Part shown: piece after piece, positions 1 to 45,167 of the stretch | Layout: each line of letters starts with the position of its first letter | Position numbering within the stretch: the first letter of the stretch is position 1 | Assembly (NCBI GenBank): GCA_006503475.1 | Contig: RSEH01000331.1 | Coordinates: forward strand, 1 to 45,167 | Direction: 5' to 3' | DNA from: Stentor roeselii | Taxonomy: Eukaryota > Ciliophora > Heterotrichea > Heterotrichida > Stentoridae | DNA length: 45,167 nucleotides | Program-made: the position numbers and the translations under genes | Notes under the pieces: generated by a model | What the model was told of the DNA's origin: nothing | Seen by the model: the letters and a program-made list of their open reading frames with translations, nothing else | Databases searched by the model: none

Positions 1-1479
1 TGATTCATTGTTTTTTCTTGACAAGTACATTTGAAGACTTTTTTTTCCGACGTCACCCTGGACATTTTTATTATAATCGAATAATTATACATTTTTATAC
101 AGAGTAACGAAATCAAGTGCTTTCAAGATACTTTTCAATACTTAAAAACAAATTCACTGTAAAAATTCAATTTTTAAGTTTTTTTTCTTATCAAAGTAAA
201 TTTTATTCAAAATAATTGGTTCTACAGAGCCATAATGATAAACTATGTATTCAAAACATAAAAGTATCACTAAATAATTTCTCTCAAAAAAAAAAAACTA
301 AATCCTCTATTACTCTATAGTCAATCAAAACAACAAAAAAAACCATCATCATTCTTAGAATCACCATACAAATCTTTCTACTTACATTATTTTTACATCC
401 CTTTGATAAGTTTGCGAATATCATCATGATCAAGTAAATTTTCAAGTTTATTCTTCGTAATAAGGTTCATATTCTTATTCAAAAAAACCCAAGTGGGCTT
501 TATCAGGTCTAGCAAGCAAGCTCTATTGAATAGCCTTAAGTCTAGCAAGAAAAGTTACACTATTCGACTTAGGAGGTGGAATACTCGCTTCATTTCTCTT
601 CATTTTCCAATTCTCAATTTTTTCCTTAACCCTAGCACGATCTCTAAACCGATAATTTTTACTAAGATCATCATCAGTTATCCTAAAGTCTTTCTTTTTA
701 AGACTAAAAGCAAGTCCAAAGCCCTTTAATCTAAGACTATAGTTTGAAGGATTTTAACATTTCAACAACATCAAAAGTCTTTTCCTTTTCTCCTAAGCGA
801 CAATTTTTGATTTAAGAACAAATCATACTGATCATTGTAAAAAGCCTCTTCCATCAAAGATAAAAGTCAGGAAAGGTCATCACACGCTTACATTTAGTTG
901 ACTTCAAAAAAATATTCGATACTGGTTCAGTTGAATCTTATATTTTTCTTAAAAAGTGCTTAAAAGTTAGAAATCTGTGAAAACTTCATGAATTTGCTTA
1001 AGTTTAACTCTTACTGATGATCATTCAACTCGGAAAATGTTAAGTTTTGACCTACTTGCTTTACTTGTTTCAAGTAAAAATTTATTTCAAGCCTCGGAAT
1101 TTTTTGGAAGGTTTTGAAGTTTTGGATTGAATAGTCAATTGGATAAAGAACTGAAAAGTTTTCTGGAAGGGTTGAACGAAATATTGAACATTCTTGGATT
1201 CTTTTTTCGATCTGACTTTTTATTGAGAGTCTTGTAAAGGATTCTTTTATTGCCCATTCTTCTATTAGGTTGATGCATTCCAGGAATGAGATTTGATGGT
1301 TTTGAATGTTTTGTCTGGATGCGGTTAGATAAATAAATATCAAAAACCACAATCGCAGATATAAAAGATTAAGAAATCTTACTTAACTTAAACACTATTC
1401 TATAGTAAATACTTTAAACAGCTATATATAAATAATCCAAAAGAAAAAATATGTTCTTAAATATATATAATTCTATAAA
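1..1479. other. Gene-poor AT-rich left end
   Basis: No convincing gene is visible. The two longest open frames (493-729 plus, 1011-1352 minus) have no ATG start and show no recognisable domain. The minus frame begins with a short hydrophobic run and could be a relic of a small secreted protein, but no start or 15-nt intron rescues it. No telomeric repeat is seen at the left edge. Confidence 0.5.
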
Positions 1480-2295
1480 ATGAATTCCTTTATATCGCTA
1501 CTTCTTGCTTTAGGGACAGCAACTAGTACCAAGGAATATTGTTTACAGTCGGATAGTCAGCAGCATGAATTATCTCTGGAAGACCAATCAAAACATATTT
1601 GGCTTGCCTGTTATTTGTTATCCTATAAATTCCTAGAGTCAGAAAAGGGTGAAATAGAAAAGATATCAAAAGAACTTGGCACAGATTTCAAACCAACAGG
1701 AATAAAATTAGCAATTGAGTTTATCCAAAGTTGCGAAAATACTCTGAGTGCTGATGAGTCTGAGATGCTTTTGAAAAATTCAGAAGATTCTGATTTAATT
1801 TCAAGTCTAAAGACAAAAATATATCACATAAGAAAAGAAAATATAAAAAAACACGGAATTTCCTTAAGTGAAGACCAAAAAATCATTTTAGAAAAAATTA
1901 AAAAAACATCAAAAGAATTCAAAAGTTTATTAGAGGATTTCAATAAGAATTTGCATCAATTACAACCCTCAAATACGGTGAGTGTATCAGGTGGTAATAT
2001 AAACCAAAAATCAATCGAGAATAATGAAGGGGGTGATTGGAGTTTTTACTTTAAAATTTTATCTTCTTTGGGTCTCATTGGAATGCTTATGTCTGGACTT
2101 TTTATGTTTGCAGGCTTCGGAACTGCTGGAATTTATGCCGGATCATTTGCAGCCTATTGGCAAGCATATACAGGAAATGTTGCAGCTGGAAGTCTCTTTT
2201 CTATACTGCAATCTTTAGGAATGAAAGGAATATTTTGGAAAGTCTTCATTGTGTCTTTTACATCTGCTAGTACTGGCTATTCTGAATGGCTTTAG
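1480..2295 (+). CDS. Putative secreted/membrane protein with ISG12 (IFI6/IFI27)-like C-terminus
   Basis: This 271-residue protein starts with a hydrophobic segment (residues 1-15) that looks like a signal peptide. A polar, lysine- and glutamate-rich helical middle follows, and the C-terminal 75 residues are hydrophobic and rich in Gly and Ala. From about residue 212 the pattern GFGTAGIYAGSFAAYW, then NVAAGSLFSILQSLGMKGI, matches the IFI6/IFI27 (ISG12, Pfam Ifi-6-16) family. Members of that family are small membrane proteins of mitochondria or ER, linked in animals to innate responses and apoptosis. In this protein the domain ends a longer polypeptide with a charged N-terminal half, unlike the roughly 100-residue animal forms. 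The ATG lies in AT-rich sequence and no intron is needed. It has no close coding neighbour. Family assignment rests on motif resemblance only; the cellular role is unknown. Confidence 0.7.
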   Translation: MNSFISLLLALGTATSTKEYCLQSDSQQHELSLEDQSKHIWLACYLLSYKFLESEKGEIEKISKELGTDFKPTGIKLAIEFIQSCENTLSADESEMLLKNSEDSDLISSLKTKIYHIRKENIKKHGISLSEDQKIILEKIKKTSKEFKSLLEDFNKNLHQLQPSNTVSVSGGNINQKSIENNEGGDWSFYFKILSSLGLIGMLMSGLFMFAGFGTAGIYAGSFAAYWQAYTGNVAAGSLFSILQSLGMKGIFWKVFIVSFTSASTGYSEWL

Positions 2296-3057
2296 GATAA
2301 TAATATTTCAAATTAGAGATAATTCTATTGTTTTATTTCATTAACTTTCAATCAGATAGATTTTGATGGGCATTCAAATATTTTTAATTGATGATGATGT
2401 ATGATCTGAGCAACCTATTAATTTAGAAATTAATGGGCGTATCATCTATATAAATAATGAAATATTTTCTAGTCCTTAGTTATATTTATAGAAAAAAATT
2501 AAAAATCTAAAAACACTATATAAATAATGAAATATTTTCTAGTCCTTAGTTATATTTATAGAACAAAACTTAAAAATCTAAAACACTATATAAGTAAAGA
2601 TAAATTTAATTAATGGTAGTTTTGGAGAATATAAAATCATCTCTCCTGATCCTATAAGGAAATTATTATCATTTAATAGATCCTTTGTAAAGTGGAGTGT
2701 TTAAAAACTTACTGTTAATTACTTTTAGAGATAGTGAGATATAGATAAACTTTAATATTAATAAAAGTTGATACGATTTTCAAACATTATTATAATAAAA
2801 CATGATAAATTTCGATTCTATTTTAGAATATTAAATACTTGAATAATAATGTGACAGATAATTTTTTTTAAAACGATTCCAGACATTTTAAATCATATTT
2901 ACAAAATCTTAACAAGAAAATAATCTACGTGAATAGAAAAATCTAACTTATGTTATCTATATATTTAGAAGAAAAATTAATTAGCATAAACTATTATTTT
3001 AAGGGTATTTAATAGAAAAGTTCAGTCATTTCCCCAGCTGAGGAGAAGGCAAAACAT
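2296..3057. other. Non-coding or decayed stretch with one short relic
   Basis: No intact gene is seen. Around 2376-2400 the plus strand reads IFLIDDDV followed by a stop, which resembles the Walker B strand (FLIDEYD) of AAA-ATPase-like proteins. It could be the 5' part of the decayed gene that is clear from 3058. A 70-bp direct repeat also lies here. Confidence 0.4.
2446..2585. repeat. 70-bp direct repeat, two copies
   Basis: Two head-to-tail copies begin with CTATATAAATAATG at 2446 and CTATATAAATAATG at 2516, and the start of a third (CTATATAAG) sits at 2586. The copies differ by a few A-tract changes. No coding role is apparent. Confidence 0.85.
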
Positions 3058-3664
3058 TTTAGGTTCACTGAAACCGAAGTTTAACATTTGATTAAACAAG
3101 TGAAACAAATTTCAAAGATTAAGCTCAATGAAAATGAAATAAAAGAAAATTATCTGCGTTCTATAATGGATATAGAAATCAAGAGAATTTGGTTTATAAT
3201 CCTTGCTCTGTTATGAATTGTATGCATCATCTTGATTATGAAATAAAACCGGCTTATAAAAATTATGGGGTGAACAAAGGCAGTCCCGCTGTGCTCATCA
3301 AGGCAGTTTAGGAACATAAGAACTTAAAGAAATCGAAGAAAACCAAATAAATGAACTGAAGAAAAATACAACTAAAATAGAACCTAAAGAAGAAAATAAA
3401 ATTGAAATAAAAGCAGAAAATTTAATAGAAACGTTAATCAAAACAAGAAAAGTTAAATTCACCTCTGATAATGGAACTGATTTTGATAAATTAATACTGA
3501 CCAAGTGCTATTATTGACTCTTATGCTAGATGAGGTATATCACTTCAGCTGATGAAGAAGGAGTATTTCAAATCCCAAATACTGAACTGAGACATCAATT
3601 CTTTGGCTCCATATTTGATACTTGGTTAATAAAGAAGAAAAATCCTTATGAGAGAAACTATTGA
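3058..3664 (+). pseudogene. Decayed AAA-ATPase-like / PD-(D/E)XK family gene
   Basis: Three frames together give the ordered motifs of the AAA-ATPase-like family (Pfam AAA-ATPase_like, usually followed by the PDDEXK_9/DUF1703 nuclease-like domain). FRFTETEV is encoded at 3058-3081 and ends in a stop. LVYNPCSVMNCM then KNYGVNKGSPAVLI lie at 3177-3311, in another frame. 3323-3664 reads NLIETLIKTRKV, then YITSADEEGVFQIPNTELRH, through internal TGA (3515) and TAG (3527) stops. In intact members these correspond to FGFTxxEV, YNPWSxxxFL, YWVNTGSxxxL and GYLTxxxxxxxxxIPNxEV. The Walker A region and the C-terminal nuclease domain are not found. Stops and frameshifts make it non-functional. The order and spacing of motifs make chance unlikely, but the assignment is by eye. 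Confidence 0.65.
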
Positions 3665-3832
3665 TAAAAATAAATTCAAAGATCCATAAATCTTTATAAA
3701 ACTACTTCAAGCAATAATTCTTGATTATGTTAAAGACTATCATAAAATCTTCAAAGTACAGCCACACCAAATATACCTAGATATCCTTTTATCATTCTTA
3801 TAATTAACCTTATTGACAAAAAACATCCAATA

Positions 3833-4351
3833 ATGATTAAAATGGAACTTGATGATACTACCATGATCTGTAAAATCTGCTTCGAAGGTCAAACCTCCAA
3901 ATCCCGTCTGATAAGCGCATGCAAATGTAAAGGAACAGGAAAATGGGTGCACGAGTCCTGCTTAAAATCATGGCTTTTACAGCAGCCTTCCGAAACCATT
4001 CACAAATGCGAGGTCTGTCTCTTCAAATACAAAACAGACCAGTCCTCATCCCTTCTTCTAAAATTCAAGTCAAACCCAAGACTTCTAAAAGTTATTCTAA
4101 TTCTACTTCCACTTCTCGGTCTCTCCCTTTACACTTTTTTCCTAGTCTGCGAAAGAGACTACAAAGTGCTTCAAAAGAACCTGGCTCTTTACATCTGCGT
4201 ATTTATCCTTGTAAGTATTTTCGTGCTTTGCGTTTTTTCCATTATCGCTGATTCCTTATATCAGATTCTTCAGTCAAAAATCAGAGAATTCACGATTTTT
4301 CCAATATCTGAAGACTTCAGCAACCTTTCCTCAACAACAGTCCAAACTTAA
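3833..4351 (+). CDS. RING-CH (MARCH-type) membrane E3 ubiquitin ligase
   Basis: A 172-residue protein with an N-terminal RING variant: CKIC at about residues 13-16, then CKCKGTGKWVHESCLKSW and CEVC near residue 60. This is the C4HC3 RING-CH spacing of MARCH ligases, including the conserved Trp after the HxxC. Two hydrophobic segments follow at about 85-105 and 118-142, the usual MARCH membrane hairpin. The family transfers ubiquitin to membrane proteins at endosomes, ER or plasma membrane. The start could be 3833 or the ATG at 3842. The stop is 10 bp before the next gene on the same strand, which also encodes a cysteine-rich, probably membrane-anchored protein. Confidence 0.88.
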   Translation: MIKMELDDTTMICKICFEGQTSKSRLISACKCKGTGKWVHESCLKSWLLQQPSETIHKCEVCLFKYKTDQSSSLLLKFKSNPRLLKVILILLPLLGLSLYTFFLVCERDYKVLQKNLALYICVFILVSIFVLCVFSIIADSLYQILQSKIREFTIFPISEDFSNLSSTTVQT

Positions 4352-4361
4352 TAATTAATTA

Positions 4362-5483
4362 ATGGGAAACTGCTGCTCATACCTGAACTGCTGTGAAGGA
4401 AACGTCCAGGTGACAGACAGAAAAGAAAAAACCCTAAAAAAGCCAAGAACTCTTTCAATAATGCGAAAAGAGTCAAGTGAAAACCTTCAATACTTCCAAA
4501 AAAGGACACCTTCAGTTATCCTAGACTCAGAAGACTATTCAGAAAACGCGAAAAAATCCTTAACAATCAACATAAACTACTGCAAATGTGGAGGAAGGCT
4601 TCATTTCAGTCAAAGTCTCGCCATTCTTCCCTGGATCCACGATCAAAAATGCGAGACTTGCAAAAGAATTTCATTTTCCTCTTTTTTCATCTGCGACAAA
4701 TGCACTTGCCTGATGTGCAGCTTCTGCGCAAAGGTCTTCGGGTATAAATTTTCCGTTGTTTACTGCCTGAACAACCATCGACTGACCCTTGAGCCCAACC
4801 GAGTTGCAGAGCTTTTCGAGCAGGGCAGTCAGAAGAGTTTTACCTGTGAAGACTGCAAACAACAGAAAATTGAACCGAGCTGGACTTGCAAGTCTTGCAA
4901 CTTCGACCTCTGCCTTCAATGTGGGCGACTTTCAGGACTGGACATGGCGAAGATCGAGCTTCAATGTTTTCAAAACCACGACTTGAAGTTCAAAGTCCTG
5001 GAATCAGCTGAATCGAAAACACTTCAGTGCTCAGAATGTTTCAAATCAGGGTGCAGGGAAAGACTCTTATGTGAAGAATGCGAATTTTCTTATTGTTTCC
5101 TTTGCGCAGTGTTTAAACTTTCTATTATTTTCGACATGATCCGATGTGGCAAAAGACATCAAATGTCAGTCGTTCACTTAAAACAAATGAAAAAACTACA
5201 GACGTGGATCACTTGTTTGAACTGCAGTCTGGCGACATTAAAGCTCGCTTATCACTGCTCAGAATGCGCAATCGCACTTTGCCTGAACTGCCATTCACAG
5301 CTGGTGCACTTGAAGTTAAAAAACTCTTCAAAGCGATGTCAGTGCAGCAGGAGACTCGAGGTGGTTTTAAACCCGTCTCAAGAAACCATCTGCAAAATAT
5401 GCTCTGAGCCGATCGACTCGTCTTTTTTCGAGTGTTTTTCATGCAGGTCGTTTATTTGTCTGACCTGCGTGGAACTTATCTAA
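4362..5483 (+). CDS. Lipid-anchored protein with five Cys-rich zinc modules
   Basis: A 373-residue protein beginning MGNCCSYLNCC: Gly2 with nearby cysteines fits N-myristoylation plus palmitoylation. After a polar linker come five tandem modules of roughly 60 residues. Each has a leading C-x2/3-(H/R/G) motif (CKCGGRLHF, CLNNHRLTL, CFQNHDLKF, CGKRHQMSV, CQCSRRLEV), then C-x2-C, C-x2-C and C-x2-C groups such as CEDCKQQ and CKSCNFDLCLQC. The layout resembles C1/DC1 or ZZ zinc fingers, but I cannot assign a named family. Each module probably binds two zinc ions (inference). It may serve as a membrane-tethered protein-binding platform. The stop is 19 bp from the convergent stop of the RING membrane gene. 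Confidence 0.8.
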   Translation: MGNCCSYLNCCEGNVQVTDRKEKTLKKPRTLSIMRKESSENLQYFQKRTPSVILDSEDYSENAKKSLTININYCKCGGRLHFSQSLAILPWIHDQKCETCKRISFSSFFICDKCTCLMCSFCAKVFGYKFSVVYCLNNHRLTLEPNRVAELFEQGSQKSFTCEDCKQQKIEPSWTCKSCNFDLCLQCGRLSGLDMAKIELQCFQNHDLKFKVLESAESKTLQCSECFKSGCRERLLCEECEFSYCFLCAVFKLSIIFDMIRCGKRHQMSVVHLKQMKKLQTWITCLNCSLATLKLAYHCSECAIALCLNCHSQLVHLKLKNSSKRCQCSRRLEVVLNPSQETICKICSEPIDSSFFECFSCRSFICLTCVELI

Positions 5484-5502
5484 TAAAACTATAATTAACA
5501 AC

Positions 5503-6927
5503 CTACTCTTGGTCGTAAACCGCACGAGTCGAAGTGTTGACTTTAAAAAGCCTGCCTCCTTGTTTTTCTATTTGCAAGACTTGTGAAATGCTTCCTCTGC
5601 ATAAGTGACAGTGACCGACGGATTTCCACATTTCTAAACTGCATTCATAACAGATCCCGCCGTGACCGCATTCCATTACAACTGCGTTGCAAAGCTTTTC
5701 ACAGCACATTTCGCAGATTTTGTCTATCGCGTCTTTTGCTGTTGGACTGAAAATCTCGAGTTTTGAAGGATTGCTTGAATGTCTTTTGTGCTGAGAGATT
5801 GTTTCGTCGTTGTTTGTCTTTAAACTTAAAGTTCTTTTTTGGTACTTAGCCTTGGGAGTCTCGGCGGGTTTGAAGTAAGAACTGGAAATTCGCATTAGAA
5901 CTCTTGGAGCTTTTTTTATTGTTTTCGATATTCGGGATTGGAAACGAACGCGACGTGTCACGCTTTGAACGGGCAGTGGTATGTCCATGCTTTCTAAGTC
6001 ATTATCTGTAAAGAAGAACTTCCACCATTCCGAGATTCTTTTCAGAAAAACTTGGGTGAAGATGGTAAAAAGTGACAGGTATATAATTGGAGTCAGACAG
6101 TAAAGCTGCTTCACAAACGGCGACATCTCCGTCTTCGCTTCACCCGGCTTGGAAGGTGCTTCCGATGAAATTCTCAGAACCAGAGTCAAAAGAGTTAGCC
6201 CAGCTCCGAACCCACTAAAAAGCAGCCAAAACGAAATCAAGAACTCACTAGTTGAAATCTCTTCACTAGCCCAAGACAGAAACGAGCCTAAAACAAACAA
6301 CACAAGTCCAATGACAGTAACTCCACAGAAGCAGAGTCCAATATAAACAGGCCATAAAATACCTGAAGGTTCAAAAACGACGTAATTTTCAATCTGCAAG
6401 CAGAAGTTCAAAACAGTCAACATGAATAAAAACTGACTGATAGTGACTATCTAAGTAAAAATTACCAGCCACATCAAATACTTGCATTCTTCTGTATTTG
6501 AAGACTTGCTTAAAAACTGGTTCAAAAAGGCCAAAGCCAGAGGAATCACCAGGAACAACGAGTTGAAACATTTGAAAATATGATGAACTAATATCATCGA
6601 TTTAAACGTCAGGCTGAAGACTTGATGAGCCAGGTCTTTGGAGAAAATTAGCTGCCAGACTGATTTGCTGCCTTTAAAGTAAAAAATCGAGAAAATCACT
6701 TGAAAGTCCACTAGGAACAAAGGAATCAGTGAGTAGTCAAAATCAATCGACACAAAAGAACTGATCTGAAGAATGATGAAGAAAAGACAAAAGCCCGCAG
6801 CTCTTCTTATGATCACTTTCAGTTCTTTCTCGTAATTCGCAATGTTTTCGTCTTCTCGACTTGAGTCCTGTGATGACTGAGTCGATCTTCTAGGAGTTGT
6901 TTCGTCGACTTCTGTGATTGTGTTCAT
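5503..6927 (-). CDS. Multi-pass membrane RING finger protein (one 15-nt intron)
   Basis: Removing the 15-nt intron at 6451-6465 joins two open segments into 469 residues. A polar N-terminus is followed by several hydrophobic helices (about residues 45-60, 65-85, 115-135, 183-210, 222-245 and 272-292). A basic Ser-rich linker leads to a C-terminal RING-HC finger at about 400-438: CEMC, CNAVVMECGHGGICYEC, CHLC. This gives C3HC4 spacing, so it is a likely E3 ubiquitin ligase of an internal membrane. The RING comes after the membrane part, the reverse of the RING-CH gene nearby. The start codon is 25 bp from the divergent gene at 6953. Paralogues with this build occur in other protists, but I cannot name an orthologue. 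Confidence 0.85.
6451..6465 (-). other. 15-nt intron
   Basis: On the minus strand this reads GTAATTTTTACTTAG. It splits codons cleanly (phase 0) and carries an in-frame TAG as its last codon. Splicing joins KYLMWL to IVTISQF. Confidence 0.92.
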
Positions 6928-6952
6928 TTCTTTTAATTAATTGTGAAGCAAC

Positions 6953-7941
6953 ATGATCAAAACTATTGCTTTCGCTGTTGTTGGACTTTTCGGGATGAAT
7001 AAGTTGGCCTATCATCTGCTGTTGAAGTCACCTGCGAAGATACCGACTAAACTGGTGGGTTCAGGGAATTTCACTGTTTTAACACATAATCCTTTCGGTC
7101 ATTCCTGGACCTGCGCATTGTCTACAAGCGAGTTTAAAGTCAGTCCTGCTGTCAAACTCTTTCATTTGCAGGATTTGAAAATTTTACACCCTGGCTTCCC
7201 GGCTTGCTTCAGGCTCAGAGCTTGTCATGAGGCTATTAACTTGATACTTAATGAAAAAAAAGTAGCGGTAAGGGATTTTTAGAGAATTGAGTTGAATCTT
7301 ATGTCCCAGATTCTCTTGAATTTCTTTCAAAATTATAGCACTGGACTTGTTAGGGTCAATCTTTGGCAGGAAGTAAAAAAAAGCAGGATGTTGACTTTTT
7401 CATTACTTTTGCACCAGTTCCAGAAGTTTCCCCCCAAAAAACACAAGACATCAAGCCAGTCCACCTCTCAGTCGATCCAACCAATGACAAATCACTCTTA
7501 AAACTAGAAGAAATCGAGGGAAAATTACTATCAGGTAGAAACTTTTCAATATTTTTTCTTCAAAACGATAAAATCATAACTCCGGAATCAAATCACTTAT
7601 CCCTATCCTCAAAGGTGGTCTTCAACAGCATAGCAAGAGACTCAATGATAGTAATCTTCATTCAGAAACTACTCCAACCCGAAGAATTAGAAGTTTCCGA
7701 CCTTTCAAACTACTCAGGCGGGTTCATCATGACAAATTCCTTCGACCTTCACCCAGTGACATCATTGAAATGGAATTCAATTCAAACTAATTTCGAAACT
7801 TCAAAATCAATCCAAATCATTTCAACCCTTCAACAAAAACTAGTAATTCCCAAAAAGCAAACCCCAGGCTTCACAAGTCTCTGCGAAGATCGTTTCACTG
7901 AAGAAGCCTGGTTGGAAAACCTGCAAGACCTAGCCCTTTAA
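6953..7941 (+). CDS. Unknown protein, two tiny introns
   Basis: The exons 6953-7267, 7283-7372 and 7387-7941 give 319 residues. Intron 1 is a standard 15-nt GTA..AG intron. Intron 2 is apparently 14 nt; an alternative reading is one missing A in an A8 run, which would give either a 15-nt intron or an uninterrupted frame. The N-terminus MIKTIAFAVVGLFGM is hydrophobic and could be a signal anchor. The middle carries a Cys-containing stretch (SWTCALSTSEF, CFRLRACHEA). The C-terminal half is soluble-looking, with alternating strands and charged segments (FFITFAPVPEV, NFSIFFLQNDKI). No family is recognised. It starts 25 bp from the divergent RING gene and ends 11 bp from the convergent coiled-coil gene. 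Confidence 0.75.
7268..7282 (+). other. 15-nt intron
   Basis: GTAAGGGATTTTTAG, phase 0, ending with an in-frame TAG. Splicing joins EKKVA to RIELNLM and extends the frame. Confidence 0.9.
7373..7386 (+). other. Apparent 14-nt intron (or homopolymer deletion)
   Basis: GTAAAAAAAAGCAG between LWQE and DVDFFITF. Removing 14 nt restores the frame that runs to 7941. If the A8 run really had nine A's, the element would be an ordinary 15-nt intron. The frame with nine A's would also read through as EVKKKQDVDFF. Left unspliced, the frame reaches a stop near 7501. Confidence 0.6.
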
Positions 7942-7952
7942 AATTAATTACT

Positions 7953-9740
7953 TCAAACCTCGTTCAAGTCCAAAACACTTTCAAGTCTAGCCACGACATT
8001 CAAGACCCTTCTTCTGACCTGCGTTAAACTCGGGTCATTTTCGATGCTTTCAGCCCACTTTTCAAGGTACCCGACTTCTTCTCGAAATTTCTGCTTCCAG
8101 AAGTCGACTTTTTCCTGAGCGGCTTTTAAAAAGTTTTCGGAATCGGCTTGAAATTGCTTTTTGCTGGTTTTTATTTGAGTCTTTAGGTCTGAAATCGTGG
8201 AGGATGAAGACTCGACTTGACTTTCAAGGTCGTGAATGCGGCAGAGGACTGAGTTGTACTTGTTTTCAAGAGCAAGTTTTGAACTGCTCTCTTCTTTTAA
8301 AGTCGTTTGCAGGTGTTCCCAGTTCAGGTACTCACTTTGGTACTTGTTTAGCAACTCTCTTAGTTTTCCGTCAAGTTCTCTTACAATGTCCTGCAGCTTT
8401 TCTCGGTCTGAGTTCAGAAGAAAGACTTCTTCTTCTTTCGTTTTTAGAAGATTTTCAAACTTTTCATGAATTTCATGGATTTCTGAAGATTTTTTAGATA
8501 ACTCGAAGTCAAGCTCGTTATTCGTCGCGAGTTTCAAACTTTCCAAGTCTTTTTCATGTTTTAGTCGAACTTTTTGCAGTTCTTTCGAAAATTTCACCTT
8601 TTCCACTTCAATTGTTTCAGCAAGTGTCTGAACCTGTGAAGAAAGTTCTTTATTTTTAGAAGAGACTTCAAAAATCACCTCGTTTTTTTGATGTAGTTCT
8701 GATTTGATTGAGTTGATTTCTCTGATTTTTTCTGAGTGAGTTTCTTTCAGCGTTGAAAATTCGATTTGAATTGAAGAAAATTTTTCATTTGCGGATTTTA
8801 GTTCAGAGTGGAGACTTAAGACACTTTTTTCTTTTGTCTCTAGTTTTAACTGCTCCTCGACGAGACTTTCTTGCAACTCGGCGATTTTTTCAGCGAGATC
8901 TTTTTCCAGGTCATCTTTGCTTTTTCTTAACACCCTGAGTGACTCAGCTGCTGCCGTTAGTTCATTTTTTATTTTGCGGGTTTCTTCATCAGTTTTTTCT
9001 TTTTCTACTTTGGCAAGTTCGAGGTTTTCATTGACCACTGCTAACTTGACTTTGAACCCGTGAGCGGCTTTTCGTTCATCTTCAACGATTTGTTGAGTTT
9101 TCATTTCCAAGAGTTTCTGGTTTTCAATGATCCAGGTTTCTTGATCTTTGAATCTTCGGTTTTCCATTTCAAGAAGTTGGAAAGACTGGAAAAGTTCAGT
9201 GAGTTCTCGTTCTTTTACTTCCAAAGCGAATTCTTGCTCTTTGTAGGCTTTTTGGTAGGCTGTAGCGTCTTCTCGAGTCCTGAAGTTCTCGTTTTCAAGG
9301 TCTTTTACTTGGTCTTCAAAGTGCATCAGAGCGGTTTTCCAGTCTTCTAATGTCAAAAGCTTTTCATTTAGTTCTTCTTTTAGATCTGAAATTATTTCTT
9401 CTAGTTTTGAGACTTCTTTTTCTAATGTCTCTGAACGAAGCTGTTGCCGGTCAAGCATTTCTTCTAGTTTGTTGATGTGGTCTTGGAAGTCTTTGTTCCG
9501 CTCTGAGAGTTTCTTGTTTTCTGCTGATAAGTCTTCGATTTTAGCTACGTATTCTACTGAGGAGTATCGAAAATCGGTCACTTGTTCTTCGATTTCAAGG
9601 TTGCGCTTTCTGAGGATACGGTTCTCGTTTTCTGCGTCTTGTCGCCATTTCTTTTCTTTTACTAGAGTTTCTTGGAGTTCTTGCATGCTATCCCGATACT
9701 TGGTTAACAGAGATGAGCGTGGGAGGTCAAGTTCCGCCAT
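7953..9740 (-). CDS. Long coiled-coil protein
   Basis: A 595-residue protein that is almost entirely heptad-patterned and charged, rich in Glu, Lys, Leu and Ser, with no membrane segment. Short non-coil ends flank it: MAELDLPRSS at the start, and a C-terminal tail with WKQKFREEVGYLEKW and NDPSLTQVRRRVLNV. I chose the ATG at 9740 rather than the upstream ATG at 9821. The latter would overlap the divergent gene starting at 9808, and its extra 27 residues are hydrophobic and AT-rich. Such proteins in ciliates are commonly cytoskeletal or basal-body components, but nothing here fixes a role. It resembles no named family beyond generic SMC/myosin-tail-like coils. Confidence 0.85.
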   Translation of the reverse strand: MAELDLPRSSLLTKYRDSMQELQETLVKEKKWRQDAENENRILRKRNLEIEEQVTDFRYSSVEYVAKIEDLSAENKKLSERNKDFQDHINKLEEMLDRQQLRSETLEKEVSKLEEIISDLKEELNEKLLTLEDWKTALMHFEDQVKDLENENFRTREDATAYQKAYKEQEFALEVKERELTELFQSFQLLEMENRRFKDQETWIIENQKLLEMKTQQIVEDERKAAHGFKVKLAVVNENLELAKVEKEKTDEETRKIKNELTAAAESLRVLRKSKDDLEKDLAEKIAELQESLVEEQLKLETKEKSVLSLHSELKSANEKFSSIQIEFSTLKETHSEKIREINSIKSELHQKNEVIFEVSSKNKELSSQVQTLAETIEVEKVKFSKELQKVRLKHEKDLESLKLATNNELDFELSKKSSEIHEIHEKFENLLKTKEEEVFLLNSDREKLQDIVRELDGKLRELLNKYQSEYLNWEHLQTTLKEESSSKLALENKYNSVLCRIHDLESQVESSSSTISDLKTQIKTSKKQFQADSENFLKAAQEKVDFWKQKFREEVGYLEKWAESIENDPSLTQVRRRVLNVVARLESVLDLNEV

Positions 9741-9807
9741 TTGTTTAAAATTTGCAAGATTTAAGAGAAAGATCGAAATAGTGTCATCGAGTATACTTAT
9801 AAAGTTA

Positions 9808-10929
9808 ATGTTAAGAGGCAAACATGATCAATATAATTTAGAGCATTCCCAAAATTGCGATATTTGCTTAAAAAAACTGATGAGTTTCGAGCCATCTGAA
9901 GTATTAAGTTCTATAAATATACCAAAAAATTCAGAAGAAACTGGACTTCTATTTATGATCTCTGCTTTTTACTTACTTTCAGTACTCAAGACCCTTCGAA
10001 GAAACATCCTTAACTCTAAAAAATCCATTCAAACTGAAGTCCCTGATTTGATTCAAAAGTCTTTGTTGAATTCAATCAAGTCTAAAAACTTCAGTCCAGT
10101 GATTAACCTTTCTAATATCCTCGCTTCTTTCAATAAAAATCTAGTAATCGAAGACTCTCTCGACGCTTTAAACGCGATTTTATTTAACTTTCACATAAAA
10201 AGCTGTGACGCATTCTGTCCTTTACACAGTTCTTTCACCCTGCAGCTGATTTCAGAGACGTCTTGTTTAAGGACATATAATTACGGAAACAATTCCTGTT
10301 ATTTCTTAGTCCAACTAAAAAACGAGAAAGATTCAATATTTAAGCAGTTAAAAAAACAACTGAGCGAAACCCGTTGTTTTTACTGTAAAACTCAATGTTC
10401 CTCTAGACTGGTCTGTTTTGACGTAAAACCTTTGATTTGCTTTAAAGTTTTAAATCAAGGAGTTAAAAATTTCAGTTCTATCCTTCCAGTTCGAGTCCCT
10501 TTAAGTGATTTATTCGCTTCTCAACTTCCTCAAAGCGAGTTTAAGATACTTTCAGTCCTCGACTCAAATCAAGTAATCCACGTGTATGACAATCATATGT
10601 TTGATGGAAAAGCCAGTCATGATTTATTTTTTGAATTAATGAAAAATCGTTCTTTAGGGATTTCTGCTGTTTTTTACGAACTCGTTCATAACGACTCGAA
10701 AAACCAGAGAGTGTCGAAAGTGAAGGAAAATTACTGCAGATGTGGAACACTTCTCAACATCGGTGAAAATGACTGCCCGACTTGCAAGACAACAGTTCTC
10801 GTTCGTAAAGATTTAGTGCACAAGAGTCCAAATGTGAAATCAAAAGCTTCAGAAGAAAGTAAACGTTTATACCAAACATTCAACTCAGGTTTCAAGTCAA
10901 AAGTGACACAAAAACTAGAAAAAAAATGA
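9808..10929 (+). CDS. Cys-containing protein, possible degenerate USP-like fold
   Basis: A 373-residue protein starting MLRGKHDQYN. It has an early CDIC pair (about residue 17), a mid CFYCKTQC group (about 190), and a C-terminal pair of C-x-C/C-x2-C motifs, YCRCGTLL then CPTCKT (about 310-330), which look like zinc ribbons. The central order of a Cys pair, then PLICFKVLNQ, then VPLSDLF, and finally ISAVFYELVHND is reminiscent of the finger-to-C-terminal part of ubiquitin-specific proteases. No catalytic Cys box is seen, so if related it is probably inactive. This is a weak inference. The open frame extends upstream to 9469, but that part lies antisense to the coiled-coil gene, so the ATG at 9808 is preferred. 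Basic tail KVTQKLEKK. Confidence 0.7.
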   Translation: MLRGKHDQYNLEHSQNCDICLKKLMSFEPSEVLSSINIPKNSEETGLLFMISAFYLLSVLKTLRRNILNSKKSIQTEVPDLIQKSLLNSIKSKNFSPVINLSNILASFNKNLVIEDSLDALNAILFNFHIKSCDAFCPLHSSFTLQLISETSCLRTYNYGNNSCYFLVQLKNEKDSIFKQLKKQLSETRCFYCKTQCSSRLVCFDVKPLICFKVLNQGVKNFSSILPVRVPLSDLFASQLPQSEFKILSVLDSNQVIHVYDNHMFDGKASHDLFFELMKNRSLGISAVFYELVHNDSKNQRVSKVKENYCRCGTLLNIGENDCPTCKTTVLVRKDLVHKSPNVKSKASEESKRLYQTFNSGFKSKVTQKLEKK

Positions 10930-10980
10930 AAGGAGGACTTTTTAATAGAACTAATTTAACTTCCAGTATAATGAACTATA

Positions 10981-12747
10981 ATGAATAAATATCAGGACTT
11001 GCTTCATAGAAGACTTCTACAATCGCCATCTCAGCAGGTATATGGAAAGAGAACAACATTTAAATTTAACTCAAATGACTGGAAATCTTTTGATTTCAAC
11101 AACCTGGGTTCAAGTAGTCAAGATATTCCTCAGGTTTTCTCTCCTCTGGCAAAAGACTCATCAGAGAGACTCCTAAAAAAAAGCTCGATCAGTGACTTTT
11201 CAATGAAACAAAACGAAGTGATTAAAAACTTCATCAACCCTCTTATGCTTGAGTACAGTAAAACTGTGAGACTTCCTGAAATAAACAAACCAAAACTCCC
11301 TTCTGAACTCGATTTCAACAACCTGATTGAAAACATCAACGAAATAACCTCGCCTAAAGACATTTACCGAACTTGCGTTATTCTTGACCAAGACCCGATA
11401 GACCTTCAGATCCCTGAAGGCAAGACCAGGTACTTACAAGTCTTCACTAAAGGAAAAAAAGCTCCACTTTCATTAAAAATCAAGAAAAGAAAAGGAAGAA
11501 TTTTAGTCTTTTCGTCGTTTTCCAGCTCGGAACCTGAAACTGCTTTTGATGTTAAAACTTTTACTAATGATTACATTGAAATCAGGGACTCAAACCTTCA
11601 CTTTTCAAGTGAATCTCTTTTTCTCGCTGTTAAAGCTGTGCAAACTGCTGACTTTACTTTAACTCTTTCATTCGGCAAACAAATTTCAAGTCTCGCTGAA
11701 CTAAGAAGGATGAAAAGAAGTCTTGTTCAGCTTCCATCATCAGAAGATCCTGAAGATTCTTTGGAAAAACGTGAAAAAGCTGAAAAAAGTCCATCAAGAA
11801 AGATGAAAAACTTCATAAAAGCCAATAAAATCTCTAAATTGGTTAATTTTGACACAAAAGTTTCTCTTCTTTCTGAACGTGCTGAGAACTGGAAGTTAAA
11901 ACACGAGCAGGTGTTAATGAGAAAAAAGGAGATTTTATTCGATAAAAAAAAGAAAAATCTTGAATTCCTAAACCGACAAAAGTTAAAAAAAGCCCAAGAA
12001 AAGGTAAAACTTCAAGAAACCACAGAAAAGAACCAAAAAAGAAAACATTGCGAATCCTGGTTGACTTTAATTTATTTTTCAAAATTAACTCAAAACCTGC
12101 GAAGTTTCATCAAAGAAAAAAAAAAATGGAAACTTCGAACTGCGGAGCTGCTTGAGTCCGTTGTCACCATTCAAAGAATTTACAGACGCTTCAAGGGCCA
12201 ACTGCCTTCCAGGGACATTGCGACTCTCAGGTCGAGGAACCTGCTGCGATTCTACCACGACAACCTTCAGACCATTGAGCGAAAGTTTCATTCAGGGAAG
12301 GTGATCATCACCAGCATTCATTTCATTGCACATACTCAGCTGGTCTTTCATCATTTCACAACTTTCTGTAAAAGTGTCTGCCGCATTCAGAGATTCATGC
12401 GGAAGTACTTTTCTATCAAAGAACGAAAAATTGAAGCACTTGTTAAATTATGGAACATGGTCAGTGAAAATATGAGCTTTAGGTCTGGAGAAAAACTTCG
12501 AGAGTCGATTTCACTCATTCCGAAGGCGAAAAGAGATAAAAAACTCTTCAGTTTTTATGAAAATTATAGAAAAACACTTAGGAAGAACTCTAGAGACTTC
12601 TCAGAGTCTGTTAAAACTTTTACGGAAAATCGAATTTTTCAAACTGCCTTGAGTGGATTGTTTCAAAAGTCGGACTTTTCGGATTTTTTGCCTTCTACTC
12701 GACAGATGGAAAAAATGATTTTAAATGTTTTGCAGGACACGCAGTAG
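10981..12747 (+). CDS. IQ-motif protein with a beta-rich N-terminal domain
   Basis: A 588-residue protein. The N-terminal 110 residues look disordered. About 125-240 is strand-rich (DLQIPEGKTRYLQVF, SLKIKKRKGRILVFSSF, SLFLAVKAVQ), resembling a beta-sandwich placed before IQ motifs in other ciliate proteins. Lysine-rich coil follows (about 290-365). Two IQ-type motifs are seen: VVTIQRIYRRFKGQLPSR (about 395-412) and VCRIQRFMRKYFSIKERK (about 460-480), which bind calmodulin-like proteins. The C-terminal part is helical. A cytoskeletal, calcium-linked role is plausible for a contractile ciliate, but this is inference. It ends 10 bp from the convergent Rab gene. Confidence 0.82.
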   Translation: MNKYQDLLHRRLLQSPSQQVYGKRTTFKFNSNDWKSFDFNNLGSSSQDIPQVFSPLAKDSSERLLKKSSISDFSMKQNEVIKNFINPLMLEYSKTVRLPEINKPKLPSELDFNNLIENINEITSPKDIYRTCVILDQDPIDLQIPEGKTRYLQVFTKGKKAPLSLKIKKRKGRILVFSSFSSSEPETAFDVKTFTNDYIEIRDSNLHFSSESLFLAVKAVQTADFTLTLSFGKQISSLAELRRMKRSLVQLPSSEDPEDSLEKREKAEKSPSRKMKNFIKANKISKLVNFDTKVSLLSERAENWKLKHEQVLMRKKEILFDKKKKNLEFLNRQKLKKAQEKVKLQETTEKNQKRKHCESWLTLIYFSKLTQNLRSFIKEKKKWKLRTAELLESVVTIQRIYRRFKGQLPSRDIATLRSRNLLRFYHDNLQTIERKFHSGKVIITSIHFIAHTQLVFHHFTTFCKSVCRIQRFMRKYFSIKERKIEALVKLWNMVSENMSFRSGEKLRESISLIPKAKRDKKLFSFYENYRKTLRKNSRDFSESVKTFTENRIFQTALSGLFQKSDFSDFLPSTRQMEKMILNVLQDTQ

Positions 12748-12757
12748 ATTAATTCAT

Positions 12758-13360
12758 TTATTTACAGCAACTTTTTAACTTTGATGATTTGCTTGATTTG
12801 TTTGAGAGACGCTTGTTTGCTGCGTTTCCGATCAACTCGTAGAGACGACGATCGAAGATTTCGCAGGCCAGGCTCTCGAAGACTTCAGAGATGCCTTGGC
12901 CGGTTTTGGCGCTCGTCAGAAAAAACTTTACTGCTAAATCCTCAGCCAGTAGTCTTCCCTGCTGATCAGAAACCTGTTTATCATCTAAATCAGCTTTATT
13001 TCCAACTAAAACCAACGCAGTGTGTTCACTAGCCTGCAACTTAATAGTTTCCAGCCAGCCCCTAACATTTTCAAAAGACTCTCTTTTTGTGCAATCATAA
13101 GTAATAACAATGCCCATAGCTCCATTATAGTAAGTCCTCGCTAAAGTCTTAAACCTTTCCTGCCCGGCAGTATCCCAAATTTGCAATTTCACATTAGACC
13201 CCTTCAATTTCACGACTTTGAATTTGAAATCCACTCCAATAGTTGGCACATGATTCATAGAAAAAAGGTTTTCAGTGAACTTCAACATGATGCAACTTTT
13301 CCCGACTCCAGAGTCACCAAGAATAAGAATTTTGAATAAAAAATCGTAATCATCTGACAT
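12758..13360 (-). CDS. Rab-family small GTPase
   Basis: A 200-residue protein with every GTPase signature: P-loop GDSGVGKS (15-22), switch I Thr40 in PTIGVDF, WDTAGQE (62-68, catalytic Gln67), NKAD (121-124) and TSAK (149-152). The effector region IGVDFK and the sequence around switch II are typical of the Rab1/8/10 group. The C-terminus ends SCCK with Cys198-Cys199 as geranylgeranyl sites, one residue short of the very end. It controls vesicle transport on membranes. The exact Rab subfamily cannot be fixed by eye. Its start codon is 17 bp from that of the divergent kinase gene. Confidence 0.96.
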   Translation of the reverse strand: MSDDYDFLFKILILGDSGVGKSCIMLKFTENLFSMNHVPTIGVDFKFKVVKLKGSNVKLQIWDTAGQERFKTLARTYYNGAMGIVITYDCTKRESFENVRGWLETIKLQASEHTALVLVGNKADLDDKQVSDQQGRLLAEDLAVKFFLTSAKTGQGISEVFESLACEIFDRRLYELIGNAANKRLSNKSSKSSKLKSCCK

Positions 13361-13377
13361 TTAATAAATAATTGAAG

Positions 13378-14802
13378 ATGAGTTATGAGGTAGTCAGACT
13401 GATCTGCAATACTAAAAATTGCACAGTTCATGAAATAAAGTACTATTCAAGCAATATACGAGCCTGTGCCAAGACTCTTAAGTTTTCAGAGGCAGGCAGG
13501 CAAAATAATATTATTAAAGAAGCCATAAACTTAGCAAGTATAAAAGACATTCCATTGGCTTTGCAGTTATATGAATGTAAACTTATAAAAAAAAATAATA
13601 ACCCAAATGATGATACTTTCTGCATTATTACTGAATACTGTTCAAATGGAAATCTTGAAAATTATATGAAAATTAGACAAAAATATAATATGCTTTATAG
13701 TTTTATTGAACTCAAAAAAATCTTTTCTGAATTTATTAATTTCTTTGCTAACTTACAGAGACGGAATATGGCGCATCGGGATATTAAACCTGAGAATATT
13801 TATGTTAATGAAGATTGTGAGTTCAGGGTTGGGGATATGGGAAGTTCGAAGATAATTAATATGGAATCTATTAATCATACTATTGTGGGAACTGAGAATT
13901 ATTTGAGTCCTGAACTTAGAAGGGGATATGCTCAATTTAGATTACGTCTTTCTGGACAATATATGGAATTGAATTATTTCAAAAGTGATGTTTTTTCACT
14001 GGGCCTTGTGTTTTTGAACCTCATACAAATGAAAAAATTAGATACCGACATGGACGACCTAAAACACGTCGAAGATTTAATCTTCAACGAAATAAAATCA
14101 ACAAGTTTCAAATCCTTTCAAATACTTCTCACTATAATGCTTAAATTTAACCCACAAGAGAGGCCAGACTTCCTTATTCTCGAAGCTGAATTCAAGAAAT
14201 TATTTTCTACAGTTTCCTGCTGTTCTTGCCATATAGACAATGGTAATAGCGTAGTCAACTGTTCCATTTGCGAAATGAGTTTTCATATAAACTGCCTTTT
14301 AAATGATGAATGTCCAAACTGTTCCAACAAAATATTGAAAAATTGTTCAAACTGCCAAAATTCTCGTGTTTTAAAATGTTCGACTCACCAGTTATGCGAA
14401 AATTGTTCAATACTGAATATAGAGTGTGCTGAGTGTATTGGATTTGAACTAAGCACAGGAAGAGCTGATAATTTCAACTTTCCAGTGAGTAGATTCAAGT
14501 GCTTTGCATGTGACAATACTTTGGATCCCAGTCCAGAGAATGGCTTAGTGATATGCTCGAGGTGCAACACCAGCTGGTGCAAGTACTGTAAAAGAGAAGC
14601 TCATCCAAGACTAAGCTGTGTCCAAAACTTCAAAATCCTGAACATTTTCTGTCACTGTGAGAGACGCATTACTCGCTCCTTGTTGGGTATTTTTGTGTTT
14701 TGTGAAACTTGCAGGCTTGAGTTTTGTGTTGTTTGTTTGGATCATTCGGCGAAAAGTCACTTAAGGTGTGCGCAAGTCTTAAATAAAATAGTGAATGCAT
14801 AG
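13378..14802 (+). CDS. Protein kinase fused to RBR-like zinc modules
   Basis: A 474-residue protein. Residues 1-275 form a protein kinase domain: Lys32 (ACAKTL), an acidic residue in helix C, HRDIKPEN (133-140), DMG (153-155, replacing DFG), SPE (177-179) and DVFSLG (204-209). The glycine loop is not recognisable, but the Lys, HRD and DMG residues suggest it can still be active. From 281 on the protein is cysteine-rich. CSCHIDN..CSICEMSFHINCLLNDECPNC looks like RING or PHD. CSNC..CSTHQLCENC follows. Residues 375-414 (CFACDN, CSRCNTSWCKYCKREAHPRLSC) fit the IBR pattern, and a second IBR/RING2-like block is at 425-464. The ATG at 13378 is the first; the two codons before it lack ATG. Confidence 0.88.
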   Translation: MSYEVVRLICNTKNCTVHEIKYYSSNIRACAKTLKFSEAGRQNNIIKEAINLASIKDIPLALQLYECKLIKKNNNPNDDTFCIITEYCSNGNLENYMKIRQKYNMLYSFIELKKIFSEFINFFANLQRRNMAHRDIKPENIYVNEDCEFRVGDMGSSKIINMESINHTIVGTENYLSPELRRGYAQFRLRLSGQYMELNYFKSDVFSLGLVFLNLIQMKKLDTDMDDLKHVEDLIFNEIKSTSFKSFQILLTIMLKFNPQERPDFLILEAEFKKLFSTVSCCSCHIDNGNSVVNCSICEMSFHINCLLNDECPNCSNKILKNCSNCQNSRVLKCSTHQLCENCSILNIECAECIGFELSTGRADNFNFPVSRFKCFACDNTLDPSPENGLVICSRCNTSWCKYCKREAHPRLSCVQNFKILNIFCHCERRITRSLLGIFVFCETCRLEFCVVCLDHSAKSHLRCAQVLNKIVNA

Positions 14803-14809
14803 AATATAA

Positions 14810-14971
14810 ATGGGGAATACCAAGTCTCATGAAAAAAGCCAGACACCTACCACTGGAGGAGCCGTCGCTGTTAAGAAAACCAATGAGGAGGAAGAGAAAA
14901 AGAAAGAAATTCAGGCCAAACTTAAGCAGGTCTCACAGGGAAATAGGTTCATCACTAATGATCAGCTTTGA
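14810..14971 (+). CDS. Small putatively N-myristoylated protein
   Basis: A 53-residue frame begins MGNTKSHEKSQT (Gly2 with Ser6: an N-myristoylation-type start) and continues with a Gly-Ala patch and an acidic/basic helix EEEEKKKEIQAKL, ending in TGA. It starts 7 bp after the kinase-fusion stop, a spacing typical of tandem genes in this window, and its base composition is coding-like (GC-rich compared with the flank downstream). Without a homologue it could still be chance. If real, it may be a small membrane-associated adaptor. Confidence 0.6.
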   Translation: MGNTKSHEKSQTPTTGGAVAVKKTNEEEEKKKEIQAKLKQVSQGNRFITNDQL

Positions 14972-15359
14972 GGTTAAGTAATTGTTGAAAGTCAAATAGG
15001 ATTTTTTGGGATGTTTAAGTACTCATTTCTAAATTTCATTGATTATATACATAATAAAGCAACTTCAGCAATTTTCAAGTCATTCGAGAAGATTTCATCA
15101 AGAAAACTTTCCAGAAATTTCACTAATGTAAATAAAAATTCCTTAAAATCATCAATCCAATTTCTGCATCAAACCCAAAATTACAACCAAACAACTCAAC
15201 TACTCTTCTAACAACTAAAAAAGCCTAAAATCCAACAAAACCTCTGAAACCATGAAAAATAATTCCTTCCTAAAATCTTCTAAAAAAATTCCAATACAAC
15301 CTCTAAAAACCCTTTCTTCATGACATTCATTCAAATTTAATTAAATTAATCCTGGAAAT
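14972..15359. other. Intergenic stretch, nothing recognised
   Basis: AT-rich DNA with C-rich plus-strand runs. The 66-residue open frame at 15011-15211 has low-complexity Asn/Ser/Lys composition and no domain, so it is not called. Confidence 0.6.
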
Positions 15360-16448
15360 CTACAAGATATAAATCTCAAAAACATCTTCACACTGACAAA
15401 AACACGAGCAAGCTTCATAATCATCCAGGTTTTCAAGTGCAAAAGTAGAAGGAGGGTCATAACTCTGATTCTGCGACATTTCCGTGATTTGCTTAATAGT
15501 CCTATGAGGTAAAAAATACTTCTGAATAAGAGGAACTCTTTGAATTTCAAACCATTGAAGTCCTCTCCTAAGCTGCTGAATTTCTTCCTCAGTGAAATCT
15601 TTCCGATGGTCTTCCAAGAACTTCATGATCCTTTCTTGTGCTTCATTCTTAGGAATATATTTTTTTGACTTCAAGTTTTTTATTCGATTTTTTATTTGAT
15701 GAGGAGTTTTTTTCACCAGCCACTGTTCTTGAATTAAAATTGAAGACTTTGTTTTAGAAAGTCCCTGCAAAAGCAGCATATCATCAATAACAGTAAAACC
15801 TTGCTTTATCTTTCTAGGAGAAGGCGGGTTTTCAAGAGGAATTAAATACCTTGAAATAAATCCAGGAGAATAAGAAATAAGCAAATCACGGACTTCCCTT
15901 CGAGAACATTTAACTTTGAGGTAGTCTTCTATCCTTACACAGTTCTTTATTATATCAACTAAAGGAATATGAAGTAAAGAGGTCTGTTTAGGAATAGAGA
16001 CTTTAGAGCGACTGTTAATTATAAATGAAACATCATATTCTCTTGCACTTGGATTGTCACATCGCTTGAAAAGGTCTTTGAGCATTCGGAAGTACTCTTC
16101 TTTAGACTTTGGGTCTTCACAAAGAAGATAAGACTGAAGCAAAAGTTGAACAAAGAGTTCAGTTTGACTTAAAAGACAAATTCGTTGTTCTCTAGTTATG
16201 TACATTTCTTGGCTCACTGTACGCGGGTTGTACATTGGAATCACTGGACGGTAGACTGTCGGAGGAGGGATCAGGTTGCGTTCTGACTCGTAGACTAAGT
16301 CTTTTATTTCGGATCTTGGAACACGTGCTTTGAAACTGTCTTCTACCTGGTCTTCTGGCGCTAGGTATTCTTCTTCGTCGCTTGGAATCTCGCAGGTTCC
16401 TGATAATGTACTTTTAACAAAGTCGCGGTAGTATTCACGGTCGTCCAT
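15360..16448 (-). CDS. SANT/Myb-like protein resembling GON4L
   Basis: A 362-residue protein. An acidic N-terminus (PSDEEEYLAPEDQVEDSF) precedes a conserved-looking region with PPTVYRPVIPMYNPRTVSQE and a helical segment YITREQRICLLSQTELFVQLLLQSYLL. The latter resembles the LTxxQxxQLxxQMQxHVQLL..N box of GON4L/YARP-type proteins. Near residues 230-265, FTVIDDMLLLQGL..SILIQEQWLVKKTPHQIKNRIKNLK fits the SANT/Myb-like helix-turn-helix of that family (DxLLLxGL, RTxxQIxxRxKN). GON4L proteins act in transcription repression in the nucleus. The tail carries ACSCFCQCED. The family call is by motif resemblance. Confidence 0.75.
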   Translation of the reverse strand: MDDREYYRDFVKSTLSGTCEIPSDEEEYLAPEDQVEDSFKARVPRSEIKDLVYESERNLIPPPTVYRPVIPMYNPRTVSQEMYITREQRICLLSQTELFVQLLLQSYLLCEDPKSKEEYFRMLKDLFKRCDNPSAREYDVSFIINSRSKVSIPKQTSLLHIPLVDIIKNCVRIEDYLKVKCSRREVRDLLISYSPGFISRYLIPLENPPSPRKIKQGFTVIDDMLLLQGLSKTKSSILIQEQWLVKKTPHQIKNRIKNLKSKKYIPKNEAQERIMKFLEDHRKDFTEEEIQQLRRGLQWFEIQRVPLIQKYFLPHRTIKQITEMSQNQSYDPPSTFALENLDDYEACSCFCQCEDVFEIYIL

Positions 16449-16608
16449 TTTTATTATTTTTAGTAGGGATGGGTTTTGATTTAGGGATTGAAGAGTTTTG
16501 ATTTTTTTAGGTTATTGGAAGAGTTTGTTTGGAAATGGAAGTTTTTATGGGGGTTTTTTTTAAGGGGTTGTTTTTGGAATGGGTTGTTTCAGGTTTCTTG
16601 TTGAATAA

Positions 16609-16830
16609 ATGTGGTTGAATTTTAATAAATCTGGAAATGAAGGTATTTTATATTCAGCTGTTGAAATAAGGAATGTTACAGAAAATATTTTATATTCAGC
16701 TGTTGAAATAAGGAATGTTACAGAAAATATTTTATATTCAGCTGTTGAAATAAGGAATGTTACAGAAAATATTTTATATTTAAATAAATCTGGAAAATGA
16801 AGGTATTTATATTCAGCTTAATTTATTTAG
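16609..16830. repeat. 42-bp tandem repeat (three full copies) with matching flanks
   Basis: Copies start at TATTCAGCTG positions 16651, 16693 and 16735, period 42 bp, almost identical. Both sides carry a shared flank, AATAAATCTGGAAA(A)TGAAGG, then TATTCAGCT, at about 16624 and 16783. Because 42 is a multiple of three, a 63-residue frame stays open across it. I regard that as a by-product of the repeat, not a gene. The rest of 16449-16915 is AT-rich with no other feature. Confidence 0.85.
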
Positions 16831-16915
16831 TAAAAATTGGATATGAATGCAGAGACCCTCAAAGGCATTAAATTGATATTCTTGTTAATTATTCAAAAAG
16901 AAATTTATACATAAA

Positions 16916-19174
16916 TTAATGTTGCAGACTAGTGTTTAAAAAGTTTCTGTTCCTTCTACTCAATCTCGGAAATTCAGAATCTGCTGAAGCATCGAATCTC
17001 GGAGTTTGTAATGTGAAACCATTTGTAGGAACACTGAGAGGTCTGATTCTGATGTTTGATGCTGTTTTGCATCTTGCATTTTTCACCTCTTCTAAGACTG
17101 AACTCACTTGAATGGATTTTCCAACTGCTCCGAGTCCTTTTAAAAGTAGTCCCTGAGCTTCTAGAAGCTCTTTTCGCGTAAAAAGACATTCTTTGTATGT
17201 GATTGATGAGGGTGCATAAGCCAGACAAGCGATTTTAAAAGCATTTATCACAACTGAAGCCTGTCCAGTGCAACTAAGACACTGTTTATCAATAGAAACA
17301 ACAGCTTTCACAGGCCTATTTTTACATTCCCTACATTCCCTATAATCCTTAACCTCCCTCGCATCCTTGCCTTCTTTATACCCCATAAGTGCAATACTTT
17401 CCCTATCAACTTCATCCTGCTGAGCCAAAGTATTAAACATTTTAAGACTTTCCACAATATTTTCAAAGTTCGCAAAAACTTCTTCAACCTTCAAGTTAAC
17501 ACTTTCAAATCTTTTTTCAACCATTTCAAACCTGCTGATCAAATTCTTTATTTCAGCATTAAAGTCACTTTGGTCTCTTTTCCTCATAGTGATAGCTGAG
17601 GTGCATTCAGCAAGTGCCTGATTCATAATAATTTCAAGTTCCTTCAAATTTTTAATTCCTTCAACAGACGATTTCTGAATAGCATCCATTGCACAGTCAT
17701 GTTTTTGCCTAGTCTCTTCTTTTAACTCATTGATATTTTTATAAATAGTATCATTTTCATCATTTTGAGCCATTTTCATCTCTTCCACAACTGCCAAGAC
17801 ATTATTTTTCGCTTCTAATATGAAAGGATGATAATCAATCTGAGGTCCATAAGAACTATCAAAGTCGCTATCATCCGCTTGTTTCTCTTCAATCTCAACA
17901 TCTCCTCCAATAAGCGAGTTAAACCTTGCAATCTGCAATTGATCCTTAATAACCTCATAATCCCTCAAGTTAATCACTTCACTTCTCCTGATCTGTCTAT
18001 TGACTGAATGCGTGATGGACACTTCTGAATTAAAATTATTCCTGCTTCCATCGTCACTTCTAGGTGAAGACTCTTCAGCGATCTCTCCTAAAGGAATGTC
18101 AAGTTTCGCTGAGTCTCTTCTCGGCTTAGCCTTGTCATCCTCGCCTTCACGTTTAACAACAAAAACAGTTCTTTGCTTTGTCCTCTTCCTGTTGCCTCTT
18201 CGAAATTCATTACTTTCATCATTTTTCTCAGGTAAAGGAATCATTAAAATTTCCTCTGCCTTTGCCCTGCTATTCTCCAGCATTTCCTTAAGTTCCGGGT
18301 TGATCACAGCTTCATTCACAAGAGCCAGTTGGACTTTTTCCACCCTTGCCAAGTCATATCTCTGGAAAGGGTCAGAAATAACTGAAAAAAGCGTCTCAGC
18401 GATCATCAGACGGTTGCGAACAGGGACTTCCGAATTAATCAATTCTAAGATTTTTCTATCAGCGACTTGTGAATCGTTCATAGTTTTAATAGCGAGAAGT
18501 CTCAATTTTTCAATTGAATCATAAACGTTTTTTTTTAAGAATTTGTAACTGTTTCGAATTTCTTTCGCTTTTTTTGATAAGTCTTCAGTTGACCTCCAAG
18601 TGGTTTGGACTTGAGTCGTGTTGTCTCCTAATTCTCGTGCAAGGGTCTGAAGGTTTTTCTCGAATTGTGTCATTTGGACCTGTTGATGCAAAATCTGGTT
18701 ATTGATAGTTTGGATTTTATCAGAAAATTCAGCTCTGAAGTACTCAAGTTTTTCTTCTGCAAGAGTTTTTGAAGTGTTTAAAGCGTAGCTTAGAGTTGTG
18801 ATGTCATTTCGAAGAACGTCTTTCAACCGGTCAAATACGTTCAAGTATTCCTCGAAGTTAATGATTTTAGATGAAAAAGTACTCACTTCGGCTTTGATCT
18901 CTTCTCGGTCTCGGTTGAACCTTACGTCCATGAGGCGGATAAGTGAATCATATTCCAGGACTTTCTTGGAAAGTTCATCAACTGTTGAGATCTTTCTGGC
19001 GTATTTGCTGATGTTTGAGTCTAAATCGTCAATTCGAGTTGAAAGGACTTCATTATTTTTCGAGATTCGGTCAACGGCTTCTTTGTTTTCGATGACTCTT
19101 CGGACAGTCGGCTCGAGGACGTCTTTGATGAGAGCTCTTACTTTGGTTTCGATGCTGAACCAAATATCTTCCAT
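16916..19174 (-). CDS. Large coiled-coil protein with a Cys-containing C-terminal segment
   Basis: A 752-residue protein. Residues 1-260 and about 455-600 are heptad-rich coils. The middle (about 330-400) is charged and disordered, with RRGNRKRTKQRT and acidic Ser-rich linkers. Near 615-645, CRECKNRPVKAV then QCLSC form two C-x2-C pairs that may bind one zinc ion. The C-terminus is basic and Ser-rich (FPRLSRRNRNFLN). No family is recognised. The architecture is common among ciliate cytoskeletal or cortical proteins (inference). Its ATG is 16 bp from the divergent gene at 19191, which suggests a shared promoter. Confidence 0.85.
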   Translation of the reverse strand: MEDIWFSIETKVRALIKDVLEPTVRRVIENKEAVDRISKNNEVLSTRIDDLDSNISKYARKISTVDELSKKVLEYDSLIRLMDVRFNRDREEIKAEVSTFSSKIINFEEYLNVFDRLKDVLRNDITTLSYALNTSKTLAEEKLEYFRAEFSDKIQTINNQILHQQVQMTQFEKNLQTLARELGDNTTQVQTTWRSTEDLSKKAKEIRNSYKFLKKNVYDSIEKLRLLAIKTMNDSQVADRKILELINSEVPVRNRLMIAETLFSVISDPFQRYDLARVEKVQLALVNEAVINPELKEMLENSRAKAEEILMIPLPEKNDESNEFRRGNRKRTKQRTVFVVKREGEDDKAKPRRDSAKLDIPLGEIAEESSPRSDDGSRNNFNSEVSITHSVNRQIRRSEVINLRDYEVIKDQLQIARFNSLIGGDVEIEEKQADDSDFDSSYGPQIDYHPFILEAKNNVLAVVEEMKMAQNDENDTIYKNINELKEETRQKHDCAMDAIQKSSVEGIKNLKELEIIMNQALAECTSAITMRKRDQSDFNAEIKNLISRFEMVEKRFESVNLKVEEVFANFENIVESLKMFNTLAQQDEVDRESIALMGYKEGKDAREVKDYRECRECKNRPVKAVVSIDKQCLSCTGQASVVINAFKIACLAYAPSSITYKECLFTRKELLEAQGLLLKGLGAVGKSIQVSSVLEEVKNARCKTASNIRIRPLSVPTNGFTLQTPRFDASADSEFPRLSRRNRNFLNTSLQH

Positions 19175-19190
19175 TTAAATATAAATTCGC

Positions 19191-19640
19191 ATGAACTGTC
19201 GAATCAACCCGAAAGAACTTTATCGTCCTTTGCATTCTGTTCCAAGTCGGCCTACATCTAGAAGAGGGTCGTTTTCTACCAAGGGAAACTTTTTTTTAAT
19301 GAATAGAAACATGAAAATACCCTGCTCGAGGGAAAAGGTCTCTGTTAGTAGATGTCCTGGACTTATTATTAAGGTTTGTATGTCTAATCGCCCCGTGATT
19401 TGTGAAGAACATGAAAAAATTAGAAGTAAAACTCCTCAGGATCAGAGGAATCGCTCGTTTAGTTCTGCTTTTCGAAAGCAAAAGTTAGCAGCGGGGCATT
19501 TCAACGGCCTCGAAGGATTAAAAGTAAGATGTAAGAGCATCTCTGCAGCTCCTACTGAACTAAAAGGTTTCAATCGCAAGAAAATGCTAATGGCAGTAAT
19601 TCCAAAAGTTAAAAACTTGAAAGGCTGGATTAATGATTGA
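19191..19640 (+). CDS. Small basic protein, unknown
   Basis: A 149-residue, strongly basic protein (MNCRINPKELYRPLHS, then PSRPTSRRGSF and later KIRSKTPQDQRNRSF), with no membrane segment and no recognised domain. It is probably largely disordered. It is divergent from the coiled-coil gene by 16 bp and sits 20 bp before the STIMATE-family gene on the same strand. Together with the similar basic proteins at 30970 and 36891, it belongs to a class of small Arg/Lys/Ser-rich proteins scattered in the window. Function cannot be inferred. Confidence 0.75.
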   Translation: MNCRINPKELYRPLHSVPSRPTSRRGSFSTKGNFFLMNRNMKIPCSREKVSVSRCPGLIIKVCMSNRPVICEEHEKIRSKTPQDQRNRSFSSAFRKQKLAAGHFNGLEGLKVRCKSISAAPTELKGFNRKKMLMAVIPKVKNLKGWIND

Positions 19641-19660
19641 GGTGTATAAATAACATTATA

Positions 19661-20359
19661 ATGACCTTTTTTAATACAGGAAGTGGAAGTTGCGAATTAC
19701 TGGGTATCCTTGGAATAATAATCCAAGTGGCTCTTGGCCTACTCAGTTTTTCATCTCTCTTAGGTAAGAAGTAGATAGTCAAGAGATACCTCGAAAAAAA
19801 CAGAAGAACTTGGAAAGTCTGGTTCATGGATGTTTCAAAGCAAGGCTTCAGCGCAGGTCTTCTTCACGTTCTCAACCTGTACCTATCAACTTCAGCTAAA
19901 GACGTAGACGCCTGTGTCTGGTACTTCTTGAACTTCTTCATCGACACAGTGGTAGGAATGGGTCTCTGTTATTTGATTCTCCATCTCGTCGAGAGATGTT
20001 TAAGAAATTCTCCAATTTTTAATTTCAAGTCAGGTCATTACGGTGAAAACAACGATGTAGGAATCTGGGCTTATCAAATGTTTATCTGGCTTTCCATAAT
20101 CCTTTTAATGAAGCTTATTATCTGGACGACCATGACTCTTTTTCATCATCCTCTCGAGTATATTGGTGAAATAGTCCTCACTCCTTTTTCATTCAACCCC
20201 GACGTGGAACTGGTCACAGTGATGATCGTGATTCCTTTAATCGTCAACTCAGCGTATTTCTGGATCACTGACAACTTTTTAAAAGCCCATCAAAAAAAAA
20301 TCGTCGAGTCTGAAACTGAGTTGTTGCCTGACCAACAAAAAAACAAGTACTTTTATTAG
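19661..20359 (+). CDS. STIMATE (TMEM110)-family ER membrane protein, one intron
   Basis: Exons 19661-19763 and 19779-20359 give 227 residues. The start MTFFNTGSGSCELLGILG leads into the first membrane helix, IIIQVALGLLSFSSLL. Splicing then gives VKRYLEKNRRTWKVWFMDVS, followed by KQGFSAGLLHVLNLYLS and CVWYFLNFFIDTVVGMGL. The ER-plasma membrane contact family STIMATE/TMEM110 shares the R-x-W-x-x-WFxDxSKQ block, the C-x-x-Y-x-x-N-F-x-x-D-x-x-VG block and a C-terminal IVPxxVNxxxFWxxDN block, here VIPLIVNSAYFWITDNFL. In animals it promotes STIM1-dependent calcium entry. About four to five helices are visible. The tail SETELLPDQQKNKYFY is polar. It ends 6 bp from the convergent kinase stop. Confidence 0.93.
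19764..19778 (+). other. 15-nt intron
   Basis: GTAAGAAGTAGATAG, phase 1, with an in-frame TAG if retained. Splicing creates the conserved STIMATE-family stretch LLVKRYLEKNRRTW, which independently supports the intron. Confidence 0.95.
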
Positions 20360-20365
20360 TAATTA

Positions 20366-21507
20366 TTATAGACGGTTGTTCATCATCAGCCGTTTCTTTA
20401 AAAAGCCTGAAAAATCAGCTGGTTTTGAAATGTTTCTGAAAATCGGCAAGTCCAGCAGGTCCTTCGCTGATAGTCGGTCTTCGGGTAAGACTTGAAGACA
20501 ATGTTGAATCATTTCGTTGAACTTTTCACTTACTTGGTCTTTATTTCTAAGAGATATCCTGCCGTTTATGGTTTTTCGAAGAATGGTTTGAAGAGGGTTT
20601 CGGAAAAAAGGAGGTTCTCCGTCGATCAGCTCGATGCAAACGACGCCGAAAGCCCAGATGTCGACTTTCATATCATAAGGCTGTTCAGTGCAGATCTCAG
20701 GTGCGAGCCAACAAGGAGTTCCTGCGACAGTATTCCTTGACTGATTCTCTAATGTCAGTTGGGCAGCGAAGCCCAAGTCACCAATTTTGATATCTCCTGA
20801 ATAGTTCATAAGAATATTGTCACTTTTAATATCTCGATGAATGCGAAAGTTCGAATGAATGAACTTCAGCCCTTCAAGCACTTCTTTCAATATAAACAAA
20901 GAATAAACCTCTGGGATTGGACTGTTTTTTTTCAATATGCCTGTCAAGCTGAAGTCCATTAACTCTTGAATTATGCAGAACTCGGACTCGTCCTCGCAAA
21001 GAAGATGATGTTGGACAATGTTCGCGTGAGTTGAAAGCTTTGTCAATGCGAACTCTTCTCGGATCTTTTCTTTTTCTTCTTCGTAGTCTAAGTGAAATAG
21101 CTTCGCCGCGAATTCGAGATCTGAATTTTTTTGTCTTACTCGGAATACTCGCCCTGAACCCCCTGAACCGATTTCTTTTAGTTTTATGTAATCGCTCTCG
21201 AAACTTGAGATTGTTGAATAAAGGGCTGAGGCTTTTAATGTTTTGTACTTTTTATTGATTACGGTGGACAGGTTCGGCAAATTTTTAATTTTTTCTTCTT
21301 CCTGTTCCTTCATCTTAACCTCTTCTCTAGAAAGTCTATAAATCTCAAAACAAACTAAACAAATCCTCTCAAATTCTTCAGTAGTTCTATAAACAATCAA
21401 ACACTCTTCACAAAAAAGTTCATCTACTTGACCTTACAACACGTCTTACACCGAGTTCCTCCAATCACAGGAAAAAGCTTCTTGAGACAATTCTTGCATT
21501 TAACCAT
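20366..21507 (-). CDS. STE-like protein kinase with N-terminal FYVE-like zinc finger
   Basis: Joining exon 1 (21438-21507) to exon 2 (20366-21423) across an apparent 14-nt intron gives 375 residues. The N-terminus has four C-x2-C pairs: CKNC (4-7), CKTC (20-23), CEEC (28-31) and CLVC. This is FYVE-like topology, though the basic R(R/K)HHCR motif is reduced to TRCKTC. A short coil follows. The kinase domain (about 102-360) has GSGGSG (109-114), Lys131, HRDIKSDN, DLGF in place of DFG, GTPCWLAPEI and DIWAFGV, so it should be catalytically active. TPCWLAPE is typical of STE20/STE11-like kinases. The start is 9 bp from the divergent ATG at 21517. Confidence 0.88.
21424..21437 (-). other. Apparent 14-nt intron
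   Basis: On the minus strand GTAAGGTCAAGTAG. Only a length of 14 (or 17) restores the frame. The 17-nt option would remove a zinc-ligand Cys, so 14 is preferred. Retention brings an in-frame TAG. Splicing yields CKTCYELFCEEC, completing the zinc-finger pattern. Confidence 0.75.
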
Positions 21508-21516
21508 CTATATTTA

Positions 21517-22023
21517 ATGTCTACGAATACAGGAAAAGGCCGATTCACAGTAATGAGTCTTCCAGAAGGTGACAAAGTCGAGATAATCGTCGACATCTTC
21601 AAATCAAAGCCTTCAGAAGATGAAGACCCCGACTTGAAGTTTTCAATAGAAAAGTCAAAACCAGTCCTTTCCAGAATCCCGACAAGACTATCAAATCGAA
21701 CAGAGCGTCAGGCAGCTTCAATCGACTTATTCCCAGACTCTCAGTTGAAACCTTCAGAGCCTGAGCCTTTACTAAAAAACGAAAGTTTAGCGACTCAAGG
21801 ATGTCTTTCCTTGTTTCACGATTTGATGAAAACGAAGTACATTGAAATGATCAACTTTCACAGAGAAGAAATGCTTGACTACATCAACAATGACCTTGAA
21901 AGACAAGAGAAAATCATGAAAGTCCTTGATGATATCGCCGCTTGGACGAAAGATAACTATCGCCTTGAACAGGAAAATGTTAAATTAAGAAAAATCATCA
22001 TGGATAAAGAACCTTTTAATTAA
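21517..22023 (+). CDS. Small protein with C-terminal coil, unknown
   Basis: A 168-residue protein. The first 100 residues are polar and probably disordered (PSEDEDPDLKFSIEKSKP). The last 65 form helices: LATQGCLSLFHDLMKTKY, then EMLDYINNDLERQEKIMKVL and a coil YRLEQENVKLRKIIM. No membrane segment. Its start codon is only 9 bp from the divergent kinase start, and its stop is 2 bp before the next ATG at 22026. No family is recognised. Confidence 0.85.
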   Translation: MSTNTGKGRFTVMSLPEGDKVEIIVDIFKSKPSEDEDPDLKFSIEKSKPVLSRIPTRLSNRTERQAASIDLFPDSQLKPSEPEPLLKNESLATQGCLSLFHDLMKTKYIEMINFHREEMLDYINNDLERQEKIMKVLDDIAAWTKDNYRLEQENVKLRKIIMDKEPFN

Positions 22024-22025
22024 AT

Positions 22026-22496
22026 ATGAGCAGGAACAGTCAAAGCTCGAAAAGAAGCTTCGTTGTTTGTATTGATGAGGAAGGATTCACTGATAAAAAA
22101 TGTAGGAAGTGCAGAAATCGACTTAGTGTTGAAGAAGTTCAGGTCTTTGCACCGATGGTTAAAGATCTTGAATTACTTTGTCTTAACTGCTATGCCAGGT
22201 AAGGGGTAATTAGCATTGTTGAAGAAAGAAGTAGGAAAAGAAGAAGCAGTGCTGGAAGGAATGAAGGAAAAGTTGTTGTTGATGGACCTGTCGATGCTTT
22301 AACTGAAAAAAGTCATTCAAGGTCTAATCGAAATTCAAGCTTAAAGGAAACTAGACAGTCTTTGAGGAATAAAGTACCTGAAAGGGTTTTTAATGATTTT
22401 CAGCATAATAGGAAAAAAACTGATGTGACTTTGTTTGCTAATGCTTCTTTTAATGGTGGAGTGTTCTTGAATGCTGTTCCTGGACAGTCGATTTAG
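22026..22496 (+). CDS. Small zinc-binding-like protein, one intron
   Basis: The exons 22026-22198 and 22214-22496 give 151 residues. MSRNSQSSKRSF leads into two C-x2-C pairs, KCRKCRNRLSV and LCLNCYAS, 30 residues apart, which could hold one zinc ion. A basic Ser/Arg-rich tail follows (RSRKRRSSAGR, SHSRSNRNSS), ending NAVPGQSI. It starts 2 bp after the previous stop, which is extreme even for this window. A dicistronic message is possible but not shown. No named family. Confidence 0.8.
22199..22213 (+). other. 15-nt intron
   Basis: GTAAGGGGTAATTAG, phase 2; retention gives an immediate in-frame TAA. Splicing links LNCYA to SIVEERSRKRR and opens a 283-nt second exon. Confidence 0.88.
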
Positions 22497-22499
22497 AGG

Positions 22500-23035
22500 T
22501 GTTTTAATAGATAAGAAAAAGGTTTGAATCGATGATTGTTTTTAGTTAAAGATTTTGAAGTTTTATAGAAATAGTAGGTGTTTATAGGTGATTTTAAAAG
22601 TAAGAAAAAGGTTTGAATTGATGATTATTTTTAGTTAAAGGTTTTGAAGTCTTTTGAAAATAGTAGTTTTGGAAAGGTTAGTTTTAAAAGATAAGAAAAG
22701 GTTTGAATGGATGATTATTTTACTTCAAGATTTTTAGTCTTATGAAAATAGTGTTTTTGGAGGTTAGTTTAAAAGATAAGAAAAAGGTTTAAATGGATGA
22801 TTATTTTACTTCAAGATTTTTAGTCTTATGAAAATAGTGTTTTTGGAGGTTAGTTTAAAAGATAAGAAAAAGGTTTAAATGGATGATTATTTTACTTCAA
22901 GATTTTTAGTCTTATGAAAATAGTGTTTTTGGAGGTTAGTTTAAAAGATAAGAAAAAGGTTTAAATGGATGATTATTTTTAGTTAAAGATTTTGAAATCT
23001 TATGAAAATAGTAGTTGTTTAAAGGTTAGCATAGT
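22500..23035. repeat. 86- to 90-bp tandem repeat, six units
   Basis: Units beginning (GA)TAAGAAAAAGGTTT lie near 22510, 22600, 22690, 22775, 22861 and 22947. The last three are exactly 86 bp apart and nearly identical; the first three are more diverged at about 90 bp. The array fills the gap between two convergent genes, ends six bases before the receptor stop, and has no open frame. Confidence 0.9.
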
Positions 23036-23041
23036 TAATAA

Positions 23042-23896
23042 CTAGTGAACAGTTGAAGCATAACTCAACTTTAAACTTGCACAACTAATATCGTCACTAT
23101 TTCCAAACTTTTCTGAATTAATTCTCATAACCTCTCTAACAGGTGTATTCAAAAAGAAAACAACTGCATTATAAAACCCTTGCAAGTTAAAAGATATCCC
23201 ACATATGATAATCATTAAAAGAACAAAGCAATCTTCCGTAAATAGTTCAGCTATTCTAAAAATCAAAAGAGGAAGTTCACAGATTGCAATTATAATTGCA
23301 TAGATCAGACCTCTATTGATAATTATTGCACTAGATGAAAAATTATCGATAATCTTTACTTTTTTGAATATTTTTACCGACATTGACAAGATTACCGTCA
23401 AGTTTGCTATGATCAGAAAGTAAAACATCCCAAATCTCCAGATAGTTCCTGTCAGTCCTGCTTTGAAACTGCATATTCCTGACTGGTTTGAATAACTTTC
23501 AGTTATTAGTGGCAAAAGGAATAAAATCAAAGGAATTCCATATGCGAAAAGAAACCATTTTTTTAGATTTATTGAATAGTTGACCTCTTCAAGAACTACT
23601 ATTTTATATATTGTTCGAGCTATGCATGATGCCCAAACGGCATTTGAAACAGAAAGAGAATTAAATATGTAGGTGTAAATTATGCACATGCTGTTAGTAT
23701 TAATGCTCGTCAAAAGTATTCCAGCAAGTGCTCGTATAGCATCATTCGCTGAGATCAACAGGAGTATTTCAAATGAATAACAAGAGTAAAGCCTTTTGGT
23801 AAATATTACAACTACTACACTGAAACCACCTAGAAAAGACAAGCAAGATGCAACAATGAAAGAATACTCAGCAAAAGTTTCATTCTTGCAATCCAT
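23042..23896 (-). CDS. Seven-helix receptor-like protein, paralogue 1
   Basis: A 284-residue protein with seven hydrophobic segments spread over its length and a short polar tail. Features shared with the two paralogues downstream: the N-terminal MxC..(E/Y)YS, YSCYSFEILLLISANDAIRA across helix 2, WASCIARTIYKIVV in helix 3, LLPLIT..Y....C, IWRF before helix 5, INRGLIYAIIIAICELPLL in helix 6, and LQGFYNAVVFFLN in helix 7. The last motif and overall layout fit cAMP-receptor-like/Git3-type GPCRs of protists. Two cysteines (extracellular loops) could form the usual disulfide. It probably senses an external ligand; coupling partner unknown. Confidence 0.8.
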   Translation of the reverse strand: MDCKNETFAEYSFIVASCLSFLGGFSVVVVIFTKRLYSCYSFEILLLISANDAIRALAGILLTSINTNSMCIIYTYIFNSLSVSNAVWASCIARTIYKIVVLEEVNYSINLKKWFLFAYGIPLILFLLPLITESYSNQSGICSFKAGLTGTIWRFGMFYFLIIANLTVILSMSVKIFKKVKIIDNFSSSAIIINRGLIYAIIIAICELPLLIFRIAELFTEDCFVLLMIIICGISFNLQGFYNAVVFFLNTPVREVMRINSEKFGNSDDISCASLKLSYASTVH

Positions 23897-24286
23897 TTAT
23901 ATATCTCAACTCAATCATATAATTCTGGATTAGGTTAACTTGGAAGACCTGCAATCTCTGTTTTTTATTCAATCTTTCGTTTCTTTTAGAATTTAATCTA
24001 ATAATTTTCAATTTAATAATTTTGCATAATTAGAATCTTAAACTTTCAAAGTTAATAGTGATCCTCTAAAATTAATTTTACTTAAGCTATGAAATCAATT
24101 AAAGATATATTGCCCTTATTATATTATCTTCATATCAGTATTTAAGCCAGTGATATTTAAAATTTTTGTTTTTGAATCATCAGGAAAATGTATATAAATA
24201 AAACTCTTATCAGAATTTTTTTTTCGAATATAAAACAATTACTAATTTATTCTCCTAAGTCTTATGATGATGCCCTATAAATAAGA
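23897..24286. other. Receptor-array spacer 1
   Basis: About 390 bp of AT-rich DNA upstream of the first receptor and downstream of the second. No open frame or repeat stands out. Confidence 0.6.
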
Positions 24287-25144
24287 TTAATTAATTGTAG
24301 AAGCATAACTAAACCTTAACGATTGATAAATAAAATCACTACTATTTCTTGATATTTCAGAGTTTTTTCTCAAAACATCTCTAACTGACCTATTAGAGAA
24401 GAAAACAATTGCATTTAAAAACCCTTGCAGTTGAAAAGAATCCAAAGATATAAAAACGAAAAGCAGAATAATACAATCACTTGAAAATATTTGAGCTATT
24501 CGAAAAGCCAACAGAGGAACTTCACAAATTCCAATAATAATCGCATAAATCAATCCTCTGTTAATAATAATAGAACTTGCAGGAAAATCATCAAATTTTG
24601 ATATTTTTTTGAATATTTTAACAGAAAGCACGAAACTAAACACAAGGTTTACTATTATCAAGAGGTAAGCCATTAGAAATCTCCAAATCGTCCCTATTAA
24701 GTCAGTCTTTAAATCACAAATTCCTGATTTATATGCATAGCTGTTAGTTATTATTGGAAGCAAGCATAGAGAAAAAGGTACACCGTATGTAAAGACTAAC
24801 CAAAAGTTAAAATTTTTTGAAAAAATGTCAACTTCTACTACAACTATTTTGTAAATTGTCCAAGTAATGAAAGATGCGAATGCTGCATTTGATATGGTGA
24901 GTGCATGAGCCATGTAACTGTAAAAAATACAGATGCTGTTGCTTATTTCAATGTTCACGATTAATATTCCAAATATTGCTCTTATCAAATCATTTGCAGA
25001 GATAAACAACAGAATTTTAAAAGAATAGCAAGAGAACATTTTTTTAGTTAGAATTGAAACTAATACTGCAAGACTTCCTACAAGAGATAAGCAAGAGCAT
25101 ACAAGGAATGAGTAATTTTGAAAAGATTCATAGTTGCACTTCAT
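24287..25144 (-). CDS. Seven-helix receptor-like protein, paralogue 2
   Basis: A 285-residue protein colinear with paralogue 1 without visible gaps beyond one or two residues. Shared blocks include YSFLVCSCLSLVGS, CYSFKILLFISANDLIRA, IWRF, SSIIINRGLIYAIIIGICE, and LQGFLNAIVFFSN. Divergence is spread evenly, with loops most changed; the C-terminal tail keeps SLRFSYAST(I/V)(N/H). Seven helices are visible and no signal peptide. The pair is closer to each other than to the third gene. Role as a plasma-membrane receptor is inferred from architecture. Confidence 0.8.
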   Translation of the reverse strand: MKCNYESFQNYSFLVCSCLSLVGSLAVLVSILTKKMFSCYSFKILLFISANDLIRAIFGILIVNIEISNSICIFYSYMAHALTISNAAFASFITWTIYKIVVVEVDIFSKNFNFWLVFTYGVPFSLCLLPIITNSYAYKSGICDLKTDLIGTIWRFLMAYLLIIVNLVFSFVLSVKIFKKISKFDDFPASSIIINRGLIYAIIIGICEVPLLAFRIAQIFSSDCIILLFVFISLDSFQLQGFLNAIVFFSNRSVRDVLRKNSEISRNSSDFIYQSLRFSYASTIN

Positions 25145-26434
25145 TTATATTCCTTTTACTTATCATTGTATCATAGTTCAAGTGTCTTAATTTTTTATGG
25201 AAAGTTTGAGCGTTTTCTATTACAATAGAAGAAATCTTTTGATAATTATAGGAATCTGCAAAAAAAAAAATTATGTTGTATTATTTATGAATTAATTATA
25301 AACTTGCACTTTGATTAATGTTCATTTTGATAGGTTTCAATGATCTTAAGTATTTACATTTGCTTCAAAGACTTTAGTAAATTATAATGAATGTATATTA
25401 TTGAGTAAAGATTTATACTTTGTTGAATATCTTTGACTCACTAAAAGAATGTTAAATGTGTAATTAATATATTTGTTTTCTAGACAAATATGCGGGATAA
25501 TGTTTATGTTCATATAGACTTTTAGATATCGTAAGTGAAATAATAGCGAGAGTGTTTATGAATTAAGCTTTGATTGAAATTAATAATGAGAAAATGTGCT
25601 ACTTAAGTGCTCGATTAGAAGCAATCACTTTTGCAGAGATTTTGATCATGAAAAGAATTATTTGTTATTATAACAGGATTCTGAAAAGGCTAATTAAACT
25701 CATAAGATGTTTATGTGATATAATAAATAAACAGTGTTTTATAATCATTATCAATAAAATATAGATAATAATACTAAAAACGCTGTTTTGTTAGATGAAT
25801 ACAAAATGTTCAAGAACTTTCTATAATCAAATCAATTATCTAAATAAGCAAAAGAATCTCAAAAAAACATGAAATTTAAATTTTTTATACAACTACAGAC
25901 TTTAGTCCCAAACTAGCTTAAAAAGATAGTTATAGAACAATGGAAAAAAAATTTTTGAGTGAACTACATTTGGATCCATTTATATCATCTACTAGCTAAA
26001 ATTAGAGTCTCTCCTTCTACAACTTGCCTCGATGGCTTAATATTAAGTTATTTATGTTGTTTAAAATCTTAAAAGCGATAAGTTAATAGAACTTTGGTAT
26101 TTATTTAAATGAAGTTAGAATATTAAAAGACTTGAAGTTTCAAGAGTTATTACATCAATATTGAACCTTTAAACAAAATGTATTAATTAATTGAAATTCC
26201 TATTTTCAGCAATCTTTCATCTATCAGGTAAAGTCTTTTAAATAACTTTCATCTTGATTTGATTAAAAAATTCTTAATCTGATTCTTTTCGGACATGATT
26301 AAACCAACACAAAAATTTATAAAGAAAATCATCAAAAAATAAAAAAAATCTAAAATATTCAACTCATCAAAAATCCACCCAATCCGACCCTACACCAACA
26401 AGATTGCCAAGCAAATCGAGTGCCATCTTAAATA
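25145..26434. other. Receptor-array spacer 2 (about 1.3 kb)
   Basis: AT-rich, no supported gene. A 64-residue frame at 25570-25764 starts without ATG and is Ile/Lys-rich, as expected by chance. No receptor remnant was recognised, although this is long enough to have held one. Confidence 0.55.
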
Positions 26435-27289
26435 TTAGCTAAAACTAGACCGATAGCTGAGAGCTAAAGAGGCAGTTAAAAACTCATCATCCTGAATATT
26501 TTCTTTCCTAATCTTTAAAATTTGTCTAACAGTTTTATTCAAGAAAAAAACCACAGCATTACAAAATCCTTGAAGCAGATACAAAAAAGTCAACCCAGCC
26601 ATGATATAATCCAAGGCGCAGTCATCAGTGAAAAGCTGGACAACTCTAAGAACAAATAAAGGTATTTCAAATACAGAAATAATAATAGTATAAATCAATC
26701 CTCTTTCAAAGACAATTGAATTAACCGAGCATCCTTCCAAAATTTTCATCTTTTTATAAATTCTTATAGACATCAAAACGATAAGAAAAAGAATGAGCAT
26801 CATTGGGAAGTAGTCTATTGAAAATCTCCAAATACTTCCTGGTAAGTCAAACTTTAACTCGCAGTAGTTTTCGTTTAACCCGTAGCTCCAGGTGATGAAC
26901 GGAAGAAGATAAATAGTTAAAGGGACTGCATATGCTGATAAAAGCCACTTTTTGTGATGTTTTATGAAATCTGTCTCTTCGTTTACAACGATTTGATAGA
27001 TTGTGAAAGTTATGCAAGCTGCCCAGACGTAGTTTGATAGAGACAGCGAATATAGAAGGTACGCTGAGGCCGCGCAGAATTCTGGGTTTTTTTTGAAGTA
27101 AGTTAGAACTATTCCTAGTAATCCTCGAAGTAGGTCGTTTATTGAGATTAGGAGAAGGATGTGGAAAGAATACCAACAGTAAAGTCTTGTTTTTGAGATG
27201 ATTAGGATTACGAAGAGGCTCCCTGTGAATGATAACACTGAGGCAACCATATATGAATATAACTCTCCTGTAGTAGATAAGCATGCCAT
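26435..27289 (-). CDS. Seven-helix receptor-like protein, paralogue 3
   Basis: A 284-residue protein starting MACLSTTGELYSYMV. I chose this ATG at 27289 over the upstream ATG at 27310 because it aligns with the starts of the two paralogues (MDC, MKC). Shared motifs: YSFHILLLISINDLLRG, ACITFTIYQIVV, IWRFSIDYFP, ERGLIYTIIISVFEIPLF, LQGFCNAVVFFLN. It is the most diverged of the three, with a loss of the NR pair in helix 6 (ERG). Its tail SLALSYRSSFS keeps the common ending. Seven helices are visible. Confidence 0.8.
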   Translation of the reverse strand: MACLSTTGELYSYMVASVLSFTGSLFVILIISKTRLYCWYSFHILLLISINDLLRGLLGIVLTYFKKNPEFCAASAYLLYSLSLSNYVWAACITFTIYQIVVNEETDFIKHHKKWLLSAYAVPLTIYLLPFITWSYGLNENYCELKFDLPGSIWRFSIDYFPMMLILFLIVLMSIRIYKKMKILEGCSVNSIVFERGLIYTIIISVFEIPLFVLRVVQLFTDDCALDYIMAGLTFLYLLQGFCNAVVFFLNKTVRQILKIRKENIQDDEFLTASLALSYRSSFS

Positions 27290-28591
27290 TATTTTTATAT
27301 AATTCAACATTTGACTTTGAGGGATTGCTTCAATTTCAGGTTATTGGAATATTGGATATTAGAAATTAAGGGAGAGTATATTTGATTTTCCTAATCCAAA
27401 GGGTTTTGAACTATAAAATATTCTTTGAGTTGATATTTACTATAAATACAATTTATGATTTAAATGCCATTATTAAATAGCCTTGATTAAGACAAGATTA
27501 TTTTCATGATTAGAATTTTATATGAAGTACAAATTAATCATGAATAGGAAGATTAGATAAATTTTACATATTCCATTCTATTTAGATTACAGAAATTGAA
27601 TTATAAAACCATAATGATACTTCATTTGATTGGTTATCTAGATTATATCAACCGTTTATATTCACCCAACATAAATAAGTGTAAGTTCCCAATTCTAATA
27701 TAAAATTTACGAGAATTGATAATTAAAATGGATAGAGAATTATTTTTACTATTAATTTACTTCCGTAAACATTATATTATGTTAAAATGAATCAGAATAG
27801 ATAATCGATTAAATTTGATTATTACTAGCTAAGATATTCTTTCAGATAAGTGAAATTTATAGAAACTAGGAAAATAAGATTTCTGTGATTTTTAATCAAC
27901 TTCAGAGAAAAAAATAATTGGTTAAATAATATAATCTTTGCTAAAAATTATTAAATCCTAGGTAATTTCATAATTTGAATCAGGTAGTAACAAAATCTAA
28001 TTATTTACATATTATATAAAAATAATCAGAAACTGTTAAAAAATTCCTTAATTGAACTCATTCAAGATTTCAGCTTGACATCTAATCACTGGCGAGCATA
28101 TTCTTCTTCTTTGACACTAGAAACTCAGTATCAAACAAAATATTGACTTTGAACTTAGCCCTCATAAAGATTTCCGAATTCAAAATAACATTCTTTGAAA
28201 ATTATTGATATCAATCTGCAAATTAAGGCCATGAGTTAAATGATTGATTGGTGTCATCCTTTCAACTTATTGAATAGTTGAATGAAAATTTATATATTTA
28301 TATATATTCGAATTTGGAGAAGGGAAATTGAAATTATCTTAAGATCTTAGTTCAAAATGATGTTAAATAAAAAAATAAAAATAATCACTTTCACAATCCC
28401 GATACTCAAAACATTAAAAAACCTAAAATAATCCAATAAAACTCTAATCCCAAAAATCCATTTACCAACAAGAAACCCAAAAAATCACCACAACTCCACA
28501 AAAAAAAGTCATCTCCCAACCCAAAACAAAACTCAACCCTCTAACTAATCTTCCCCGAACTCCTTCAATTTCCACAAAAACCTAACAAAAA
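27290..28591. other. Long AT-rich intergenic stretch
   Basis: About 1.3 kb with no recognisable gene or repeat on either strand. From about 28380 the plus strand becomes pyrimidine-poor and C/A-rich just ahead of the TPR gene, which may reflect its 5' region. Confidence 0.55.
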
Positions 28592-30964
28592 ATGAAATCA
28601 GAAGCAGCTTTAGATAAAAAGGATTTTTTCGACTACATCTCCTCAAAAATCCGAGTTTCATCACGTAATAACTTTTTAAAGGTAAAAGCGTAACAGCCAT
28701 TCAGTCTTCAAGCAGCTCCAACAGTGATCCTGAACAAATGTTACTCAAAATCCTTAACAAGTCTTCACCGTCGAAGCCAGGTTCAGATCTACGAAAGGCT
28801 TCAACTTCACGACTTGCCAATATGTTTCATGCTTTTCATTTCCAAGTCCTTAAAAAACATCCTTCCCGACATCGAACTAGTGAAATTCAAGCAAACCTGC
28901 TTAAAAATCATTTCATCTGTAGACACTCCAAACGAAGGCCACTTTGGACTAGTGAAGATTTTCTGTTATGAAGAAAGGTACAAAGAAGCAGTACATCACT
29001 TGAAACATCTGATCAAGTCAGATCCAGAAGACAGTTCTTACTTGACTTGGCTTCTTATTTTAAAGTTTAAACTACTGAAGACTCAAAAACAGGCAGTCAA
29101 GTTAAAAATGTTATGTTTAAGTAAAAGTCATTCAGGGTGTCTCATGTTGAAATCAGGGAAAATCGAAGCGTTGTGGACTTTGATGAGACTTAGCCAGTCA
29201 GGTCTTTTGGAAGTAGGAAAAGATATCGAAAAACCTGAAAACTTCGCAAGTGCCATATTGAAAATAGACCCTTATTACGGGTACCTCGCCTGGAGTCACT
29301 TGGTTAGTGAGAGGAAGCAACAGATTATGTTAGCGAATTTAATGACTGAGTTCCCTTCAAGCCCTGAATGTTATATCTTGGCTTGGAACCACTGTTATTA
29401 TAAAACAAAAAACTATCAAAAAGCCCTTGATATCATTTTGCAGGCTTATCTTCTCATCAAAGAATTCAAAGACTATGAAATTCTTATTGGACTCAACTAT
29501 GCAAAAACTCTTCAAAAAATAGGAAATATTGAAAAAGCTATTGAATTGTTGCAGGTTGAGTATAATAAAAGATCGGTTTATATTGTTTATCTTTATCATT
29601 ATTCTAGGATTTGTGTCAAGGCTGGAAATCATGTTTTTCTTGGAAGTGCTCTTGGTGCTTTAACTGAGTGTCTTAGAATCTGCTCTGACCAGCGACATGG
29701 ACATATTTATTACTGGCTTAGCAGGGCTTATCTTCGACTAGATGAAAAAATATTAGCTTTTAAAGCTATTCAAAAGTCACTGATTTCCTTTTCAAGGACT
29801 TTAGAAAACCCTCCATCAGATCCCAGTTCCATCCAAAGAATAAACCAAAAAATATCCGAGTTAAAATCAAACCTAGAGTCTTTTTCAATAAACCCTCAGA
29901 TTTTTCCACGTTTAAAATTCATCTTAAACAATTTCGAGCCTTCTTTAATCGAAGAATTTTCAAGCCTGATAAAATCAGTGAAAGAAATCGACCATCTTTA
30001 CGGCGAGGTTTTAGAATCAGAGGCACTTTGGAAGTTTGACTACAAGACAGACGCATTGAAATCGCTTTACAACAACTTTAAAACAACGCGAGTTCAAATG
30101 AAGTCCTTTTTTCTTATAGTCCGGTACCTGTCAGAAGAAAGTGACTATTCAAATATAAAGAAGCTCTGTGAGAAAATGATTAAAAAGTGCAGAAGTCCGA
30201 GTATTCCTGTTCAAGTTTGGCTTAAAGTTCATCTTGTTTTCGCCAAGTCGCTTATTCAATTAGGGAATATTCCAAGAGCGATTCTTATTTATAAGTGTTT
30301 GGCGCAGGTACAACCTGCTCCTTATATCTCGGACTTGCTTTATACTAGGATACTTCAACAAGCGAATAATATTGAGGATCTATTGAATGTGACTTCGATT
30401 GTACAGAAAGCTAGACAATGCCAAGACCCTGAACTTAACTTCAAAAGATTGCAACTTCTTAGCTCGAAACGAAACTTGTCTTCGATTGTCATTGATGATG
30501 ATGCTAGAGAAATACAGGCCTCCCGTGTTGTGTGTGATGCGCAGGACCAGCCACTCGGCAGCCGCACTCCAGAGCCACTTCCAAAAGCAAGATTTTCAAA
30601 AATTCCATGCGGCGACAACGCGAATCCAGGTTTTTCCGTATCAATCTTCTATCTCTTCCTTTACAAAATCGGTAAAATCAGTGCAAAATTCAACATAAAC
30701 ATCGAAGACGGTCTTTTCGCAATGCATGATTTTTTAATATTACATCATTACTGGATGCAAGAAGGAATCGAATCGGACGAAAAGGCGAAAGCCAAAGCCT
30801 TATACTGGATGGGTGTTCTTTACCATCACCAAGAAAAATACGGAGAAGCCGCTGCTACTTTCAAGGAATCAATTTGCATGTTATTCCAACTCGGCCTAGA
30901 CGAAATGGCAGATAAAGTCCAAAAAGCTTTAAAAGAATACCAAGCTTTAGGCCGTAAGTTATAA
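28592..30964 (+). CDS. TPR-repeat protein, one intron
   Basis: Exons 28592-28681 and 28697-30964 give 785 residues. The first exon supplies MKSEAALDKKDFFDYISSKI, in frame with FLKPFSLQAAP after splicing. From about residue 100 the protein is a helical-repeat array with TPR-like pairs (YKEAVHHLKHLIKSDPEDSS, YQKALDIILQAYLLIKEF, GNIEKAIELLQVEYNKRS, EKILAFKAIQKSLISF, GNIPRAILIYKCLAQVQP). A loop near 610-640 is polar (GSRTPEPLPKARF). A final TPR, AKALYWMGVLYHHQEKYGEA, closes the chain. The layout is like scaffold TPR proteins such as APC/C or intraflagellar-transport subunits, but I cannot assign one. The next gene starts 5 bp after its stop. Confidence 0.88.
28682..28696 (+). other. 15-nt intron
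   Basis: GTAAAAGCGTAACAG, phase 0, with an in-frame TAA. Splicing links NNFLK to PFSLQAAP and brings in an ATG-started first exon of 30 codons. Confidence 0.92.
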
Positions 30965-30969
30965 TTTAA

Positions 30970-31404
30970 ATGATGTTCCCTGGATTCAGCATCAGTCAAC
31001 GCAGGTCAAAGTTCCTCATTCCTAAAGTCTACAAAAGAACTGAAAAAATCAAGGGCTTGTCTCTGCAACCTTCGAAAGAACTCAAAGATTTCACTTTGAC
31101 TAACTCTGGAGTTTTTTCTGAAAGATGTAAAAAACAGGTCTCAGGGCCGAGGTTGCAAATAAAGGCACTTGTTGATAAGTCGGTAGGGTCTTCTAGTCCT
31201 TTACATGAAAGTTTTGATAGGACGAAAAAAATTGATGATTTCTGTCAAAGTTTTTGGAAACCTTGTAAAAGACAAGTGAAAAGTAAGAATTCAAAGAGAA
31301 TTAAAAGTTTGAATATCACGAGTCCTGTTTTTAGTTTAAGGAAAGACTTTAAAGTTGTTCTTGTCGGAGAACATGTGTTTCCTTCAATTGTTTTAAAAAG
31401 TTAA
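30970..31404 (+). CDS. Small basic protein, unknown
   Basis: A 144-residue, Lys/Ser-rich protein (MMFPGFSISQRRSKFLIPK, then KQVKSKNSKRIKS), with no membrane helix and no recognised domain. A short hydrophobic patch near the C-terminus (FKVVLVGEHVFPSIVL) may fold as a strand or bind a partner. It is packed between two longer same-strand genes with 5-bp gaps on both sides, which supports it being real. Function unknown. Confidence 0.75.
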   Translation: MMFPGFSISQRRSKFLIPKVYKRTEKIKGLSLQPSKELKDFTLTNSGVFSERCKKQVSGPRLQIKALVDKSVGSSSPLHESFDRTKKIDDFCQSFWKPCKRQVKSKNSKRIKSLNITSPVFSLRKDFKVVLVGEHVFPSIVLKS

Positions 31405-31409
31405 TAATT

Positions 31410-33107
31410 ATGAGTCTTGACTTTGACCCGTTGGAGTTTTATAAACAAGAACTGGCTTCTGATAAACTTTACTCGAAAATCAATACGATTCATAGGTTGA
31501 GACTTATTTGCACGATTCTCTCGCCGAGTCAAGTTGAAAATGAACTGCTTCCGCTGATTGTAAATAGTTTGCCTTCATTTGAAGATGAGGTTTTATTCGC
31601 GCTTTCTCATCAGCTTGCCTTTCTGCATATATATCTTAAAGATTCACCTTTGCCTTTGCTACCTTTGCTTGAAACACTCGCTTCATCTGAAGAGTCGCTG
31701 GTACGAGACCAGGCAATAATTTCCTTAAAAGAAGTCTCCTCCTATCTATCAGACTACCAACTAATCCACTCATTCATAAGCCTACTATTCAAACTATCCT
31801 CAAGTAAAAACTTCCAAAGCCGAATAACAGCCTGCAAGTTAATATCAACAGCATATCCACGTTCAGGTGGTTTTAAAGACAAACTTCGCAATAAACTTCT
31901 GGAATTCTGCCAAGACGAAAGTTTTTTAATCCGCAAGTCAGCAGTAGAAGAACTGACAAATTTAGTAGATTTACTCGACAAGTCCCAAGTTTCAAATGAA
32001 ATTTTTCACGTAGTTCAGAAGTTTCTCCAAGACGAACAAGAAGAAATAAGACTTCTTGTCATAGAATTCGTTAAAAAATTCTGCATTCTGTTAAGCAAAG
32101 AAGAATTCAAAGCAATGGTCTTCCCTTTAATGCTTAATCTTCAAGAAGACCCGGCTTGGAAGGTCAGGTCAGTCTTTGCCAAGCATTTCGGTTCAATAGT
32201 AGAAAAATGTGACAAGGACTACTTAGAAGGCGGCTTTCTTCAGATTCTTTTAAAACTTTTACATGACAATGAAAATGAAGTCAGAGTCGCAATTCTTAAA
32301 AGTATTGGAAAAGTCGTGGAAAAACTGGGATTTGAAAAAATTTCTAATATTTTCCCTGTTATCTGTGGAATCATGAAAGATGAAACCGTGACCCCCCGGA
32401 TAAAAATCGCAGGACTTTTCTGTCTTCGTGATTTTTGGACAGTATCAGATTCTGAATTTTGCCAGAAACAGATTTTTCCAATATTCGAATCAATTTCTCT
32501 CGACTCGACCAGAGAACTAAAAAGTGAATGTCTTAAAAATTTTTCAGTTTTTTCCAGTTTAGGTCCTCAGTTCATTCAAGAAAAAGTCTCTCCAATACTT
32601 CGTCTTTCTTTCAACGATACTCGAAACTGGAGACTTCGTAAAAAAGTGTTAAAATTGATAAGTTTTTACACAATTCGCCTTGGTCAAGAAGTTTTCATTC
32701 AAAGTTTAAGTACGATTTTTCTTGACTACCTGAAAGACCCTGTTGCTGAGATACGAGAAGTTGGAACTCGTGAATTTAAAAAGTTTTTTTCAGTGATGGA
32801 CCTGGAATGGTTCTCGTCTTATTTAGGGCCGAAGTTGAATGACATGTTTTTGAACTCAAGTTGGTATCTTCACAAAATAAGTGTCTTGAAACTTCTCGCA
32901 TTGATACCTGGAGATTTTTTAGGAATTTTTAACCTGGCGGCGAAAGATTCACTTGCGAATGTTAAGATCGCTGTTTGCAAGGCTATTAGAATTATGGCAA
33001 TTGAGAAGAAGGACCTTGCGCTTTATTATGCTATTGTTAATGATTTGAAAAAGGATAAAGATCGAGAAGTCGCTTATCAGGCAGGGTTGATTGAGATTGA
33101 AGGGTAA
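31410..33107 (+). CDS. PP2A scaffold subunit A (PR65-like)
   Basis: A 565-residue all-helical HEAT-repeat protein, close to the 589-residue human PR65. The start MSLDFDPLEFYKQELASDKL and IHRLRLICTIL match the first PR65 repeat (small changes of SDxxxxRLxxIxxLSxIAxAL). Later repeats carry the family signs: VRDQAIISLKEVS, SFLIRKSAVEELTNL, EEIRLLVIEFVKKF, PAWKVRSVFAKHF, ENEVRVAILKSIGKV and AEIREVGTREFKKF. The family holds the catalytic C subunit and a variable B subunit in the PP2A trimer. It is somewhat diverged, so a specialised paralogue is possible. Confidence 0.9.
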   Translation: MSLDFDPLEFYKQELASDKLYSKINTIHRLRLICTILSPSQVENELLPLIVNSLPSFEDEVLFALSHQLAFLHIYLKDSPLPLLPLLETLASSEESLVRDQAIISLKEVSSYLSDYQLIHSFISLLFKLSSSKNFQSRITACKLISTAYPRSGGFKDKLRNKLLEFCQDESFLIRKSAVEELTNLVDLLDKSQVSNEIFHVVQKFLQDEQEEIRLLVIEFVKKFCILLSKEEFKAMVFPLMLNLQEDPAWKVRSVFAKHFGSIVEKCDKDYLEGGFLQILLKLLHDNENEVRVAILKSIGKVVEKLGFEKISNIFPVICGIMKDETVTPRIKIAGLFCLRDFWTVSDSEFCQKQIFPIFESISLDSTRELKSECLKNFSVFSSLGPQFIQEKVSPILRLSFNDTRNWRLRKKVLKLISFYTIRLGQEVFIQSLSTIFLDYLKDPVAEIREVGTREFKKFFSVMDLEWFSSYLGPKLNDMFLNSSWYLHKISVLKLLALIPGDFLGIFNLAAKDSLANVKIAVCKAIRIMAIEKKDLALYYAIVNDLKKDKDREVAYQAGLIEIEG

Positions 33108-33116
33108 GGTTGATAA

Positions 33117-33929
33117 ATGGAATTAAATAGTTTGATTTTTCCTGCACCTCCATCGAGCTACTCGGCTGAGTCTTATCCTGGAGAGTTAATTTGGATTCCT
33201 CAGGTTAAGGATAAGAATAGACCTAGTATTCCTTGCTTGTATTTATCTAGTTCTAAAGGATCTAGCAAGACTGTTATTTTTTTTCATGGAAATGCGGAGG
33301 ATATCGGCTTGGCTTATGAACTTTTAAATCATTTAAGGGTTACTTTGCAGGTTCATGTCATTGGAGTTGAGTACCCAGGATACGGTATATATCGAGGAGA
33401 GTGCAACGAGGACCGAGTGAACCAAGACGCTTTAAGTGTCTTCGAGTTTTTAATATCAACAGGAATAGAAGCAAGCGACATAATGCTATTCGGAAGATCA
33501 ATAGGTTCAGGTCCCGCCTGTTACCTGGCATCTCAACAGCGCCCTGCAGCCCTGCTTCTAATGAGTGCTTACACCTCAATCCGAGATGCAGTAAAGTCAA
33601 TAGTAGGGACTTATGCCCAGTACTTCATAAAAGAAAGATTTAGAAACATTGAATATATCTCGAAAGTGACCTGCCCAGTGTTTTTACTTCACGGGCAAAA
33701 AGACATGATGATCCCTTATGAACACTCACAGGACCTTAGAGATAAATGCGCAGGGCCTTGTAGTTTAATTCTTCCAGTCAATATGGACCATAATGAATTC
33801 GATTTCTTTGAAGACCTGTCTTTACCTTTTTCAGCTTTTCTTTTGCAACATGGCATCTCTGTGTTCCCGACACATATCAGCAAGGCTTATTTGAATTTTC
33901 CGGCCCACTTGTTTAAACCACCAAATTGA
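33117..33929 (+). CDS. ABHD17-like serine hydrolase (putative depalmitoylase)
   Basis: A 270-residue alpha/beta hydrolase. FFHGNAEDIG (55-64) forms the oxyanion loop, GRSIGSGP (126-133) holds nucleophile Ser128, HGQKDMMIP gives Asp196, and MDHNEF gives His225, so the triad is complete. The EYPGYG motif is present. The ABHD17 family removes palmitate from Ras and other membrane proteins. The Cys-rich N-terminal palmitoylation cluster of animal ABHD17 is missing; the start is MELNSLIFPAPPSSY, which still matches the family's IxFxPPxxSY box. The C-terminus runs 30 residues past the fold. It lies 9 bp after the PP2A gene. Confidence 0.92.
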   Translation: MELNSLIFPAPPSSYSAESYPGELIWIPQVKDKNRPSIPCLYLSSSKGSSKTVIFFHGNAEDIGLAYELLNHLRVTLQVHVIGVEYPGYGIYRGECNEDRVNQDALSVFEFLISTGIEASDIMLFGRSIGSGPACYLASQQRPAALLLMSAYTSIRDAVKSIVGTYAQYFIKERFRNIEYISKVTCPVFLLHGQKDMMIPYEHSQDLRDKCAGPCSLILPVNMDHNEFDFFEDLSLPFSAFLLQHGISVFPTHISKAYLNFPAHLFKPPN

Positions 33930-34439
33930 GATTTTAGTTAAGTTAGGTTGAATGGTTAATTAAATAACTGAGGAAATAGAGATATAGGAATTAATTTAGG
34001 TTTTAGTTATGGGTAAGGAAAATCGTGAAAAGATGTAGAAAAGTGGAGATTTTTTTTTAAGTTAGGTTGAATGGTTTATTTAATAATTTAGGAAAATAGA
34101 GATTAGTGGAAATTTATAGGAATTAATTTAGGTTTTAGGAATGGGTAAGAAAAATCATGGAGAAAAATACAGAAAAGTGGAGATTTTAGAAATAAACTAT
34201 GTTTTAGTTAAGTTAGGTGAATGGTTAATTAAAAAATCGAGAAAAATACAGAAAATTTCTTCAAATAAACTGATTTTTTGTAAATTTAGGTGAATGATTA
34301 ATGAAAAGAATCGAGAAAATGCATAAAATTAGAAAATTTCTTGAATAAACTGATATTATTTAAATTACATGAATATTCAAATCACCCAAAATCTAAAATC
34401 CAGAAAAATAAACCCTATTAAAAAAACTCCAAAATAAAG
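33930..34439. repeat. Imperfect tandem repeats in an intergenic gap
   Basis: Four diverged units share (A)AGTTAGGTTGAATGG, then AATTAAxxAAxxxAGGAAA, beginning near 33941, 34061, 34211 and 34281. Spacing is uneven (120, 150, 70 bp), and additional sub-repeats such as AGAAAAGTGGAGATTTT and AAATTTCTTxAATAAACTGAT recur. No open frame. The repeats lie between two plus-strand genes. Confidence 0.75.
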
Positions 34440-35345
34440 ATGAAGTGTGAAATCGTCCTAGAAAAAACGAACAGAACCTACCAAACCGGTGAAGAAATAA
34501 AAGGCTTTCTCCAGATCGAGAACGGTTTAAACGGTGTCAACTTTTCATCTCTTCAAATCGTTCTTGAAGGGTACATCAAAGGTCAAGTAAGTATGAAAAG
34601 TGTTGGAGCCTTAGACGAGATCCTTCCCCAAGTGCCTCCAATGGTTCTTTGCCGTCAATCCCAAGTAATAGCAGAGCGTGGTACTTTTTCATCCTCAAAG
34701 CAAGTCTTCGCCTTCTCTCTCCAAGTCCTTCCGCAAGAAGGTCAAAGCCTTTTAGAGACCTACACCGGTGTTTACATTTCAATTCAATACGAAATCAAGG
34801 CAGTCTTCAACGTATCCGAGGCAAAAAACAAGATCTCGACGCCCATTCCCATCAAAATCATGGTCCACGTGCCAGGTCTCGGCTTGATCGACGGCATGCA
34901 AAGGTCTCATCAGGCTCAATCTTTTACTATCACTCCTGGAAGTCTTGCAAACCCCAGCAAATTAAGTACTTTGCCAGAATTTCGTATTGAAGGCGAATTG
35001 CAAAGTACTATCTTTGAACTTGACAGGGAATTCAATGGATGGGTTGTTGTTGTTGAAAGCAGCAGACCTATTAAAAGTATTGATTTGCAACTTATTAGAA
35101 TTGAAAGTATTTTTAGTGGAGATACTGGGTTTAAAGAACCTACCGAAGTGCAGAGCTTGCAAATCGCCGATGGAGATGTTAGGAAAGGAGCGAAAATTCC
35201 ACTTTATATGCTGTTTCCCAGGCAGTTCACTTGTCCTACTACTTTTTATAAGAAGTTTAAGGTCGAGTTTGAAATCAACTTGTCTGTTTTGTTTGTGGAT
35301 GGGTATCAGTTGACCAAGAACTTCCCGATTTATTTAATTAGGTAG
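34440..35345 (+). CDS. VPS26C: VPS26C / DSCR3, retriever complex subunit
   Basis: A 301-residue arrestin-fold protein (human VPS26C is 297). The C-terminal block is diagnostic: QIADGDVRKGAKIPLYMLFP, then RQFTCPTTFYKKFKVEFE and NFPIYLI, matching VPS26C far better than VPS26A/B. The N-terminal half has the arrestin pattern Y-x-x-GExIKGxLxI, then TYTGVYISIQYEIKA. In animals VPS26C works with VPS35L and VPS29 in retriever, which recycles cargo from endosomes independently of retromer. Start as ATG at 34440, preceded by a repeat-filled gap. Its stop is 16 bp before the next gene. Confidence 0.95.
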   Translation: MKCEIVLEKTNRTYQTGEEIKGFLQIENGLNGVNFSSLQIVLEGYIKGQVSMKSVGALDEILPQVPPMVLCRQSQVIAERGTFSSSKQVFAFSLQVLPQEGQSLLETYTGVYISIQYEIKAVFNVSEAKNKISTPIPIKIMVHVPGLGLIDGMQRSHQAQSFTITPGSLANPSKLSTLPEFRIEGELQSTIFELDREFNGWVVVVESSRPIKSIDLQLIRIESIFSGDTGFKEPTEVQSLQIADGDVRKGAKIPLYMLFPRQFTCPTTFYKKFKVEFEINLSVLFVDGYQLTKNFPIYLIR

Positions 35346-35361
35346 ATTTAGGGATTTGTAA

Positions 35362-36585
35362 ATGTCGTTTAAGGCAAAATTGAAATGGCATAAGGACTGG
35401 AAAGATATTCGCTATTATTCAAAAAAAATTGAAACTCAAAAGATCAAGATAAGCCCGAGTCCTGTCAATTTAAAACTAACAAAATCAAGTGATGACTTAT
35501 TTCCAAGATGCGTTTCTCCTGTCCTTGCTATGAAAAAGGCATTGACTGAGATTATTAGCCAGATATCAGGAAATGTTAATATTTTGCAGAGAACTAAACT
35601 TGCTTTCAAGGCTCTCAAGATTTGTTCAGAAGAAGAATCGTCCTACACAAAAGAAATGAAACTAATAGTTGAAACCTTAAAATCTTCAATTTTCATCGAA
35701 AAGTCAAAAATCGACCCAGAGATTCTTTCCTTCATCTACGAAAAGTACCTAGACGCGTTAATCGACAAAGACCTCTTAATCTACATGTACGTTCTCGAGG
35801 GTTACAAGTCAGTTCTCGACCACTACAAGTCCGAAAACATTCATTTAAAGTCATCTCTATCCCAAAAGATCGCAGGTAGTCACTAGTCAGAGCGTAAAGA
35901 AGACCTAAAAGAAAAAAGAATCGAAATCGCCAAACTTCAAGCAAAAATCGAGATGGACCTAACAGAACCTCTACGTCAAAAATCTCAGGAACTGCGAAAT
36001 TTAGAAGAAAAGTACTCAAAAAACCTGAAAAATATCGAAGAACTTCGAAATCTTCTCACGGAAAAAGACGAGGTCATCAAAAAATTCAAAAATCAAAGCT
36101 CGGCTCATTCGCGGTTAATTTACGATTATCAATGTAATGATGAAGAAAATCGCTTAAAAATCAAGGAACTTACTGAAAACCTCAACCAAGTTTCTAATGA
36201 ACTCAGGAAAACTCAAGATGAAAATTATAGAAAACAACATAACCTTGAAGTGGCTTTATTTAAACTTAAAGGGATACTTGAAAAGGAAAAAGAAATGGAA
36301 AATCGCATTCAATACCTTGAAGAACAAAATTTAGTTCTTTCCTATCGTGCTGGGATCGGATTTGAAAATTTGACTCCTCGTCCTAGCTTTATTGGAATCG
36401 AAAATTTGATGATGGAGTTTCCACAGTCAACTAAGAAAAAAGTTCAAAAAATCTTAGAAATTGCTGGAAATTTAGTAAATTCTTCAAAATCAAGTAGCTC
36501 AATCCGTAAAAAAAACAAGAAAGTTTCATTAAAAAACACTACAAAAATAACTATTGAGAGCAACAGCGAACATGGAGATTTTTAA
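35362..36585 (+). CDS. Coiled-coil protein, one intron
   Basis: Exons 35362-35875 and 35891-36585 give 402 residues. The N-terminal 90 residues are polar and basic (KIKISPSPVNLKL). About 90-165 is helical (ISQISGNVNILQRTKLAF). From about 165 on a long coil runs across the splice site: SQKIAERKEDLKEKRIEIAK, then LEEKYSKNLKNIEELRNLL. The tail is Lys/Ser-rich (SKSSSSIRKKNKKVSLK). No family is recognised. The coil reads smoothly through the intron junction, which supports the joining. Confidence 0.88.
35876..35890 (+). other. 15-nt intron
   Basis: GTAGTCACTAGTCAG, phase 1, with an in-frame TAG. Splicing converts KIAG(stop) to KIAERKEDLKEK and joins two long frames. Confidence 0.95.
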
Positions 36586-36614
36586 TCTTATCACTAAAAA
36601 TATTTTATATTAAA

Positions 36615-36905
36615 TATTAAAGTAACTAAAAAACTCTGATTGTTAAAATTTTCCTATTTCAACTTAATGAAAACTAAAAACTCTGATTCTTAAAATTTTC
36701 CTATTTAAACATAATGAAAACTAAAAACTCTGATTCTTAAAATTTTCCTATTTAAACATAATGAAGACAAAAAACTCTGATTCTTAAATTTTCCTATTTA
36801 AACATAATGAAAACCACAAAACTCTGATTCTTAAAATTTCCTATTCAAAAATAATAAAAACCAAAACCTCTGATTCTTAAAATTTCCTATTTAAACATAA
36901 TGAAA
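36615..36905. repeat. 47-bp tandem repeat, six units
   Basis: Units with CTCTGATTCTTAAAATTTTC and TATTTAAACATAATGAAAAC lie at CTCTGAT positions 36634, 36681, 36728, 36775, 36822 and 36868, period 47 (last 46). The array fills the gap between two convergent genes, and its last unit carries the stop codon of the minus-strand gene at 36891. Confidence 0.92.
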
Positions 36906-37484
36906 AACTTTTCGTAATTTTTTCCTGGAGGTTAATTGTTGGTTGACCATTTCCATAAGTTTTTCAGTTTTTTTCGAGATGTTCCTCGACGAAAACTTCC
37001 AGACACTTTTTCCGGTTTTAAGGTTTTTTGTGGCGATTTTCAGATGATCGTTTAAGACTTGAGCATCTTTTCGGAGATTTTTTGAATTTATCTCGGCTGA
37101 CGCCTCGTGGCTCATGTTTAAAGATTTTCTAATTCTTCTTATTGATTGACCGGCTTGTTTGTTGTAGAGGCTTATGTGACGAGTGCTTTTTACCTCTTCA
37201 TTGAAATCATTACATTTTTTCATTAGGTTGTCAAGAGACTCAACTCGTGTTTTTGTACGAACTAGTCGACTGGTTTTTACTTCAGAATCACTTCTTGCTT
37301 TCACTGGTGAGGCGGAAAATACGGAAAAGTTGCTGAGAAGGATTTGAAAATTAGGGTTTTTTTGTGGTGACGGTTTTTCTTCTTGTAAGTTAGATTGAGA
37401 TAGAGGACTTACCTCGTATTGAGGAAAAGAGGTTAAGTGTCTACTGTGGATTCGAGTCAACCTAACATGCCTCAATCGATTCAT
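36891..37484 (-). CDS. Basic protein, unknown
   Basis: A 197-residue Lys/Arg/Ser-rich protein (MNRLRHVRLTRIHSRHLTS). It has helical stretches in the second half: VESLDNLMKKCNDFNEEVKS and SKKTEKLMEMVNQQL. No membrane segment and no recognised domain. The last codons (FHYV) and stop lie inside the outermost unit of the 47-bp repeat, so repeat spread may have reshaped its C-terminus. It is divergent from the claudin-like gene by about 150 bp. Confidence 0.75.
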   Translation of the reverse strand: MNRLRHVRLTRIHSRHLTSFPQYEVSPLSQSNLQEEKPSPQKNPNFQILLSNFSVFSASPVKARSDSEVKTSRLVRTKTRVESLDNLMKKCNDFNEEVKSTRHISLYNKQAGQSIRRIRKSLNMSHEASAEINSKNLRKDAQVLNDHLKIATKNLKTGKSVWKFSSRNISKKTEKLMEMVNQQLTSRKKLRKVFHYV

Positions 37485-37631
37485 TTATATAAATCGACCA
37501 AATCATGCTGATGATTAACAACTCCCTTTTATAAATAAAAACCCAATAAACCAGTCTATTCAAACTTTCTAATCTTCTCACTTCAAAAACCTCTAAAATT
37601 AAACATCCTAAAATTCAACACCAATTCAATA

Positions 37632-38309
37632 ATGGACTCTCAAGACTTAAAAGAAAACCCAATTCTTTTAAATATCAGTCTCGCCAAATGGAGATCTTTC
37701 ATGATCTGCATCGAATACTTCAACTTTTGCTTGATGATTGGAAGTCTAGCGACTCCCCGATGGGTGAAGCAAGGAAGTCGCAGTAATCTTTGGAGAGGAG
37801 GCCTTCTTCGTTGTGGAGGTTGCAGCGGTGACTGGGAAGACGAATACTATTATTCAATTTTACAGTCATGTAAGGAAAACGACGTAAAAGGCTATAAAGA
37901 AACATTTGATTCTCTAAGCAAAGCAGGTTTTCTTTATCTTTCCTTTGAAATCCTTGCACTTTTAGTTTTTTCTCTTTTACTTCTCGCTCAGTCAGGCCTA
38001 GTCTTCCGTCTTTTCGGCGATAAGTGCAAAAGTAAGTTGCTCTTATTAATCCTAGGTCTTCATTCAATTGCTATCATCCTCTGGTTTAGTATAAGCAAAG
38101 TGAAACTTGCAGAAAACTGTTCTTTTTCTTCGAATTACTTCAAAAGTCACCCGATTTGTGCAACTCAAGGACCGACCCTTGCTTTGGTTATTGAATTTTT
38201 GTGTTTTGTTACTTTTGGAGTAAATAAACTTGTCAGGATTAAATTGAATCAGGTTCACAGTGAACAGTCCACAAGTCGCATGGAAATTGGAGTTGTTAAT
38301 ACGAGTTGA
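37632..38309 (+). CDS. Claudin-like four-helix membrane protein
   Basis: A 225-residue protein with four helices (about residues 20-42, 100-123, 133-153, 180-200). The loop between helices 1 and 2 contains LWRGGLLRCGGCSGDW, resembling the W..GLW..C..C signature of the claudin/PMP22 superfamily. Further cysteines follow in loop 1 (SCKENDV) and before helix 4 (ENCSFS, HPICATQ). In animals these proteins make junctions or regulate membranes; in a single cell a role as a membrane organiser or channel partner is more likely (inference). It is followed 8 bp later by the secreted PI-PLC-X gene. Confidence 0.75.
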   Translation: MDSQDLKENPILLNISLAKWRSFMICIEYFNFCLMIGSLATPRWVKQGSRSNLWRGGLLRCGGCSGDWEDEYYYSILQSCKENDVKGYKETFDSLSKAGFLYLSFEILALLVFSLLLLAQSGLVFRLFGDKCKSKLLLLILGLHSIAIILWFSISKVKLAENCSFSSNYFKSHPICATQGPTLALVIEFLCFVTFGVNKLVRIKLNQVHSEQSTSRMEIGVVNTS

Positions 38310-38317
38310 TTTAATAA

Positions 38318-39319
38318 ATGATTAGTGCTTTTTACTTGTTTGTTTCAGGAGTTGCTTATGCTTTGTCTCCTGAGACTTGGATTGGAGACTCTTTGAGTTT
38401 TATTGGGACGAAAACTTTGAAGGATATTACACTTCCTGGAACTCATGATAGTGGAACTTATTATTTGACTGATAAACCTATGCCTGGAGATCAGTCTCCT
38501 CTTTGGGAAGATCTTTTTAAACTTGCGGATTTAGTTGATAAGTCCGTTGGAAAAGTTGCTATTGAATGGGGCCAGTCCCAAGACCAGACTTTCTACCAGC
38601 AGATGACAGGAGGTATCCGTTACTTTGACCTAAGATCAGGTTGGGACAAAGACAGTAAAACCTGGGTGACCTTCCACTTCGTAATCGGATCTCCAGTTCA
38701 ATACCTCCTACAGAACATTTCGACATTCCTAACAGACCATCCCCAAGAAATCGTCGTAGTAGAGATGAGCCACTTCGAAGGTTACCCATCAAGTGGAGAT
38801 ATCTCATCATTAAAAGCAATGGTCTCAACAATTCTCGGTCCTTTCTTATACCCAGTGGACCTTTCCTTCTCCTTCACAATTGCCCAAATGGTAAGTAGTG
38901 GAAAAAGAGCACTTGTGACAATGGAGGAAGGATATGACAATCAATTCATTTGGCCACCTTCTGCTATTCACAACACCTACGCTGATACTTCAGATCTTAC
39001 GAAAATGGTTAATTATAATAATCAAACTGTGCAAAAGTTCATGGCTGGCACTTGGACTAACACCCTGTTTAAGATTTCTTGGACTTTAACACCTGATGGA
39101 ACTTGCATCACTGAAAGTGTACTTCCTTGGAAACCTCATTCACTTATTCAACTTGCTGATCATGGAAATGTTGCTTTGCCTTCTTTTTATAATTCTATTC
39201 AGAAACTTGGATGGAGAATGGGAAATATTCTTATTATTGACCATTATGAAACTAGTGCTGTTTGGAATGTTTGTATGAAGATGAATGGGTTGGCTTTATC
39301 GAAGATAGAGTTTAAGTAG
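38318..39319 (+). CDS. Secreted PI-PLC X-domain protein
   Basis: A 333-residue protein with a signal peptide at residues 1-15 (MISAFYLFVSGVAYA). The X-type phosphatidylinositol phospholipase fold follows: LPGTHDSGTY with catalytic His43, GIRYFDLR (100-106), and TFHFV with the second catalytic His120. HPQEIVVVEMSHFEG matches the next conserved strand. The family cleaves PI or GPI by acid-base chemistry without calcium. No Y or C2 domain is present, as in bacterial-type and PLCXD proteins. The protein is probably lumenal or secreted. Start fixed by the signal peptide. Confidence 0.93.
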   Translation: MISAFYLFVSGVAYALSPETWIGDSLSFIGTKTLKDITLPGTHDSGTYYLTDKPMPGDQSPLWEDLFKLADLVDKSVGKVAIEWGQSQDQTFYQQMTGGIRYFDLRSGWDKDSKTWVTFHFVIGSPVQYLLQNISTFLTDHPQEIVVVEMSHFEGYPSSGDISSLKAMVSTILGPFLYPVDLSFSFTIAQMVSSGKRALVTMEEGYDNQFIWPPSAIHNTYADTSDLTKMVNYNNQTVQKFMAGTWTNTLFKISWTLTPDGTCITESVLPWKPHSLIQLADHGNVALPSFYNSIQKLGWRMGNILIIDHYETSAVWNVCMKMNGLALSKIEFK

Positions 39320-39567
39320 TTTAGATGGATTCTTGGATTTTTTTAGGTGTTTAGGGAGTTTTGGAATTATTGGGATTTGGAAGGAGTTTATATAATATTT
39401 AGGTTTGATTAATTTGGAGATATTTGTTTGAGTATAACCTCGTTCTAAGAGCGCATTGAACTGAATAAGTCTAAAAATTAGAATGTAAATAAATCATCTA
39501 AAATTAAGATATCGTTAAATATTTACAGAAGAAAAACAATAATCTATTTAATTTGAAATAATAATTA

Positions 39568-40935
39568 CTAATCTAAGAATCTTTCAATGATCTCATGACG
39601 ACTTAATCCTTTAGTTTCAATCATTTCCCATCCCAAATACAAAGCTCCAACAAAATCAACGGCAGCAAGTACTGCAAAAGTGATAAAAATTCCATAAATA
39701 TTCATAGCCAAAGGAATAGCGATAACAATAGCAAATCCAATAATCCAATTCACAGAAGTACAAACAGCGACTCCTTTATCAGGTGCGACTTCACTCGTAT
39801 AAGTCCAAACAAAAGGTCCAGAAGATAAAGAAAAAGTCACTAAATTCCCAGTTAAAAGCAAAACTTTCCCTAATTCAAAAATATTTAACATTGCAAGCAA
39901 AGCAATGATCCCCGCACAAATTCCCATAACAGCATGTCCTGAAATAGCAATAGTCCTTCTTCCGAACTTATCCAAGTAAGGAAAAACAATGATAACAAAA
40001 ACAATTCTAATTAAAGTGATACAACTTGACCATACCCGAGCCATCAGCACTCCTTCTCCGAATTCAATCAAAATACGAGTGGCAAAAGCTAACATTGCAT
40101 TAATTCCTGTTAACTGAGAAAAAGTATGAAATAAAAGACAGACTCTCATTGGTTTTCTCACTTGTTTATCACAACAAAATATTTGTTTGTAGCTGGAACT
40201 TGACTTTTCATTTACAAGTTTATTAGTTTTGATTAGAGAATCGTAGTGATTTTGAACTGAACCATTCGAGTAAACACTTTTTATTGCTTCTAAAGCTTGG
40301 TCAGGTTTTTCAGTTCTCATGAGGTAAATAGGAGTTTCTTTTTTAAAGACTTTTAAAAATAATAGGAACTGAAGAAAGGCAACGACTCCTGGAAAGGCGA
40401 AGATAGAGAAAACAGCGAAACCTATTTCAGAAGAACAAGAAGTTATTGGCAGAGGGATACAGACTGAGTAAGCAGAAAATATTCCTAATAAAACAAATAC
40501 TTGGTTTAATGCTCCCATCTTGCCTCGCATTGTCTTTGGGGTATATTTTGAGGTGTATTGAGAACAAAGTATTGAATAAGAACCTGCACACATTCCAGAC
40601 AATAAGCGAAAGATACTAAATGTAATTGTATTTGGAAAGAGTGACAAGATACTTAAAATTATTGTAAGTAGATCGATGAACATGATACTTCTGCGCTCTC
40701 CTCTTGATTTAGAAAAAAAACCTGTGATTATAGAACCAAAAAAAGCACCGAGAGTGATAAATGACGATAAAGTTATTATCAATATGTCCTTGTTTGAAGA
40801 CCAGCCGAGTATTGAAGCAACACAATCTTGACTTGAAGTAAAGATTCCTAGGTTATAACCAAAGATATAATAGCCAAGAGCTGAGGTCATTCCTCTCAAC
40901 AAAGCTTTTGTTGTCTTTTTCTTATTTGGGTCCAT
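39568..40935 (-). CDS. Sugar transporter-family (MFS) protein, paralogue 1
   Basis: A 455-residue, 12-helix major facilitator of the sugar-porter (SLC2-like) group. Signatures: GYNLGIFTSSQD in helix 1, SRGERRSIMF (loop 2-3, G-R-R variant), RGKMGALNQV in helix 4-5, QLTGINAMLAFATRI (QLxGIN) in helix 7, LDKFGRRTI (loop 8-9), SLSSGPFVWTYTSEVAPDKG in helix 10, and ETKGLS at the C-terminus. The PESPRxL motif before the central loop is degraded to TPIYLM. It probably carries a hexose or similar across the plasma membrane. Its stop and the central third are almost identical to the next gene. Confidence 0.92.
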   Translation of the reverse strand: MDPNKKKTTKALLRGMTSALGYYIFGYNLGIFTSSQDCVASILGWSSNKDILIITLSSFITLGAFFGSIITGFFSKSRGERRSIMFIDLLTIILSILSLFPNTITFSIFRLLSGMCAGSYSILCSQYTSKYTPKTMRGKMGALNQVFVLLGIFSAYSVCIPLPITSCSSEIGFAVFSIFAFPGVVAFLQFLLFLKVFKKETPIYLMRTEKPDQALEAIKSVYSNGSVQNHYDSLIKTNKLVNEKSSSSYKQIFCCDKQVRKPMRVCLLFHTFSQLTGINAMLAFATRILIEFGEGVLMARVWSSCITLIRIVFVIIVFPYLDKFGRRTIAISGHAVMGICAGIIALLAMLNIFELGKVLLLTGNLVTFSLSSGPFVWTYTSEVAPDKGVAVCTSVNWIIGFAIVIAIPLAMNIYGIFITFAVLAAVDFVGALYLGWEMIETKGLSRHEIIERFLD

Positions 40936-41400
40936 TTAATAGTATTATAAATATTTTAATTATCACTAAGCTACTAATTATTTCCTTGTAGTATACTTAT
41001 AATAACTATTAGACTAACCAATTAGAACAAATATAAATTATAATAATTTCCATTATTTTTAGGTGCAGAAACTAAATATTTTATATTTATAAGAATATAT
41101 GAAATCTGATTATAAAATTTTTTGTCTTGAAGAATAATCGTTTTTATTTCTTTGGATTTTCACTGATAGATGACCTCTTTTGGATTATGGCAGTAGACCT
41201 ATATCCTGATGAGAAAAATGAAGCTTATTAAAATATTTAGTTTTGATTCATCATAAAAGTTTGACTTTATTATTAAATTATTTCGATTGAATTTCTTTCC
41301 AATCATAAATAGTTTATCCTATGCTTTATTTGTAATAAAACCTTTTATTAACTAAGAATAGATAGCTATTATCTTACCTATAAATATCCCTATACTATTA
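40936..41400. other. Transporter intergenic stretch
   Basis: 465 bp between the two transporter paralogues; AT-rich, with no open frame and no repeat recognised. Confidence 0.6.
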
Positions 41401-42768
41401 CTAAGCTAAAAATCGTTCAATTACCTCATGACGACTTAATCCTTTAGTTTCAATCATTTCCCATCCCAAATACAAAGCTCCAACAAAATCAATCGCGGCA
41501 AGCACCAAAAAAGTAACAAAAACTCCATAACTATTCAAAACCAAAGGAAAAGCAATAATAACAGCAAATCCAATAATCCAATTCACAGAAGTACAAACAG
41601 CGACTCCTTTATCAGGTGCGACTTCACTCGTATAAGTCCAAACAAAAGGTCCAGAAGATAAAGAAAAAGTCACTAAATTCCCAGTTAAAAGCAAAACTTT
41701 CCCTATTTCAAAAATATCTAAAATTCCAAACAACGCAATGATCCCAACACAAGCGCCCATAACGACTTGTCCTGATACAGCAATAGTCTTTCTACCAAAC
41801 CTATCCAAGTAAGGTAAAACAATGATAACAAAAACAACTCTAATCAAAGTGATGACACTTGACCATACCCGAGCCATAAACACTCCTTCTCCGAATTCAA
41901 TCAAAATACGAGTTGCAAAAGCTAACATTGCATAGATCCCTGTTAACTGAGAAAAGGTATGAAATAAAAGACAGACTCTCATTGGTTTTCTCACTTCTTG
42001 AGCACAACAAAATATTTGTTTGTAGCTGGAACTTGACTTTTCATTTACAAGTTTATTAGTTTTGATAAGAGAATCGTAGTGATTTTGAACTGAACCATTC
42101 GAGTAAACACTTTTAATTGCTTCTAAAGCTTGGTCAGGTTTTTCAGTTCTCATGAGGTAAATAGGAGTTTCTTTTTTAAAGACTTTTAAAAATAATAGGA
42201 ACTGAAGAAAGGCAACGACTCCTGGAAAGGCGAAGATAGAGAAAACAGCGAAACCTATTTCAGAAGAACAAGAAGTTATTGGCAGAGGGATACAGACTGA
42301 GTATGCAGAAAATATTCCTAATTGGACCATGACCTGGTTTAATGCTCCCATCTTGCCTCGCATTGTCTTTGGAGTATATTTTGAAGTGTACTGGGAGCAG
42401 AGAATTGAGTAAGAACCTGTGCACATGCCTGACATTAATCGAAAGATTATAAAGGTGTAGGTGTTTGGGTAGAGTGCTAAGAGACTAGATATCATTGTGA
42501 AGATGTTAATGAACATGATACTTTTACGCTCTCCTCTTGTTTTAGTAAAGAGACCTGTTAATATTGAACCGATGAAAGCTCCTAGAGCCACAAGAGAGGA
42601 TATTGAAATTACCAGGATACTCTTGTTCGATGACCAGCCAAGAATTGAAGCGACACAGTCCTGACTTGATGTAAAAATCGCTAAATTATACCCGAAGATG
42701 AAATAACCCAAACCTGAAGTCATTGCTCTTAGAAGAACTTTTGTTATTTTATGCTGATTTGGATCCAT
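41401..42768 (-). CDS. Sugar transporter-family (MFS) protein, paralogue 2
   Basis: A 455-residue protein collinear with paralogue 1, no length differences. It keeps GYNLAIFTSSQD, TRGERKSIMF, RGKMGALNQV, LDRFGRKTI and ETKGLS, but QLTGIN has become QLTGIY, which affects a residue (Asn) normally close to the sugar. The residues from GIFSAYSVCIPLP to SYKQIFCC are the same in both proteins, and the DNA there is about 99 percent identical, while the ends are more diverged. It is probably a tandem duplicate with altered substrate preference (inference). Its start lies 494 bp from the next gene, which is on the plus strand. Confidence 0.92.
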   Translation of the reverse strand: MDPNQHKITKVLLRAMTSGLGYFIFGYNLAIFTSSQDCVASILGWSSNKSILVISISSLVALGAFIGSILTGLFTKTRGERKSIMFINIFTMISSLLALYPNTYTFIIFRLMSGMCTGSYSILCSQYTSKYTPKTMRGKMGALNQVMVQLGIFSAYSVCIPLPITSCSSEIGFAVFSIFAFPGVVAFLQFLLFLKVFKKETPIYLMRTEKPDQALEAIKSVYSNGSVQNHYDSLIKTNKLVNEKSSSSYKQIFCCAQEVRKPMRVCLLFHTFSQLTGIYAMLAFATRILIEFGEGVFMARVWSSVITLIRVVFVIIVLPYLDRFGRKTIAVSGQVVMGACVGIIALFGILDIFEIGKVLLLTGNLVTFSLSSGPFVWTYTSEVAPDKGVAVCTSVNWIIGFAVIIAFPLVLNSYGVFVTFLVLAAIDFVGALYLGWEMIETKGLSRHEVIERFLA

Positions 42769-43262
42769 GATTTCAATATTACTAGGAAATTATTGAATTT
42801 TCGCATATAGGATGGATGTTACCGTCAAAATTTGAGTTTTGAGAAATTAGTTGTGATCATTGAATGCCCTTAAATAGACTAGAAATTTCTTTGTTTTTAG
42901 ATTGAAATAATAGCTTTGAATTGGGATTTTCTGAAATTCGGTATCATAAAAACTTTACCCTAAAAATTATTAAACTTAGAGTTTTTTCTTGATGCTTCAT
43001 CAATAAAGTGGAAATTTATCCTTTATTGTTAACTGGGTATCATTAAGTTTATCAAAACTATTTGTATCATTGCTGAATCGTAGGTCAATTAAAGTTTAGG
43101 AGATAAGATTGATTTGGGAAGGAATTTAGATTAGTTTTCAGAGATCGTTGTTAAATTGACTTCTTCTAATGATATTTTTTTTGAATCCTCTAGCTATCTT
43201 GTAATTTTAGTAGACCCAAGATATATAAATACAAGATTTCAAATAAAATCATTTTTTCCAAT
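42769..43262. other. Divergent intergenic region
   Basis: 494 bp of AT-rich DNA between the divergent starts of the transporter and the WD40 gene. No repeat or frame stands out; it presumably carries both promoters. Confidence 0.55.
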
Positions 43263-45167
43263 ATGTTCTATAATAAAATGAAAAATCTGACGTCGGATTG
43301 CAAAAAGTACAAATGTATTTGCCAAAAAACCATCATTAAAGCATCAGAACTAAAATCTCATATCAGAAAAGATTTAAATCATAGATTAACTAAAGCTAAA
43401 GAGAAAAAAAAATTTTTTGTTGAAGATCAGCAGCAAATAAATAATGTTAAAGTTATTAAGTCTTCATCACTGCTCTCTCTTCAAGGAAAAAATTACATTT
43501 TTAATAAGATTATTAGCTCTACTATATTGCTCTGTTTTTTAAATAGTAAAATTGAAATAATTCACAGAATTTCAACTGAGATATTTCAGATAGATCCTTT
43601 GAGATATTCATTACCCGATCATCACTATAAACATCAAATTGCTGATAAGATAATAAAATTAAGCCTGCCAATCATAAAAGAAATAACCTTGTTTAAGTAC
43701 GAAAAAATCATGATCAAATCAAAATTCAATTTATTTTTAGAGAATAGGAGTTGCGATATTTGGTCAATGTGTCTTTCCAAAGATAAGCTTATCTTGATGA
43801 GCGGTGGATCAGATGGAAAAGTGAGACTTTGGGATCCACAGTCACTTGAGCAAAGAGCTTGCTTAAAATATCACAGATCTCCTATCTACGCTCTTGATAT
43901 CGATGAGTCTTCAAATTATGGCCTTTCAGGGTCAACAGAATTTTCTATCTGTTTATGGAATCTAAAGAACAAAAAATTAAAAATTGTCTTTAAAGGTCAT
44001 GAATATTATATTAGTTTTTTGAAGTTTACAGAAAATTCAAAATTTTTCATAAGTGGTTCCTATGATTGTTCTCTAAGAATTTGGAGTATAATTAAAAAAT
44101 CTCTTGTCTATTTGATCAAGGCTACATCATGGGTTCAATTCGTATCAATTGATATACATAGATCTCAATTCATATTTGTATGTTTTAATGGAGAAATTAC
44201 AAATATTGATCTGAAAACCTCAACAATTTCACATAAAAAAAAATTTAGAAGTCAAATTATTTGCAGTAGACTTTCAGATCAAGGTAATATTTTGATAACT
44301 GGGCACGATGATGGATATGTCCAGTTTATTAATAGAAAAGGAATTATTCTTTTGAAGTCGTATAAATATCATTCAAAACGTGTGAATTCAATAAATTATT
44401 GCTCACATAGCAAAATTTTTGCAACATGCTCTGATGATGTGACTATAGGATTATGGAGTGCAATAAATTACAAAATTTTAAAATTCTTTAAATATCCTAG
44501 CTTTAATCATTTGTATTATGTTATAATTTCATCATTTCAGCTTTATATAGGAGGATCCTGTCCTGGAATAAATTTAATAGATTATCGGACTCAACAGAAT
44601 ATAGCGAAAATGAAATTAAAGAATTATGATGATTATCTTTTTACGTTTTCGTTAGATAACAAGTGGATAGCTTATGCTAATGAAAATATTTTTTTGTATA
44701 GCTTAGATGAAAACAAGGATATCAACTCTCGACCCATTTTTGGTATGACAAGCATGATGTTTATTAATTCGGCAATATTATGTGGAACTTGGTTGAGTGA
44801 AATTTATGTATTGAATTCACCTAATTTAAACATAATACGTCGCTTTAGATTTGATAATGCTCCAATATTATTTATTACAGCATCAAATGATTGGAAGTAC
44901 ATGGCATATTCAATTAGCAAAAACAATAATCAAAATGAAACTTTAATTGTACGCAACCTAGAATCATCAAAAGTAATTCTTAATTTTAGCAAATTTATTA
45001 CTTCAGTAAAGTTTTGCTCGAATTGTTTTATTTTGAAAGAAGTAGTTCAATATGATATGATCAATCTTTATATCTTTAATTATGAAAAGATTGCAAATAT
45101 TGGTACTTTCAATGGATCTCAAATATATCTGTCCAAACTTAGAAATTTTATTATACTAAAAAATTAT
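43263..45167 (+). CDS. WD40-repeat protein (cut by window edge)
   Basis: An open frame of 635 codons starts with the ATG at 43263 (MFYNKMKNLTSDCKKYKC) and continues to the window's end without a stop. Residues about 20-160 are basic and helical, with CKCICQ at the start. From about 165 come WD repeats: SGGSDGKVRLWDPQ, SGSTEFSICLWNLK, SGSYDCSLRIWSII, then weaker ones with SDQGNILITGHDDGYVQFI and ATCSDDVTIGLWS. At least seven blades are plausible, so two propellers may be present. Typical interaction scaffold; role unknown. Codon use is more AT-rich than in the compact central genes. Confidence 0.88.
   Translation, partial: MFYNKMKNLTSDCKKYKCICQKTIIKASELKSHIRKDLNHRLTKAKEKKKFFVEDQQQINNVKVIKSSSLLSLQGKNYIFNKIISSTILLCFLNSKIEIIHRISTEIFQIDPLRYSLPDHHYKHQIADKIIKLSLPIIKEITLFKYEKIMIKSKFNLFLENRSCDIWSMCLSKDKLILMSGGSDGKVRLWDPQSLEQRACLKYHRSPIYALDIDESSNYGLSGSTEFSICLWNLKNKKLKIVFKGHEYYISFLKFTENSKFFISGSYDCSLRIWSIIKKSLVYLIKATSWVQFVSIDIHRSQFIFVCFNGEITNIDLKTSTISHKKKFRSQIICSRLSDQGNILITGHDDGYVQFINRKGIILLKSYKYHSKRVNSINYCSHSKIFATCSDDVTIGLWSAINYKILKFFKYPSFNHLYYVIISSFQLYIGGSCPGINLIDYRTQQNIAKMKLKNYDDYLFTFSLDNKWIAYANENIFLYSLDENKDINSRPIFGMTSMMFINSAILCGTWLSEIYVLNSPNLNIIRRFRFDNAPILFITASNDWKYMAYSISKNNNQNETLIVRNLESSKVILNFSKFITSVKFCSNCFILKEVVQYDMINLYIFNYEKIANIGTFNGSQIYLSKLRNFIILKNY

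Follow-up and report, generated by a model that had tools for sequence, protein, structure and literature searches.

The window, i.e. the whole 45,167-nt stretch of DNA that was analysed, is contig C266 of the 44.4-Mb Stentor roeselii assembly (522 contigs). On its minus strand a kinase gene was found in which the unspliced frame from the ATG at 21507 encodes MVKCKNCLKKLFPVIGGTRCKTCCKVK and ends at the TAG closing the 14-mer GTAAGGTCAAGTAG (21437-21424), with the kinase lying in another frame. Upon removal of GTAAGGTCAAGTAG, a 375-aa protein is obtained that combines four C-x2-C pairs with a complete PAK/STE20-like kinase domain. The 14-mer occurs once in the 44.4-Mb assembly and no second copy of the locus was found there, a query of 213 bases around the 14-mer matching its own place only. 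The features of the gene are listed below.

20366..21423, minus strand: exon 2, with the remaining finger, linker, kinase and stop codon (open frame)
20441..21190, minus strand: residues 102-351, protein kinase domain (Pfam PF00069), with PAK1 as the best match among solved structures
21350..21498, minus strand: FYVE-like finger of four C-x2-C pairs (residues 4-48), split by the candidate intron (spacing, Pfam)
21424..21426, minus strand: acceptor TAG (sequence)
21424..21437, minus strand: candidate 14-nt intron GTAAGGTCAAGTAG, phase 1, within the finger between Cys4 and Cys5
21428, minus strand: putative branch adenosine A10 (4-nt tail), alternative to A9, on the same grounds as A9
21429, minus strand: putative branch adenosine A9 (5-nt tail), preferred, based on family introns, scanned 15-nt candidates and PMC9505925
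21433..21437, minus strand: donor GTAAG (sequence)
21438..21507, minus strand: exon 1, 70 nt, running from the ATG to the first base of codon 24 (sequence, frame)

In line with U2-type introns of heterotrichs, GTAAGGTCAAGTAG has GT-AG ends and starts with GTA, and by sequence an A is located five nt before its 3' end (A9 of 14), the branch role of which is putative. Its length falls outside the 15 or 16 nt of these introns and it is therefore a variant, not an ordinary member of the class. A scan of the window for more 14-nt candidates yielded six places, and A at both positions 9 and 10 was found in GTAAGGTCAAGTAG only.

The kinase domain of the window protein is complete (PF00069, 204.1 bits against a cut-off of 31.7) and its nearest solved structures are those of PAK and further STE20 kinases, PAK1 being the best with an E value of 3.6e-51. 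The finger has eight cysteines with four residues between pairs 2 and 3, which is the spacing of FYVE (PF01363). The gathering score of 27.8 bits was not reached, neither by the finger alone (17.6) nor by the whole protein (13.6), and for this reason FYVE-like is the right name. The basic (R/K)(R/K)HHCR motif and the WxxD motif of FYVE domains serve in recognition of PI3P. In the spliced product GGTRCKTC takes the place of (R/K)(R/K)HHCR, and WxxD is absent before Cys1. The earlier description of a FYVE-like finger holds for the spacing and the eight cysteines, with the limits that the Pfam score stays under the cut-off and the basic phosphoinositide motif is missing.

GT..AG removals restoring the kinase frame were enumerated near the site and the resulting cysteine spacings compared. 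The 14-nt removal gives C-x2-C-x12-C-x2-C-x4-C-x2-C-x13-C-x2-C, with all eight cysteines kept, and it was the sole removal among those tried to produce the x4 spacer of FYVE between pairs 2 and 3. The two 17-nt options and a second 14-mer, GTTGTAAGGTCAAG, each cost one cysteine, while options of 11, 8 and 5 nt retain them all with spacers of x5, x6 and x7, respectively. When the products of the 14-, 11-, 8- and two 17-nt removals were scored, Pfam FYVE gave the 14-nt finger 17.6 bits and the 11-nt product 11.4; it was not listed for the 8-nt product or either 17-nt product. The sequence-only reading had proposed that removal of GTAAGGTCAAGTAG as 14 nt joins the four C-x2-C pairs to the kinase and that a 17-nt alternative would delete a zinc ligand; frame and spacing agree on the former, and the cysteine lost with either 17-nt option bears out the latter.

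The intron position in related kinases

A protein search of the assembly gave 109 kinase matches, the best 30 of which (L002-L031, the window gene being L002) were taken as the family set. Upstream of each kinase a finger was searched for as C-x2-C, a gap and C-x2-C, the gap being 12 nt, or 24-30 nt with a GT..AG segment whose removal leaves 12, so that intron lengths of 12-18 nt could be detected. At 18 of the 30 loci a 15-nt GT-AG intron was present at the identical place and phase (L006 is included here, though its finger is more distant from the kinase than in the others). A 14-nt intron was found at that place in two loci, the window gene and L020 on contig C504. Five loci have the finger without an intron (L018, L019, L024, L025 and L026) and another five have no such finger (L012, L022, L027, L030 and L031). 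In each of the 20 intron-bearing loci a single base separates the Cys4 codon from the intron, and two further finger loci from a second search, L043 and L044, have 15 nt at the same place. The eight cysteines are invariant across an 18-row alignment of family fingers.

Because position and phase are identical, the window intron is considered homologous to the usual 15-nt introns and one base shorter; the recurrence of a GT-AG intron at an identical codon base in 20 of 30 family loci also indicates that it is more than a chance occurrence. For the L020 intron, GTAGTTTTAAATAG, frame-restoring removals among lengths of 5-40 nt were 14 and 11 nt, with FYVE scores of 25.8 and 20.2 bits, respectively. 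Among the 14-nt cases of this study, the window gene and L020 are the only two with a position fixed by homology and no motif selection.

In a maximum-likelihood tree of the 30 kinases, L020 is sister to the 15-nt gene L023 (support 100/98), while L003, also with 15 nt, is weakly grouped with the window gene (83/79). Shortening from 15 to 14 nt thus probably occurred twice in the family, two separate one-base losses being the simplest reading because L020 is sister to a 15-nt gene. The five kinases with an uninterrupted finger fall into one clade (99/97), as would be expected had the intron been lost once.

Candidate 14-nt introns in other genes

The pattern GTAAGNNNANNTAG (GTAAG-N3-A-N2-TAG, 14 nt with A at position 9) was found 154 times in the assembly. 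The first 60 of 100 listed sites were sampled, together with eight extra 14-nt sites chosen for TAA at positions 8-10 and, as controls, 20 of the 259 analogues of 13 nt. At three of the 60 sites the junction made by removal falls within a single known domain. In L115, at C113:48587, the junction is at residue 132 of an Ank_2 match spanning 107-194 (108.9 bits) and the alignment to designed ankyrin proteins is ungapped across it; this is also the one candidate site for which 14 nt was the sole removal found among those tried. L083, at C51:62175, has its junction at residue 118 within a Mem_trans match of 40-203 (75.2 bits), and L075, at C28:116013, has it at residue 199 within an MFS_1 match of 120-285 (44.2 bits), with a two-residue gap beside the junction in the best solved alignment. 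At L102 and L088 open frames are joined without a domain spanning the junction. L102 rests on open frames and coding score; L088 is doubtful and kept as a weak case only, since an antisense frame of 146 codons covers the site. In the gene next to the window kinase, a 15-nt intron candidate (22199-22213, plus strand), GTAAGGGGTAATTAG, differs by one G from the 14-nt intron of L115.

A third 14-nt case free of selection for A9, besides the window gene and L020, was met at L006 (contig C321, reverse strand, offset 2704) in a scan of 250,604 bases. Here the possible 14-nt intron GTAAATTTAATTAG lies between frames of 116 and 355 codons, which its removal would join. This case rests on open frames and coding score, the upstream score being weak (0.3). 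The protein gave no Pfam match at E values up to 1; it has hydrophobic stretches near its ends.

Coding scores above 2 on both sides were obtained for four of the 13 sampled sites with TAA at positions 8-10 (one being the doubtful L088) and for none of the 47 others. When the same 60 sites were treated as if they were 10, 12, 13, 15, 16 or 18 nt long, no site passed, while lengths of 11, 14 and 17 nt, which share a frame, gave the identical three passes, L083, L102 and L115. The test of pretended lengths identifies the right frame shift; the exact length rests on the GT-AG ends, the domain alignments and the family position. A stricter test, in which an ATG had to be present upstream, 60 codons had to follow downstream and both frames had to be blocked, was passed by four of the 60 sites (L083, L097, L102 and L115), none of the eight extra sites and none of the 20 13-nt controls. 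With a looser test eight phases were flagged in the 60 sites and one of the 20 controls (L128, with a negative upstream score). The unspliced frame of L075 in phase 0 has 35 codons, so the site was missed by the filter.

Several candidates were rejected: L068, in which the upstream frame has a plausible natural C-terminus; L097, with negative coding scores; L107, in which the downstream frame is open even without removal; and the phase-2 flag of L075, which is in the wrong phase. The extra TAA site L145 passed another test but is weak, its SUI1 match stopping before the junction.

The 14-nt class is small. Motif analogues in the assembly numbered 259 at 13 nt, 154 at 14, 1051 at 15 and 162 at 16, and backward-pattern controls 734, 749, 612 and 751, respectively, being rarer than the true pattern at 15 nt only. 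These controls, which do not contain the true pattern's stop codons, make a poor background, yet they give no support for 14 nt. In the absence of a visible excess at this length, most bare 14-nt motif sites are taken as chance. The bare count was accordingly rejected as proof of a 14-nt class, 154 sites being no excess over 259 or 162 and the backward controls being commoner. With TAA at positions 8-10, 31 sites were counted at 14 nt against 11 for the 13-nt analogue, and the backward controls of these patterns were again commoner (82 at 14 nt and 84 at 13 nt). The A10-type pattern GTAAGNNNTANTAG has 42 sites, and in 10 of the 42 listed the TAA is shifted by one within the 14 nt. Some 20 excess sites against about 900 at 15 nt suggest a share of a few per cent at most, a rough figure for one type of donor and acceptor. 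A scan of 250,604 bases gave nine AG matches at 14 nt, of which four were motif-selected sites and a fifth overlapped one of those, against 40 at 15 nt. Controls ending in AA numbered 11 at 14 nt, so that the scan table taken alone shows only the 15-nt class.

Branch point, rival explanations and known short introns

In S. coeruleus the branch A is mostly at position 10 of 15-nt introns and position 11 of 16-nt introns, leaving a 5-nt tail, as described in the intron section of PMC9505925. Similarly, A was found at position 10 in 18 of 19 family 15-nt introns (L006 left out), with T in the exception, L009; among 40 scanned 15-nt candidates, A10 was present in 33 and T9 in 26. Extended to 14 nt, the tail rule predicts a branch at A9. 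The window intron has C8 A9 A10, and L020, L006 (GTAAATTTAATTAG), L075, L083, L102 and L115 have T8 A9 A10, so that the seven best 14-nt cases all read Y8-A9-A10; four of these (L075, L083, L102 and L115) were selected for A9, while the window intron, L020 and L006 were not. This suggests branching at A9, with the usual 5-nt tail and a 9-nt loop. Branching at A10 with a 4-nt tail may be an alternative, A9 being preferred; a count of A10 in eight of eight sites was set aside, as A9 had been a criterion in choosing some of the sites and two of them were weak.

The reading of GTAAGGTCAAGTAG as a true 14-nt spliceosomal intron, which has lost one nucleotide from the 15-nt intron of most finger-bearing family kinases, is given a probability of roughly 0.78. 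At the sequence level, frame and finger spacing need this very removal, the position is homologous to that of 15-nt introns, and 14-nt candidates recur in another branch of the family and in unrelated genes. We infer cutting of the RNA at the borders of GTAAGGTCAAGTAG, as well as the identity of the branch A. A one-base loss from an ancestral 15-nt intron at the same site would have produced the 14 nt. The spliceosome would recognise the GUAAG donor, use A9, with a pyrimidine before it and A10 after it, as branch point and join at UAG, by which the 5-nt tail would be retained and the lariat loop reduced from 10 to 9 nt. The original proposal of a 14-nt intron is supported, with 15-nt homologues in the paralogues and 14 nt recurring in L020 and, judged by open frames and domains, in unrelated genes. 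With somewhat less confidence, these cases are considered a likely small but distinct class of 14-nt spliceosomal introns, GTA-N4-YAA-N-TAG with an A9 branch and a 9-nt loop, that would have arisen repeatedly by one-base loss from 15 nt.

Three other explanations were weighed. The true intron could be 15 nt long with one base lost in the assembly, as the sequence-only reading had allowed. Such a length is the rule at this family position, GG and AA pairs are present where a base could drop (a long homopolymer is absent), the assembly holds a single copy of the locus with no second for comparison, and errors could cluster in A/T-rich introns. Against this, all 30 family loci gave a single-frame translated match over kinase residues 110-340 (7,473 kinase codons). 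As these loci had the 30 highest single-match scores among 109, the choice is biased against frameshifted copies, and open-frame pairs were therefore also used to bound the error rate. The 250,604 bases contained 363 adjacent pairs. Both frames had a coding score above 2 in 15 of them: four were 14-nt sites, three were non-overlapping and eight were others, some of which resemble gene borders or 15-nt introns. Even if all eight were frameshift errors, 0.01-0.04 errors would be expected in 22 family introns (about 330 nt), against two observed; the probability of two or more is 6e-5 to 9e-4 under assumed sensitivities of 1 to 0.25. This bound replaces an earlier estimate (29,310 exon bases, Fisher p 1.2e-4) in which all 30 loci, being the best-scoring ones, had been counted. 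The loss would also need to recur in L075, L083 and L115. A missing base is thus judged unlikely, frameshifts apparently being too rare elsewhere.

The second explanation is use of a different removal. Open frames give the frame class and not the exact length, and several GT..AG options restore the frame, the 11-nt GTAAGGTCAAG even retaining every cysteine. Use of this removal or of a 17-nt one is nevertheless hardly credible: the former comes with a five-residue spacer and the lower FYVE score, the latter with a lost cysteine, and the 3' ends of the homologous family introns match the 14-nt border in the window gene. Alternatively, translation might start downstream in exon 2, at the first in-frame ATG (MKEQ), leaving the finger unmade and the 14-mer a chance or leader sequence. 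Exon 2 alone does encode the kinase and offers this ATG, but the finger halves flank the 14-mer, its eight cysteines are those invariant in the family alignment, and the paralogues have an intron at the same base, which makes a downstream start very unlikely.

The standard stop codons and the 15-nt introns of the assembly fit a heterotrich of Stentor type. Among known short introns, those of S. coeruleus are the closest comparison. The annotation given in PMC9505925 counts 8806 introns in this species, with a length of 15 nt in 8173 and of 16 nt in 633, in line with the earlier statement that Stentor introns are reported as 15 to 16 nt. They share GT-AG ends, a conserved GUA start, A/T-richness, a branch A mostly five nt from the 3' end and the standard code, but all are 15 or 16 nt as against 14 nt in the window gene (PMC9505925, annotation and intron section). 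Introns of another heterotrich, Blepharisma stoltei, are likewise predominantly 15 and 16 bp; UGA there encodes Trp, and 14 is unmentioned in the intron description of that source (PMC9942806). For heterotrichs in general about 95% of introns are given as 15 bp and the rest as 16 bp in the intron comparison of PMC11441545. In the same comparison Loxodes magnus, of the sister group of heterotrichs, also has very short introns, but with a mode of 17 bp and a negligible share under 16 bp, although mapping admitted lengths down to 10. The mikrocytids, an unrelated lineage, resemble Stentor in a narrow size range at the lower limit, but every intron there has 16 or 17 nt and so exceeds the window intron by two to three nt, according to the intron data of PMC10245619. 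No report of a 14-nt spliceosomal intron was found in the literature searched, among the matches listed; one match to '14 nt' was a distance from telomeres, not an intron.

If the main reading is true, 14 nt would lie below the published spliceosomal introns found and would lower the known minimum spacing of donor, branch point and acceptor in one catalytic cycle, and the 15-nt floor of published heterotrich introns would not be the limit of the spliceosome. At one site of a single genome the paralogues have 15 nt, 14 nt or no intron, a series that amounts to a natural experiment on this size limit. Genes with 14-nt introns would be split or cut short by annotation that admits 15 and 16 nt only.

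Elsewhere in the window, an intergenic tandem array is present at 22503-23029 (plus strand), with a period of 86, six copies and 89% matches. Two adjacent open frames of 284 and 285 codons (23042-23896 and 24287-25144, minus strand) are 56% identical; they look like multi-pass membrane proteins and a tandem duplicate.
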